Assembly (NCBI GenBank): GCA_022644775.1
Contig: JALCHN010000012.1
Location: 1-44,707 of the forward strand
Direction: 5' to 3'
Length of the DNA stretch: 44,707 bases
Source of the DNA: Eggerthellaceae bacterium
GTDB lineage: Bacteria > Actinomycetota > Coriobacteriia > Coriobacteriales > Eggerthellaceae
Shown: positions 1 through 44,707 of the stretch, in pieces
How positions within the stretch are numbered: position 1 is the stretch's first letter
Layout of the letters: every line of letters begins with the position of its first letter
The notes under the pieces: model-generated
Told to the model about the DNA's origin: nothing
Seen by the model: only the letters and a program-made list of their open reading frames with translations
The model's database searches: none
Translations under genes and position numbers: made by a program

Positions 1-50
1 TTTTTTTGCCCCCCCCGGGTTTCACAAACACCCCCCCGCCCCCATTGTCA
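1..50. other. homopolymer-rich window edge
   Basis: Runs of seven T, eight C and seven C occur within 50 bases, unlike anything else in the window. This looks like a contig edge or low-quality sequence, and no function is assigned. Bases here should not be trusted for feature calls. Confidence 0.4.
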
Positions 51-57
51 GCATGCG

Positions 58-95
58 AAATATGAAGGGTCTGTGTTCGAATTCCCACAGCTCCA
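58..95 (+). other. possible degenerate tmRNA/tRNA 3' end
   Basis: TTCGAAT (76-82) resembles a T-loop, and CAGCTCCA (88-95) resembles the 3' end of tmRNA or a tRNA acceptor. It is followed by a strong hairpin, as structural RNA genes often are. The T-stem does not pair in the canonical 5+7 geometry: CTGTG/CACAG leaves a 10-nt loop. It is therefore a remnant, an artefact of the poor window edge, or a chance match. The 5' part would lie outside or in the damaged first bases. Confidence 0.2.
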
Positions 96-101
96 AATTT
101 T

Positions 102-138
102 ACGGAAGGGTCCCCGGTTAGGGGACCCTTCCGTATTT
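102..138 (+). terminator. strong hairpin, likely terminator
   Basis: A perfect 14-bp stem (102-115 with 121-134) encloses a 5-nt loop and is followed by ATTTAG. The stem is long, but the U-tract is short. The position fits termination of whatever RNA ends near base 95. Confidence 0.6.
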
Positions 139-229
139 AGAGGCTTTGACCTGGGCTTTTGCAATCGCTTTAGATTGGCTTCCCTAACCGTTGCGCCCAC
201 CGACCACAGGCGGCCTTTCGCTATTCCCA

Positions 230-257
230 TTGACACACTCAGAACTTGTCCTAGTCT
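230..257 (+). promoter_or_regulatory. candidate sigma70 promoter for the leader-MFS unit
   Basis: TTGACA (230-235) is a perfect -35 box, followed after 16 nt by TAGTCT (252-257), which matches 4 of 6 bases of the -10 consensus. A transcript from here would begin near 264, where an 8-bp hairpin (264-271 with 277-284) lies, and would cover the leader peptide at 301. Confidence 0.55.
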
Positions 258-300
258 AAGGGCCGTCGAGCAAAGGGCTCGACGAACGAAAGGATGAAAC

Positions 301-348
301 ATGAACCTGCTGGTTACCCTGATTTCGATTACGAGCGTGATTAGTTAG
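301..348 (+). CDS. 15-residue branched-chain-rich leader peptide
   Basis: This short ORF encodes MNLLVTLISITSVIS. Eight of 15 residues are Leu, Ile or Val, and two are Thr. A clear ribosome binding site (GAAAGGA, 288-294) lies 6 nt before the ATG. The stop codon (346-348) is inside the 5' arm of the first of two competing hairpins, and a strong terminator follows before the MFS gene. This is the arrangement of amino-acid attenuators such as ilv/thr leaders, where ribosome stalling at scarce-amino-acid codons sets the RNA fold. The peptide itself probably has no function. Coding status is inferred from RBS, composition and context. Confidence 0.7.
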   Translation: MNLLVTLISITSVIS

Positions 349-392
349 CACGGGTAGCCGGTTTGCGCCGCCCGTGCTTCCTTGACGGGCGG
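347..392 (+). promoter_or_regulatory. attenuator: mutually exclusive hairpins
   Basis: Hairpin 1 pairs AGCACGGG (347-354) with CCCGTGCT (371-378). Hairpin 2 pairs CCGCCCGT (368-375) with ACGGGCGG (385-392). They share bases 371-375 and cannot form together. The left arm of hairpin 1 overlaps the leader stop codon, so a ribosome terminating or stalling there would change the choice. I do not see a direct overlap between hairpin 2 and the downstream terminator stem, so how the switch reaches the terminator is unresolved. Confidence 0.6.
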
Positions 393-404
393 TCGATGAG
401 CTGA

Positions 405-444
405 AAAGCCAGCGACTGCAATCAGTGCAGCCGCTGGCTTTTTT
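405..444 (+). terminator. attenuator terminator upstream of MFS gene
   Basis: The stem AGCCAGCG (407-414) with CGCTGGCT (432-439) is extended inside by CTGCA (416-420) with TGCAG (426-430). It is followed by a run of T to 444 and preceded by A residues that can pair with it. This is a textbook intrinsic terminator between the leader peptide and the transporter start, so transporter expression needs read-through. Confidence 0.85.
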
Positions 445-510
445 ACGTTTGCAGCAGCGCTCCGCCGAGGACCCCGGACGATACGGTTCAATTTCGGAAG
501 GAGCACACAC

Positions 511-1842
511 ATGTCAAGTACGGCAACAGCAACGCGCTCGATGGCGATGAGCACGCCCGCGAAGGAGCGCGACTCGGTCGCGGAGGTGATGGGCGCCTCG
601 ATGGTGGGCACCGCCATCGAGTTCTACGACAACTACTGCTACTCGATCGCCGCGGCCAGCTATTTCGGCACGATCTTCTTCACCGACGTGGCTAAATCCG
701 ACCCCCTGCTGGCCACCATCATGGCCTTCGTGACCTTTGCCGTGTCCTTCATCGCGCGCCCCTTCGGATCGCTGCTCTTCGGCCACTTCGGCGATAAGCT
801 CGGCCGCAAGAAGACCCTCGTCGTCGCCCTCATGATGATGGGCATCGCCACCTTCACCGTGGGCCTTTTGCCCGGCTACGAGCAGCTCGGCACCCTCGCC
901 GTCGTCCTGCTCTGCGTCTGCCGCGCCTGCCAGGGCATCGGCCTTGCCGGCGAATGGTCGGGCGCCGCGCTCGTCGCGACCGAAAACGCCCCGGCCGGCA
1001 AGCGCGCGATCTTCGGCGCCTTCCCCAACATGGGCGCTCCGATCGGATTCTTCCTGGCCTACGGCATCAACCTCCTGCTCGACACCAACCTCTCGAGCGA
1101 CGTCATGGTTGCCTGGGGCTGGCGCATCCCCTTCCTGCTTTCCGCCGTGCTCGTCATCGTGGGCCTCGTCATCCGCCTGCGCATGAGCGAAACGCCCGTC
1201 TTCAAGAAGGCCGTTGAAGAGAACCGCACCACCCGCACCCCGCTGCGCGACCTTCGCCACTACTGGAAGCAGGTTGTGCTGGGCATGTGCGCCATCTCGG
1301 TGACCTACACCCTGTTCTACTCGCTCGGCACCTGGTCGCTGGCCTACGGCGTGAAGAGCCTGGGCTTCACCCAGTCGCAGTACCTGTCGATGGAGCTCTT
1401 CGCCGTCCTCTTCTTCGCCGCCTTCATCGTAGTGGGCTGCCTGTCCGCCGACCGCTTCGGCCGCAAGCGCACCCTCTACACCGCGACCGCTGCGATGCTC
1501 GTGTTCAGCCTGGTCTGCCCGCAGTTGCTCACCGGCACGCAGAACTTCGCCGGCGTGCTCGCCTTCCTCTGCGTGGGCTTCAGCATCATGGGCGCCCTCT
1601 TCGGCCCCTGCGGCGCCTACCTGCCGGAACTCTTCCCCGCGAAGGTGCGCTACTCCGGATCGGGCCTGGCCTACAACCTGGCTGCCGTGACCGGCGGCGC
1701 GTTCGCCCCGACGATCGCCACCGCGCTCGTTACCTCCTTCGGCATCCAGGCGCTCGGTTGGTACCTGGGCATCATGGCCGTGATCGCGCTCGTGGCTCTC
1801 TACTTCATCAAGGAGAGCAAGGACGTCGACTACGAGGTGTAA
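511..1842 (+). CDS. MHS-type MFS transporter
   Basis: This 443-residue protein has about 12 hydrophobic segments, typical of the major facilitator superfamily. The loop 2-3 signature GHFGDKLGRKKT is at residues ~91-102, and a second copy (DRFGRKR) lies at ~314 in the second half. The N-terminal pattern (GTAIEFYDNYCYS, then YFGTIFF) is that of the metabolite:H+ symporter branch, which includes ShiA- and ProP-like carriers of organic acids, shikimate or betaines. Substrate cannot be read from sequence. The branched-chain-type attenuator upstream suggests a branched-chain amino acid, keto acid or related compound (inference). The ATG at 511 has AAGGAG 7 nt upstream. A GC-rich hairpin follows the gene. 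Confidence 0.9.
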   Translation: MSSTATATRSMAMSTPAKERDSVAEVMGASMVGTAIEFYDNYCYSIAAASYFGTIFFTDVAKSDPLLATIMAFVTFAVSFIARPFGSLLFGHFGDKLGRKKTLVVALMMMGIATFTVGLLPGYEQLGTLAVVLLCVCRACQGIGLAGEWSGAALVATENAPAGKRAIFGAFPNMGAPIGFFLAYGINLLLDTNLSSDVMVAWGWRIPFLLSAVLVIVGLVIRLRMSETPVFKKAVEENRTTRTPLRDLRHYWKQVVLGMCAISVTYTLFYSLGTWSLAYGVKSLGFTQSQYLSMELFAVLFFAAFIVVGCLSADRFGRKRTLYTATAAMLVFSLVCPQLLTGTQNFAGVLAFLCVGFSIMGALFGPCGAYLPELFPAKVRYSGSGLAYNLAAVTGGAFAPTIATALVTSFGIQALGWYLGIMAVIALVALYFIKESKDVDYEV

Positions 1843-1876
1843 GGCCCGCAATCCGCAGACACGCTTGATTCGCACG

Positions 1877-1914
1877 AGCGCCCCGATTCCCGCATGCGCG
1901 GGGTCGGGGCGCTT
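1877..1914 (+). terminator. GC-rich hairpin after MFS gene
   Basis: A 10-bp outer stem (1877-1886 with 1904-1913) encloses an inner CCCGC/GCGGG pairing. Only two T follow, so it is a weak-tract terminator or mRNA-stabilising hairpin. Confidence 0.5.
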
Positions 1915-2038
1915 GCCCGTATGGGGGACTGAGCGAAGCCGACCGCGGCGCCCGCCTTTCGATGGGCGCGCCTCTCCCGCGCATGCGCCATCCCGAGTGG
2001 GGCGATTCCTGCGCGCATGCTGCGCGCGTTGCCCCGCC

Positions 2039-2389
2039 CTACTTCCGCAGCACCTTTTCGAGCGACTTGCCTTTGGCGAGCTCGTCGACCATCTTGTCGA
2101 GTCGGCGGATCTCGCGCATCGTGGAATCTTCCACCGCCTCGACGCGCACGCCGCACACCGTGCCCGTCACTTTGTCGCGATGCGGGTTGGGCGCCGGCGC
2201 CCGCCTGAAGAAGTCGCCGTAGGTCGTGCCATCCGCCGCGGCCGCCGCGATTTCCTGCGGCGTATAGCCGGTGAGCCAAGAGGTGGCTGCGTCGACCTCT
2301 TTGCGCGTGTGACCTTTCCGCTCGGCTTTCGCGACCAGGCACGAGTAGACGCGGCCAAAATCCATCGCGAAGACCTTTTCGTTCTGCAT
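2039..2389 (-). CDS. DUF2200 family protein
   Basis: This 116-residue soluble protein begins MQNEKVFAMDFGRVYSCLVA. The opening, the segment ATSWLTGYTPQEI and the C-terminal segment MREIRRLDKMVDELAKGKS match my recollection of the DUF2200 family, which has no established biochemical role. The family is small, single-domain and sporadically distributed in bacteria. I chose the ATG at 2389 over an upstream in-frame start (2434) because GGAAGG sits 6-8 nt before it and family homology starts there. The gene is divergent from the DUF4282 gene at 2480, with about 90 bp between them for both promoters. Confidence 0.75.
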   Translation of the reverse strand: MQNEKVFAMDFGRVYSCLVAKAERKGHTRKEVDAATSWLTGYTPQEIAAAAADGTTYGDFFRRAPAPNPHRDKVTGTVCGVRVEAVEDSTMREIRRLDKMVDELAKGKSLEKVLRK

Positions 2390-2479
2390 GGCGCCCTTCC
2401 TTTCGCGTCGGCGGCCCATTGTGAGCGCAGCCATCGAAGCTCAGGGTACACTGGAACCATCCAGACAGAAAGGACTCAC

Positions 2480-3283
2480 ATGTACTATTCCGATCCCCTG
2501 AGCTCGTTGGAATCGAACTCGTCCTTGCTCGGCACCGGAGTGCTCGCTGGCGTGCTGAGCGTCGTCGCCGTTCTCGCCTTCATTGCCCTCTGCGTAGCAG
2601 GCTACATCATGCTGCTGGGCAAGAACGCCTCGCATCGCACGAGCGCACTCGGCCGCTTCTTCAACTTCGACCATTTCTATATCGAGAAGGTCCTGCAGGT
2701 CCTCAACCTCATCGCCGCGGTGGGCATTGCCGTGTTCGCCTGCTGGCTGGCGCTTTCGTCGTTCGGATCGCCCCTGCTCATCCTGCCGGGCATTTTGCTG
2801 GGCGCCCTTGTGTTCTTCGTGGGGCAGTTCGTGAACCGCATCATCTTCGAAGGCGCCCTGCTCTTCGTGCGCCTGGTAACCGACACGCAGGCCATACGCA
2901 ACACGGTGGCCGGCCCGCGCACCATGGACGAGCCGCCCGCGCCTGCGGCGCCGTTCGCGCCCGCGAGCGCGTATCGTTCGCCCGCTGCCGTCGCGCCCGT
3001 GGCGCCCGCTGATACGCCGGTCGCCCCGACCGCCGCAGCAGCGCCTGCGCCGGCCCCTTCGGCCCCCGAACCTCCGGCGGCTGCGCCCGCACCGGCGCCG
3101 GCCCCCGCTGAACCTCAGACGCCGGCACCTGCGCCCGAAGCACCTGCGGCTACTGCACAGCAGCAGGCCCCGGCTCCGCCCGTGCCGCCCGCGTTCACGC
3201 CCAAGCGCACCTGGCACTGCCCTGCGTGCGGCACCGAAAACGACGGCAACTTCTGCGTGAGCTGCGGCACCAAGCGCCCGTAA
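2480..3283 (+). CDS. DUF4282-like membrane protein with C-terminal zinc ribbon
   Basis: This is a 267-residue protein. Residues ~17-45 form a membrane helix. A DUF4282-like unit with two further helices follows (FFNFDHFYIEKVLQVLNLIA, then two hydrophobic stretches to ~130). Next is a ~100-residue linker made almost only of Pro and Ala. The C-terminus is a double CxxC zinc ribbon: CPACG and CVSCG within the last 22 residues. The layout suggests a membrane-anchored protein that holds a small metal-binding domain away from the membrane. No enzymatic function is known for the family. The start at 2480 is supported by AGAAAGGA (2466-2473). A strong terminator follows. Confidence 0.75.
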   Translation: MYYSDPLSSLESNSSLLGTGVLAGVLSVVAVLAFIALCVAGYIMLLGKNASHRTSALGRFFNFDHFYIEKVLQVLNLIAAVGIAVFACWLALSSFGSPLLILPGILLGALVFFVGQFVNRIIFEGALLFVRLVTDTQAIRNTVAGPRTMDEPPAPAAPFAPASAYRSPAAVAPVAPADTPVAPTAAAAPAPAPSAPEPPAAAPAPAPAPAEPQTPAPAPEAPAATAQQQAPAPPVPPAFTPKRTWHCPACGTENDGNFCVSCGTKRP

Positions 3284-3315
3284 GCGCGCCGCCTCTCGCG
3301 TCCCCGCTCATAGCG

Positions 3316-3360
3316 CTGAAAGCGCCCTGCCTCCCGAACCGGGCGGCAGGGCGCTTTCAG
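3316..3360 (+). terminator. terminator after DUF4282 gene
   Basis: A perfect 16-bp stem (3316-3331 with 3345-3360) lies 33 bp after the stop codon. The 5' arm begins CTGAAAGCG and the 3' arm ends CGCTTTCAG. There is no T-run after it. Confidence 0.6.
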
Positions 3361-3605
3361 GATGAGGTGCCGAATGCGTGCCCGATAGACCTTCGTCGAT
3401 GCAGGTCGGAGCTGAATTACGTCCGCGCGCATCCCCGCACCGCACGATGTCTCGTGGGGACCACGATGCACCTTGCGCGCAAGGCAAGCCGGAGCGCAGC
3501 GGCAAATCGGGCGCCAGGTCACGGGAAGGCGGCACACGTCGGGCAGGACAGCGGCCGCGTAACGCGCTTGCCGCATGGCGCGACCGCCGCTCGAGCGCGC
3601 GGGGC

Positions 3606-3850
3606 TGGCACAGATGTGCCGCTGTGCAGTGGATTTCTCGGGTCGATGGCAGAGACGTGCCGAAATGCAGCATCAAATCGAGCCGAATCGCGCGAATCGG
3701 TTCCGCCGGCGGCGAACCCTTTCGCAAAACCCCAGGTCAGGGATTCGTGCGCAAAGCCCGTCCGAGGGGCGCCGGCCATCGCATACTGCACAACGCGCGA
3801 TCTCTGCCATCGGGCGGCAAAATCCACTGCACAACGCGCATTCTCTGCCA
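3606..3850. repeat. 245-bp palindromic element, copy A
   Basis: A left arm (3606-3670) and right arm (3786-3850), each exactly 65 nt, are inverted copies of each other (45 of 65 identical by eye). They flank a 115-nt centre. Within each arm a TGGCAGAGA-type motif occurs twice, and GCAGTGGATT is perfectly conserved between arms. A second copy with identical 65-115-65 geometry lies 381 bp downstream. The surrounding gene-free DNA (3361-3605, 3851-3986, 4232-4445) shows nothing else I can name. A minus-strand frame through the element (3836 to 3612) is open and resembles the matching frame of copy B, so a short protein cannot be fully excluded. Confidence 0.75.
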
Positions 3851-3986
3851 CCTGCGCGCAGGAATCGCTCATCTGGGGATAGCACGTGCGGGAAAAGCGA
3901 GCTCGCCAAGTGACGGAGCGCCGGGGTCGGGCGACGGGGCGTCACGGCCGAATGCGGCGTCGTGCCCGGCCGCGGCACACGAAGAC

Positions 3987-4231
3987 TGGCAGAGATGGGC
4001 AGATATGCGGTCGGTTTCGATCGCCGCTGGCTGAGATAGGTAGAAATGCGGTCTTCAACTGGGCCGAATCACGGGAATCGAGCCCGTTGGTGATGCCGCA
4101 ATTTACAAAACCCCAGTTCAGGAAGTCGCCTGCAAGGTCCGCCCCAGAGGAGCCCGTCATCGCAAACCGCATAACGCGCGATTTCAGCCAACGGACGGCG
4201 AAATCGACCGCACATCTCATGATTCCAGCCA
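3987..4231. repeat. 245-bp palindromic element, copy B
   Basis: The left arm 3987-4051 and right arm 4167-4231 match each other at 44 of 65 positions and flank a 115-nt centre. There is no length difference from copy A anywhere. The left arms of A and B match at 44 of 65. Both arms of B carry GCGGTCG where both arms of A carry GCAGTGG, so the arms have changed together within each copy. That pattern suggests selection for pairing or for paired binding sites. No transposase gene or clear target duplication is visible. Confidence 0.75.
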
Positions 4232-4445
4232 CCATCGCGAAGATGTTAGAGAGCGGAACGGGACAGACCTGCTGGGAGGCGGGACAAACAGGGCCGGGGG
4301 GGTGAGGTCGCTGAGAGGCGAGGCGGCGGGGACGGGACGGAGGCCGCTGGGCAGCAAAACCGGGACGGGGCCGCCGGGCGGCAAGGCGCCGCGGGCGGCT
4401 GGGCAACGGCAGGGCGCTTTCCCACCTGCGAGCGATGCGCAACCG

Positions 4446-5036
4446 CTAGGCCGTCTTCGTCGCCGCCAGCAGTTTCGAAAGCAGGGCCACGAGCTGAGCC
4501 TGCTCTTCGTCGGATAAGCAGGCCATGAGCTCGCGATACGACGTCGTATGATGGGCGGCGCGACGCCTGCCTTCGGCCATGCCCTCGTCGGTGAGCTGCA
4601 TGAAGCCCGGGCGGCCGTCGACTTCAACCATCTTCAGATAGCCGGCGGCCTCGAGCGCCTCGATCGAAGGCAGCAAGCCGGCCGTGTTCGTGTAGAGCAG
4701 CTTGGCCATGATCGAGGGGGCCGCCAGACCGCGGCGGCGCATGACGGCGCAGAGCAGCTTGTCCTCCACGCGCTCGCCGGCCGCGGCGCGCAGCTTGTGC
4801 GGCAGCACGGTGAGCAGGTGCTCGATGCGCACGTCGGCAGGAGCGCTCGCATGATGCTTGGCGGCGGGCTTCGCCGCGGGTTTGGCCGCGGGTTCGGCCG
4901 CAGCCGCAGCCGGCCCTTCCGCGCGCTCCTTCTGCGCCTGCTCCCACCGGTAGGCGCCCAACCCGCACATGAAGTGGTCGAGCCGGCAGTGGAAGTGGCA
5001 GCCGGGGCAAACGGCTGCAGCGGAAGCGTGCGTCAT
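4446..5036 (-). CDS. winged-helix (MarR/PadR-like) protein with Cys-rich N-terminus
   Basis: This is a 196-residue protein. Residues 10-24 contain CPGCHFHCRLDHFMC, a compact Cys/His cluster likely to bind metal. An Ala/Lys/Pro-rich linker follows (~40-65). Residues ~70-196 look like a MarR/PadR-type winged helix: a predicted recognition region AAPSIMAKLLYTNTAGLLPS and a wing-like GRPGFMQLTDEGMAEGRRR. It is probably a transcriptional regulator, perhaps metal- or redox-sensing (inference from the cluster). AAAGGA precedes the ATG. It lies 117 bp downstream of a NarL-type response regulator on the same strand, with an inverted repeat in the gap that could be an operator. Confidence 0.65.
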   Translation of the reverse strand: MTHASAAAVCPGCHFHCRLDHFMCGLGAYRWEQAQKERAEGPAAAAAEPAAKPAAKPAAKHHASAPADVRIEHLLTVLPHKLRAAAGERVEDKLLCAVMRRRGLAAPSIMAKLLYTNTAGLLPSIEALEAAGYLKMVEVDGRPGFMQLTDEGMAEGRRRAAHHTTSYRELMACLSDEEQAQLVALLSKLLAATKTA

Positions 5037-5065
5037 CGCGATCCTTTCGCACAGAAGCCCACGAA

Positions 5066-5087
5066 GGGCGGATTCGATTATCCGCCC
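5066..5087 (-). promoter_or_regulatory. 8-bp inverted repeat before the winged-helix gene
   Basis: GGGCGGAT (5066-5073) and ATCCGCCC (5080-5087) flank a 6-nt spacer, 30 bp upstream of the start at 5036. It could be an autoregulatory operator or the terminator of the preceding response regulator gene. Confidence 0.35.
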
Positions 5088-5153
5088 TAGTGTAGGCCGT
5101 CACGTCCGCGCGCTCGGTTGCTCTTCCAACCGCTGCGTTGAAGAGGCAACGAG

Positions 5154-5942
5154 CTATCGCTGGCCCGGGGTCACCAGGCCCGTTTCGTAGGCGATCACCA
5201 CGAGCTGGGCGCGGTCGTGGGCATCGAGCTTGTTCATCACGCGAGCCAGGTGGGTCTTCACGGTAGCGGGCGAGATGACGAGCTGTTCGGCGATCTGCTC
5301 GTTGGTCAGGCCGTGTGCGACGAGCTTCAGGATCTCGCTCTCGCGGTCGGTGAGACCCGACAGCTCGCGTTCGGCGCGCACCTCGCGCACGCGCGAATCG
5401 ACGAAGGTTTCGATGAGGCGGCGCGTGACCGACGGCTGAATGAGGGCGTCGCCTTGGGCCACCGTGCGCACCGCGCGCACGATGTCGTCGGGCTCGGCGT
5501 CCTTCAGCATGAAGCCGCTCGCGCCCGCCGCGAGCGCGTCGTAGACGTATTCGTCGATGTCGAAAGTGGTGAGCACGAGCACATGGGTGCCCACCAGGCG
5601 CTCGTCTTCGGCGATGCGGCGCGTGGCCGAAATGCCGTCTTCCACCGGCATGCGGATATCCATGAGCACCACGTCGGGGTGCAGCTCGAGCGCACGGTCG
5701 TAGGCGGCGGCGCCGTTGCCGGCCTCGCCCACGACGTTGATGTGGTCGTAGGACGAAAGGATGAGGCGGAAGCCGCTGCGCACCAGGTCCTGGTCGTCGG
5801 CGATGAGCACCGACACGTCGTCGCCCAGCCGCGCCTCGTCGGCTTCGCGCACCGCTTCTTCGCTCTGCTTGCGCAGACGCTCCTGCGCCTTGCGGTAGTC
5901 TTCGTCGTACAGCTGAGATCCGCCGATAAGCTCTTCCGCCAC
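5154..5942 (-). CDS. NarL/LuxR-family response regulator
   Basis: This 262-residue protein carries a receiver domain at ~43-160 (VSVLIADDQD acidic pair, phosphoacceptor Asp95 in LMDIRMP, LTTF, Lys of MLKDA). A LuxR-type helix-turn-helix is at ~195-255 (LTDRESEILKLVAHGLTNEQ, then SPATVKTHLARVMNKL). It is the partner of the histidine kinase just upstream (gap 23 bp). It starts at GTG with GGAGG 5 nt before it. This gives an unusual ~42-residue charged, coiled-coil-like extension ahead of the receiver, where most NarL proteins begin directly. An internal GTG at residue 43 would give a canonical length but lacks a close RBS. Confidence 0.9.
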   Translation of the reverse strand: MAEELIGGSQLYDEDYRKAQERLRKQSEEAVREADEARLGDDVSVLIADDQDLVRSGFRLILSSYDHINVVGEAGNGAAAYDRALELHPDVVLMDIRMPVEDGISATRRIAEDERLVGTHVLVLTTFDIDEYVYDALAAGASGFMLKDAEPDDIVRAVRTVAQGDALIQPSVTRRLIETFVDSRVREVRAERELSGLTDRESEILKLVAHGLTNEQIAEQLVISPATVKTHLARVMNKLDAHDRAQLVVIAYETGLVTPGQR

Positions 5943-5965
5943 ACCGGCCTCCGTTTCCTTCGTTG

Positions 5966-7204
5966 CTATTCCCGCTTACCCAGCGGCAGTTCCACGCGCA
6001 CCGCGAAGCCGCCCTGCGGACGATTCCCGGCCGAAAACGTCCCTTTCAAAACTGTAACGCGTTCGGCCATGCCCTGCACGCCGTGCCCGCTCGATTCCGA
6101 AAGGCCATCGGAAGCGGCGGTGCCTTCGGGCATGCCGCAGCCGTCGTCTTCCACCGAAAGGACGGCGGTGACGTCGGTGTTCGCAAGCCGCACCTTCAGC
6201 TTGTGGGCGTGGGCGTGACGCACCGTGTTGGTGATCGCCTCGCGCGCGATACCGAACAGGGCCACGTCGACGTAGGCGGGTACCTGGGCGGCGTCGTAGC
6301 CGGCGTCGTCGTAGGTGACCTCGAGCCCGGCCTCGCGCGCGTATTCGCACAGGTCGGGCATGCGGTCGGTGCCGTTGGTGGGCTTGGTTTCGGCTTCGGC
6401 GTCTTCGTTGCGCAGGACGCTGATCATCGAGCGGATCTCTTCCAAGGCCGATTTCGACGTGAGGCGAATCTGCGCCACCGCTTCCTTGGCCATGGCCGGG
6501 TTGCGGTCGATGAGGCGCTCGGCCGCGGCAGCCTGGATGCTCACCGCCGAAAGCGAATGGGCCGTGATGTCGTGGATTTCGCGGGCGATGCGCACGCGCT
6601 CCTCTTCGACGCGGCGGGCCGATTCCTCTTCGATGCGGCGCTGGGTTTCCTCGGCGCGCGCCTTCGATTCTTCCTTGTAGTTGTTGAAGGCGTAGAGGGC
6701 CAGGCCCACGCCGGCGGCTACCGCGAACAGGGTGAGGTTCTGCACGACCACCGCTAGGCGGATGGCCGCGTTCTCGCCCGGGGGCGGCATCCAGAACAGG
6801 AGGATGACCACGATGGCCGCGGCGACGCCCGTTTCGTAGAGCGTGCGTTCGGACGCAAGCGTGAGCAGGGCGATCATAGGACCGATGGCCGAAAACGAGT
6901 AGCTGGGCGCGTCGCCTTGCGAGGTCACGAAGACCAGGAAAGTGAAGATGAAGACCTCCCAGGGCAGGCGGCGACGCACGACGAGCGGCAGCGTGGTGAG
7001 GGCGAGCAGGATGTAGATCGACGGGTCGGGGTTGCGCGAGATCACGCCCATCATGCTGCGAAAGAGCGAGTCGCGGAAGACGAGCGGCGACGAGCTCAGC
7101 GTGATCTGGATGAGCGCGAACATGAAAGCGGCCACGGCGATGAGCACGTCGAGTACCCAGTCGAGCCGGTCCATCTTGCAGTTGTTAACGAGAATGTCTT
7201 TCAT
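5966..7204 (-). CDS. sensor histidine kinase (HisKA_3/NarX-type)
   Basis: This protein has about 412 residues. Residues ~15-175 contain five or six hydrophobic segments, giving a membrane sensor without a large extracellular domain. A coiled coil (~176-205) leads to the HisKA_3 dimerisation domain with phosphoacceptor His211 in REIHDITAHSLS. The ATPase domain follows (N-box region EAITNTVRHAHA, then VEDDGCGMP and a GHGVQGM G-box). It phosphorylates the adjacent NarL-type regulator. The start is uncertain: ATG at 7204 is used, TTG at 7234 or ATG at 7174 are possible, and no good RBS is visible for any. It is probably co-transcribed with the SpoU and patatin genes upstream. Confidence 0.85.
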   Translation of the reverse strand: MKDILVNNCKMDRLDWVLDVLIAVAAFMFALIQITLSSSPLVFRDSLFRSMMGVISRNPDPSIYILLALTTLPLVVRRRLPWEVFIFTFLVFVTSQGDAPSYSFSAIGPMIALLTLASERTLYETGVAAAIVVILLFWMPPPGENAAIRLAVVVQNLTLFAVAAGVGLALYAFNNYKEESKARAEETQRRIEEESARRVEEERVRIAREIHDITAHSLSAVSIQAAAAERLIDRNPAMAKEAVAQIRLTSKSALEEIRSMISVLRNEDAEAETKPTNGTDRMPDLCEYAREAGLEVTYDDAGYDAAQVPAYVDVALFGIAREAITNTVRHAHAHKLKVRLANTDVTAVLSVEDDGCGMPEGTAASDGLSESSGHGVQGMAERVTVLKGTFSAGNRPQGGFAVRVELPLGKRE

Positions 7205-7293
7205 CGTTCGCACTATACCGAAGCACGGGCGCAAGCGCTAGCCAAGCTGGCCGTTTGGCGGGAGAAGCGAGGGGGGGGTGCGGGCGGGCACCC

Positions 7294-8127
7294 CTACTGG
7301 CAGAACTGGTAGAATGCCACGGCACTTGCGGCGGCCACGTTGAGAGAGTCGACGTGGTGGCGCATGGGGATCTTCACCGTGTAGTCGCACTGGGCTATCG
7401 TACGCGGCGCAAGACCATCGCCTTCTGTTCCCAGAACGATCGCCAATTTGTCGCAGGCGTTCACTTCCGGATCCTTGATCGACACGCTCTTGTCGGTGAG
7501 CGCCATCGCCGCCGTCTTGAAGCCGAGCGCATGAAGGCGCGCGATGCCCGCGTCGGGCCAGTCGTGCGCGGCGTTTCCGATGCGCGTCCAAGGCACCTGG
7601 AAGACCGTGCCCATGCTCACGCGCACCGACCGGCGGTAGAGCGGGTCGCAGCAAGTGGGCGTCACGAGCACCGCATCGATGCCCAGCGCCGCCGCCGACC
7701 GGAAGGCTGCGCCCACGTTGGTGTGGTCGACGATGCCTTCGAGCACGGCCACCCGGCGCGCGCCCGCCAGCAGATTCTCCACGCTCGGCAGCGCCGGCCG
7801 GCGGAAGGCGCACAAAACCCCGCGCGTGAGCGTGAAGCCCGTGAGCTTGGCCAGCTCCTCGCTAGGCCCCGTGAACACGGGTACCTCGCCGCCGTCTTCG
7901 GCCCGCGACCGATCGATGAGGGGCGCCGCTGTCTCGAGCCACTTCCGCTCCATCAAATATGACAGGGGCTGCAGGCCCGCGTCGAGCGCGCGCACGATGA
8001 CCTTGGGCGATTCGGCGATGAATATCCCCTTTTCGGGCTCAAGCTTGTTGCGCAGCTGGGCTTCGGTGAGCCGGGCGAACACGTCGAGGCGCGGGTCGCT
8101 AAGGCTGGTGACTTCGATGAGGTTCAC
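7294..8127 (-). CDS. SpoU/TrmH-family RNA 2'-O-methyltransferase
   Basis: This is a 277-residue protein. The C-terminal half holds the three SPOUT motifs: HTNVGAAFRSAAALG (motif 1), LAIVLGTEGDGL (motif 2) and IPMRHHVDSLNVAAASAVAF (motif 3). These form the knotted SAM-binding site and catalytic Arg/Asn positions. The N-terminal ~110 residues form the substrate-recognition domain found in rRNA/tRNA methyltransferases such as RlmB and TsnR. The exact target nucleotide cannot be told. It starts at GTG 8127 with AGGAG 8 nt upstream; that RBS overlaps the stop codon of the patatin gene, so the two are probably translationally coupled. Confidence 0.9.
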   Translation of the reverse strand: MNLIEVTSLSDPRLDVFARLTEAQLRNKLEPEKGIFIAESPKVIVRALDAGLQPLSYLMERKWLETAAPLIDRSRAEDGGEVPVFTGPSEELAKLTGFTLTRGVLCAFRRPALPSVENLLAGARRVAVLEGIVDHTNVGAAFRSAAALGIDAVLVTPTCCDPLYRRSVRVSMGTVFQVPWTRIGNAAHDWPDAGIARLHALGFKTAAMALTDKSVSIKDPEVNACDKLAIVLGTEGDGLAPRTIAQCDYTVKIPMRHHVDSLNVAAASAVAFYQFCQ

Positions 8128-8136
8128 GTGCGGCTC

Positions 8137-9048
8137 CTAAAGGTTCAGAAAACGCTCGATGGCCGGCCATGCTTTGGCCGCTTCTTCGAGCCCCTGCTCG
8201 TAGGCGGCGAAGAGTTTGTCGGGGTTGCTTTCGGTCATCGACACATCGAGGCGCTTGGGCGGCCAGATGGCGAACAGCTCGCCTTTGTCGTGCAGCTCTT
8301 CGATTTCGCAATAGGCAAGGTTGTAGAGATGGGGCCGCTTCCACCAGGCGGTCACGAACTTGGGGTAGGCGCCGTAGCGATGGCGGGCGTAGTGCTTCAC
8401 GCGCGCCGGATGCATCACGTGGCCGCGCTCGTGCGTGAGCACGACGACCTGCCGGCCCGCATAGCGTTCGCGTCCCCAGCGGAAGGGCACCGCGTCGCAT
8501 ACGCCGCCATCGAGCAGATGCTTGCCGTCGACGCGCACGATGCGGTTGGCGAAAGGCATCGACGACGAGGCGAGCAGGTAGTCCTTGCCGCGCTCGTAGG
8601 TTTCGTCGGGGCCGAATACATGGTAGTCGGCCTGACCCGTGTCCAAGTCGCTCGCCACCGACACCAAGCGCATGGGAGACTTCACGAACCAGGAGTGGTC
8701 CAGGTGCATGATGTCGTTGGGAATCGTGTCGAACATGAAGCGCGACCCCACCAAATCGCCGGTGACGATCTTCGAGCGCACGCCCATGAAGCGCCAGTCG
8801 CTGCGGAAGCGCAGGTTGATGTAGGCCTGCCGGCCCGGCGCGCCGCTCACGTAGTTGTAACCGCACAGGGCTCCGGCCGACGTGCCCACCGTTTCTTCGG
8901 CGAACAGGCCCTGGTCCATGAAGAAGTCGACCACGCCGCAGGTGAACAGGTTGCGCATGGCGCCGCCTTCGAGCACGAGCTCGAAGGGCGCAGGAGTGTG
9001 CCCCACCCAGGCCGGCTGGGCTGCGCGCAGGGAATCGATTGGTAGCAT
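8137..9048 (-). CDS. patatin-like phospholipase
   Basis: This 303-residue cytoplasmic protein has the patatin Ser-Asp dyad layout. There is a Gly-rich oxyanion segment GGAMRN (28-33), the nucleophile elbow GTSAG (55-59, Ser57) and DGG (180-182, Asp180). These proteins hydrolyse acyl esters of lipids. Length and motifs match the bacterial YjjU-like group often annotated as patatin family protein. I chose ATG 9048 (AAAGAGG upstream) because residues of the longer frame to 9237 are encoded by repeat DNA. It is first in a leftward unit with the SpoU methyltransferase, whose RBS overlaps this stop codon. Confidence 0.88.
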   Translation of the reverse strand: MLPIDSLRAAQPAWVGHTPAPFELVLEGGAMRNLFTCGVVDFFMDQGLFAEETVGTSAGALCGYNYVSGAPGRQAYINLRFRSDWRFMGVRSKIVTGDLVGSRFMFDTIPNDIMHLDHSWFVKSPMRLVSVASDLDTGQADYHVFGPDETYERGKDYLLASSSMPFANRIVRVDGKHLLDGGVCDAVPFRWGRERYAGRQVVVLTHERGHVMHPARVKHYARHRYGAYPKFVTAWWKRPHLYNLAYCEIEELHDKGELFAIWPPKRLDVSMTESNPDKLFAAYEQGLEEAAKAWPAIERFLNL

Positions 9049-9063
9049 GGACGCCTCTTTCTC

Positions 9064-9084
9064 GTTCGCCCCATTGTAGCGAAC
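9064..9084 (-). promoter_or_regulatory. -10 box within an inverted repeat, patatin promoter region
   Basis: On the minus strand TACAAT (9078-9073) is a good -10 box 25 bp before the patatin start. It sits between GTTCGC (9064-9069) and GCGAAC (9079-9084), an inverted repeat that could be a repressor site. No convincing -35 box is visible. Confidence 0.35.
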
Positions 9085-9127
9085 GCGCCCTTGGCCGCGA
9101 CAGCCCACGCCCAACCCACACACCCGC

Positions 9128-9287
9128 GACAACGGGGTGACAACGGGAGCAGGCGACTGACAACGAGGGCGCGTGATGTTGTCACACACGACGGTGACAA
9201 CGGGAGCAGGGGTTGTTGTCACACGTGGCGGTGACAACGGGGGCTGCTGTTGTTGTCAGCGACAACGGGGGCTGGGATTGTTGTCAC
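9128..9287. repeat. tandem array of 29-bp TGACAAC/GTTGTCA units
   Basis: Four full 29-bp units lie at 9157-9185, 9194-9222, 9231-9259 and 9259-9287, preceded by two truncated units from 9128. Each begins with (T/C)GACAACG and ends with TTGTCA, with a G-rich variable core between. It is the densest cluster of this repeat in the window, placed upstream of the patatin gene. There are no cas genes and the cores are not spacers of constant length, so this is not CRISPR. Confidence 0.85.
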
Positions 9288-9306
9288 CTGCGCACGGGAC
9301 GGCAAC

Positions 9307-9366
9307 AACACGCCTTTCGTGCGCGGAACGGCCGAAATCCCGGCAGTTCGACGAGAAAGGTGCGTT
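9307..9366. repeat. TAACGCGCC palindrome family, element 1
   Basis: Left arm AACACGCCTTTCGT and right arm ending AAAGGTGCGTT form an imperfect inverted repeat around a ~30-nt centre. It belongs to a family best seen at 43567-43632. Confidence 0.55.
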
Positions 9367-9386
9367 AACGGTGGACGGAATTTTTT

Positions 9387-9452
9387 ATCAACATGCCCTT
9401 CTCGCATCCAATGGCCCGATTTGTAAGATTTGGCCACAAAGGGCGCGCTAAT
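9387..9452. repeat. TAACGCGCC palindrome family, element 2
   Basis: The most diverged member is 66 bp long, with ATGCCCTT on the left and AAAGGGCGCGCTAAT on the right. It follows an AT-rich patch (9380-9388). Confidence 0.4.
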
Positions 9453-9460
9453 CGCGGCAG

Positions 9461-9526
9461 GTGACAACGGGGGCGCGTGATGTTGTCACACGTGGCGGTG
9501 ACAACATCACGCGCCCCCGTTGTCAC
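9461..9526. repeat. paired 29-bp repeats (29-8-29 palindrome)
   Basis: Unit 9461-9489 and its exact inverted copy 9498-9526 flank an 8-nt loop, making a perfect 29-bp stem. A further partial unit follows at 9527-9535. The pair lies just downstream of groEL, beyond its own terminator hairpin. Confidence 0.85.
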
Positions 9527-9546
9527 CCGTTGTCGCCCGCCGTCAC

Positions 9547-9577
9547 AAAAGGGCCCGCACGTGCGTGCGAGCCCTTC
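9547..9577 (-). terminator. groEL terminator
   Basis: On the minus strand, a GGGCTCGCACG/CGTGCGGGCCC hairpin is followed by TTTTG, about 40 bp after the groEL stop codon. Confidence 0.75.
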
Positions 9578-9613
9578 GCGAAAACTATGCGTGCAAGCGG
9601 TGCAAGCCGAAGC

Positions 9614-11284
<1,671 letters not shown>

Positions 11285-11315
11285 TTAACGGGCCAGGCCC
11301 GAAACGAGCGGCTGA

Positions 11316-11603
11316 CTACTGCTGAATCGCGTAGATGTCGTCGGCGCGCAGGATGACGACTTTCTCGCCCTGGACTTCGACCTCGGTGCCGCCGTACTTG
11401 CCGTAGAGCACGTGGTCGCCTTCCTTGACAGGCATGGGGACGAGCTTGCCGTCGTCGGTGTGCTTGCCTTCGCCAACGGCCAGCACGACGCCGGTGGTCG
11501 GCTTCTCCTTAGAAGAGCTTGCGAGGAACAGGCCCGATGCGGTGGTTTCTTCGGCTTCGTCCTGCTTGACGATGACGCGGTCTCCCAACGGTTTCAGATT
11601 CAT
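11316..11603 (-). CDS. groES: co-chaperonin GroES (Hsp10)
   Basis: This 95-residue protein is the normal length. It begins MNLKPLGDRVIVKQDEAEET and contains the mobile loop (ETTASGLFLASSSKEKP) that binds GroEL, and the terminal strand VVILRADDIYAI. It caps the GroEL cavity. The ATG at 11603 has GGAAGG upstream. A consensus-like promoter and a CIRCE operator lie immediately upstream, so heat-shock control by HrcA is expected. Confidence 0.97.
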   Translation of the reverse strand: MNLKPLGDRVIVKQDEAEETTASGLFLASSSKEKPTTGVVLAVGEGKHTDDGKLVPMPVKEGDHVLYGKYGGTEVEVQGEKVVILRADDIYAIQQ

Positions 11604-11659
11604 AGTCGAAAGCCTTCCTTTCATTACCGCTTGTGCGTAATTGACAGCTTTATCGAGTG

Positions 11660-11686
11660 CTAGCACTCGCTTTTGCCGAGTGCCAA
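11660..11686 (-). promoter_or_regulatory. CIRCE operator (HrcA site)
   Basis: On the minus strand TTGGCACTC, 9 nt, then GAGTGCTAG differs from the CIRCE consensus (TTAGCACTC-N9-GAGTGCTAA) at two positions. The right half-site is also part of a perfect 16-nt palindrome CGAGTGCTAGCACTCG (11654-11669), so a third half-site abuts the operator. It lies just downstream of the predicted transcription start, where bound HrcA would block groESL transcription. Confidence 0.92.
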
Positions 11687-11698
11687 CCAACGACTGTG

Positions 11699-11727
11699 AC
11701 TATACCCAGCCGCCCCAGAGGGTGCAA
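11699..11727 (-). promoter_or_regulatory. groESL sigma70 promoter
   Basis: On the minus strand TTGCAC (11727-11722), a 17-nt spacer, then TATAGT (11704-11699). The predicted start is near 11692, placing CIRCE in the first bases of the transcript. Confidence 0.8.
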
Positions 11728-11868
11728 GCGTTTCGCGAAAATCTGCGCTGCGGTGGCTAAGATTTCATTCCGCCGTTATCTGGCCGTTACTTTGCGGGGT
11801 AAGAGGGACGGTGCGGCGCCCCACACGGAAGCCCGCCACTGTCGTGCGGCGTCGGAAACGGGGCCGGG

Positions 11869-11934
11869 ATTAACGCGCCTTTTGCAGCGATTTCGGCCCC
11901 GGCAACGCGATTTCCGCACGAAGGGCGTGTTAAT
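11869..11934. repeat. TAACGCGCC palindrome family, element 3
   Basis: A 66-bp element: ATTAACGCGCCTTT (11869-11882) is inverted as AAGGGCGTGTTAAT (11921-11934), with 12 of 14 paired positions identical. It lies ~50 bp downstream of the LuxR gene stop codon and could act as its terminator. The rest of 11728-11981 shows nothing further. Confidence 0.65.
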
Positions 11935-11981
11935 GCCCGAGTGGGCGCGGGGTGGCAGCGACGCCCGGGCGGGGCGCGCCT

Positions 11982-13604
11982 CTACGCGCGCGGACCCTGG
12001 TCGATGAAGTCGAGCAGCTCTTGGCGCGAGTGCACGTCGAGCTTGTTGTAGACGGCGCGCAGATGGGTGCGCACGGTGTTCGACGAGATCACGAGCTTTT
12101 CGGCGATCCAGTTGGCGCTGCGGCCCTGTGCGTAGAGGTGCATGACCTCGAGCTCGCGCGCCGAAAGCCCATAGAGCGGCAGGCCCGCGTACCCGTAAAG
12201 CCCCTCGGGCCGACCGGTCGCCGCAGCCGCGGTCGCCCCATCGCCGTCCGCAGGCGCCGCCGCGTCCGCCGCCGCTCCCCCATCGACCGCCGCTTCGGCG
12301 TCTTCGGCCGCCAGAGCCTGCACGCCGTCGGCACGCACTGCGCCGTCGCCGGGCACCGCGCCCTCGTCGCCGGCCGCCGCATCGGCGCCCGCCTCTTCCT
12401 CGCCCGAAAGCACCACCAAATCGGCCACGCGGTTTTCGGGCAGCAGATAGAGAATGACCACCACGACCACCATCGCCATGCCCAGCCCCACGCCGGCGCG
12501 CACCAGCATGTCGCCGTAGTAGGGCGCAACCGCATAGCCCACGAGCCAGCCGGTCACCGATCCGAAGAAGTACATGGCTTGCCCGAAGCCGAACACGCGC
12601 ACGGGGCTCGCGCTCGCGCGGAAGGAGATGTAGGCCATGAACACGGTGAACATGAGCCACAGGGCGTCCTTGCCGACGGAAAGCAGGGCGATCGGCACGC
12701 CGAAACAGGTGCCCATCATGAGCGAGATGCCCAGAAGGATGAGGGCCGTGTAGCCCTTCGAGGCCGCCCTCACCGCACCGTAGCGGTTCACGGCCCACAA
12801 CACGGCGACCGACACGAAGCCCACAAGCACCACGCACACGGCGCCTATCTGCGAAAACTCGAACGGCGTGTAGCTCACCACCGACACGCCCTTGCCCACG
12901 CCGGCCGTGAAGGCCACGAGCGCGACGGCCGTCACCACGCGCCCCATGATGCCGCGCAGCTCGGAAAGCCGGCCTTCAAAGGGCAGCTCGGCCGAACCGA
13001 AGGAATCGTCCACTTTCATAGAAAAGAGCAGGGCCGAAAGGAAGGGCAACAGCGACAGGAACAGGGGCTGCACCACGGCGGGCAGGCCGCAGCACACGAA
13101 GTAGAGCATGACCGCGAACAGCAGGGACAGGGCCCCGCCCACCAGCGATTCGCCCAGGCCCACGCTGCCGTAGATCTGCCCCGCACGCACGCAGAGCACC
13201 GACGTGCCCACGCCGCTGAGCACCGCGCACACGCTGAAGACGGGACCGGCTCCGTAGACGCCGGCAAGGTACTGGCAAAACGACGCCGCGCAGGCCAGGC
13301 ACGCGAACGCATAGACCACGGCCGGCCGCTCCACCAGACCTTCGGTGCGCTTCCACCGCAGCGACCAGGCGAGCGTGGCCAGTGCCACGGCAATCGTCGA
13401 CGACACGAACATCACGATTACGTAGTAGGTATTGTTCTCGGCCGGGAAGCCCTGCTCCAGAATCGTCGATTCGTAGGCAAGCCAAATCCAGGCCCACCAG
13501 GCTCCCAAGCCCAAAAAACGCAGGGCGGGCCACTGCTGTTCCAGAGGGGCGACGCGGACGTCATCGCCCTCGAAATGCCTGGTATCGATCGTATCGTTTC
13601 GCAT
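11982..13604 (-). CDS. LuxR-family regulator with 12-helix membrane domain
   Basis: This protein has about 540 residues. Residues ~30-420 form roughly 12 hydrophobic segments in an MFS-like layout. A long Ala/Asp/Gly-rich linker (~420-475) leads to a C-terminal LuxR helix-turn-helix (LSARELEVMHLYAQGRSANW, then SSNTVRTHLRAVYNKLDVHS). Membrane-bound LuxR proteins of this kind are strongly expanded in Eggerthellaceae, often beside molybdoenzyme and respiratory genes, and are thought to sense small molecules through the membrane part. It lies downstream of the operon ending at 13861 in the same direction, separated by two strong hairpins, so it may sense that enzyme's substrate (inference). ATG 13604 is preferred to GTG 13613 because AGGTGG is well spaced for it. 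Confidence 0.88.
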   Translation of the reverse strand: MRNDTIDTRHFEGDDVRVAPLEQQWPALRFLGLGAWWAWIWLAYESTILEQGFPAENNTYYVIVMFVSSTIAVALATLAWSLRWKRTEGLVERPAVVYAFACLACAASFCQYLAGVYGAGPVFSVCAVLSGVGTSVLCVRAGQIYGSVGLGESLVGGALSLLFAVMLYFVCCGLPAVVQPLFLSLLPFLSALLFSMKVDDSFGSAELPFEGRLSELRGIMGRVVTAVALVAFTAGVGKGVSVVSYTPFEFSQIGAVCVVLVGFVSVAVLWAVNRYGAVRAASKGYTALILLGISLMMGTCFGVPIALLSVGKDALWLMFTVFMAYISFRASASPVRVFGFGQAMYFFGSVTGWLVGYAVAPYYGDMLVRAGVGLGMAMVVVVVILYLLPENRVADLVVLSGEEEAGADAAAGDEGAVPGDGAVRADGVQALAAEDAEAAVDGGAAADAAAPADGDGATAAAATGRPEGLYGYAGLPLYGLSARELEVMHLYAQGRSANWIAEKLVISSNTVRTHLRAVYNKLDVHSRQELLDFIDQGPRA

Positions 13605-13690
13605 GTGGTCCACCTAATACCTCGCAACGCGTCCGTTCGGACATGCTACGACACTCTGCATGAAAATGCATGCAGGCAGGTTGAAGGAAG

Positions 13691-13769
13691 CTTCGCCGCG
13701 GGAGTTCGAGGAGGGGTGAGAGAGCCCGCGGCGAAGGCGAGGGGACGCCGCGCCGTTGCGCAACGGCGC
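13691..13769 (-). terminator. two hairpins ending the molybdoenzyme operon
   Basis: CTTCGCCGCGGG (13691-13702) pairs perfectly with 13725-13736 across a 22-nt loop. Next to it a 20-nt perfect palindrome (13750-13769) is centred on GC. Both lie between the Fe-S gene stop (13861) and the LuxR gene start (13604), so they probably end or attenuate the operon transcript. Confidence 0.5.
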
Positions 13770-13860
13770 CCCAAGAAGGGAAAGACACGGTAACGCGCGC
13801 GGCCCTAAAGAAGGAAGAGGGATCATGCCGCGGCATTGCCCGTCTGGGGGAATGTCAAAA

Positions 13861-15054
13861 CTAGTTGTCGGACACGCGGCTGTGCGTGACGAGCGTTTGC
13901 ATCACACCGCGCATCTGGTGAACGCCGCCCTCCATGATTTTGGGCGGGTCCATGGGGTATTTCTCGATGTTGCCGTGCATGAGGTCTTCCGCGAAGACCG
14001 CGTCGTAGACGGTGAGCGCGTTCTTCGGGCAGATATCGGTGCAGGTGCGGCACTTCACGCAGGCGCCTGCGTAATGCATGACGCCCACCGTGCCGTCGGG
14101 GTCCCTGAAGCGCGTGAGCGCCCCCGTGGGGCAGAAGGTCGCGCACATCTGACAGGAGTTGCAGGCGCTCATGTCGATCACGACATGGCCCCACAGGCGG
14201 CAGGCGATCATTTCGTCGGCCGGCTCGCCCATTTCGGAAAGGGTCTTCAGCAGGCGCTTGCGCCGCGTGGGCGTGTGCTGCGGAAGCACGCCGTTCTCCC
14301 CCACCTTGGCGGGTTTGAAGGGGGCAGCCTCATGGGTCTCGCCGGTGAGGCTGTCGATTTCGGCGGCCGCCACGGCGCCTGCCGCCTCGCGCGCGGTGTC
14401 GCCGGCGCCCTTGAAGAAGGCGCGGCGGCCCTTGTCGTAGGCCGGCGCGTAGGCAGGGTCGCGGCGCACGCTCGCGGGGAACTTCGAGCGCACCTTGGCG
14501 CGCAGGCGGCAGTTCCACACCTCCATGAGGTCGTTGGCGGTGCGGGCCACCAGCTCGGCCGTTTCGCGGCCCACCTTCTGCGGGCAGTGGGCGCAGTCGC
14601 CGCACACCAGCGTGACCTTGCTGCCGCCGCCCAGCGCCATGAGGGCGATCAGGCTCTCGTCGACGCGGCCCAGGCAGACCACGGGCGCCACCTTCGATTC
14701 GTCGACCAGGCCGCGCACGTGCGAGAGCACCTGATCGCAGGCGATAACCGCGTTGCCGTCGTTGGCGTGCATCGCGTGCAGCGTCGCGCTGAACAGGGCC
14801 GCGTCGTCGGGGTTGCGCGCCTCGAGCGCCTCGGTCGGGCAGACCGTCGCGCACGTGCCGCAGCCCACGCATTTTTCCGGGTCGATCGTAAGCTCGTTGT
14901 TGGCGTACGAAATGCAGCCCGACGTGCAGGCGTCGGCGCACTTGGTGCAGGTCGCGTGGCGGTTGCGCACCACCGCGCAGCGCTCTTCGTGCACCACGAC
15001 GTTCTTGCTCTGCAGCTTTTCGAGCACTCCGATGAAGTTCCTGAACTGTGCCAT
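13861..15054 (-). CDS. multi-cluster 4Fe-4S protein with MvhD-like middle domain
   Basis: This 397-residue protein has two 4Fe-4S sites near the N-terminus (C36-C39-C43-C47 and C62-C65-C68-C72). The middle region has spaced Cys residues (C106, C127, then CGDCAHC at 151-157). Two more sites near the C-terminus are CNSCQMCATFCP and CVKCRTCTDICP. The middle part (ACDQVL, CLGRVDESLIALMALGG, VCGDC) recalls the MvhD/FlpD delta subunits that bind a 2Fe-2S cluster and relay electrons to heterodisulfide reductase-type partners; that link is inference. There is no signal peptide, so it is probably cytoplasmic. It is the last gene of the operon, with GGAGG before the start, separated from the lipoprotein gene by two hairpins. 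Confidence 0.75.
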   Translation of the reverse strand: MAQFRNFIGVLEKLQSKNVVVHEERCAVVRNRHATCTKCADACTSGCISYANNELTIDPEKCVGCGTCATVCPTEALEARNPDDAALFSATLHAMHANDGNAVIACDQVLSHVRGLVDESKVAPVVCLGRVDESLIALMALGGGSKVTLVCGDCAHCPQKVGRETAELVARTANDLMEVWNCRLRAKVRSKFPASVRRDPAYAPAYDKGRRAFFKGAGDTAREAAGAVAAAEIDSLTGETHEAAPFKPAKVGENGVLPQHTPTRRKRLLKTLSEMGEPADEMIACRLWGHVVIDMSACNSCQMCATFCPTGALTRFRDPDGTVGVMHYAGACVKCRTCTDICPKNALTVYDAVFAEDLMHGNIEKYPMDPPKIMEGGVHQMRGVMQTLVTHSRVSDN

Positions 15055-15111
15055 GTGTTCCTCCTTCTTCCAAGGCGCACGTCCCGCGGGCCCTTCTTCC
15101 CGCGGCGCGAT

Positions 15112-15179
15112 CCCTTGCAATGCGCTCCTGGCAGACAACAGGGGCGCATTGCAAGGGGGCTCGGGCGCACCCGAGCCCC
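15112..15179 (-). terminator. two tandem hairpins inside the operon
   Basis: A 14-bp perfect stem (15112-15125 with 15144-15157) and a 10-bp stem with a 4-nt loop (15156-15165 with 15170-15179) lie between the lipoprotein and Fe-S genes. Neither has a T-run on the minus strand. They may protect mRNA ends or cause partial termination. Confidence 0.5.
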
Positions 15180-15186
15180 GCGTGCG

Positions 15187-15888
15187 CTAGTAGACGGTGA
15201 TGTCGTAGGCCGTGCCTTCACGGGCGGCTTCGTAGTGCGCGTCGTCGAGCGTGTTGTTCACGCCCCACAGGACGTGCGCCCCGGTCGCGCCTTCGGCCAC
15301 GGTGTCGGGCACTTCGGCATAGACGAAGAAGTCGACCGACTGGCCCGCCGGCACGATGTAGTCGGACACGTTGGTGCCGTCGCTGGTGAAGGCGTCGGTC
15401 CAACCCTGGATGCCGTAGTCGGGATCGTCGGTGAAGACGCCGTCGAAGGTGAACCAGGCAGCGGTGCCTTTGCGGATGTTTTCGGTGGAGTCGGACGTGT
15501 TGGTGAAGGTTCCCTTCAGCACGAGGTACTTAGCGCCCACCTGGTCGAGATGCAGCGCCGCGCCGCCCGAGGTCTGGTCGATCTCATCGGTGTATTCGTA
15601 CGAATCGAGCTTGAAGGGGTAGCCGTCACCGGTGACCGTCTGGCCCAGGGACACCGACTGCGTGCCCTGCTCGCCCATCGTGTCGTTGTCAGACGCCTTT
15701 TCGAGCGTCGCGGCCGTCTGGGCGATTTGATCGCTCGTGCGCGCCTGGACGCTCGCGGACGAAGAAGCCGGACCCGCCGCGGCGGTATCGGACGGCGTGT
15801 GCACGGCGCTCGAAGCGCACCCGCAGAGTGCTGCGGCGAGCGCGAGCGTGCAAGCGGCCACGCCCGTCTTTACTAGTTTGTGAGACAT
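15187..15888 (-). CDS. exported lipoprotein, DUF4352-like domain
   Basis: This is a 233-residue protein. An N-terminal signal peptide (MSHKLVKTGVAACTLALAAA) ends in the lipobox LCGC, then a Ser/Ala/Thr-rich linker leads to a folded domain (~75-233). That domain resembles the telokin-like DUF4352 group in its long beta-rich pattern (YLVLKGTFTNTSDSTENI, WFTFDG, IVPAGQSVDFFVYAEVP). Role unknown; it would sit on the outer face of the membrane near the exported NapG- and DmsA-like proteins. Its start overlaps the end of the NapH-like gene by 16 nt, and AAGGAGG precedes the ATG. Confidence 0.75.
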   Translation of the reverse strand: MSHKLVKTGVAACTLALAAALCGCASSAVHTPSDTAAAGPASSSASVQARTSDQIAQTAATLEKASDNDTMGEQGTQSVSLGQTVTGDGYPFKLDSYEYTDEIDQTSGGAALHLDQVGAKYLVLKGTFTNTSDSTENIRKGTAAWFTFDGVFTDDPDYGIQGWTDAFTSDGTNVSDYIVPAGQSVDFFVYAEVPDTVAEGATGAHVLWGVNNTLDDAHYEAAREGTAYDITVY

Positions 15889-17099
15889 TGCTCCTCCTTG
15901 TCGGTCAAGGTTGTTGCTTGGGAAGCCCCCGTTCGCTTGGGGAAAAGGGGCATGGTGATGCACGATTCGGGGCAGGCGTCCACGCAGGCGGCGCACTTGA
16001 TGCACTCGGTGGGGGCCACCAGACCGCGCGGGTCGTGCAGGTCGATTCCTTCAGGACAGACATCGTGGCAGCGGTTGCAAACGGCAGTGCCGTTCAGGCG
16101 CAGGCACTTCTTTTCGTCGACGGTGGGGCGCAGGGTCTTGTTGCCCTTGCCCACGAGCGAGAAGAAGGCGCTGATCGGGCACAAGCGGTGGCACCACTTG
16201 CGCAGGACCACGAGCTCCACGATGAGGATGACGGGCATGACGATAAGCCCCCAGGTGCCCTGGTTCATGGTGATGAAACGCCACAGGGCGATGAAGGTGG
16301 CTACCGTTAGACCCACGGGGCACACCAGGCAGAACACGGGGAAGCCGGCGATCGCCGACGACGCGAGCGCGCCGATGAGCACCGCGAAGCGGGTATCGTA
16401 GTGCGACACCTTGATGCGGTTCTTGCGGTCGTGCACGCGCATGGTTTCCTGGGAGCAGGTGGTGTGGCCGGCGCATTCGGCGCAGTGCGGCGTCGCGCAG
16501 GCGCCGTGGATGATGGCCGAAAACTCGCGCTCGATCTGGGCGCGGGCCGCTGGCGACGTGTCGACGGCGAGCTTGGCGCGCCGATCGTCGATGGCCGCCT
16601 TCACCGCAGCGTTCTTCTGGGCGTCGCAGGCGGCTTCCTCCTCTTTCGAGTCGGACACCGATTTTGCCACCGCCTTCTTGCCGCCGAACACGCGGCGGAC
16701 CACCGGCACCGGGCACAGCCAGCCGCAGGCCGCGCGCCCGAACAGGAGCACGAGAACCACGGTAATGGCCAGGCACACGAGCGCCACCGGCGCTTGGATG
16801 CCACCGGCGAGCAGGGTTTCGATCGCGCCCACCGGGCACGCCGCGGCGATGGTCTGCCAGCCGAACGAATCGGTGGTGCCCAGGCCCGTGTTGAAGGCCA
16901 GGCCGATGCCCACCACCACGAAGAAGCCGAGCCCGCACACCAGGCGCAGGTTGTCCGTCGAGCGGCGCTTGTCTCCCTTGGCAGCCTTGGCCGCCTTGGA
17001 CTGCGCGGAGCCCGCGGTCTTCGCGGGGGTTGCGGAAGCGTCTTCGGCCGCGCTCGCCTTCGCTTGCTCGGGCGCTGCGGCCGCCTTGTTCTTGGTCAT
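15873..17099 (-). CDS. NapH-like membrane 4Fe-4S protein
   Basis: This 408-residue protein starts with a ~45-residue Ala/Lys-rich cytoplasmic tail, followed by membrane segments. It carries the paired motifs CGWLCPVP and CHRLCPIS that mark the NapH/NosR/RdxA family. A Cys-rich insertion (CATPHCAECAGHTTC) lies in the middle, and two C-terminal 4Fe-4S sites read CNRCHDVCPEG and CIKCAACVDACPES. In NapH this family oxidises menaquinol and passes electrons to NapG. The gene starts 5 bp after the NapG-like gene ends and overlaps the lipoprotein gene, so the three are tightly coupled. The membrane part and tail are longer than in classical NapH (~290 residues). Confidence 0.85.
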   Translation of the reverse strand: MTKNKAAAAPEQAKASAAEDASATPAKTAGSAQSKAAKAAKGDKRRSTDNLRLVCGLGFFVVVGIGLAFNTGLGTTDSFGWQTIAAACPVGAIETLLAGGIQAPVALVCLAITVVLVLLFGRAACGWLCPVPVVRRVFGGKKAVAKSVSDSKEEEAACDAQKNAAVKAAIDDRRAKLAVDTSPAARAQIEREFSAIIHGACATPHCAECAGHTTCSQETMRVHDRKNRIKVSHYDTRFAVLIGALASSAIAGFPVFCLVCPVGLTVATFIALWRFITMNQGTWGLIVMPVILIVELVVLRKWCHRLCPISAFFSLVGKGNKTLRPTVDEKKCLRLNGTAVCNRCHDVCPEGIDLHDPRGLVAPTECIKCAACVDACPESCITMPLFPKRTGASQATTLTDKEEQCLTN

Positions 17100-17104
17100 C
17101 GTCC

Positions 17105-17698
17105 TTACCCCCTTTCGTGTTCCGCTACCGTGACCACTTCGACGCCGCGTTCGCCCGTGGAATCCACGGCCGTGAGCACGAGCGCCGGGCAGTCGTACAC
17201 GCAGGTGCCGCACCCGTTGCACGCGTCGTCGTCGATCACCGGGTACCCGCCTTGGATGTGGCAGGCATCGTAGGGACAGACTTCGGCGCACTTAGAGCAC
17301 GAACCCGGGTTGCGGTAGGCCACGCACTGGGCGGGCCTGATCTCGGCGATGCCGAGCTTGTCCTTGGACGGGTCGATGGCATGCAGCACGCCGGTGGGGC
17401 ACACGTCCACGCACTTGTTGCAGAACGTGCATGCGCCCAGATGGAAGTTCATCTTCGGCGTGCGCATTTCGAAAAAGCCGTCTTCCGCGTGCGCAAGGTC
17501 GATAACGTTTTCGGGGCACACGCTGCGGCAGCGGTCGCAGCGCAGGCACCCGGCGAGGAAGGTCGTCTCGTCCTGGCCGCCCACCGGGCGCACCAGGCTC
17601 GACGTGCCCACCCCCGCATAGGCTGCCGTCGAGCCGCAGGCCGCAAGGGCGGCCGCCGACACGCCGGCAACGAGAAAGTCCCTTCGTGTGATGCCCAT
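17105..17698 (-). CDS. NapG-like exported ferredoxin
   Basis: This is a 197-residue protein. A twin-arginine signal (TRRDFLVAG) is followed by a hydrophobic stretch ending LAAC, which could also be a lipobox. Four 4Fe-4S motifs follow: CLRCDRCRSVCP, CTFCNKCVDVCP, CSKCAEVCP (with an upstream Cys) and CNGCGTCVYDCP. This is the MauM/NapG layout, which takes electrons from NapH in the membrane. The catalytic subunit also has a Tat signal, so delivery to it outside the cytoplasm is plausible. ATG 17698 is used; the gene starts 15 bp after the chaperone gene. Confidence 0.87.
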   Translation of the reverse strand: MGITRRDFLVAGVSAAALAACGSTAAYAGVGTSSLVRPVGGQDETTFLAGCLRCDRCRSVCPENVIDLAHAEDGFFEMRTPKMNFHLGACTFCNKCVDVCPTGVLHAIDPSKDKLGIAEIRPAQCVAYRNPGSCSKCAEVCPYDACHIQGGYPVIDDDACNGCGTCVYDCPALVLTAVDSTGERGVEVVTVAEHERG

Positions 17699-17713
17699 CG
17701 CCAACGCCTCGCT

Positions 17714-18445
17714 CTACGCGCTCACCGCGTCCCCGTCGAGCGCAGCGAGGACGTCGACGAGGGACTGGGTATCTTCGGCTTCGCAGAGAAGGAAGCCGCG
17801 ATAGGCTTTGGCGAGGTAGCGGTAGAAGCCGGTCTTGGCGGTCTCCACCATGTCTTTGGTGAAGTCGTCGGACCAGTTGGCCAAGTGGTCGGTGCGGAAG
17901 TCCCGCGCCTCGGCCGCCAGGCTGCGCGCCGCGGCAAGGTCGCCCTTTTCCAGGGCGTCCGCCACGCGGTCGTTGAGCACCGCCATGAAGGAGAGCTCGA
18001 AGACGATGAAGTCGTCGGGGTTTTCTCCGCCGCCTTCGTCGCGGCGCCCCATGACGCCGGCCTCGCGGTAGAGCTGCCGTACCTGGTCGCGGGAATCCTG
18101 CATGAGCAGGTGCTCCTCGCTCGTGTAGTACGACTCGTAGGGAATGGCCGCCTGGCCTTCGTTGCGCCCGGCGTTCAGGAACACGCGGGCGTAGTCGACG
18201 GCGAGTTCGGTTTCCTTATCGCCGTTGAAGCCGGCAATATCGTCGGCCATGCCCTGAAAGCCCGAAGCGGCCATGCGCTCGGCGGTCGATGCGGCCGTCT
18301 CGCCCAAGCTCGCCCCGATTCCCTGGATCTGGCGCGCGGTGTCGGCGGTGATTTCCTTGTCGAACATCGAGGCGAACAACCGGTAGGTGTTCGCGCGCTG
18401 CTCGCAGAACGAGCGCGCTTCCTCTTTCGTTGCATCGTCTGCCAT
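17714..18445 (-). CDS. TorD/DmsD-family molybdoenzyme chaperone
   Basis: This 243-residue helical protein has the family signature region (ELAVDYARVFLN, then PYESYYTSEEHLLMQ). TorD-type chaperones bind the Tat signal and apo-form of DMSO-reductase-family catalytic subunits and help insert the molybdopterin cofactor before export. The presumed client is the catalytic subunit encoded at 20063-22933. ATG 18445 follows GGAGGAAGAG. A gap of ~180 bp with a repeat hairpin separates it from the DmsC-like gene, so it may have its own ribosome loading or promoter. Confidence 0.88.
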   Translation of the reverse strand: MADDATKEEARSFCEQRANTYRLFASMFDKEITADTARQIQGIGASLGETAASTAERMAASGFQGMADDIAGFNGDKETELAVDYARVFLNAGRNEGQAAIPYESYYTSEEHLLMQDSRDQVRQLYREAGVMGRRDEGGGENPDDFIVFELSFMAVLNDRVADALEKGDLAAARSLAAEARDFRTDHLANWSDDFTKDMVETAKTGFYRYLAKAYRGFLLCEAEDTQSLVDVLAALDGDAVSA

Positions 18446-18500
18446 TGCTCTTCCTCCTTCGAAAAAGCGCTCGGGCCGGGCGCCCTTCAGCTCGCCTGCC

Positions 18501-18531
18501 ATGCGACAACGAGGCTGCCCCGTTGTCGCAT
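18501..18531. repeat. diverged TGACAAC-type hairpin within the operon
   Basis: ATGCGACAACG (18501-18511) pairs with CGTTGTCGCAT (18521-18531) around a 9-nt loop. It resembles a shortened unit of the 29-bp repeat, placed between the DmsC-like and chaperone genes. Confidence 0.6.
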
Positions 18532-18624
18532 CGAGCGCTTACGGATAATCGGGATTGCGCCGCCGCTCCGTCGCACGGCGGCGCATGCGTACACGTGAGG
18601 CCGCGCTGCCCCACCCTGCCTTCG

Positions 18625-19476
18625 CTAGATGGTGGCGAAGAAGTGGTTGGCCGCGTCGGGCGTGGCGATGAAGCTCAGCAGGCTCGTGCCGGCGGCGAAC
18701 ATGAAGCAGCGGAAGCCCAGGCTGGCGGCCACGCCGCAGATCACGCCCACCGAAGGCAGCGCGATGCCGGTCGTCGCCTTGCCGGCGCCGGCGCCCACAG
18801 CGGCCACGCCCAGGCAGCCGATGAAGCACACGGCGAACAGCGCGGGCTCGCCGGACAGGGAAAGGACGCCCTGGGCGATCGCGTAGATCACGACGACCAC
18901 CGCAGCCACCAGGCCGGTGACCAGGGCGTACTTGGAAGCTTCGCCCACGGCCTTGCCGTGCGCGGCTTCATCGCCCTTCCAGGTGTCGACGAACAGAAGG
19001 TAGAGAGCCGAACCGAACGCCGATGCCGTGACCAGGTAGGACAGGGGCATGAGCAGGGTGTTCCAGTTGGGCTGGGAGCTCATCATGTAGCCCGAGCCGG
19101 TGGCGAAGGAAATCACCACGCCGAACACGATGCCCACGATCGAGAGCGCCTTGCGGGTGCCCGCCGACATGTCGCGGCGCAGCAGCACCAGGAACACGAT
19201 GCAGAGCAGCACCACGAGGCCGACCATCACGGCTTCGGTGAAAATCGCCGAAGCGGGATGCGACAGGGCGCCCATCATGCGGTCGACGTGCGACAGGTGC
19301 ATGGCCGACGAAATGCCGCCGCAGATGGCCAGGATCGCGATGACGATCAGCTCGCGGCTGAACAGCTTGTCATCGGTCACCGTGCCGCGCAGCTGGTTGA
19401 CGCAGGACCACACCAGAAGCCAGCCCGCACCGCCGGCGAGCAGGGTGAAGATTGCTAGAGGCCATTGGATTTCCAT
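18625..19476 (-). CDS. DmsC-like membrane anchor subunit
   Basis: This 283-residue protein is almost entirely hydrophobic, with about eight membrane helices. It has the length and pattern of the DmsC anchor family, which binds menaquinol and holds the DmsAB dimer at the membrane. A conserved-looking His (SAMHLSHVDRMMG) near residue ~70 could be at the quinol site (inference). Its ATG overlaps the stop codon of the DmsB-like gene by one base (TAATG), a sign of translational coupling. Operon context supports the call more than any single motif. Confidence 0.82.
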   Translation of the reverse strand: MEIQWPLAIFTLLAGGAGWLLVWSCVNQLRGTVTDDKLFSRELIVIAILAICGGISSAMHLSHVDRMMGALSHPASAIFTEAVMVGLVVLLCIVFLVLLRRDMSAGTRKALSIVGIVFGVVISFATGSGYMMSSQPNWNTLLMPLSYLVTASAFGSALYLLFVDTWKGDEAAHGKAVGEASKYALVTGLVAAVVVVIYAIAQGVLSLSGEPALFAVCFIGCLGVAAVGAGAGKATTGIALPSVGVICGVAASLGFRCFMFAAGTSLLSFIATPDAANHFFATI

Positions 19477-20051
19477 TAGTCCCACTCCCAACTTCCGATA
19501 CGGCTCGTGAGGATGTAGGCGCTCACCGGATGGTTGCCCACGTCCTTCATATGGTGGATGGTTTCAGGGTCGGCCGCGGCGAGCGCCTTCGACGCATCCG
19601 AATTCGGATCGTCCAGGTCGCCGTAATAGCGGCACTTCGACGCGCAGTTCTTCACGCAGGCCGGATCTTCGCCGACGCTCGTGAGGTGGTTGCACAGGGT
19701 GCACTTCTGCACGGCCTTGATTTCCTCGTTCCAAGAACGCACGCCGTAGGGGCAGGCCATCATGCAGTAGCGGCAGCCGATGCACTTCTCGGTGTTGACG
19801 AGCACGATGTTGTCCTCGTTGCGGTAGCTGGCGCCCGTGGGGCACACGTTCACGCAGGGGGCGTCTTCGCACTGCTGGCACATGGTGGGCAGCCAGAACT
19901 GCTTGGTATCGGGGAAGGTCCCCTGGGTGTAGCGCAGCACCTTGTTCCAGTACTGGCCCAAGGCCACGCCGTTCTCCTGCTTGCAGGAGACTTCGCACGA
20001 CATGCAGCCGGTGCAGAGGTCGGCGTTGACAACGATTGCGTAATGCGACAT
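19476..20051 (-). CDS. DmsB-like four-cluster ferredoxin subunit
   Basis: This 191-residue protein has four 4Fe-4S motifs in the DmsB/PhsB order: CTGCMSCEVSCKQEN, CQQCEDAPCVNVCPTGA, CIGCRYCMMACPYG and CTLCNHLTSVGEDPACVKNC. It carries electrons between the membrane subunit and the catalytic subunit. It has no signal of its own, as expected for a subunit exported with its Tat-bearing partner. ATG 20051 is preceded by GGAGG and begins MSHYAIVVNADLCTGC, the usual family start. It lies 11 bp after the catalytic subunit gene. Confidence 0.92.
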   Translation of the reverse strand: MSHYAIVVNADLCTGCMSCEVSCKQENGVALGQYWNKVLRYTQGTFPDTKQFWLPTMCQQCEDAPCVNVCPTGASYRNEDNIVLVNTEKCIGCRYCMMACPYGVRSWNEEIKAVQKCTLCNHLTSVGEDPACVKNCASKCRYYGDLDDPNSDASKALAAADPETIHHMKDVGNHPVSAYILTSRIGSWEWD

Positions 20052-20062
20052 ATGCTTCCCTC

Positions 20063-22933
20063 CTATTCTGCCTTGATCTGGCACACCAGGTCGTCATCGG
20101 GGAACTCTTGCCAGTTCTCCCAGGTGGCTTCGCCGGTGGGCTCGGTGGTTTTGTCGCTGTACTGCGGGAGCCACACGCTGAACTGCTTGGGCTCGACGTA
20201 GACGTCGTAGGGGCACTTGTCCACAGGCGAGATCTTCACCTGGAAGCCGCGCAGGGTGTAGGTGCCGTACACGTCGTTGAACGGAGCGTCGTTCTTGGTG
20301 AGGACGTTGACGTTTTCAGCGTTCCACGAACCGTAGGGGTCGGTGTCGAGCAGTTCGGGGTTCCAGAAGCGCTCGAGGAACACGACGCCCGGCGACACGT
20401 TTTCGGTCACGACGGCGCGCGCGTAGGTTTCGCCGCGGCGGCTTTCGACCTTGACCCAGCCTTCGTTGACGATGCTGTACTTGTCGGCGTCCTGTTCGTT
20501 GACCCAGATCTCGGCGGTCGGCATGATCTCGCGCAGCCAAGGAGAGTTGCGCAGGGTGCCGTGGTGGTAGATCGGCACACGGCCGGACGTGAGGGACAGC
20601 GGGTATTCGGTGTCGTAGAGCGGGCTCTCGTGCGGCTCCATGTAGAAGGGAACCGGCTCGTATTCCACGCTCAGCGACGGATCGAGCTCGATCAGGCCTT
20701 CGTTGCACAGGGCGAACGGGTAGCCCGTGCGGCCCAGCTTGACGGTGATGTCGCTGTAGGGCTCGACGCGCTTGGACGGGGTGCCGAAGCCCATGGGCTT
20801 GCCGGTGCCGTCGTCGTGCAGGTAGACGTAGTACTGGTGCCATTCGTCGTAGGGCGCGTACTCGAACGGGCCCTTGTCGAGGAGCTGCTGCCAGGACATG
20901 GGCTGCTCGGTGTCGGGGTCGACCAGATCGTTGCAGAACAGGTTGGCCAGGTCGTCTTCGTCGTAGGCCCAGCGCCAGCCCTTTGCGATGCCGTCCTGCA
21001 TGTTGCCGCCGTTGATGGTGTGCGACTTGCCGGGGTTGGCCACTTCGTCCTTGAAGGAGTCGATCGCGCGCTGATAGCCCTTTTCGGCCAGCTTTTCGAT
21101 CAGGCGGCTCCAGTAGAGGGTCTCGTCGGCGGTTTCGAACAGGTGCGTGACCTCGCGGCGGGGGAAGATCCAGTTCATCAATTTAACGGGCTTGGGGCAT
21201 TCCAACCACTCGCGCAGCGGGAACACGACGTCGGCCGCTTCGATCGTGAAGGAGGTCGGGTACATGTAGGCGTGCACGATAAGGTCGAGCTCCGGCAGCG
21301 TTTCGTACCAGGAACGGGCGTTGCCGATAACGGCGAACTTGTTGCCCGAACGCTCCATCCACACGCGCGGCTTGTAGGGCTTGCCGGTGCGGATGGCCTG
21401 CTGCACGGTGGGAATGTGGGCCATCTGCCAGTTGTAGAAGCCATTGTGGCCGCCCACCAGGCGCTTGTTCAGCATATCGCGCGTGATGAGGTTCTGGTAG
21501 CAACCCATGCCGAAGGTGTCGTTTTCGATGATGCCGGGGCTGTGGGAAAGGACGCCGAAGCGCTGCAGGGCGGCGCCGGGCTTTTCCACATGGCCCATCA
21601 TGCATTCCAGCTCGAGCGCGGCGAGTGCGGCCTGCGCGGAGTTGGGGAACTGGTCGGTGGCGAGGCCGTGGATCAGGGTCGACACGTTGTTGACGTAGAT
21701 CTTGATGGCCTCTTCGATCTTGTCGGCGTCGAGCCAGCAGATCTCGGCGGCCTTTTCCAGCGAGAACTCGTCGCAGGCTTCCTTCAGGACCTGGAAGCCG
21801 GTCTTGCAGGTCTTCTTGGTGCCGTCGCTGAAGGTAACCTCGTATTCGCCGAACAGGGCCACGTCGTAGTCGTCGGGATACGGGTAGGGCATGACAACGG
21901 CCTTCTTCTGGTTGTTGTCATAGACCACGTACTCGAAGTTGTTGGCCGGGCCGCCGATGACGCCGGCGTCGAGGTCGATCTTGGTGTCGGGGTCCACGAG
22001 GAAGGGGAAGTTGGTCCACTTCTTGCAGAAGTCCTCGTCGTAGAGGTTGTTGTCGATGATGTACTTGATCCAGCACATCATGAGGGCCACGTCGGTGCCG
22101 GGGCGCACGGGCAGCCACACGTCGGCCTTCGACGCGTCGGCGGTGAGGCGCGGGTCGACGACGACGGTCTTCAGGCCCTGCAGGTTGGTTTTGCGGTTGC
22201 GCAGGTCGGCGACCGTGCGGCCGGTCATCGACGGTGCGGACCAGCTGGGGCCGGCGCCCCACAGAACGGCCGCTTCGACTTCGCTTTCGCGGTCGTAGAA
22301 GTCGAGCACGTTCGAGTCGGCGATGGACAGGTTGTCGTCAGGGCCGCCGCCGTAGACCAGGCGCGCCTGGGTCTGGCGGGGCAGATAGCACTGGGCGCAG
22401 CCCGGCTCGAAGTTGTTGGGGCTGCCGATCGTGTTGATGAAGCGGATGGGGCCCGAAATGTGCGGGTTACCGCCGCCGCCGGTCGATGCGAAAATCGATT
22501 CAGGGCCGTACTTGTTGATGTGGTCGAGCAGCTGGTCGGCTACGTAATCGGTGGCCTCGTCCCAGCTCGCGCGGCGGAATTCGCAGGTGCCGCGCTTGCC
22601 CGTGCGGATCATCGGGTACTTGTTGCGCATGGGGTTGTAGAGCGCTTGGATGCCCGCAAGGCCCTTCGCGCACATAGACCCCTTGCTCATAGGGCCGCGC
22701 GGGTCGCCTTCCAGCTTCACCACGCGCCCATCGCGGACGTGGGCGAGCACCGAGCACTGGGCGATGCAGGCACGGCAGACCGTGCTCACGATCTCCTCTT
22801 GGCCAGAATCGCCTTCAGCGAAGGCCTTGTCGGCCTTCACCAGCGTTTCGGAAGTGCCGCTCGCAGCGATTGCTGCTCCCACTGCCGCAGCCGCTTTGAC
22901 GAACGTGCGGCGGGTGAGCGTATGTTCCTTCAT
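20063..22933 (-). CDS. DMSO-reductase-family molybdopterin oxidoreductase, catalytic subunit
   Basis: This is a 956-residue protein. The Tat signal TRRTFVKAAAAVGA is at residues 7-20. A 4Fe-4S site follows: C53, C56, C60 and C88, with Lys90 after it as in the family. Molybdopterin-binding regions come next, and the C-terminal dinucleotide-binding domain starts near YPLSLTSGRVPIYHHGTLRN. The likely Mo-proximal segment is NNFEPGCAQCYLPR (173-186), with Cys179 and Cys182 as candidate ligands. The substrate is unknown. The segment and length recall the tetrathionate/acetylene hydratase/catechol dehydroxylase side of the family seen in gut Eggerthellaceae rather than true DmsA, but this is an impression. 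It is first of the tight DmsABC-like set, with AAGGAGG before the start. Confidence 0.9.
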   Translation of the reverse strand: MKEHTLTRRTFVKAAAAVGAAIAASGTSETLVKADKAFAEGDSGQEEIVSTVCRACIAQCSVLAHVRDGRVVKLEGDPRGPMSKGSMCAKGLAGIQALYNPMRNKYPMIRTGKRGTCEFRRASWDEATDYVADQLLDHINKYGPESIFASTGGGGNPHISGPIRFINTIGSPNNFEPGCAQCYLPRQTQARLVYGGGPDDNLSIADSNVLDFYDRESEVEAAVLWGAGPSWSAPSMTGRTVADLRNRKTNLQGLKTVVVDPRLTADASKADVWLPVRPGTDVALMMCWIKYIIDNNLYDEDFCKKWTNFPFLVDPDTKIDLDAGVIGGPANNFEYVVYDNNQKKAVVMPYPYPDDYDVALFGEYEVTFSDGTKKTCKTGFQVLKEACDEFSLEKAAEICWLDADKIEEAIKIYVNNVSTLIHGLATDQFPNSAQAALAALELECMMGHVEKPGAALQRFGVLSHSPGIIENDTFGMGCYQNLITRDMLNKRLVGGHNGFYNWQMAHIPTVQQAIRTGKPYKPRVWMERSGNKFAVIGNARSWYETLPELDLIVHAYMYPTSFTIEAADVVFPLREWLECPKPVKLMNWIFPRREVTHLFETADETLYWSRLIEKLAEKGYQRAIDSFKDEVANPGKSHTINGGNMQDGIAKGWRWAYDEDDLANLFCNDLVDPDTEQPMSWQQLLDKGPFEYAPYDEWHQYYVYLHDDGTGKPMGFGTPSKRVEPYSDITVKLGRTGYPFALCNEGLIELDPSLSVEYEPVPFYMEPHESPLYDTEYPLSLTSGRVPIYHHGTLRNSPWLREIMPTAEIWVNEQDADKYSIVNEGWVKVESRRGETYARAVVTENVSPGVVFLERFWNPELLDTDPYGSWNAENVNVLTKNDAPFNDVYGTYTLRGFQVKISPVDKCPYDVYVEPKQFSVWLPQYSDKTTEPTGEATWENWQEFPDDDLVCQIKAE

Positions 22934-22967
22934 GTCTTCCTCCTTCTTCCTTGTTGCTTATGCGACC

Positions 22968-23037
22968 GTGACAACGGGGACGGAGGTTGTTGTCACGCAG
23001 CATCGCACGTGACAACAACCTCCGTCCCCGTTGTCAC
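22968..23037. repeat. paired 29-bp repeats upstream of the catalytic subunit gene
   Basis: Units 22968-22996 and 23009-23037 are perfect inverted copies around a 12-nt loop. Their core (ACGGAGG) differs from other pairs but matches between the two. They lie between the stop of the acidic protein gene and the catalytic subunit start, so they may terminate or process a joint transcript. Confidence 0.85.
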
Positions 23038-23058
23038 GTGCGTCATTCTCTTGGGCCC

Positions 23059-24012
23059 TCACTCCCTTTCGCTCTGCTGCAGGATCTCCACGCCCGCAGC
23101 GGTGGTATGCCAACCTTTGTTCTTCCAAACCAGGCCGCCCTGCTGTTCAAGGCGGTCGAGGTAGAACGACGAATCAAGGTCGAGGCCGATGTGGAAGCCC
23201 TTTTCCTTCAGGACCTCCTCGATCTCTTCGCGGGACCGGCCAGCGTCCTGGCAGAATTCCAAAACCGCCTTGAAGCCGCCTACCAGATCGGGCTCGACGT
23301 CGAAGAGCTCGGCGATGCGGCGCAGGGGCGAGAAGTCGCTCAAGATGCGTTCGCCCGCCGGCGAAACGGTGTAGTCGTAATCGGTGAGAGCCGGCGGAAG
23401 CGTGTCGGCTTCGGCGTCGGCTTCGGCGGCGTCGGCGGCTGCGGGTTGCGCGCCGGCGGCCGGCGCGAGGTCGGGGTCGCCTTCGGCACCGGTGCCCTCT
23501 TTGAAGAAGGCTTCGGCGTCGACGGGAGCTGCCGTGCGCGGCACGTAGTCGGCGGGCAGGGCGCGGTCGAGCGCGCCTGCGTCGTAGAGGCTCTCGATGA
23601 AATAGGTAGTGGGATAGGTGACGAGCTTCATTTCGGGAAGGTTCGCCACGAAATCGGAAAGCGCGGCGCCCGCATGCTCGGTGCGCGCGGCGTCGAGCAG
23701 CTGGTAGAAGATCGCGCGGAAATTGCCCTGGGAATCGAACACCTTGCGAGTGGCGTCGACCATTTCGTCTTCGGTGGCCACATCGCGGAAGGGCGGCTTG
23801 CGCGCCTCTTCCTCTTCGGCGGCTTCCTGGGCCTCGATGAGGTCGTCGATTTCCTCTTCGGATTCGGCTGCTTCTTCTTCGTTGTCCGCGAAGAACTTCT
23901 GCAGGATCTCTTCCTCTGTGTAGTGCGGCGTGTGCGCGTCGGTCACAGGTGCGCTTGCGGCGGCGTCTCGAGCCGTGGCCGCCGCGACCGCGCCGGTGGT
24001 TTCGTCCACCAT
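23059..24012 (-). CDS. unrecognised acidic protein, possible double winged helix
   Basis: This 317-residue protein matches no family I can name. Residues ~30-70 are extremely acidic (runs of Glu) and coiled-coil-like. Residues ~80-160 and ~215-317 both have helix-rich segments ending in turn/wing-like patterns (YPTTYFIESLYDAGALDR; FYLDRLEQQGGLVWKNKGWH), suggesting two winged-helix-like units joined by an Ala/Asp/Glu linker. There is no signal peptide or membrane helix. It precedes the molybdoenzyme operon on the same strand, 125 bp upstream with a repeat pair between, so it may regulate or assist that system (inference). GGGAGG lies 7 nt before the ATG. Confidence 0.6.
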   Translation of the reverse strand: MVDETTGAVAAATARDAAASAPVTDAHTPHYTEEEILQKFFADNEEEAAESEEEIDDLIEAQEAAEEEEARKPPFRDVATEDEMVDATRKVFDSQGNFRAIFYQLLDAARTEHAGAALSDFVANLPEMKLVTYPTTYFIESLYDAGALDRALPADYVPRTAAPVDAEAFFKEGTGAEGDPDLAPAAGAQPAAADAAEADAEADTLPPALTDYDYTVSPAGERILSDFSPLRRIAELFDVEPDLVGGFKAVLEFCQDAGRSREEIEEVLKEKGFHIGLDLDSSFYLDRLEQQGGLVWKNKGWHTTAAGVEILQQSERE

Positions 24013-24276
24013 GGCTGCCTCCCTCTTCCGTATCTCCAACGAGCACGATACGAGTCGCGGGGGCCGGGCCGCATGCTGCGAAATCGATGGTTAGTTTTGC
24101 CTAACGCGTGGGTGATTGGCTAATTAGCTTTTTGAAAGAATAATTTTTATCTGCGGAAAGTCGAAATCGCGAAAAAGCGGGCCAGGGTGTGCCACGCCAG
24201 CGTCGGCGGGCGGCGAGGGCCGGCAACGCGAGCGCCCGCAGGCAGCGTCCCCTAGCGCGCCCGGAGGGCCAGGCCT

Positions 24277-24354
24277 GCGTTTTCATACGTTTTTTTGGGG
24301 GGAGAGAGATTCGGCCGAATTATCGCGATTTTTGCCCGAAACGTATGAAAACGC
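24277..24354. repeat. 16-bp perfect inverted repeat, 46-bp spacer
   Basis: GCGTTTTCATACGTTT (24277-24292) is exactly inverted at 24339-24354. The interior contains a seven-T run continuing from the left arm, a G-run and TTCGGCCGAA. It lies between the EAL gene stop (24404) and the acidic protein gene start (24012). The rest of 24013-24276 is AT-rich near 24090-24160 (possible promoter) but holds no gene. Confidence 0.7.
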
Positions 24355-24365
24355 TCGGGTGGGGC

Positions 24366-24402
24366 GCGTGAGTCGAAGGGGTCACATCCCTTCGACTCAC
24401 GC
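24366..24402 (-). terminator. GTGAGTC-family hairpin ending the EAL gene
   Basis: A perfect 15-bp stem (24366-24380 with 24388-24402) with loop GTCACAT lies 1 bp after the EAL gene stop codon. It shares GTGAGTC and GGGGTCACATC with hairpins at 39438 and 44653. There is no T-run. Confidence 0.65.
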
Positions 24403-24403
24403 C

Positions 24404-26686
24404 CTACGACGCGCTGTGGCGTTCGATCGGGTCGAACGCCACCAGATAGGCGCGCGCATCGCCGCGCACCGAAATGAGCTGCGAGCGCACGGCGCCGAAG
24501 AGGGGCGAGTGGGGCGTGCGCGCTTCGACCACGCTCCCCAGCACGGTCGACTGCCGCAGGGCGTCACGAATGGTTTGAGCCACGCCGTCGCCGTAGTTGA
24601 GCGTCGCATCGCTTTCGCCCACCGAGCCGTAGCCCGACGCCTTCCCGTAGTCGCGAAGCGCACGATTCGCATAGACGGTGCGCAGGATGCCGTTTTCCCT
24701 CACGAAGATCGCGAGCGGCAGGATGGCTTCGAGCGCCGGCTCGCTTTCGAAGAAGGGATGGATGCCCTGCACCACGTCGGTCATGCCCACGTCGTTGAAC
24801 AGGGCGCGCTCCTGCGCACTGGCAAGGCGAAGCCCCCGCGTGACGAAGGTGCGCGCGGCCTCCTGCGCAGGCAGGGGCTTGGAGAAATAGTAGCCCTGGA
24901 CGAACATGCAACCGATCCGTTTGAGCAGATCGAGCTGCTCTTCGGTTTCCACGCCTTCCACCAGGGTCTTGAGCCCCATGTGCTTGGACACCGTCACGAC
25001 GTCGCAGAGCATCTGCGGAAGCTTGGAGCTGCCGCCCCGCAGGAAGGCCATGTCGATCTTGGCGCAGTCGAAATCGAAGTTCTGCAGGGTATTGAGCGAA
25101 CTGTATCCGCTGCCGAAATCGTCGAGCCAGACCTCGTAGCCCCGCTCGTGGAAACGAGTCACATGCTCGCGAATGAGCGCCTCGTTGGCCACCAGGGCCG
25201 TTTCGGTAATCTCTATATGGATGTATTCGTGCGGCACCCCGTAGCTTGCGAGTATGCCGTCGATAGTTTCGTGGATGCCGTCAACCTGCAGGTCGTAGCG
25301 TGAAAAGTTCACCGACACGGGCTCGAAGGCCACGCCCTGCGCACGACGAGCCGCGATGCGCGCACAGGCCTGCCGCAGAATTTCCAAATCGACCTTGTAG
25401 ACGAGCTTGCCTCGCTCGAGCGTGTCGATGAATTGGTCGGGGCGCAGCATACCGCGTTCGGGGTCCTTCCAGCGGGCAAGGGCTTCCACGCTCTCCACCT
25501 TGCCGGAAAACGTACCCACGATCGGCTGGAAATAGGCCTCGATCCACCCCTGCGCTACCGCTTCGTCGACCCGCCGCACCACGTAAGAACGCAGAGCCAG
25601 ACTCTCTTCCATTCCCTTTTCGAACCGGCGCCAGTAACGGACGAAGTCGCCCGCCGCCGCGTCGCCGGCCATCTTGGCGCGGTCGACGACTTGACCTGCG
25701 CTCGCCTCGTCGCCCGTGATTCGATAGATGCCCGCACGCACCAGGGCCCCGTATGTCGCGTCTTCGGCCAGCTGAGCGTGAACCGTCTTCACCGCTTCCT
25801 CCGACCGCGAGCCTTCGACGAGAGCATAGAAGTTGTCGGCACCATAGCGCGCCACGCGGTCGATGCCCACGGCCGAGCCGATCGCCTGCGACATCTGGCG
25901 CAGCAGGCGGTCGCCCGCATCGAAACCGTAGGTGATGTTGTAAAACTTGAAAGCCACGATGTCGAAATAAACGAGGTCGAAGGGTTCTGCCGTGCCGTGC
26001 GCAGTCATTCCGATGACCGCATCGACCGCCCTCGAAAGCACGTCCATAGTCTGCAAACCGGTGACGTTGTCGACGCGGGATTCCGCGCCGGACGACCGCA
26101 GCTCGTCGCGCCGCTGTACGAGCAGGGACACGGCGCTCGCAGCCACGTCGAGACCGCCCGTCAGATTGCGCGCCGTAGAAGCCGACACGCCGTCGAGCAC
26201 GATGAAGCCGATCGTTTTGCCGGCACGGCGCAGGGGAACCGCCACGTCGTCGGCCCCGCAGCAGACAGAGCGCGGCGCCGTCACCGGAATGGAAAAGCTG
26301 CCGCACACCGTTTCGCCGGCATCGAGCTTGGCGAGGTCTGCTGCGCGCAGGTCGGCGTCGGGCACGAGACGCGCGCCCGCGGGCGGCAGGCACCCGCACG
26401 AACCGCGCCAGGAATGGGTCACGACAGGGGCTCCGTCGTCCGCACGCTCTACGATGGCGGCGCACAGGGCGCCCGCGCCCCGCGCGATGCTTTCGAGCAG
26501 AGCGTCGATCGACGCGTCGGAATCGCCTTTGGCCAGAGCCGTCTGCAGGCCTTCGTTGACGGCCGCAAGAAACGCGTTCAGCATGTCCGGGGCAATCCCA
26601 ACGCGTTCCGCCCGTATGAGCCCATTGACCGACCTACCCTCTCGACGCCCGCCCGACACGAACCGCGCCTGCGAATGCACGTACAC
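24404..26686 (-). CDS. EAL-domain c-di-GMP phosphodiesterase with degenerate GGDEF
   Basis: This is a 760-residue protein. The N-terminal ~30-195 looks like a GAF-type sensor with clustered Cys (GSCGC, VCCGAD). A GGDEF-like domain (~205-350) has GADNF (282-286) in place of GGDEF, so it is probably inactive as a cyclase. The EAL domain (~375-630) keeps EALARW (401), the ITE and DDFGSGYSSL motifs and LVEGVE, so it should hydrolyse c-di-GMP. A C-terminal ~130-residue PAS-like region follows. No membrane helix is seen. It lies 60 bp after the GGDEF gene, same strand. GTG 26686 is used with a modest RBS; ATG 26584 is an alternative. Confidence 0.87.
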   Translation of the reverse strand: MYVHSQARFVSGGRREGRSVNGLIRAERVGIAPDMLNAFLAAVNEGLQTALAKGDSDASIDALLESIARGAGALCAAIVERADDGAPVVTHSWRGSCGCLPPAGARLVPDADLRAADLAKLDAGETVCGSFSIPVTAPRSVCCGADDVAVPLRRAGKTIGFIVLDGVSASTARNLTGGLDVAASAVSLLVQRRDELRSSGAESRVDNVTGLQTMDVLSRAVDAVIGMTAHGTAEPFDLVYFDIVAFKFYNITYGFDAGDRLLRQMSQAIGSAVGIDRVARYGADNFYALVEGSRSEEAVKTVHAQLAEDATYGALVRAGIYRITGDEASAGQVVDRAKMAGDAAAGDFVRYWRRFEKGMEESLALRSYVVRRVDEAVAQGWIEAYFQPIVGTFSGKVESVEALARWKDPERGMLRPDQFIDTLERGKLVYKVDLEILRQACARIAARRAQGVAFEPVSVNFSRYDLQVDGIHETIDGILASYGVPHEYIHIEITETALVANEALIREHVTRFHERGYEVWLDDFGSGYSSLNTLQNFDFDCAKIDMAFLRGGSSKLPQMLCDVVTVSKHMGLKTLVEGVETEEQLDLLKRIGCMFVQGYYFSKPLPAQEAARTFVTRGLRLASAQERALFNDVGMTDVVQGIHPFFESEPALEAILPLAIFVRENGILRTVYANRALRDYGKASGYGSVGESDATLNYGDGVAQTIRDALRQSTVLGSVVEARTPHSPLFGAVRSQLISVRGDARAYLVAFDPIERHSAS

Positions 26687-26746
26687 AAACTCGCCCTAGT
26701 ATACGAGACTTTTCCCATTCCAATGACGCTCAATAGGGCAGCATCG

Positions 26747-28318
26747 TTACGCGCGGAAAATAAGGACGCAGAGCATGTTGCCGAACCGCTCGATGTTTTG
26801 GTTGTGCCCCACCGCGTACACGCGCACCGTGTCGCCCTTCTTGCGACGCACGCGCGTTTCCGCCCAGCCGGCGTTTTCGTGCGGAGTAAGGTTGAACACG
26901 GTATCCTGAATGTGGCGCATCTCGCCCTGCGGCACCAAGTTGCGGTAGTCGCCGGCAGACAGTTCAACCAGATCGGCCATAGTCTCGCAGCCGAAAATAT
27001 CCAGACAGCGGCTATTGGCGAAGAGCACGCGACGCGATTCGCCGTTCTGACGGATGAGCATCCCCGCCGGCACCGCCTGCGCCAGGTCGCGCGCCGTGAA
27101 GCCCAGTTGCTCGCGCGGGTCGTGCTCCATCGATTCATCGTAGGCCCGCACGCCCCCGTCGCGCATGATCTTGCCGCGATAGAGGGCCAAATCGGACTGG
27201 CGGTAGAGCTCGTCGAGTCCCGCTTCCGCCTTCTTGTGCAAGGTGTAGCCCGCCGACACGTGGTAGCTGATCAGGTGCCTCTCGAAGGAGAAGGTGTGCA
27301 CGCCCTGGAGCGCCTCCCGCGCGTGAGCGAGCTTGTCCATGTCGGGCTTGAGCAGAACGTGGAATTCGTCGCCGCCCGTGCGCGCGATCACGGCGTCGGT
27401 GCCGAAAATGGCACGGAGCTGTCGGGCGCAATCCTGGAGCACGGCATCACCCGCCCGATGGCCGAAGCGATCGTTGAAGATCTTGAAGTCGTCGAGGTCG
27501 GCCATGAACATGGCGATTTCCTCGTTGCCGGGTTCGGAAAGCAGCTTGAGCGCCTGTTCTTCGAACCCACGGCGGTTGAGCAAGCCGGTGAGCTCGTCGG
27601 TCGTGGCGGCAGCCATAAGATCGGCGTTCCGCGATTCCCAGCGCTCGCCGTAAATCTGGCCCATGGCGAGTACGAAGGCGGCAAAACCCACCGAAAGGGC
27701 GAACGACGCCATATGCAGGTGAAACAGGTGCTCACCTAGATACAAGGCGAACAGGAACAGCGTCATGCCCATCGTCAGGTGGGTCACGCGCGGCACACGG
27801 TCGCGGTAGCGCCATTCCCACACCATCGCGCAGCCCGTATACCAGCAGACCAGAGCCTCCAAGAGCCAGTGCATATGCTGATAGCGGAACGTGCCATCGG
27901 GGTCGAGAGTGTACATCGTCGCCCGCGTTGCGGGAATTGCAAGAAGCGAGATTACGACCAAAGCGGGAATCGCGTACATCCACATGACGCGCGGCGTCGC
28001 CTCGCGTCCTTCGGTCATCGCGCAGGCAGCAACGACGAACAGCATGAACGAGAGCAAGGCGTAGAGCAGTTCGACGCCCAGCATGCCGACGGCGTAGACC
28101 GCGAACCCTCGCTCCGTGCCCGTGGCGAGACCAATGAAGGAAACTATGCCGAAAAGCGCTTGAACGAGCAGCAAGACCTCGCCCGTGAGCACAGCGCGTT
28201 GCGTTCTGCCTTGCGCCTTGAAGTACACGAACGTGACGACGATGCCCAAGGCGCTTGCAATGATGGTGGGGATGTCGAAATAGGCAGACCGAGAAATGTA
28301 GTTGTACAAGTCGCCCAT
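26747..28318 (-). CDS. membrane GGDEF diguanylate cyclase
   Basis: This is a 523-residue protein. Residues ~15-225 form about seven membrane helices. The GGDEF domain spans ~235-395 with intact GGDEF at 315-319 and the metal-binding Asp of MADLDDFK (~274), so it should make c-di-GMP. I see no RxxD inhibitory site at the canonical spacing. A C-terminal ~120 residues resemble a PAS fold, unusual after a GGDEF domain and shared in outline with the EAL partner. ATG 28318 has a G-rich RBS. A c-di-GMP-I riboswitch lies in its 5' leader, so the enzyme's product probably controls its own synthesis and that of the downstream phosphodiesterase. Confidence 0.88.
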   Translation of the reverse strand: MGDLYNYISRSAYFDIPTIIASALGIVVTFVYFKAQGRTQRAVLTGEVLLLVQALFGIVSFIGLATGTERGFAVYAVGMLGVELLYALLSFMLFVVAACAMTEGREATPRVMWMYAIPALVVISLLAIPATRATMYTLDPDGTFRYQHMHWLLEALVCWYTGCAMVWEWRYRDRVPRVTHLTMGMTLFLFALYLGEHLFHLHMASFALSVGFAAFVLAMGQIYGERWESRNADLMAAATTDELTGLLNRRGFEEQALKLLSEPGNEEIAMFMADLDDFKIFNDRFGHRAGDAVLQDCARQLRAIFGTDAVIARTGGDEFHVLLKPDMDKLAHAREALQGVHTFSFERHLISYHVSAGYTLHKKAEAGLDELYRQSDLALYRGKIMRDGGVRAYDESMEHDPREQLGFTARDLAQAVPAGMLIRQNGESRRVLFANSRCLDIFGCETMADLVELSAGDYRNLVPQGEMRHIQDTVFNLTPHENAGWAETRVRRKKGDTVRVYAVGHNQNIERFGNMLCVLIFRA

Positions 28319-28350
28319 CGCGTGTCCCCCCAATCTGGCCTCGTGCGAAA

Positions 28351-28414
28351 CAGTTGCGAGCCGACGCCGCGCCAAAGGGTACACCTGATGAGTTCTGCTT
28401 ATGAATCGCAACTG
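28351..28414 (-). promoter_or_regulatory. alternative pairing in riboswitch leader
   Basis: On the minus strand CAGTTGCGA (28414-28406), at the 3' side of the aptamer, can pair perfectly with TCGCAACTG (28359-28351), which is followed by TTTC. Formation would disrupt the aptamer end, so this is the likely expression platform. Whether it terminates transcription or changes access to the start is not clear. Confidence 0.5.
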
Positions 28415-28477
28415 GCTGCCATCGGTTGAAGGCCCTATAGCTTTGCGTCGCCGCCTTTCGGCGGGTTTGCCCAAAGC
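28397..28477 (-). ncRNA. c-di-GMP-I (GEMM-I) riboswitch
   Basis: The minus strand shows the class signature in order. GGGCAAACC comes first. A 5-bp stem CCGCC/GGCGG is closed by a GAAA tetraloop. Then come GACGCAAAGC, the GGGCC segment, and AUGGCAGCCAGUUGC, matching the conserved 3' side. A short closing stem GCUU (28477-28474)/AAGC (28400-28397) is possible. A -10 box TATAGT (28486-28481) lies directly upstream, placing the transcript start at the aptamer. The gene controlled is the GGDEF protein at 28318, with the EAL gene behind it. Confidence 0.88.
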
Positions 28478-28480
28478 GGA

Positions 28481-28486
28481 ACTATA
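28481..28486 (-). promoter_or_regulatory. -10 box of riboswitch-GGDEF-EAL transcript
   Basis: TATAGT on the minus strand lies about 7 nt before the expected start of the aptamer. No good -35 box is seen 16-18 nt further upstream. Confidence 0.5.
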
Positions 28487-28601
28487 TCGGATGGAAGGCA
28501 AGCATGGCAGTGTAGCAACCGTGAAAACATTTCTTTGTTACCATGCCGATATCAATAGCGAAACGGGATGGGGCGCGACCGTGGCGTGCCAAAGCGCGCC
28601 C

Positions 28602-28653
28602 GCATGCGAAAGCGGGCCGCCGCAGTTGCCCGCGACGACCCGCTTTCGCATGC
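28602..28653 (-). terminator. 15-bp inverted repeat after ABC permease gene
   Basis: GCATGCGAAAGCGGG (28602-28616) is exactly inverted at 28639-28653 around a 22-nt loop, about 170 bp after the permease stop. It probably ends the leftward Bce-like operon transcript before the GGDEF promoter. The remainder of 28487-28820 holds no gene. Confidence 0.55.
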
Positions 28654-28820
28654 CATGACTTAGGCGGTCATCCCGCCCGAACGCGCCTGTGCTTGGGGCG
28701 GAACGACCGCGCTACCGTGTCTTACAGTCGGTCATCCCCCACTTCCCTGCGGCGCAGCGACCACCTCGCGAAAAACGCCACCGCCGCCGAGCTCGCCAAG
28801 GCGGCAAGGGGCAGCAGGGG

Positions 28821-30932
28821 CTAAAGCGCTCGGCGGGTGCGGGAAATCGCCTGGCGCACCATGCCGTGCTCGGCGCGGTAGGTGGCCACGAAATAGCCGC
28901 CGTAGGCCACGATGAAGATCCCCACGGCGAAGGCCGCCGTCTGGCCCAGGTCGGCGTAGCCAAAGGTCTTCACCAGCTTGAGCACCGCCGCCAGGGCGCA
29001 GAGCGAATGGGCCAGGGCCACCGCCAGAGGCGCCGCGAACATGACTCCGCTCTGCGCGCGCACCGAGCGGAAGATCGCCTGGTCGGGGCAGCCCAGCTCG
29101 TGCAGGGTGCGGTAACGGCCGGCCGAATCGGTCGTGGCCGAAAGCTGCTGCACGGCCATAATCGCCGCGCAGGCCACCACGAGCACGAAGCCGATGTAGA
29201 GGGCCAGGTAGACGATGAGCGCCGTGATGCTCACGCCCGCCGCCAGCGCGCTCGTGCGCGTGACCATGAAAGCTATCGCGTCGGGGTTCTGCGCTTCCAC
29301 AGCCGAAAGGAAGGCGTCGCTTCCCACGGTCGCGGTGGACCCTTCGCTCGCAAGCGGCGCGAGGGCGGCGTCGCCCGCTTCCGTGTCGCCCGCATAGCGC
29401 ACTTTCACCAGCACGTCGTAGACCGGCAGACCCGCCGTCGCATCGTCGGGCAGAATGAGCATGCCCGTGTCGGTGGTGTTGCTGCTGTTTTCCAGCTGGG
29501 CCGACGCGTCGTCGATCACCGCGGTCTGTGCGGGATGGAAGGTGCGCCCCGCACCGCCGAAGCTATAGCCCGCCGCGAGCACCTTGTTGTAGAAGTCGGA
29601 AGCGGAATCCATCGTGCAGGCGATGAGGTACTCGTCGCCGCCCAGGCTCACCGGCTCGAGCCCGAACAGGGCGCGCTGGGCGTTGAAGTCGGAGGCGCTC
29701 ATGACCCACAGGCCCAGGGTGTTGGCGTAGGCGGCTTCGTAGCCTGCCGGCGCTTCGACGCCCGTCGCGTCGGTCATCGCCTGCATGGTCACCCCGCCGC
29801 CATCGACAAGCCCCTGCGACTGGCGCACGCGCACCTGAGCGTAGCTGCCCACCTGTCCCAAGTCGACGCCCGCCGTGCGGGCCGCTTCCACCACGTCGAC
29901 GTTCGACAGGTCGCCGGAAAGGTTGGTCGCGTTCAGGGTCGCGTCGACGGCGGCATGCCGGTTGGCCTGGCCGTTCAGGGCCGTGCAGATCGCCATGCCC
30001 GTGGTCACCGACGTGAGGGCCACAAAGAGCACGAGCGACACCACGGCCATCGACGCGCAGGTGGTGTTCACGCGACTCGCCAGCTGACGCGCGGTGAACG
30101 CGTTGAGGTCGCGCCACCAGAAGCGGGGCATCTTCTGCAGCAGGGCCGTGACCGTGCCCGCCAGGCCGAAGAAGAGCAGCACGGTGCCCACCACCACAAG
30201 GGCGGTCGTGATGAGGAAGCCGGTCTGCGTGGCGCCCTGGGTGAAACCGGGAAAACCCTCGCGCGAAAGGCGCACGTAGGCCGCGATCACCGCGCCCAGG
30301 CCCGCCGCGAACAGGACGACGGACACCGGCAGGCTGCGCACGCCGTTCCTTTCGTTGGCGCGGCGGGCGCCCATGAGGTCGACCAGGCGCACGCGGCGCA
30401 GGGTGACCAGGTTGAGCGCGAGCATGACCGCAAAGGTCACGGCGAAGCAGCCGGCGGTCATTCCCAGGGCGTCGGTCGAAAAGAAGAGCTTGTAGTGGGT
30501 CACCGCCACTTCGAACAGGCCGCTCGTCACGAACAGGAGCAGCTGCGAGAGCAACACGCCGCCGGCGATGCCCACTGCGAACGAGACGAGGCCCACCAGC
30601 AGGGTCTCCATCGCAAGGATCTCCGACACCTGGCCGCGTCGCATGCCGAGCACCTGGTAAAGGCCCAATTCCTGTTTGCGACGCCGCATAAGAAAGCTGT
30701 TGGCGTACACCATGAGGAAGCCCATGATCACGGCCAAGAACACGGTGAGGCCCGAAAGGACGTCGTCCAGCGATTCAAGCATGTCCGACGCGTTAGAATC
30801 GAGGAAATCAGCCTGCAGAGAGACGGTGTTGAAGGCGTAGAAAACGGCCACGCCGATCGCCAGGGTGACGAAGTAGAGCGTGTAGCTGCGCGCCGACCGG
30901 CGCACGTTGCCCACGGCGAGCTTAGCGAGCAT
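28821..30932 (-). CDS. BceB-like FtsX-family ABC permease
   Basis: This 703-residue protein has the BceB topology. One helix lies near the N-terminus (~15-35), then three helices (~60-170) and a paired set (~190-290). A large extracellular domain follows (~300-560), then C-terminal FtsX-type helices. The segment MRRRKQELGLYQVLGMRRGQ is the usual FtsX loop. Partnered with the ATPase upstream and the adjacent two-component system, it probably removes or senses cell-wall-active antimicrobial peptides, as BceAB does in Firmicutes (inference from family). ATG 30932 is chosen because GGAGG is 8 nt before it; the longer GTG 30941 overlaps that RBS. The gene overlaps the ATPase gene by 11 nt. Confidence 0.87.
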   Translation of the reverse strand: MLAKLAVGNVRRSARSYTLYFVTLAIGVAVFYAFNTVSLQADFLDSNASDMLESLDDVLSGLTVFLAVIMGFLMVYANSFLMRRRKQELGLYQVLGMRRGQVSEILAMETLLVGLVSFAVGIAGGVLLSQLLLFVTSGLFEVAVTHYKLFFSTDALGMTAGCFAVTFAVMLALNLVTLRRVRLVDLMGARRANERNGVRSLPVSVVLFAAGLGAVIAAYVRLSREGFPGFTQGATQTGFLITTALVVVGTVLLFFGLAGTVTALLQKMPRFWWRDLNAFTARQLASRVNTTCASMAVVSLVLFVALTSVTTGMAICTALNGQANRHAAVDATLNATNLSGDLSNVDVVEAARTAGVDLGQVGSYAQVRVRQSQGLVDGGGVTMQAMTDATGVEAPAGYEAAYANTLGLWVMSASDFNAQRALFGLEPVSLGGDEYLIACTMDSASDFYNKVLAAGYSFGGAGRTFHPAQTAVIDDASAQLENSSNTTDTGMLILPDDATAGLPVYDVLVKVRYAGDTEAGDAALAPLASEGSTATVGSDAFLSAVEAQNPDAIAFMVTRTSALAAGVSITALIVYLALYIGFVLVVACAAIMAVQQLSATTDSAGRYRTLHELGCPDQAIFRSVRAQSGVMFAAPLAVALAHSLCALAAVLKLVKTFGYADLGQTAAFAVGIFIVAYGGYFVATYRAEHGMVRQAISRTRRAL

Positions 30933-31731
30933 CTTCGGCACCTCCCATGGTGGCCACCACGCTCATGATCCGGTCGAAGAAGTCGTGGCGACTGGCGTCG
31001 CCGCGGCGGATCTGCGTGAACAGGCGTCCGTCGCGAATGAACAGGACGCGCCGGCAGTAGCTGGCGGCAGCTTCGTCGTGGGTGACCATGAGAATGGTCG
31101 AACCCAGATCGCGGTTGAGGCGGTCAAGGCTTTCGAGCAGAATCTTGGTGTTCTTCGAATCGAGCGCGCCGGTGGGCTCGTCGGCGAGCACCAGCGCCGG
31201 CTGCGTGACGATTGCGCGGGCCGCCGCCACGCGCTGGCGCTGGCCGCCCGACATCTGGTAGGGATAGCGATCGAGCACGTCGGTCACGCCCAAGGCGTGG
31301 GCCGTGTCTTCCACCTGGCGCTGCAGGGCGTCGGCCGGCACGCGCCCTATCGACAGGGGCAGGGCGATGTTCTCGCGCCCCGTGAGCGTGTCGAGCAGGT
31401 TGGCGTCCTGGAAGATGAAGCCGAGCTTCTCACGGCGGAAATCGGCCAGTTTGCGGGCCGAAAGGCGGGCCGTGTCGGCGCCGTCGACCAGGATCGCGCC
31501 GGCCGTGGGGCGGTCGATCGTGGCGATGCAGTTGAGCAGGGTCGACTTGCCCGAGCCCGACGGCCCCATGATCGCCGTGAACTCGCCTTCTTCCACCGCG
31601 AAGCTCACGCCGTTCAGGGCGCGCGTGGCGCCGCCCTTGCTGCCGTAGGTTTTCTCGACGTTGCTCACCTGGAGCACCGGCGCGCTCGCGGCGCCGGCCG
31701 GGGGCATGGCGCCCGCTGCGTGTCTGGCCAT
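30922..31731 (-). CDS. BceA-like ABC transporter ATP-binding protein
   Basis: This 269-residue protein has all nucleotide-binding motifs: Walker A GPSGSGKST, Q-loop FIFQDANLL, signature MSGGQRQRVAAARA, Walker B LVLADEPTGALD and the switch His in VTHD. It is of the LolD/MacB/BceA class that drives FtsX-type permeases. A short Ala/Pro-rich N-terminal extension (~20 residues) and a ~35-residue C-terminal tail are additional. AGGAGG precedes the ATG. It lies 120 bp after the sensor kinase gene in the same direction, completing a kinase-regulator-ATPase-permease unit. Confidence 0.93.
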   Translation of the reverse strand: MARHAAGAMPPAGAASAPVLQVSNVEKTYGSKGGATRALNGVSFAVEEGEFTAIMGPSGSGKSTLLNCIATIDRPTAGAILVDGADTARLSARKLADFRREKLGFIFQDANLLDTLTGRENIALPLSIGRVPADALQRQVEDTAHALGVTDVLDRYPYQMSGGQRQRVAAARAIVTQPALVLADEPTGALDSKNTKILLESLDRLNRDLGSTILMVTHDEAAASYCRRVLFIRDGRLFTQIRRGDASRHDFFDRIMSVVATMGGAEDAR

Positions 31732-31851
31732 CGTGGTACCTCCTGATAGTGGGTTCGTTCTACCCCTGAGACTACGCGGAGCGCGCCGCGCCTGCCATCG
31801 ATTGGCCTTACGCCCGCCTTACGCTTTTGTCACCTTGGCCGCGGGAGCGAT

Positions 31852-32946
31852 TTACACATCGTCGCGCTCGTCGCCGAAACGGTTGCGCGGGAAGGCGATG
31901 CGCACTTCCGTCCAGGCGCCCTCTTGGGAATCGACGCTCACGCCGAGCCCCATCTTCTTGCACAGGGTGGCCACCAAATAGAGGCCCAAGCCCGTCGACC
32001 GGCGCTGCGACCGGCCGTTTTGCCCGGTGAAGCCCCGCTCGCACACGCGGGGCAGGTCGGCCGCCGCGATGCCGCAGCCGTTGTCGCGCACCGAAAGCGC
32101 CACGCGCTCGCCGGCGGTGCCCACCGCTTCTTCGCGCGCCGCGAGCACGATGCGGGGACTGCGGCCGTCGCGGGCGGGGTCGGCCCGGTAGCGCACGGCG
32201 TTGTCGATGAGCTGGCCCACGATGAACACGAGCCACTTGGGGTCGCAGGGCGCCACGATGTCGCTGCCGTCGGAGCGCACCATGCCCATAAGATCGACCG
32301 CCACGTGGGCCTCGATCAGCTGGGTGGCACGCGACCGCACGGCTTCGGCCGCCAGGGGGCCCAAGGCCCGGTCGTAGATCACGTAGTCGTTTTCCAACGA
32401 CGACGACCGCGCGTAGAAGAGGGCCTGCTCCACGTAGGCCTCCACGCGCGCGAGCTCGCGGGACAGGGGCCGCAGGGCCGGGTCGTTGGCGTTTTCCACG
32501 AAGAGGTTGGCCGCCGCGAGCGGGGTCTTCACCTCGTGCACCCAGGTTTCCACGAAATCGCGGTAGTCGGCTTCGGCGGCGCGGGCGGCGCCCACCTGGC
32601 GGGCGGCTTCGGCGGCCACGGCCCGCACGGCCCCGGTAAGGGCCCCGCCTTCCAGGCCGTCGGCGTCTTCGGCATCGGTCGCCAGGGCCAGGGCGTCGCT
32701 TCCGGCGCCGGCGATGCGGCGCGCCTCTTCCACCCAGGCCCGCTCGCGCGCCCAAGCGCCCACCTGCAAGGCCGCGAACGCCAGGGCCAGCAGGACCTCG
32801 AGCAGGCCGCGCTCGCCGGCGCCCACGCCCATGGCCGCAAGCAGGGGCCAGGCGAAGGCGCAGCACAGGATGCAGAAGACGAGCGCGGTGCGGTGGGCGC
32901 CCAGATAGGCGCCGAAGCCCAGGGCACGGGGGCCGCGCGCGCTCAT
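31852..32946 (-). CDS. BceS-like intramembrane-sensing histidine kinase
   Basis: This 364-residue protein has two closely spaced helices (~20-40 and ~46-65) with almost no external loop, the design of intramembrane-sensing kinases such as BceS. The HisKA domain carries His137 in WVHEVKTPL. The ATPase domain has N-box LIDNAVRYR, DNGCGI and a TGLGLYL G-box. Such kinases do not sense the drug directly but read the activity of their BceAB transporter. The ATG overlaps the stop codon of the response regulator gene (ATGA). The transporter genes follow. Confidence 0.9.
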   Translation of the reverse strand: MSARGPRALGFGAYLGAHRTALVFCILCCAFAWPLLAAMGVGAGERGLLEVLLALAFAALQVGAWARERAWVEEARRIAGAGSDALALATDAEDADGLEGGALTGAVRAVAAEAARQVGAARAAEADYRDFVETWVHEVKTPLAAANLFVENANDPALRPLSRELARVEAYVEQALFYARSSSLENDYVIYDRALGPLAAEAVRSRATQLIEAHVAVDLMGMVRSDGSDIVAPCDPKWLVFIVGQLIDNAVRYRADPARDGRSPRIVLAAREEAVGTAGERVALSVRDNGCGIAAADLPRVCERGFTGQNGRSQRRSTGLGLYLVATLCKKMGLGVSVDSQEGAWTEVRIAFPRNRFGDERDDV

Positions 32947-33611
32947 ACCGCGTATCCCTGGCCGCGGCGGGTGACCACGTAGTCGGTCGCGCCGATGCGG
33001 GCGAGCGTCTGGCGCAGACGGTTCACATTGACGGTGAGGGTGTTGTCGTCGACGAAGGAGTCGGTCGACCACAGGGCTTCCATGAGTTCCTCGCGCGACA
33101 CCACCCGGCCGGGCCGCCGCATGAGGGTCTCCAGGATGCGGAGCTCGTTTTTGGTGAGGTCGACCTCGCGGCCTTCGAACGACGCGCGCGACCGCGACAG
33201 GTCGAGCACCAGGCCGGCGTGCTCCATCGTGCGGCCGGCCGCGCCCGCCCGGCCGGCGCGGCGCAGGACCGCGTCGATGTGGGCCAGGAGCACCTGGCCG
33301 TTGTAGGGCTTTTCGATGAAGGCGTCGGCGCCCATCGACATGCTCATGAGCTCGTCGACGTCGGTCGTGCGGCTCGTGAGGACGATGATCGGCACGTCGG
33401 AAGCCTGGCGCAGCTCGCGCGCCACGATCAGGCCGTCGGTGCCGGGCAGGCCAAGGTCGAGCAGAACCAGGTCGGGGCGGGCGACCAGACCGCTTTCGGC
33501 CACGCGATCGAACGCGCAAGCGCACACGGCCTCGTGTCCAGCCCGTTCAAGCAGGACCTCCACTTCCCCGCGCACTGCCGGATCGTCTTCTATTACATAG
33601 ATGCGCGCCAT
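32943..33611 (-). CDS. OmpR/BceR-like response regulator
   Basis: This 222-residue protein has a receiver domain with acidic pair EDD (8-10), phosphoacceptor Asp52 (LLDLGLPGTDG), Ser/Thr switch LTSR and Lys in IEKPY. The C-terminal winged helix contains DLTKNELRILETLMRRPGRV and DDNTLTVNVNRLRQ, typical of BceR/VraR-side OmpR members. It is expected to activate the downstream ABC genes when phosphorylated. ATG 33611 has GGAAGG upstream. It is the first gene of the four-gene unit; I see no distinctive promoter. Confidence 0.92.
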   Translation of the reverse strand: MARIYVIEDDPAVRGEVEVLLERAGHEAVCACAFDRVAESGLVARPDLVLLDLGLPGTDGLIVARELRQASDVPIIVLTSRTTDVDELMSMSMGADAFIEKPYNGQVLLAHIDAVLRRAGRAGAAGRTMEHAGLVLDLSRSRASFEGREVDLTKNELRILETLMRRPGRVVSREELMEALWSTDSFVDDNTLTVNVNRLRQTLARIGATDYVVTRRGQGYAV

Positions 33612-33944
33612 GACCCGCCTTCCGTCCGCGTACGTTGGCATCAGGGTACCGCACAGAAGAGAGGAAATTTCACATCCGCAATCGGTTTTTCCCTGCGACT
33701 TGCCTCACCCTCGCGGAGCGAAAACGAGCAGAAACCCCGATTCGTCACGGTTCGAACCATGGCACGAACCGTGCTATTTCGATTCATCACCCCAGGTCAG
33801 CGCGTTGTCGGCCGCTCGTTTTACCAAGCGTGGAGAAAATATCGAGACCGAGGGAAATCCCCATTCGCCGACTTTAGCGACCGTTTGCCAGCGCTATGCT
33901 CCCAAATCGTTATTTGACGTTCACAAATCGAAAGGACCAACGTC
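33612..33944. other. gene-free divergent intergenic region
   Basis: This region lies between two divergent units and has no convincing ORF. It contains a 9-bp hairpin CACGGTTCG (33746-33754)/CGAACCGTG (33765-33773). A 12-nt match ACCCCAGGTCAG (around 33789) is shared with the centre of the 245-bp element copy A, possibly a remnant of that element. Promoters for both flanking genes should lie here, but I cannot place them. Confidence 0.4.
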
Positions 33945-34478
33945 ATGAGCGAAGAGAAGAAGACCATCTTCACCGCGCCCGTGGTGCTCAAGAGCATTTG
34001 GTACGGCTTCATCGCCGGCATGATTTCCGGCATGGTCAAGATCGGCTGGGAGAACATCTTCCCGCCGCGTACCCCCGAGCGCAACGCCATCAACCCGCCG
34101 CAGCACATGGCTCAGCAGCTGGGCTTCCCCGACGACCTGATCTTCAGCACCGTCTACTACAATGGCCAGCCGGTCATGCCCTTCACCCTGTTCCTGCATT
34201 TCTCCTTTGCCATCGTGTTCTCGATCCTGTTCATCCTGCTCATCCAGAAGTGGAAGCAGGTCGGAATCGGCCAGGGCGCTATCTACGGTCTGGCTCTCTG
34301 GGTCATCTGGCACGTCGTGCTGATGCCGCTGTTCGGCACCACCCCCGCGCCGTGGGATATGCCCTTCGAAGAGCACTTCAGCGAGATTTTGGGCCACGCC
34401 ATCTGGGGTTGGTCGATTGCCGCAACCGCCTTCTTCCTGATCGCCAAGCAGAAGAAGAACACGCTCTCCAGCTTCTAG
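33945..34478 (+). CDS. YagU-family inner membrane protein (DUF1440)
   Basis: This is a 177-residue protein. The opening (YGFIAGMISGMVKIGWENIF), PPRTPERNAINPPQ and three later hydrophobic helices match the YagU family. In Escherichia coli YagU is an inner membrane protein linked to acid tolerance; its molecular activity is unknown. Full length for the family. GAAAGGA precedes the ATG by 8-9 nt, and an intrinsic terminator follows the stop codon directly. It stands alone. Confidence 0.85.
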   Translation: MSEEKKTIFTAPVVLKSIWYGFIAGMISGMVKIGWENIFPPRTPERNAINPPQHMAQQLGFPDDLIFSTVYYNGQPVMPFTLFLHFSFAIVFSILFILLIQKWKQVGIGQGAIYGLALWVIWHVVLMPLFGTTPAPWDMPFEEHFSEILGHAIWGWSIAATAFFLIAKQKKNTLSSF

Positions 34479-34500
34479 CGATTGCTTCGCTCACGCGTCT

Positions 34501-34535
34501 AAAGGCTCGCGCCCACCGGGTGCGGGCCTTTTTTG
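34501..34535 (+). terminator. terminator after YagU-like gene
   Basis: The stem GGCTCGCGCCC / GGGTGCGGGCC (two wobble pairs) with a 3-nt loop is followed by a run of T, about 20 bp after the stop codon. Confidence 0.85.
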
Positions 34536-34542
34536 ACGACAG

Positions 34543-34571
34543 GTGACAACATCACGCGCCCCCGTTGTCAC
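34543..34571. repeat. single 29-bp repeat unit
   Basis: One complete unit in the inverted orientation has the same core (GGGGGCGCG) as the pair at 9461. It lies just after the YagU terminator and ~75 bp before the brnQ start. Confidence 0.85.
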
Positions 34572-34646
34572 GTTGCGCAGGGTTTGCGGAATGGCTAGTC
34601 TTGTGCGGTTGGTCTTTTCCCTCGTACGGCATAAGGAGCATGCTCG

Positions 34647-35992
34647 ATGGCACACGCTGAAGCGAACGCGCCCTCAAACGGAACGCTGGGCCCGCGCGGG
34701 TCGCTCGAGGTGGGCATCGCGCTCTTTTCGATGTTCTTCGGAGCGGGCAACCTGATCATCGCCCCGCTTCTGGGCGTGCAGGCGGGGCCCTCCGTCGTGC
34801 CGGCGACGATCGGCTACCTGGTGTCGGGCGTGGGGCTGCCCATCGCGATGATCGCGGCCGTGCCCGATCGGGCACGGCCGGCGCCTTGCTCGACCGCATC
34901 GGCCCGCGCTTCTCGCGCATCTTCACCATGCTCGCCTACCTGGCCATCGGCCCCCTGCTCGCCATCCCCCGCACCGCTTCGACTTCGTTCGAAATGGTCA
35001 AGCCCCTCTTCGCCGCCAGCGGCGCGCAGATCGGGCTGGTCCAGCTCGTCTTTTCGATCGCCTTTTTCGCGGCGGCGCTCGCCCTGGCCCTGCACCCCGC
35101 CCGTATCGTGCGGCTCATGGGCAAGGTCACGGGCCCGTCGCTTATCGTGCTATTGGTGATCATGGTGGGCGCCCAGGTGGTCGCGCCGGCCGGCGACCTT
35201 GCCGACCAGGCCCAGGGCGCTTACGTGCAGGCGCCGGCGGTGGCCGGCTTCGTGCAGGGCTACCAGACCCTCGATTTGCTCGCCGCCCTCGCCTTCGGCG
35301 TCGTGATCACCAACAGCGTGCATGCGATGGGCGTCACGAGCCCCAAAGCAGCGGCAGCCCAGGTCGCGCGTTCGGGCATCGTGGCCGGCGCCCTCATGGC
35401 TCTCGTCTACTGCGCGCTCGCCTACCTGGGTGCCCGCATGGGCACGGTGGCCCCTGCGGCCGAAAACGGTGCCGAGGTCATCTCGCTTTCCGCGACGCTG
35501 CACTTCGGCGTGACGGGCACCGCGCTGACCGCGGCCGCTTTCCTTATCGCCTGCTTCAACGTGTGCGTGGGACTCGTGTCGTCGATCGGGTCGTATTTCG
35601 CCGAAACGTTCCCGCGTCTCTCTTATAAAGGTTGGGCCATCGTGATCGCGGTGGTATCGTGCGTCCTTTCGAACGCCGGGCTCACCGCAATCCTCGCCTA
35701 TTCGCTGCCCGTGCTCATGGCCCTCTATCCCATGGGCATCTGCGCGATGGTCATGGGGCTCGTGACGCGCTCGAGCGCCCATCGCGTGATGTGGCGCTGC
35801 GGCATGGCCTGCGTGGGCGCTGTGAGCGTGGCGGGCGCGGTGCGCGACGCCCTTGCGCCGGGCGCCGCGCTGCCTCTGATCGATTCCCTGCCTGCGGCGG
35901 GCATCGGCCTGGGCTGGATCGTTCCTGGACTCGTGGGCCTGGCCGTGGGCGCGCTGGTCGAGGTGGCGCTACGTGACAACGGCGGCAGGTGA
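34647..35992 (+). pseudogene. brnQ: branched-chain amino acid carrier BrnQ, frameshifted
   Basis: The first ~72 residues (frame from ATG 34647; FSMFFGAGNLI, GYLVSGVGLP) and the rest (second frame to 35992; LAIGPLLAIPRTASTSFE and ~10 further helices) are consecutive parts of one BrnQ/LIVCS sodium-coupled Leu/Ile/Val carrier. They are in different frames. Adding one G at about 34862/34863 restores a continuous reading (AVARSGTAGALLDR), so a single base is missing. The site is inside a 22-bp perfect palindrome (34857-34878), where sequencing errors are also common. It may be an assembly error or a true recent pseudogene. The last six codons and the stop (35990-35992) are encoded by a 29-bp repeat unit. 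Confidence 0.85.
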
Positions 35993-36038
35993 TGTTGTCA
36001 CCCGCGCGTGTGACAACATCACCTGCCGCCGTTGTCAC
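35973..36038. repeat. paired 29-bp repeats (29-8-29) between convergent genes
   Basis: Units 35973-36001 and 36010-36038 are perfect inverted copies around an 8-nt loop, with core CGGCAGG. They span the 3' end of brnQ and the gap to the convergent gene ending at 36046. This suits a bidirectional transcription terminator. Confidence 0.88.
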
Positions 36039-36045
36039 GGCCTCG

Positions 36046-36279
36046 CTACAGATTGTGCTTGGCCATATGCTCGCGGAAGATTTCGTTCACCACGAACGCC
36101 ATCTGCTTGCGGGCTTCTTCCGAAGGTTCTTCCTCCTTGCTGAACGCGTCGTAGAGCGCGGGGAATTCTCGCTTCACGACCTTGCAAGTCGAGCCCACCG
36201 CGTGCCCCTGCACGAAGGAGGGAATGCGTTCCATATAGGTGGGGTCGATCACCGCGGAGATTCGTTCGTTAGCCGTCAT
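36046..36279 (-). CDS. small protein of unknown function
   Basis: This 77-residue soluble protein, mixed-charge and helical in pattern, has no family I recognise. It contains two predicted helices (PTYMERIPSFVQGH and EEARKQMAFVVNEIFREHMA) and a single Cys. There is no signal peptide or HTH signature. The ATG at 36279 follows AAAGGAA at good spacing; the coding call rests on this RBS and on its clean placement between repeat pairs. Convergent with brnQ, divergent from the response regulator gene. Confidence 0.65.
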   Translation of the reverse strand: MTANERISAVIDPTYMERIPSFVQGHAVGSTCKVVKREFPALYDAFSKEEEPSEEARKQMAFVVNEIFREHMAKHNL

Positions 36280-36296
36280 GATTGTTCCTTTCGTTG

Positions 36297-36361
36297 ATGA
36301 CAACGGGCGGGTGATGTTGTCACGCCAAAGGCGCGCGACAGCGCCACCCGCCCGTTGTCAC
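36297..36361. repeat. imperfect pair of 27-bp repeat units
   Basis: Unit 36297-36323 and a diverged inverted unit 36335-36361 form an imperfect stem around 11 nt. They lie in the divergent promoter region between the small protein gene and the response regulator gene. Confidence 0.75.
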
Positions 36362-36404
36362 GCTCTGCCGTTGACTGCAGCCTAGAAGCGCCATGCGACC
36401 TCAA

Positions 36405-36492
36405 TGTGACCTTTCCACGCCGCATCCGCGCCTGCACCGTTTGCACACATTCGCCGTTCCCGCGCATGCGCACTGGTCATGTTGAGGTCACA
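36405..36492. promoter_or_regulatory. inverted TGTGACCT sites upstream of response regulator
   Basis: TGTGACCT (36405-36412) is exactly inverted as AGGTCACA (36485-36492), ~80 bp apart. Another GACCTC lies beside the first. A TATAGT box (36501-36506) follows the second. They are candidate binding sites for the OmpR-type regulator encoded downstream. Confidence 0.35.
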
Positions 36493-36579
36493 ATCCTCGC
36501 TATAGTGAAAGAGGTACGGCAGCCATCCGCGCGACCCGCCCTGGCGGCGCGCCCGCGCGGCTCTTACGCGAGGTGCGCC

Positions 36580-37275
36580 ATGATTTCTATTCTGGTCGTC
36601 GAAGACGACGCGACCCTGAACAAGATGATCTGCACGAAACTGCGGCTCGAAGGCTTCGCGCCCCTGCCCGCGGCCAACGGCGCCGATGCGCTCAGGACCA
36701 CGCGCGACCATCACATCGACTTCGTGATCACCGACCTCATGATGCCCGAAATAGACGGAAACGACCTCATTGCAGAGCTGCGCTCATGGAAGCCCGCCCT
36801 ACCTGTGCTCGTTATGACCGCCAAAAGTCAAACCGAAGACATGGCGGAAAGCTTTGGGCTAGGCGCCGACGACTACCTGGTGAAGCCCGTGGACCTCCAG
36901 CAGCTCGTTTTGCACGTGCGGGCTCTCTTGCGCCGCGCCCAGCTGCAGGAGCGCATGCGCATCCGCGTGGGCGCCACCGTGCTCGATGCCGACAAGCTCT
37001 CCGTGGAAGCCAAAGGCGAAGAGCAAGTGCTCCCGCCCAAGGAGTTCGCCCTCATCTTCAAGCTAGCCGGCCGACCGGGCCGCGTATTCACGCGCGCCGA
37101 ACTACTCGAAGAGATCTGGGGGCCCGAAAGCGACAGCGACGAGCGCAACGTCGACGCCCACATTAAAAAGTTGCGCCACCGCCTCGAGCGCAACGACGAC
37201 ATCCGCATCGACACGGTACGCGGCCTGGGCTACAAGGCGATCTGCACGCCCCGACCGCAGGAAGAGCTGCGATGA
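36580..37275 (+). CDS. OmpR-family response regulator
   Basis: This 231-residue protein has a receiver domain with VVEDD (6-10), phosphoacceptor Asp52 (VITDLMMPEIDG), LVMTAKS switch and Lys in YLVKPVD. The winged-helix output domain has VLPPKEFALIFKLAGRPGRV and ERNVDAHIKKLRHRLE and ends TVRGLGYKA. The closest general type is the SaeR/VanR side of OmpR regulators. ATG 36580 with AGGTG close upstream. Its stop overlaps the start of the kinase gene. TGTGACCT repeats upstream may be autoregulatory sites. Confidence 0.92.
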   Translation: MISILVVEDDATLNKMICTKLRLEGFAPLPAANGADALRTTRDHHIDFVITDLMMPEIDGNDLIAELRSWKPALPVLVMTAKSQTEDMAESFGLGADDYLVKPVDLQQLVLHVRALLRRAQLQERMRIRVGATVLDADKLSVEAKGEEQVLPPKEFALIFKLAGRPGRVFTRAELLEEIWGPESDSDERNVDAHIKKLRHRLERNDDIRIDTVRGLGYKAICTPRPQEELR

Positions 37276-38375
37276 CGTCGCACGCGACGCGGACGCATCC
37301 GCGCACGCCCCCTTATTCCGTCCATGGACACCTTCCCCTGCACGTCTACCTTGCGGACAGATCCCTTCGGGCCGTCCTTTCGGCCTGCCTTATCTCGCTC
37401 GCGTGCACCTGCGGCGCGCTCGTCATCGTCCACCTTGTCTTCGGCGTCGATTTTTCAGGGCCGCTGCCGCTGATCGCCGTTGCCTGCGCAGTGTGCTTGT
37501 TCACGCTCATGATAAGCTTCCACCGCATCATGCAATCGTCGAAGAGGCTCGCGCAGCCACTCGAGCAGCTCGCGAAAGAAGCGGGCATCATCGCCCAGGG
37601 AACTTTCGACGTGCGCATCGACGACTCGTACAAAGACCTTGGCGTCAACGAAGTCACCGACCTCATCGACTCCTTCAACGCAATGGCCAAGGCGCTCGCC
37701 TCGATGGACCACATGCAGCGCGATTTCACGAGCAGCGTGTCGCACGAATTCAAAACGCCCATCGCCGCGATTACCGGCATCTGCGAGCTCGTGGGCGACC
37801 CCAAGCTGCCCGAAAGCGAGCGGTGCGAATACCTCGACCTCATACACGAGCAAGCGGTGCGCCTGTCGAAGCTCTGCGACAGCGTGCTCGCGATAAGCCG
37901 GCTCGACGCCCAAGACGCCGTTACGCACCGGCAAGCCTGCGACATCGACGAGCAGATTCGCCGCGACGTCATCATGCTGTCGGAGCGATGGGCCCACCGC
38001 GACATCGCGCTCGACCTCGACCTGCAGGCGCCCGCCATCGAAACCGACCCCGATCTGGCCCATCAGATATGGATCAACCTCATCGACAACGCCTACAAGT
38101 ACACGCCCGACGGCGGCACGGTGGGCATTGCGACCCGCGCGGTGCCGGGCGGCGTGCAGGCGGTCGTGCGCGACACCGGCCGCGGCATGACCGCCGACGA
38201 GGCCGCGCACGCCTTCGACCGCTTCTATCAGGCCAATCGTTCACATGCAGAAGAGGGCACTGGTCTGGGGCTTTCGATCGTCAAGCGCATCTGCGAGCTG
38301 CTCGGCGGCTGCATTTCGTGCGAGAGCAAGCCGGGGGCGGGCACCACCATGACCGTGTTCCTTCCGAATGCGTGA
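37272..38375 (+). CDS. sensor histidine kinase with HAMP domain
   Basis: This 367-residue protein has two helices (~33-56 and ~66-84) that enclose a very short external loop. A HAMP-like segment (~90-145) follows, then HisKA with His158 in VSHEFKTPIA. The ATPase domain has NLIDNAYKYT, DTGRGM, FDRFYQ and GTGLGLS. It partners the OmpR-type regulator whose gene overlaps by ATGA. The small external loop suggests sensing within the membrane. The stop codon TGA (38373-38375) is formed by bases 2-4 of a 29-bp repeat unit, so the repeat defines the protein end. Confidence 0.92.
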   Translation: MTSHATRTHPRTPPYSVHGHLPLHVYLADRSLRAVLSACLISLACTCGALVIVHLVFGVDFSGPLPLIAVACAVCLFTLMISFHRIMQSSKRLAQPLEQLAKEAGIIAQGTFDVRIDDSYKDLGVNEVTDLIDSFNAMAKALASMDHMQRDFTSSVSHEFKTPIAAITGICELVGDPKLPESERCEYLDLIHEQAVRLSKLCDSVLAISRLDAQDAVTHRQACDIDEQIRRDVIMLSERWAHRDIALDLDLQAPAIETDPDLAHQIWINLIDNAYKYTPDGGTVGIATRAVPGGVQAVVRDTGRGMTADEAAHAFDRFYQANRSHAEEGTGLGLSIVKRICELLGGCISCESKPGAGTTMTVFLPNA

Positions 38376-38437
38376 CAACGGCGGCAGGTGATGTTGTCAC
38401 TCTCGCGTGTGACAACATCACCTGCCGCCGTTGTCAC
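38372..38437. repeat. paired 29-bp repeats (29-8-29) after kinase gene
   Basis: Units 38372-38400 and 38409-38437 are perfect inverted copies around 8 nt, with the same core as the pair at 35973. They lie between the kinase and stomatin-like genes, so they probably separate two transcripts. Confidence 0.88.
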
Positions 38438-38464
38438 ACGCCCCGCTGGCACGCCACCGCATGG

Positions 38465-38470
38465 TATGCT
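38465..38470 (+). promoter_or_regulatory. candidate extended -10 for stomatin-like gene
   Basis: TGGTATGCT has the extended -10 form (TGnTATGCT) 33 bp before the start codon. No -35 match is visible. A similar TGGTATACA occurs before the nucleoside hydrolase gene (43740-43748). Confidence 0.35.
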
Positions 38471-38503
38471 CGACGCAGCAACTTACAAGAGAAAGGCGCA
38501 CCC

Positions 38504-39424
38504 ATGTTCGGCACCGTACTCCTCGTTCTCATCGTCATCCTCATCGTGCTCGGCATCTACATCGTGCCGCAGCAGCAGTCGGTCGTCATCGAGCGCCTGG
38601 GCAAGTTCAACCGCATCACCGGCCCCGGCATCCACCTGCTCATCCCGCTCATCGAGCGCAAGGCCTCCCAGTTGTCGATGAAAACCGACCGCCTGAGCTT
38701 CCGACTCGACGCCAAAACCGCCGACAACGTCACGATCGTGCTCGAGGTGTCGGCCCAGTACCACGTGGACTACGACAACGGCAACGGCGCGCCCGAAACC
38801 TCCGGCGTCTACCGGGCCTTCTACACGCTGGCCGAGCCCATCGCCCAGATGCAGGACTACCTTTCCGACGCCCTGCGCTCGTCGATCCCCTCCTACGCGC
38901 TCGACGACGTCTTCAGCAAGAAGGACGACATCGCCCGCGACGTGAACGCCAACGTGGCCGGCACCATGCAGAGCTACGGCTGGTCGCTGGTGTCAACGCT
39001 GATCACCGGCATCAACCTGCCGCAGTCGGTGGAAACCTCGATGAACGACATCAACGCCGCCCAGCGCCAGCGCGAAGCCGCCCAGGCCCTGGCCGACGCC
39101 GACAAGATCAAGCGCGTCACAAGCGCCCAGGCCGAAGCAGAAGCCATGGAGAAAACCGGTCGCGGCATCGCCGCCCAGCGCATCGCCATCGCCCAGGGCA
39201 TCAAGGACTCGCTCGAGACCATCAAGGAATCGGGCGTTTCGGAAGCCGAGGCCAACGAGCTCTTCCTGTTCACCCAGTGGACCGAAATGATGGCCGGCTT
39301 CGCCAAGAACGGCAACGGGTCGACCGTGGTCCTGCCCGCCAACTTCAACGAATCGCGGTCGATGTTCGAGCAGATGCTCGCCGTGCAGAAGGCTGCCGAA
39401 GCCGACAAGAACGACCAGGCGTAA
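38504..39424 (+). CDS. stomatin/prohibitin-like (SPFH, band 7) membrane protein
   Basis: This is a 306-residue protein. One N-terminal helix (3-22) anchors it, followed by the SPFH domain: PQQQSVVIERLGKFNRI, GPGIHLLIPLIER, then the conserved helix region to ~190. A long Ala/Glu-rich coiled coil (~180-240) and a C-terminal tail complete it. Bacterial members such as QmcA and YbbK form oligomers that organise membrane domains and bind proteases; the exact role here is unknown. GAAAGG precedes the ATG. The antiporter gene follows 105 bp later, after a large hairpin. Confidence 0.92.
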   Translation: MFGTVLLVLIVILIVLGIYIVPQQQSVVIERLGKFNRITGPGIHLLIPLIERKASQLSMKTDRLSFRLDAKTADNVTIVLEVSAQYHVDYDNGNGAPETSGVYRAFYTLAEPIAQMQDYLSDALRSSIPSYALDDVFSKKDDIARDVNANVAGTMQSYGWSLVSTLITGINLPQSVETSMNDINAAQRQREAAQALADADKIKRVTSAQAEAEAMEKTGRGIAAQRIAIAQGIKDSLETIKESGVSEAEANELFLFTQWTEMMAGFAKNGNGSTVVLPANFNESRSMFEQMLAVQKAAEADKNDQA

Positions 39425-39437
39425 CGAGCGCCCGCAC

Positions 39438-39507
39438 GTGAGTCACCGGGGTCACATCTCTTCGACTCACCGCGATAGGCCAAAGAGATGCGACCCCGGC
39501 GACTCGC
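39438..39507. repeat. GTGAGTC-family inverted repeat after stomatin-like gene
   Basis: A 25-nt arm (39438-39462) is inverted at 39483-39507 with 22 of 25 matches. The left arm also contains its own GTGAGTC/GACTCAC hairpin (39438-39444 with 39464-39470). The conserved GGGGTCACATCTCT core appears again at 44663. Confidence 0.75.
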
Positions 39508-39528
39508 CCCGCACCCTGAAAGGCCCCC

Positions 39529-41631
39529 ATGGAATCCTTCGAGTTCATCCTCATCATCCTCGCCTGCGTGATCGTCGCGTCGGTGGCCGAACGCCTCGTC
39601 CGCTTCGTCTCGCTGCCGCTCGTGCAGATCGCCACGGGCTTGGTGGCCGCCCTCTTGGTGCCGCATGTGGCCGCCGTGCACATCGATTCGGAACTCTTTC
39701 TGGTCATGTTCATCGCGCCTTTGCTCTTCAACGAGGCGCGCGAATCGAGCAAGCGCGACCTGTGGAACAACCTGTCCTCTATCCTGTCGCTGGCCATCGG
39801 CCTGGTGGCGATCACCGTGCTCGTAGTGGGCTTCGCCCTCAACTGGATGGTGCCCGCGATACCGCTCGCCGCCGCCTTCGCCTGCGCCGCCGCGCTCGGC
39901 CCCACCGACGCCGCCGCCGTGGGCGCCTTGGGAGCGCAGGTCAACCTTTCCAAACGGCAGAAGACCCTGCTGTCGGGCGAATCGCTCATCAACGACGCCT
40001 CGGGCGTGGTTTGCTTCCAGTTCGCGATTGCCGCGGCCGTGACCGGCGCCTTTTCCGCCGCCGACGCCGGCATCACCTTCCTCGTCCTTTTCTTCGGCGG
40101 CATCGCCTTCGGCATCGTGGCCGGCTTCGCGGCCTTCCTGCTCATCACCTTCATGCGCCGCCGCGGCTTCGAGAACAACATCGTCCACGTGCTCTACGAG
40201 GTCTTCACGCCCTTCGTCGTGTTCCTTCTGGCCGAACAGATCCATGTGAGCGGCATCTTGGCCGTGGTCGCCGCCGGCCTGGTGATGGCCCGCCACACCC
40301 CGCGCCTCACCACCACCTCGCAGGCCCGGCTCAACCTCGTGTCGAACAGCTTCTGGGAAATCATCGTCTACCTGATCAACGGCGTCGTGTTCGTGCTGCT
40401 GGGCATGCAGCTGCCGCAGGCGATGTCGCCGGCCGTCAACGGCGGCTACGGCCCCGGCCCGCTGCTGGGCGTGATCGCGACGGTTACCTTCCTCGTGATG
40501 CTCGTCCGCTTCGTATGGCTCGTGGCCACCGAGCTCTTCCACCGCCGCAAAGCCGCAGGCGACAAGCGCACGCCCACGCCGCAGCTCCTGAAAGACGCCC
40601 TGGTCACCACCATCGCCGGCCCCAAGGGCGCCGTGACCCTGTCGATCATCTTCACGATCCCGCTCACCGTGGAAAGCGGCGCGGCCTTCCCTGAACGCAG
40701 CTTCATCATCCTGGTGACCGCGGGCGTGATCCTGCTCACGCTCGTCATCGCCGACCTCGTGCTGCCCCGCTTGGCGCCCAACGAGCAGTCGGGCGCTTCG
40801 GAAGAGGACGTGAAGCGCGCCGAAATCGCGGTCCTGCGCAACACGATCGACGAGCTCAACGCGAAGATCGCCGAAGGCACCCACCCCGAATACGAGCCCG
40901 CCACCCGCGTGGTGCTGGGCAGCTACCGCACGCGGCTCGTGCGAGCGCAGATCGAATTGGGCGCCTGCGGCGACGCGGTGGGCAAGCTCGTGCGCGAAAC
41001 GCTCGCCGTACAGCAGCGCCGCGCCGACGAACTCGAACGCGAGATTCTCGAGCACACGTCCGCCCAATCGGCGGCCCCCTACTACACGCTGTTGAAGAGC
41101 ATCCGCGGCACGGTGGGCTACTACGAGAAGGGCACGAACATCGGCCTGCGCGGCGGCGGCCTGAAGGGCAAGCTGCATCGCCTGCGCCACCAGCTCAACC
41201 CGGGCAAGATTTCCGACGAAAAAGCCGAGCTCATGTACTACCAGACCTGTCTGTTCGCCATCGAGCTCGAACGCGTGGCGATCGAGTACCTGGAAGGCAT
41301 CGAAGCGGGACCCGACGAATCCGCAGCCCACGCGGCCGGCGTTCTGATCAACGAGCACCGCAGCATCGAGCAGACTCTGCAGGAACGCGTGGGACGCACC
41401 GGCGAAGCGCCGGGCGCGAACGCGGGCGCGCTGTTCGACAGCAGCCAATGCACGCTTTCCGAACAGTTCAAGCTGTCGCGCGAGTACATCGACATGATCA
41501 CCGCGGCCTCGCTTTCAATCGAGCTCGAGAAGATCGGCGAAATGCAGGGACGCGGGCTCATCACCGAAGAAATCTCGCAGAAGCTGCGCCAGAACGTCTA
41601 CGTGCTGCAGATGAACGCGGAAGGCGAATAG
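39529..41631 (+). CDS. CPA1-family Na+(K+)/H+ antiporter
   Basis: This is a 700-residue protein. The first ~410 residues contain about 12 helices with the NhaP/CPA1 signatures LFNEARES, LGPTDAAAVGAL and LSGESLINDASGV (Asn155-Asp156, the ion-binding pair). The ~290-residue cytoplasmic tail is long, charged and helical (many Glu/Arg), as in YjcE-type antiporters, and may regulate pH response or assemble dimers. It exchanges protons for Na+ or K+ for pH and salt homeostasis; ion preference cannot be read. GAAAGG precedes the ATG. No obvious terminator follows, but ATGGTGCCC (41704) is inverted at 41761. Confidence 0.92.
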   Translation: MESFEFILIILACVIVASVAERLVRFVSLPLVQIATGLVAALLVPHVAAVHIDSELFLVMFIAPLLFNEARESSKRDLWNNLSSILSLAIGLVAITVLVVGFALNWMVPAIPLAAAFACAAALGPTDAAAVGALGAQVNLSKRQKTLLSGESLINDASGVVCFQFAIAAAVTGAFSAADAGITFLVLFFGGIAFGIVAGFAAFLLITFMRRRGFENNIVHVLYEVFTPFVVFLLAEQIHVSGILAVVAAGLVMARHTPRLTTTSQARLNLVSNSFWEIIVYLINGVVFVLLGMQLPQAMSPAVNGGYGPGPLLGVIATVTFLVMLVRFVWLVATELFHRRKAAGDKRTPTPQLLKDALVTTIAGPKGAVTLSIIFTIPLTVESGAAFPERSFIILVTAGVILLTLVIADLVLPRLAPNEQSGASEEDVKRAEIAVLRNTIDELNAKIAEGTHPEYEPATRVVLGSYRTRLVRAQIELGACGDAVGKLVRETLAVQQRRADELEREILEHTSAQSAAPYYTLLKSIRGTVGYYEKGTNIGLRGGGLKGKLHRLRHQLNPGKISDEKAELMYYQTCLFAIELERVAIEYLEGIEAGPDESAAHAAGVLINEHRSIEQTLQERVGRTGEAPGANAGALFDSSQCTLSEQFKLSREYIDMITAASLSIELEKIGEMQGRGLITEEISQKLRQNVYVLQMNAEGE

Positions 41632-41703
41632 GAGCGCACCGTGGCGCCCAACCTCATCGGCAGTGCGCGGCCGAGCGCCCGCCGCAGGGCCCGCACAGGG
41701 AAA

Positions 41704-41769
41704 ATGGTGCCCGGCTGGGCAAAGCCCGATCAAAAGAAAAACGTGCGGCAGCTCCAGAATGGGCACCAT
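41704..41769. repeat. 9-bp inverted repeat before DUF1304 gene
   Basis: ATGGTGCCC (41704-41712) and GGGCACCAT (41761-41769) are 48 bp apart in the 218-bp gap between the antiporter and DUF1304 genes. It could be an operator or part of an mRNA structure. Little else is visible in the gap. Confidence 0.35.
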
Positions 41770-41849
41770 CCGCATAGGATTCTACGGACTCTGCCGTTAG
41801 TATGTAGTCTTGTTTTATTTTCGATTCTGCCCCGAAAGGCACCAACATC

Positions 41850-42218
41850 ATGAACATCTTCGTAACCGTACTTGCGGCGCTCGTCGTCTTGGAATTCATC
41901 GTCATCTTCGTCCTGGAAACGGTGCAGACCACCTCGCAGAAAACCGCCGACACCTTCGGCATTCCCGTCATCGAATTGGGCAAGCCCCATCTGAATGCCG
42001 CGCTGAAGAACCAGGGCGTCTACAACCTCTGCATCGCCGGTCTCATCGTAGCAGGCCTGGTGGCCGGCGATGCCCTGCTCGTCGCGAGCACCCTCGTGAT
42101 GATCGTGATCGTGGCCGCCTACGGCAGCCTCACCGTGCAGCGCAACATCATCCTGAAGCAGGGCGGTCTGGCCATCCTCGCCCTCATCGTGATGGTCGCC
42201 ACCGGCGCGCTGCTCTAG
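41850..42218 (+). CDS. DUF1304 family membrane protein
   Basis: This 122-residue protein has four hydrophobic helices. The family pattern is visible: an N-terminal helix with LEFIVIFVLETVQTTS, then the conserved NQGVYN, then two more helices with a short loop. DUF1304 proteins are small four-helix membrane proteins of unknown function. GAAAGG precedes the ATG. It is convergent with the WYL regulator gene, and no clear terminator is seen in the 85-bp gap. Confidence 0.85.
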   Translation: MNIFVTVLAALVVLEFIVIFVLETVQTTSQKTADTFGIPVIELGKPHLNAALKNQGVYNLCIAGLIVAGLVAGDALLVASTLVMIVIVAAYGSLTVQRNIILKQGGLAILALIVMVATGALL

Positions 42219-42303
42219 CGGACGCGCCCCGCAGCGCCTCAAGCCGAACCCGGCCCGCCGCCGACCCATCGCGCGACCGCCCATCGCGGGGCCCTACCGG
42301 CTT

Positions 42304-43338
42304 CTACTCCTGCGCCCGCGAGCCGTAACGCCCGAGCGTCTCTTCGAGCCAATTCACGTAGTGGTCGCGCAGGCCGTCCGGCGCGAGGATTTCGGCGTCT
42401 TTGCCCAGCACGGCGAGCCATCCGTAGAAGACGGGGCTTTCGCGCAGCTGTACGGTCACGATCACGCTCGCGCCGTCGTCTGCGGGCGCGGTGTTCACAT
42501 TGCGCCCGAACCGGTCGACCACCACGTTCATCGCCGTGGCGGCCACCTTGATCTTTGCCGCGGTGAGCGCACCGCCGTACATGCTGAAGGCCGTGCGGGC
42601 CACTTCGTCGGCGTTGTAGGCGGAAATGACCTCGTTGCGCTCAACTTCGACATCGGTGACCTTAATCGATTTCATGCGGTCGACGCGGTAGTTGCGCACC
42701 GCATCTTCGGGCGCTCCCGTCGCGCGCTCCTCTTCGGAAAGGGGCCGATAGGCCACCAGATAATAGTTGCCGTCGGAATAGGTGAGGTTGATCGGCGTGA
42801 CGAAATGGAGCCGGCCCTCTTTGAGCGCCGCCTTGCCCTTGTCCGCCACGTACCGGCAGTAGACGAACGACACCTGGCGCCGGCGGGCGATGGCTTCCTG
42901 CAGCTTGTCGACGGAAAGGAAGTCGGATTGGGATTGGCTCGCCGGACGGCCGTGCACGTGCACCTGGCGGTTGAGGACCTTGCGCTCTTCGGTCGAGGCC
43001 AGCTGGCGCACCGATTTCACGAGCGCCTTCGACGACCCGTCGGAAAGAAAGCGGCTCGACTGCACCGCGTCAACGAGCAACGTGAGCTGGGAGAGCTCGA
43101 AATCGCGTTCGACCAGGGCGTACTGTATGGGCTGGCGCTTGAGCTTGCGAATGTCCATGCCGAACTCGCGCAGGGTTTCGATGTCGCGGTAGACGCTCTT
43201 GCGCTCGGCAGTGACGTGATGCTCCGCCAGGCGCTCGACCAGCTGCGGCATCGTGAGGCCGTGTTCGGGGTCGGTTTCCGTTCTGAAAATCTGCATCAGG
43301 TAGAGGATCTTGAGCTTCTGCGCGTTTTGGGACGGCAT
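42304..43338 (-). CDS. WYL-domain transcriptional regulator
   Basis: This is a 344-residue protein. An N-terminal HTH_11-type winged helix (~5-65; LTMPQLVERLAEHHVTAERK, then SVYRDIETLREFG) is followed by a WYL domain (~140-240; FVTPINLTYSDGNYYLVAY corresponds to the WYL core) and a C-terminal WCX-like domain. WYL proteins bind nucleotides or nucleic-acid fragments and regulate stress, defence or metabolic genes. ATG 43338 follows AAAGGGG. It is divergent from the nucleoside hydrolase gene across a 460-bp repeat-rich gap; whether it controls that gene is unknown. Confidence 0.9.
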   Translation of the reverse strand: MPSQNAQKLKILYLMQIFRTETDPEHGLTMPQLVERLAEHHVTAERKSVYRDIETLREFGMDIRKLKRQPIQYALVERDFELSQLTLLVDAVQSSRFLSDGSSKALVKSVRQLASTEERKVLNRQVHVHGRPASQSQSDFLSVDKLQEAIARRRQVSFVYCRYVADKGKAALKEGRLHFVTPINLTYSDGNYYLVAYRPLSEEERATGAPEDAVRNYRVDRMKSIKVTDVEVERNEVISAYNADEVARTAFSMYGGALTAAKIKVAATAMNVVVDRFGRNVNTAPADDGASVIVTVQLRESPVFYGWLAVLGKDAEILAPDGLRDHYVNWLEETLGRYGSRAQE

Positions 43339-43391
43339 CGGGGCCCCTTTCCGTCGACCGGTTTAGATGTACCGATTATAGCCCAGCTAAT

Positions 43392-43458
43392 ATGACAACG
43401 GGGGCGCGTGATGTTGTCACACGCCCGACGTGACAACGGAAGGCGGGGATGTTGTCAC
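43392..43458. repeat. two direct 29-bp repeat units
   Basis: Units 43392-43420 and 43430-43458 lie in the same orientation, 9 nt apart, with different cores. This contrasts with the usual inverted pairs. Confidence 0.85.
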
Positions 43459-43484
43459 TTCGCCCGCCTCGCCGACCTCTCCTC

Positions 43485-43550
43485 AATAACGCGCCCTTCG
43501 CGGAACCTTTGGCTGAAAGAGGCGGAAAACGAGGAGAAAGGCGCGTTGTT
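43485..43550. repeat. TAACGCGCC palindrome family, element 4
   Basis: A 66-bp element with AATAACGCGCCCTTC (43485-43499) on the left and GAGAAAGGCGCGTTGTT (43534-43550) on the right. Confidence 0.7.
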
Positions 43551-43566
43551 TGGCGGGCGCCCGGCG

Positions 43567-43632
43567 GCTAACGCGCCTTTCTCCGCGCCGACGTCGGAAA
43601 ATGGGAAATCCCGTCGAGAAAGGCGCGTTAGC
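43567..43632. repeat. TAACGCGCC palindrome family, element 5 (type copy)
   Basis: Perfect 17-bp arms GCTAACGCGCCTTTCTC (43567-43583) and their inverse (43616-43632) flank a 32-nt centre. This is the best-preserved member of the family and lies directly next to element 4. Confidence 0.8.
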
Positions 43633-43640
43633 TGATGGGC

Positions 43641-43722
43641 GCGACAACGGGGGCTGGTGATGTTGTCACGCGAGTGCGACAACATCACCAGCCCCCGTTG
43701 TCACCCGTCCCCGTTGTCACGC
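43641..43722. repeat. paired 29-bp repeats plus half unit
   Basis: Units 43641-43669 and 43676-43704 are perfect inverted copies around 6 nt. A partial third unit reaches 43722. They lie just upstream of the nucleoside hydrolase promoter region. Confidence 0.85.
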
Positions 43723-43739
43723 ACGACTGGGCTTCGGCA

Positions 43740-43748
43740 TGGTATACA
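43740..43748 (+). promoter_or_regulatory. candidate extended -10 for nucleoside hydrolase gene
   Basis: TGGTATACA resembles an extended -10 box, 50 bp before the start codon. No -35 match is apparent. Confidence 0.35.
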
Positions 43749-43797
43749 GGATACGCACCCCGCGCGACGCGCAACCCCGACCCAAGGAGCACGCCTT

Positions 43798-44655
43798 ATG
43801 AAGCACGTCATCGTCGACTTCGACAACACGATGGGAGTGGCCGGCTGCGACACCGACGACGGCCTGGCCCTGCTCTACCTGCTGGGCAAGCCCGAAGAGG
43901 TCACGGTCGAGGGCCTCTGCTGCACCTACGGCAACAGCGACGTCGACACGGTGGTGGGCAATACGCGCCGCATCTGCCGCGAGCTGGGGCTCGGCATGCC
44001 AGTCTTCAAAGGCGGCGCGTCGGCGCTCGACCCCACGAGCGACGCTGCGCGCTTCATGGCCGAAGCCGTGGCCAAGCGCCCGGGCGAAATCAGCATCCTG
44101 GCCACCGGGTCGCTCACCAACCTGCGCGGCGCGGCCCAACTCAACCCCGATTTCTTCTCGCAGGTGCGCGAAATCGCGATCATGGGCGGCATCACCGAAA
44201 CCCTGCTCGTGAACGGGCGCATGCTCGACGAGCTCAACCTGTCCTGCGACGCGCAGGCGTCCTGCCAGGTGCTCGGCGCCGCCTGCCCGGTGATCGACGC
44301 CACCGCGCAGGCCTGCCTGCCGGCCGTGTTCACCAAAGACCGCTTCGCGCGCGAGATGGGGGGCGATTCCTGGCTCATGCGCCAGGCGGAAGCCTGGTTC
44401 GATTTCATGACCGTGGGCTACGACATGGACGGCTTCGTCTGCTGGGACATCGTGGCCGCCGCGGCCCTGGTCGAGCCCGACCTGTTCGATATGGAAACGC
44501 TCGACGTCACGCTCAACCCGCGCATCCTGCAGGTCGGCTACATCGAGCACGCGCCCGAAGGCGCCCCGTCGAGCACGATTGCCATTCCGCACATCAAAGA
44601 CGCGGAAGCCTTCCGCACCGCCTGCTTCTCCGCTTGGAAGCGCGCACTCGCATGA
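43798..44655 (+). CDS. nucleoside hydrolase (IunH-like)
   Basis: This is a 285-residue protein. The N-terminal Asp cluster that binds Ca2+ and ribose is present in a variant form (IVDFDNTMGVAGCDTDDGLAL instead of DTDPGxDDA). Family strand-loop segments follow (LCCTYGNSDVDTVVGN, ILATGSLTNL, REIAIMGG, ELNLSCDAQA). The C-terminal catalytic region reads GFVCWDIVAAAAL, with Asp but no His before it. The family cleaves nucleosides to ribose and base for salvage. The variant motifs suggest an atypical substrate preference (inference). ATG 43798 follows AAGGAG. The stop codon lies inside a GTGAGTC-family hairpin. Confidence 0.85.
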   Translation: MKHVIVDFDNTMGVAGCDTDDGLALLYLLGKPEEVTVEGLCCTYGNSDVDTVVGNTRRICRELGLGMPVFKGGASALDPTSDAARFMAEAVAKRPGEISILATGSLTNLRGAAQLNPDFFSQVREIAIMGGITETLLVNGRMLDELNLSCDAQASCQVLGAACPVIDATAQACLPAVFTKDRFAREMGGDSWLMRQAEAWFDFMTVGYDMDGFVCWDIVAAAALVEPDLFDMETLDVTLNPRILQVGYIEHAPEGAPSSTIAIPHIKDAEAFRTACFSAWKRALA

Positions 44656-44683
44656 GTCAATGGGGTCACATCTCTCTGACTCA
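44653..44683 (+). terminator. GTGAGTC-family hairpin overlapping a stop codon
   Basis: TGAGTCA (44653-44659) pairs with TGACTCA (44677-44683), enclosing GGGGTCACATCTCT. Its first three bases are the stop codon of the nucleoside hydrolase gene. Confidence 0.6.
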
Positions 44684-44685
44684 CG

Positions 44686-44707
44686 GTGTGACGACGGGCG
44701 CGCGTGA
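44686..44707. repeat. 29-bp repeat unit cut by window end
   Basis: GTGTGACGACGGGCGCGCGTGA matches the beginning of a unit with one change (GACGACGG for GACAACGG); the remainder lies outside the window. Confidence 0.55.

Follow-up and report, generated by a model that had tools for sequence, protein, structure and literature searches.

What controls the MHS-type MFS transporter gene found near the start of a 44,707-nt stretch of DNA from an Eggerthellaceae bacterium (the whole stretch is called the window below), and which signal is read by the region preceding it? The original prediction was a leader-peptide attenuator resembling those of the branched-chain amino acid biosynthesis operons, and every sequence element that it named, i.e., promoter-like boxes, an RBS, a 15-codon ORF with eight Leu/Ile/Val codons, a stop codon inside a hairpin arm, a competing hairpin and a terminator, was found when positions 230 to 510 were read, with the transporter gene following (Table 1). 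The comparative analysis described here indicates that the transporter is very probably controlled by a ribosome-mediated transcription attenuator whose signal is the level of charged isoleucyl-tRNA.

Table 1. Features of the leader region and of the regulated gene, in window coordinates
Feature	Position	Strand	Basis or remarks
Promoter-like boxes TTGACA (230-235) and TAGTCT (252-257), 16-nt spacer	230-257	+	sequence
5' UTR hairpin upstream of the leader RBS	264-284	+	fold of 262-450
Shine-Dalgarno sequence of the leader ORF, AAAGGA	289-294	+	sequence; an SD-like sequence precedes every ortholog leader
Leader peptide ORF MNLLVTLISITSVIS, 15 codons, stop TAG 346-348	301-348	+	sequence, conserved ORF
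Strand A	347-358	+	pairs with B (367-378); would be under the ribosome once at the stop
Strand B	367-378	+	pairs with A or C
Strand C	385-395	+	pairs with B or D
Strand D, 5' arm of the terminator	401-420	+	shared with the antiterminator, in which 389-395 pairs with 413-419 and 401-403 with 410-412
Intrinsic terminator D:E, stem 404-443, T-run 439-444	404-444	+	scan, fold, covariation of the stem in 63 sites
RBS of the transporter gene GGAAGGAG	496-503	+	sequence
MHS-type MFS transporter, 443 aa, putative regulated gene	511-1842	+	Pfam MFS_1/Sugar_tr; ATG at 511

The distance from the end of the terminator to the transporter start codon is 66 nt, and the last two bases of the leader stop codon fall within strand A. 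The -10 box is weak, with three matches out of six, so no promoter was listed by a consensus scan; the two boxes, with the same 16-nt spacing, are seen again in loci L003 and L004. The scan gave one terminator, with 2.0 expected, so that the element is not singled out by the scan alone.

Orthologs of the transporter in Coriobacteriia and Bifidobacterium were collected through the transporter gene itself, without any RNA model. The same layout is found in 13 Coriobacteriia loci from two families, the window included: a leader ORF of 11 to 18 codons with a Shine-Dalgarno sequence and a TAG stop in each, and a T-run that ends 93-100 nt after the stop in all 13. A fourteenth transporter-linked site, L096, lies at the end of a contig from the L010 genome. 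The leader ORF is missing from the upstream region read in the ortholog lineage L005, and no leader was found ahead of the Bifidobacterium orthologs read, whose upstream region differs. On the MHS gene tree the distribution of the leader takes two changes, clustered, a number as low as this being reached in none of 500 shuffles, which would fit a single gain in Coriobacteriia and a single loss. Another conserved stretch, GCACAGCGGTGTGCGGCACCGCTGGCCAAAAGCC and its variants, lies in Bifidobacterium loci at a distance of up to about 300 bases before the transporter gene (L017, L019, L021, L032, and others); it gave no Rfam match in the loci scanned and is possibly a structured RNA.

The RNA of the window folds far better than expected from its composition. 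For positions 262-450 the free energy is -85.4 kcal/mol (z = -6.1), with none of 200 shuffled sequences equally stable, and for 340-446 z is -4.6 relative to shuffles. A competing hairpin next to a terminator had been predicted, and both are present, but the layout proved richer, with five strands (A to E) following the leader stop, in which A:B excludes B:C and C:D excludes D:E. Each of the four pairings is predicted in all 13 ortholog loci. The A:B hairpin, present in 13 of 13, has -19.1 kcal/mol in the window, while C:D folded without E has -17.9 kcal/mol in the window and from -11.6 to -22.4 kcal/mol across the 13 orthologs. The same pairings are predicted in eight complete sites ahead of other genes; the ninth site folded, the above-mentioned L096, has no intact terminator.

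Covariation backs both of the alternative structures. In the 13-sequence alignment, B:C plus D:E is paired in 93.4%, with 12 pairs changed on both sides and a covariation score of 0.446 (0.213 in shuffled alignments), while A:B plus C:D is paired in 96.9%, with 5 pairs changed on both sides and a score of 0.316 (0.199 shuffled); neither score was equalled in 500 shuffles, and sliding the pairing partners abolishes the signal. RNAalifold, unaided, recovers the B:C and terminator helices. Over 63 sites B:C plus D:E is paired in 94.3%, with 23 of 26 pairs altered on both sides and a score of 0.600 against 0.207 for shuffled alignments, values that lean towards this structure because the alignment was fitted to it. 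The spacing before D varies among these sites, which makes the larger alignment unusable for counting C:D pairs, and C:D was therefore judged sequence by sequence. Thus, the terminator and antiterminator hairpins are predicted to be mutually exclusive, and this arrangement, conserved upstream of the orthologs together with its covariation, exceeds what chance would be expected to produce. The predicted leader-peptide attenuator of an MHS-type transporter is in this respect borne out by the relatives, which share the leader ORF and both sets of covarying hairpins.

The leader ORF, whose translation is predicted, is a short, RBS-preceded frame in all ortholog sites, with isoleucine making up 25-30% of residues. 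In the window, eight of the 15 codons specify Leu (three), Ile (three) or Val (two), and the AUU codons for isoleucine stand 8, 6, and 2 codons before the stop; all three isoleucine codons are ATT, whereas the window transporter gene has no ATT and 21 ATC codons. In the 12 distinct peptides of the ortholog set, found through the gene and so free of codon bias from a covariance model, 43 of 174 residues are Ile (24.7%), with 17 Leu and 5 Val, whereas Ile accounts for 4.71% of codons in 51 downstream genes (coding for CstA-family and MHS proteins; the wider family of sites is described below). Leucine is at background and valine below it. The nominal binomial P of the isoleucine enrichment is about 2e-14, but such values assume independent sites, which those of one genus are not, so the direction is clear and the exponent not trustworthy. 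The 57 distinct leader ORFs known from 65 sites contain 30% Ile, and in 54 of them it occupies the penultimate codon, a figure partly favoured by the models, since leader codons sit inside them and bias the sites so found to ATT near the stop. AUU makes up 146 of 224 isoleucine codons (65%) in these leaders vs. 100 of 1403 (7%) in the 51 genes. The C-terminal residues next to the stop are conserved and the N-terminus is variable; a Leu/Val-rich start is restricted to the Hugonella-like lineage, to which the window belongs. By its codon content, then, the leader is one for isoleucine, and not, as had been predicted, for branched-chain amino acids generally.

The proposed mechanism would work as follows. 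When isoleucine is sufficient, the ribosome would reach the leader stop and cover strand A, so that B pairs with C and D with E, and transcription ends before the transporter gene. When isoleucine is scarce, the ribosome would stall at the upstream AUU/AUC codons, mostly those 5 to 8 before the stop, leaving A free to form A:B; C, thus released, would pair with D, blocking the terminator, and the transporter gene would be transcribed. Ribosome stalling, the polarity of the switch, and the physiological response are steps that we infer. The polarity was examined by masking the RNA that the ribosome would cover, taken as 13 nt beginning with the first base in its A site, and computing the hold of the upstream RNA on D before E is made. 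Among 60 sites the median fraction of D held is 0.58 for a ribosome placed at codon -6 vs. 0.18 for one at the stop; the hold is higher at codon -6 by more than 0.1 in 53 of them and the reverse is seen in none, while in shuffled A-C regions it is higher at -6 in 32% and lower in 20%. For the window alone the contrast is small, D being held at 0.74 when the ribosome is stalled and 0.60 when it is at the stop, so that the switch predicted for it would leak at equilibrium and is weaker than those of its relatives; in its lowest-energy structure with A masked, D is free. As an equilibrium computation applied to a kinetic process, this supports the proposed polarity in qualitative terms only.

Other readings of the same region differ in what they make of the leader. 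A sensor of branched-chain amino acids in general, in which Leu and Val codons would be read besides those for Ile, as in the enterobacterial ilv leaders, is suggested by the mixed codons of the window lineage (three Leu, two Val, and three Ile, kept in L003 and L004) and by the Leu-rich leaders of the MLIGLLDILVLVIS type in genomes G018, G019, and G020; it is nevertheless unlikely, as the leucine and valine contents of the ortholog leaders given above do not exceed background, valine is absent from many leaders, and isoleucine, in its penultimate position, is the sole near-universal residue. The conserved stop-proximal residues and variable N-terminus would also suit an arrest peptide, in which the nascent leader, as in TnaC, stalls the ribosome upon binding a small ligand and isoleucine matters as part of the peptide and not as a codon. 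We regard this as very unlikely, given that the leaders have loosely spaced runs of a single amino acid and no fixed motif, that a peptide-based sensor has no need of the strong AUU bias, and that a ribosome held at the stop favours the terminator in the mask computation.

Even less probable is a general sensor of slowed translation, responding to antibiotics or the stringent state, with the isoleucine codons serving merely as slow ones. AUU may indeed be decoded slowly, since it is rare in the downstream genes, but any other amino acid with rare codons would serve equally and isoleucine is chosen every time; besides, the genes concerned code for uptake systems and FAH-type hydratases, not for resistance. 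We give next to no credence to a chance ORF that has a promoter on one side and an unrelated terminator on the other and regulates nothing: it would agree with the consensus scans, whose terminator-like sites, by themselves, do not outnumber those of shuffled sequences, but it is contradicted by the conservation, by the covariation, and by the reuse of the element before other genes.

This reuse became apparent from covariance models of the element. Model R1 recovered the transporter sites present in the set that it searched and additional sites elsewhere, and model R2, built from 22 sites, matched 78 of 396 Coriobacteriia genomes at E <= 0.003, the weakest matches being due to chance; among 396 genomes drawn across the phylum it matched 14, all in families already known as carriers. 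Of 48 further sites read, 43 have a short, Ile-rich leader correctly placed, and the five lacking it were dropped. Matches L088-L090 and L186-L190 (E from about 4e-6 to 0.009), in which an Ile-rich leader is lacking at the expected position, were rejected as chance ones. The 65 accepted sites comprise 46 before CstA-family genes (two, when tested, resembled NCBIfam NF011590 below its cut-off, and the rest were assigned by the conserved N-terminus), 14 before the MHS transporter gene, three before genes of FAH-type hydratases (L105 assigned by NCBIfam below cut-off, L108 and L155 by sequence resemblance only), and two others, L167 before a ketopantoate reductase-like gene (assigned by eye) and L169, ending at a contig edge. 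The element with its Ile-rich peptide thus precedes CstA genes more often than the MHS transporter gene in Coriobacteriia. The hydratase loci with leaders of the Ile type are L105 (1954-2964), L108 (2197-2655), and L155; farther downstream in L105, on the same strand, there is a molybdopterin dehydrogenase gene (XdhA-like). As the same switch precedes transporter genes in many gut Coriobacteriia, it probably turns nutrient uptake on at a shortage of isoleucine.

The window transporter is 96% identical to its counterpart in Hugonella massiliensis. It scores below the cut-off of every NCBIfam model that it matches; the best, TIGR00883, gives 393.8 bits over the full model with a cut-off of 443.45, so the protein is MHS-related and, by this test, not a TIGR00883 member. 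Comparison with solved structures yielded a remote phosphate transporter as the sole match, and the gene has no conserved neighbours in Coriobacteriia that would give a clue to the substrate. In Bifidobacterium L033 and L007 its neighbours, identified by eye, are DAHP synthase-like and MTA/SAH nucleosidase-like genes, which are perhaps such a clue. CstA of E. coli, initially taken for a peptide transporter, is an importer of pyruvate (PMC5847655), and for this reason the transported compound may be guessed, by analogy, to be isoleucine, a peptide, or a 2-oxo acid that serves as a precursor, e.g., pyruvate. The branched-chain amino acid, keto acid or precursor of the original prediction is likewise a guess.

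The source genome contains ilvD and ilvC, and a T-box stands before its ilv operon (69 bits, E 5.5e-15; below the 93 bits of the curated threshold), as is the case in L125. The predicted likeness to attenuators of ilv biosynthesis thus fails within the source organism itself. The Ile-leader element was absent before the ilv operon in eight genomes checked, with a T-box in the two examined. No ilvC was found in G018, G211, and G249, genomes with the element before cstA, so the element appears to occur in likely prototrophs and likely auxotrophs. The T-box-like leaders before ilvD, at 6287-6490 (-) in L123 and 1488-1684 (+) in L125, are under the Rfam threshold; by eye, both seem to have GCC at the specifier position, a reading at odds with a branched-chain amino acid. 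A lysine riboswitch (RF00168, 81.5 bits) lies at 6633-6800 (-) of L111, close to the cstA site of G018.

In Rfam, no leader family exceeds its curated threshold at 230-510, where the best sense-strand leader match is Thr_leader with 12.3 bits of the 55 needed, and no T-box (RF00230) is matched even at E 10. The enterobacterial his, ilvGMEDA, leu, and thr attenuators have in common with the element a short ORF rich in one amino acid, alternative hairpins, and an intrinsic terminator followed by the gene, but they control biosynthesis operons, unlike the present one, which precedes transporter genes, is specific to isoleucine alone, belongs to Coriobacteriia, and has no Rfam leader match. The multi-strand layout of the his leader is similar to the five-strand arrangement described here. 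Closer in taxonomy is the ilvBNC leader of Corynebacterium (IlvL MTIIRLVVVTARRLP, ilvB-II motif; PMC11857589, PMC10272879), likewise actinobacterial and of 15 codons, with a terminator, antiterminator, and anti-antiterminator; it differs in preceding a biosynthetic operon, in its mixed Val/Leu/Ile codons, and in its peptide and target. Changes of valine codons in the C. glutamicum ilvBNC leader abolished valine-dependent expression (PMC11857589), while codon changes in that of S. coelicolor ilvB were without effect (PMC1262725), so that a codon-rich leader is no proof of the mechanism. The actinobacterial candidates of Seliverstov et al. 2005 (PMC1262725), also found by comparison, precede trp, ilvB, and leuS; the genome list of that work is without Coriobacteriia and no transporter is among the targets described. 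T-box leaders, such as that of the source genome's ilv operon, likewise report tRNA charging, but they bind tRNA directly, whereas the element has a conserved ORF of the translated type and no T-box match.

The open-access library searched, with subscription papers mostly outside its scope, yielded attenuators with leader peptides ahead of ilv, trp, leuS, and his genes; cstA and MHS genes were not among the targets, and no isoleucine leaders turned up for Coriobacteriia. To this extent the claim that no attenuator was described for this transporter family holds; the case is, however, no one-off, the same RNA being commoner before CstA genes. The mechanism is thus of a known kind, while the RNA family, the taxon, the specificity for isoleucine, and the targets appear to be new. 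It would be a regulatory RNA widespread among gut Actinobacteria, one that neither Rfam nor the open-access library describes, responding to one amino acid and placed mostly before transporter genes, and it would link isoleucine supply to CstA-family and MHS-type transporters, a directly testable prediction. In one genome, two RNA devices would then serve branched-chain-related genes, a T-box on ilv and a leader peptide on the transporter. Tentatively, and with more doubt than confidence, one may picture Coriobacteriia as having a regulon for isoleucine starvation whose products import or make 2-oxo acids for isoleucine synthesis, with CstA importing pyruvate, the MHS transporter another 2-oxo or branched acid, and the FAH-type hydratases taking part; if so, the RNA would be a tool to assign substrates to orphan transporters of the gut.

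Several other features of the window deserve mention. At the contig edge, positions 1-100 comprise a low-complexity T/C-rich start and then an apparent 3' end of a tRNA or tmRNA, although neither was reported there by ARAGORN. The broken state of brnQ, noted in the original prediction, is confirmed: the gene (34704-35962, +), the only PF05525 gene of the source genome, is read in two frames, 34704-34862 and 34874-35962, reflecting either a real frameshift or a sequencing error. Finally, a c-di-GMP-I riboswitch (RF01051, 56.5 bits) is located at 28404-28481 (-).

Follow-up and report, generated by a model that had tools for sequence, protein, structure and literature searches.

Anatomy of the repeat elements

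The window, a stretch of 44,707 nucleotides from an Eggerthellaceae genome, contains two 245-bp copies of a palindromic element, designated A and B. As originally noted, the copies start 381 bp apart and align without gaps. They sit between convergent genes and past a terminator-like hairpin. Judged by eye, the left gene appears to encode a membrane protein with a Pro/Ala-rich linker and a C-terminal zinc ribbon, and the right gene a MarR-like protein. The features of the locus are as follows.

2480..3283, + strand: left neighbour gene (ORF), 3′ end toward the elements
3316..3360, no strand: terminator-like hairpin 3′ of the left gene (inverted repeat I4, 95% complementary)
3606..3850, + strand: element A, type I, 245 bp, oriented by its central motif
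3606..3631, + strand: outer left 26-bp unit of A, TGGCACAGATGTGCCGCTGTGCAGTG (unit scoring matrix, 31.3 bits)
3647..3672, + strand: inner left unit of A, 41 bp from the outer unit (unit scan)
3725..3740, + strand: central motif of A, CAAAACCCCAGGTCAG, exact match to the consensus from aligned loci
3784..3809, − strand: inner right unit of A, inverted (37.6 bits)
3825..3850, − strand: outer right unit of A, inverted (unit scan)
3987..4231, + strand: element B, type I, 245 bp, GCGGTC subfamily
3987..4012, + strand: outer left unit of B (34.1 bits)
4028..4053, + strand: inner left unit of B (unit scan)
4106..4121, + strand: central motif of B, CAAAACCCCAGTTCAG, 1 mismatch (sequence)
4165..4190, − strand: inner right unit of B, inverted (unit scan)
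4206..4231, − strand: outer right unit of B, inverted (22.5 bits)
4446..5036, − strand: right neighbour gene (ORF), 3′ end toward the elements

The right arm of each element is the two-unit array of the left arm, inverted, with the unit consensus TGGCASAGATNNNNCGATGTGYAGTA. Each 26-bp unit is itself an imperfect dyad, GCACA-N10-TGTGC. The arms had been described as symmetric around a centre in a 65-115-65 geometry; the symmetry held, but the boundaries are better placed at 67-111-67, each arm consisting of unit (26)-linker (15)-unit (26). A and B are 68% identical overall (left arm, 66%; centre, 68%; right arm, 72%), and the two arms of a single copy are 69% identical in A and 67% in B. The units fall into two subfamilies, ending in GYAGTA (A) or GCGGTC (B), and the copy-specific sequences that had been noted, GCAGTGG in A and GCGGTCG in B, are indeed present in both arms of the respective copy. 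A 12-nt match to the centre near 33789 also exists (ACCCCAGGTCAG), but without surrounding units. Elsewhere in the window, a c-di-GMP-I riboswitch aptamer was detected at 28404-28481 (−), and positions 1-60, at the contig start, contain homopolymer runs (T7, C6 and C7) that probably mark a low-quality end.

Copies in Hugonella

Full-length relatives occur elsewhere in the source genome with E values down to 1.5e-56, far beyond chance. A sequence model of the arms gave 15 elements in the source genome and 12 in its only congener, Hugonella massiliensis, a few of them partial. The absence of further copies, which would have counted for a neutral duplication, is thus contradicted. In a scan of 84,980 species genomes, the pattern of two tandem units was matched only in the genus Hugonella.

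The geometry of these elements is tightly constrained. Across the 27 elements of the two species, tandem units are spaced by 41 bp in 57 pairs, 42 bp in 5 and 43 bp in 1. Total lengths are mostly 224-225 or 245 bp, values that differ by two helical turns, and three types were distinguished:

Type I: 2+2 units, 245 bp
Type II: 2+2 units, 225 bp, two helical turns shorter than type I
Type III: 3+3 units, 224 bp, innermost units 7-8 bp apart

In the six-unit elements (e.g., L096, L106 and L108), the 7-8 bp centre leaves no room for the central motif.

All 27 elements lie outside predicted genes, many of them between convergent genes or past tRNAs. Eleven, including two orthologous pairs, lie 126-406 bp from a tRNA gene and in every case 3′ of it. 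Sites common to both species include one past tRNA-Leu(caa) and that of L096/L108. Elements of A type (GCAG) and B type (GCGG) tend to pair: they are 381 bp apart in the window and 639 bp apart on contig C56 (L094 2851-3704), and on contig C17 they lie at both ends of a block of ~13.8 kb (L088 613-837 and L089 5432-5667). This block of the source genome (G000:C17:613-14667; L088 613 to L089 5667) contains a molybdopterin-oxidoreductase-like operon and a LuxR regulator. In H. massiliensis, a single element (L101 7870-8094) lies between the orthologous outer genes.

The possibility that the elements are tRNA-linked attachment sites was rejected: tRNA genes often adjoin the elements in Hugonella, but not in other genera. 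Matching duplications of tRNA 3′ ends were not found around the elements, apart from inverted fragments in L093 and L110. A tRNA-Pro fragment of at least 24 bp recurs inverted beyond the element in both species, at +1600 (L093) and +1004 (L110) from the 3′ end of tRNA-Pro.

A central motif common to many Eggerthellaceae

The motif CAAAACCCCAGGTCAG, with at most one mismatch, was found in 90 of 138 Eggerthellaceae genomes, representing 32 of 48 genera of this family of gut bacteria. As a control, the reversed motif pattern was found in only 2 of the Eggerthellaceae genomes. In genera other than Hugonella, the motif often lies between inverted identical units of different, lineage-specific sequence: TGGCAGTAATCGGCAGTTTGGTACGC and GGCCAAAAATGACGACCTGACGAC in genome G004, GGTTCCAGAATTGAGCGGTTTGGTTC in G064 and GCACGAGATCTCGAGTTATAAGC in G063. 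A clear inverted arm pair was present at 49 of the 107 motif loci read, about half being without detectable arms, and one similarly arranged case occurred in another family of the class (L232). A phage origin was rejected: the tandem-unit pattern had no match in 2.9 million viral contigs, and the bare 17-mer, present in 12 viral contigs or approximately the number estimated by chance, was without arms in those examined.

Alignment of 111 loci extended the centre to YNRCAAAACCCCAGGTCAG-NNNN-TT. The two positions four bases past TCAG (T20 and T21) are each T in 54% of sequences, versus a background of 21%. The consensus for E. coli IHF is WATCARNNNNTTR, with an A-tract upstream; we take the extended motif, with its TT 4 nt past TCAG, to match this layout. 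The centre may be read as IHF-like on the strength of this resemblance between consensus sequences, the true IHF family being absent from the genomes concerned (see below).

Sequences similar to the motif occur in other settings. In Coriobacteriia, AAACCGCAGGTCAG, which forms the 5′ half of a terminator hairpin and is nearly identical to the element centre, often stands immediately past tRNA genes (L114, L136, L137, L094 4014 and L212-L235). The candidate explanation that the motif is itself half of a terminator was rejected: tRNA terminators share this 5′ half, and the arrays, except for L175, are without the complementary 3′ half. The motif 16-mer also occurs twice within a coding linker (QNPRS) of each of two genes, L034 848-2191 and L040 842-2035, the copies being 63 and 69 bp apart, respectively, and adjoining palindromes and AT-rich DNA. 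On reading their sequences, these genes appear to encode HTH-type replication initiators, and the motif regions are probably internal replication origins. Sites for bending proteins are common in such settings. Another very abundant intergenic repeat, GCCCAGTGGGCTGTTTC with its flanks, was observed in genus g5 (query 1501-1568). Among open-licence papers, we found none that deals with the motif or with palindromic repeats in Eggerthella and related bacteria.

Helical phasing of units and centre

The position of the motif was expressed as its offset from the dyad centre, a measure unaffected by arm trimming. In 42 elements, this offset follows a lattice of 5.15-5.2 bp with R 0.93; in 3000 random sets, the highest value was 0.59. 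The 42 elements are not independent draws, and the lattice holds across about nine genera. The offsets observed cluster near −21, −16.5, −11, −6, −0.5, 4.5, 9.5 and 15. As the step is half a helical turn, every unit is separated from the motif by an integral number of turns. Elements of the TGGCA family in G004 and G099 have a constant total length of 152-153 bp, and their motif occupies one of three places a turn apart.

The sequence data strongly support a DNA-level anatomy in which units and centre, as putative protein sites, share one helical face. Paired binding sites, one of the readings originally put forward, gain support both from the 26-bp dyad units at their fixed 41-bp spacing and from the conserved centre held in helical phase across genera. 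The whole-turn spacing of the candidate docking sites suggests a built-in DNA folding point between genes.

Proposed nucleoprotein complex

The best explanation of the anatomy and phasing, in our view as likely as not to be correct, is that each element serves as the DNA scaffold of a folded nucleoprotein complex similar to that of enterobacterial RIB (BIME-1) elements. The anatomy, phasing, copy number, intergenic position and absence of inversion seen in the sequence are consistent with this proposal, under which putative binding proteins would bend and loop the DNA and may contribute to the organisation of the chromosome or of transcription units. Specifically, a sequence-specific DNA-bending protein would occupy the conserved centre, and a dyad-binding protein, differing by lineage, would occupy the 26-bp units of both inverted arms. 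The bend would bring the arms together for the dyad-binding proteins to zip them, which would form an intergenic DNA hairpin loop. The arms could meet because units and centre lie on one helix face (~10.5 bp steps; 41-42 bp between tandem units).

HU/IHF was rejected as the binder: the family (PF00216) was absent in 12 of 12 Coriobacteriia genomes tested, in searches whose controls worked. Because these genomes are without HU/IHF, the best candidate for binding the centre would be the actinobacterial-type IHF (NF041260), which is unrelated to HU/IHF and was present in all 12. Actinobacterial IHF is usually regarded as weakly specific. Two paralogs of it occur in six genomes that have arrays, making 6 of 9 motif-bearing versus 0 of 3 motif-free genomes, a sample too small to judge.

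The RIB or RIP elements (BIME-1) of Escherichia coli were reportedly treated by Boccard and Prentki in 1993. In BIME-1, an IHF site is enclosed by two inverted REPs (PMC2817692). Like RIBs, the present elements are short, dispersed and intergenic, with two units inverted around a central site, here a putative IHF-like one. Location relative to the 3′ ends of transcription units, where RIBs are found, varies: most Hugonella elements lie at such ends, but placement is random in other genera. In contrast to RIBs, the units are neither REP sequences nor the sequences found beside the local RAYT gene. Moreover, Hugonella has two to three tandem units per arm at 41 bp, the helical lattice is strict, the HU/IHF family is absent from the 12 genomes tested, and unit sequence varies by genus around a conserved centre. 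We infer that the present elements work like RIBs without being members of that group.

Alternative explanations

A non-autonomous transposable element (MITE-like) is the foremost alternative, and we regard it as unlikely but worth weighing. The units would be end repeats bound by a transposase, the centre a host-factor site that helps the ends meet, and the phasing a record of which copies could move. Indeed, the elements resemble MITEs in being short and dispersed, with terminal inverted repeats and sharp edges. Hugonella, genus g5 (elements of about 140 bp) and G071 (about 210 bp) all show such dispersal of whole elements; orthologous places often differ in whether they have an element, the ends are lineage-specific, and many units begin with TG and finish with CA. 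However, target-site duplications are not seen, the comparison giving no excess and a distribution close to that of random boundaries. In G004, arms and centre are conserved but the linkers between unit and motif are not, even among copies with identical arms, which is unexpected for recent transposition. Furthermore, no transposase with matching ends was found in a search of the Y1 (RAYT) family, and the RAYT genes are flanked by palindromes other than the element units. Clean empty sites were sought as well, and intergenic DNA proved too diverged, even inside genus g5.

A RAYT/REPIN origin was rejected. The elements share with REPINs their nature as inverted palindromic intergenic repeats of population-like copy number, but no element units lie near the RAYT genes of these genomes, which carry their own, different palindromes. 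One or two RAYT-like (Y1) genes are present per genome in most genomes tested. They are each flanked by their own near-perfect inverted palindromes (e.g., CTGACAAATCGTCAGACTATTTGTCAGGTTTT; L265, L263, L264 and L266), and look like true REP/RAYT systems of Eggerthellaceae.

Slightly less probable is an operator pair for a DNA-looping regulator, in which two operators and a bending site control the neighbouring genes. As in the Gal repressosome and lambda-type intasomes, a bending protein seated in helical phase between two protein sites would join them, and the three-part geometry and phasing of the elements are alike. The subfamily co-change of all four units and the LuxR-family regulators adjoining some copies are also in keeping with such an arrangement. 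Against it, the copies have no promoter, operon or recombinase core in common; they occupy many loci whose neighbours have no function in common, encoding SecG, Asp23, CarD, shikimate kinase and transporters, and many of them are between convergent genes or past tRNAs.

A structured RNA with a long imperfect stem is very improbable. Covariation between the arms did exceed that of shuffled data, as would be expected under the folded RNA or DNA originally put forward (48 double-change cells versus 25.6 ± 4.0), and compensatory changes occur in the innermost hairpin of the orthologues L096 and L108. However, the signal is not stem-specific: covariation between tandem units, which are unable to pair with one another, matches in strength (z 3.8 and 4.5) that between stem partners (z 4.5 and 3.0), a result that speaks against selection on a folded RNA or cruciform. 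The co-changes are common to all four units of an element and hence track unit type, as expected if one protein reads all four. In addition, the middles of the units pair at chance between arms, the left and right consensus sequences differ, the DNA-helix phasing of the loop motif has no RNA rationale, and no Rfam match was found over the elements.

An invertible switch, in which a recombinase acting at the inverted units flips the centre, is very improbable. The units are inverted and often identical, a variable middle is common to both arms, and an integrase gene is found close to one copy (L102). Inversion is nonetheless disfavoured because, at all 8 orthologous loci compared between species, the motif points the same way relative to its flanks, and the arm middles are systematically different in Hugonella.

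Finally, a small protein family or a neutral duplication can be set aside: A and B are side by side and the minus-strand frame suspected of coding is open in both, but no frame is open in all copies, this one contains stops in 7 of 12 full-length copies, and duplication is unlikely given 27 copies of fixed geometry in two species and a phased conserved motif in other genera.

Implications

Returning to the RIB-like nucleoprotein complex, a broader reading may be offered tentatively, as a possibility that we hold to be doubtful. Bacteria without HU/IHF may have evolved their own RIB-like folding elements around actinobacterial IHF, conserving the centre, rewriting the docking sites by genus and keeping the helical geometry. 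If true, the elements would provide testable sites for DNA folding without HU/IHF, namely 27 in two genomes and one or more motif copies in the majority of the family's genomes, as well as a putative sequence-specific target for actinobacterial IHF. As the helical lattice is strict, the mechanism would be testable by simple spacing mutants.
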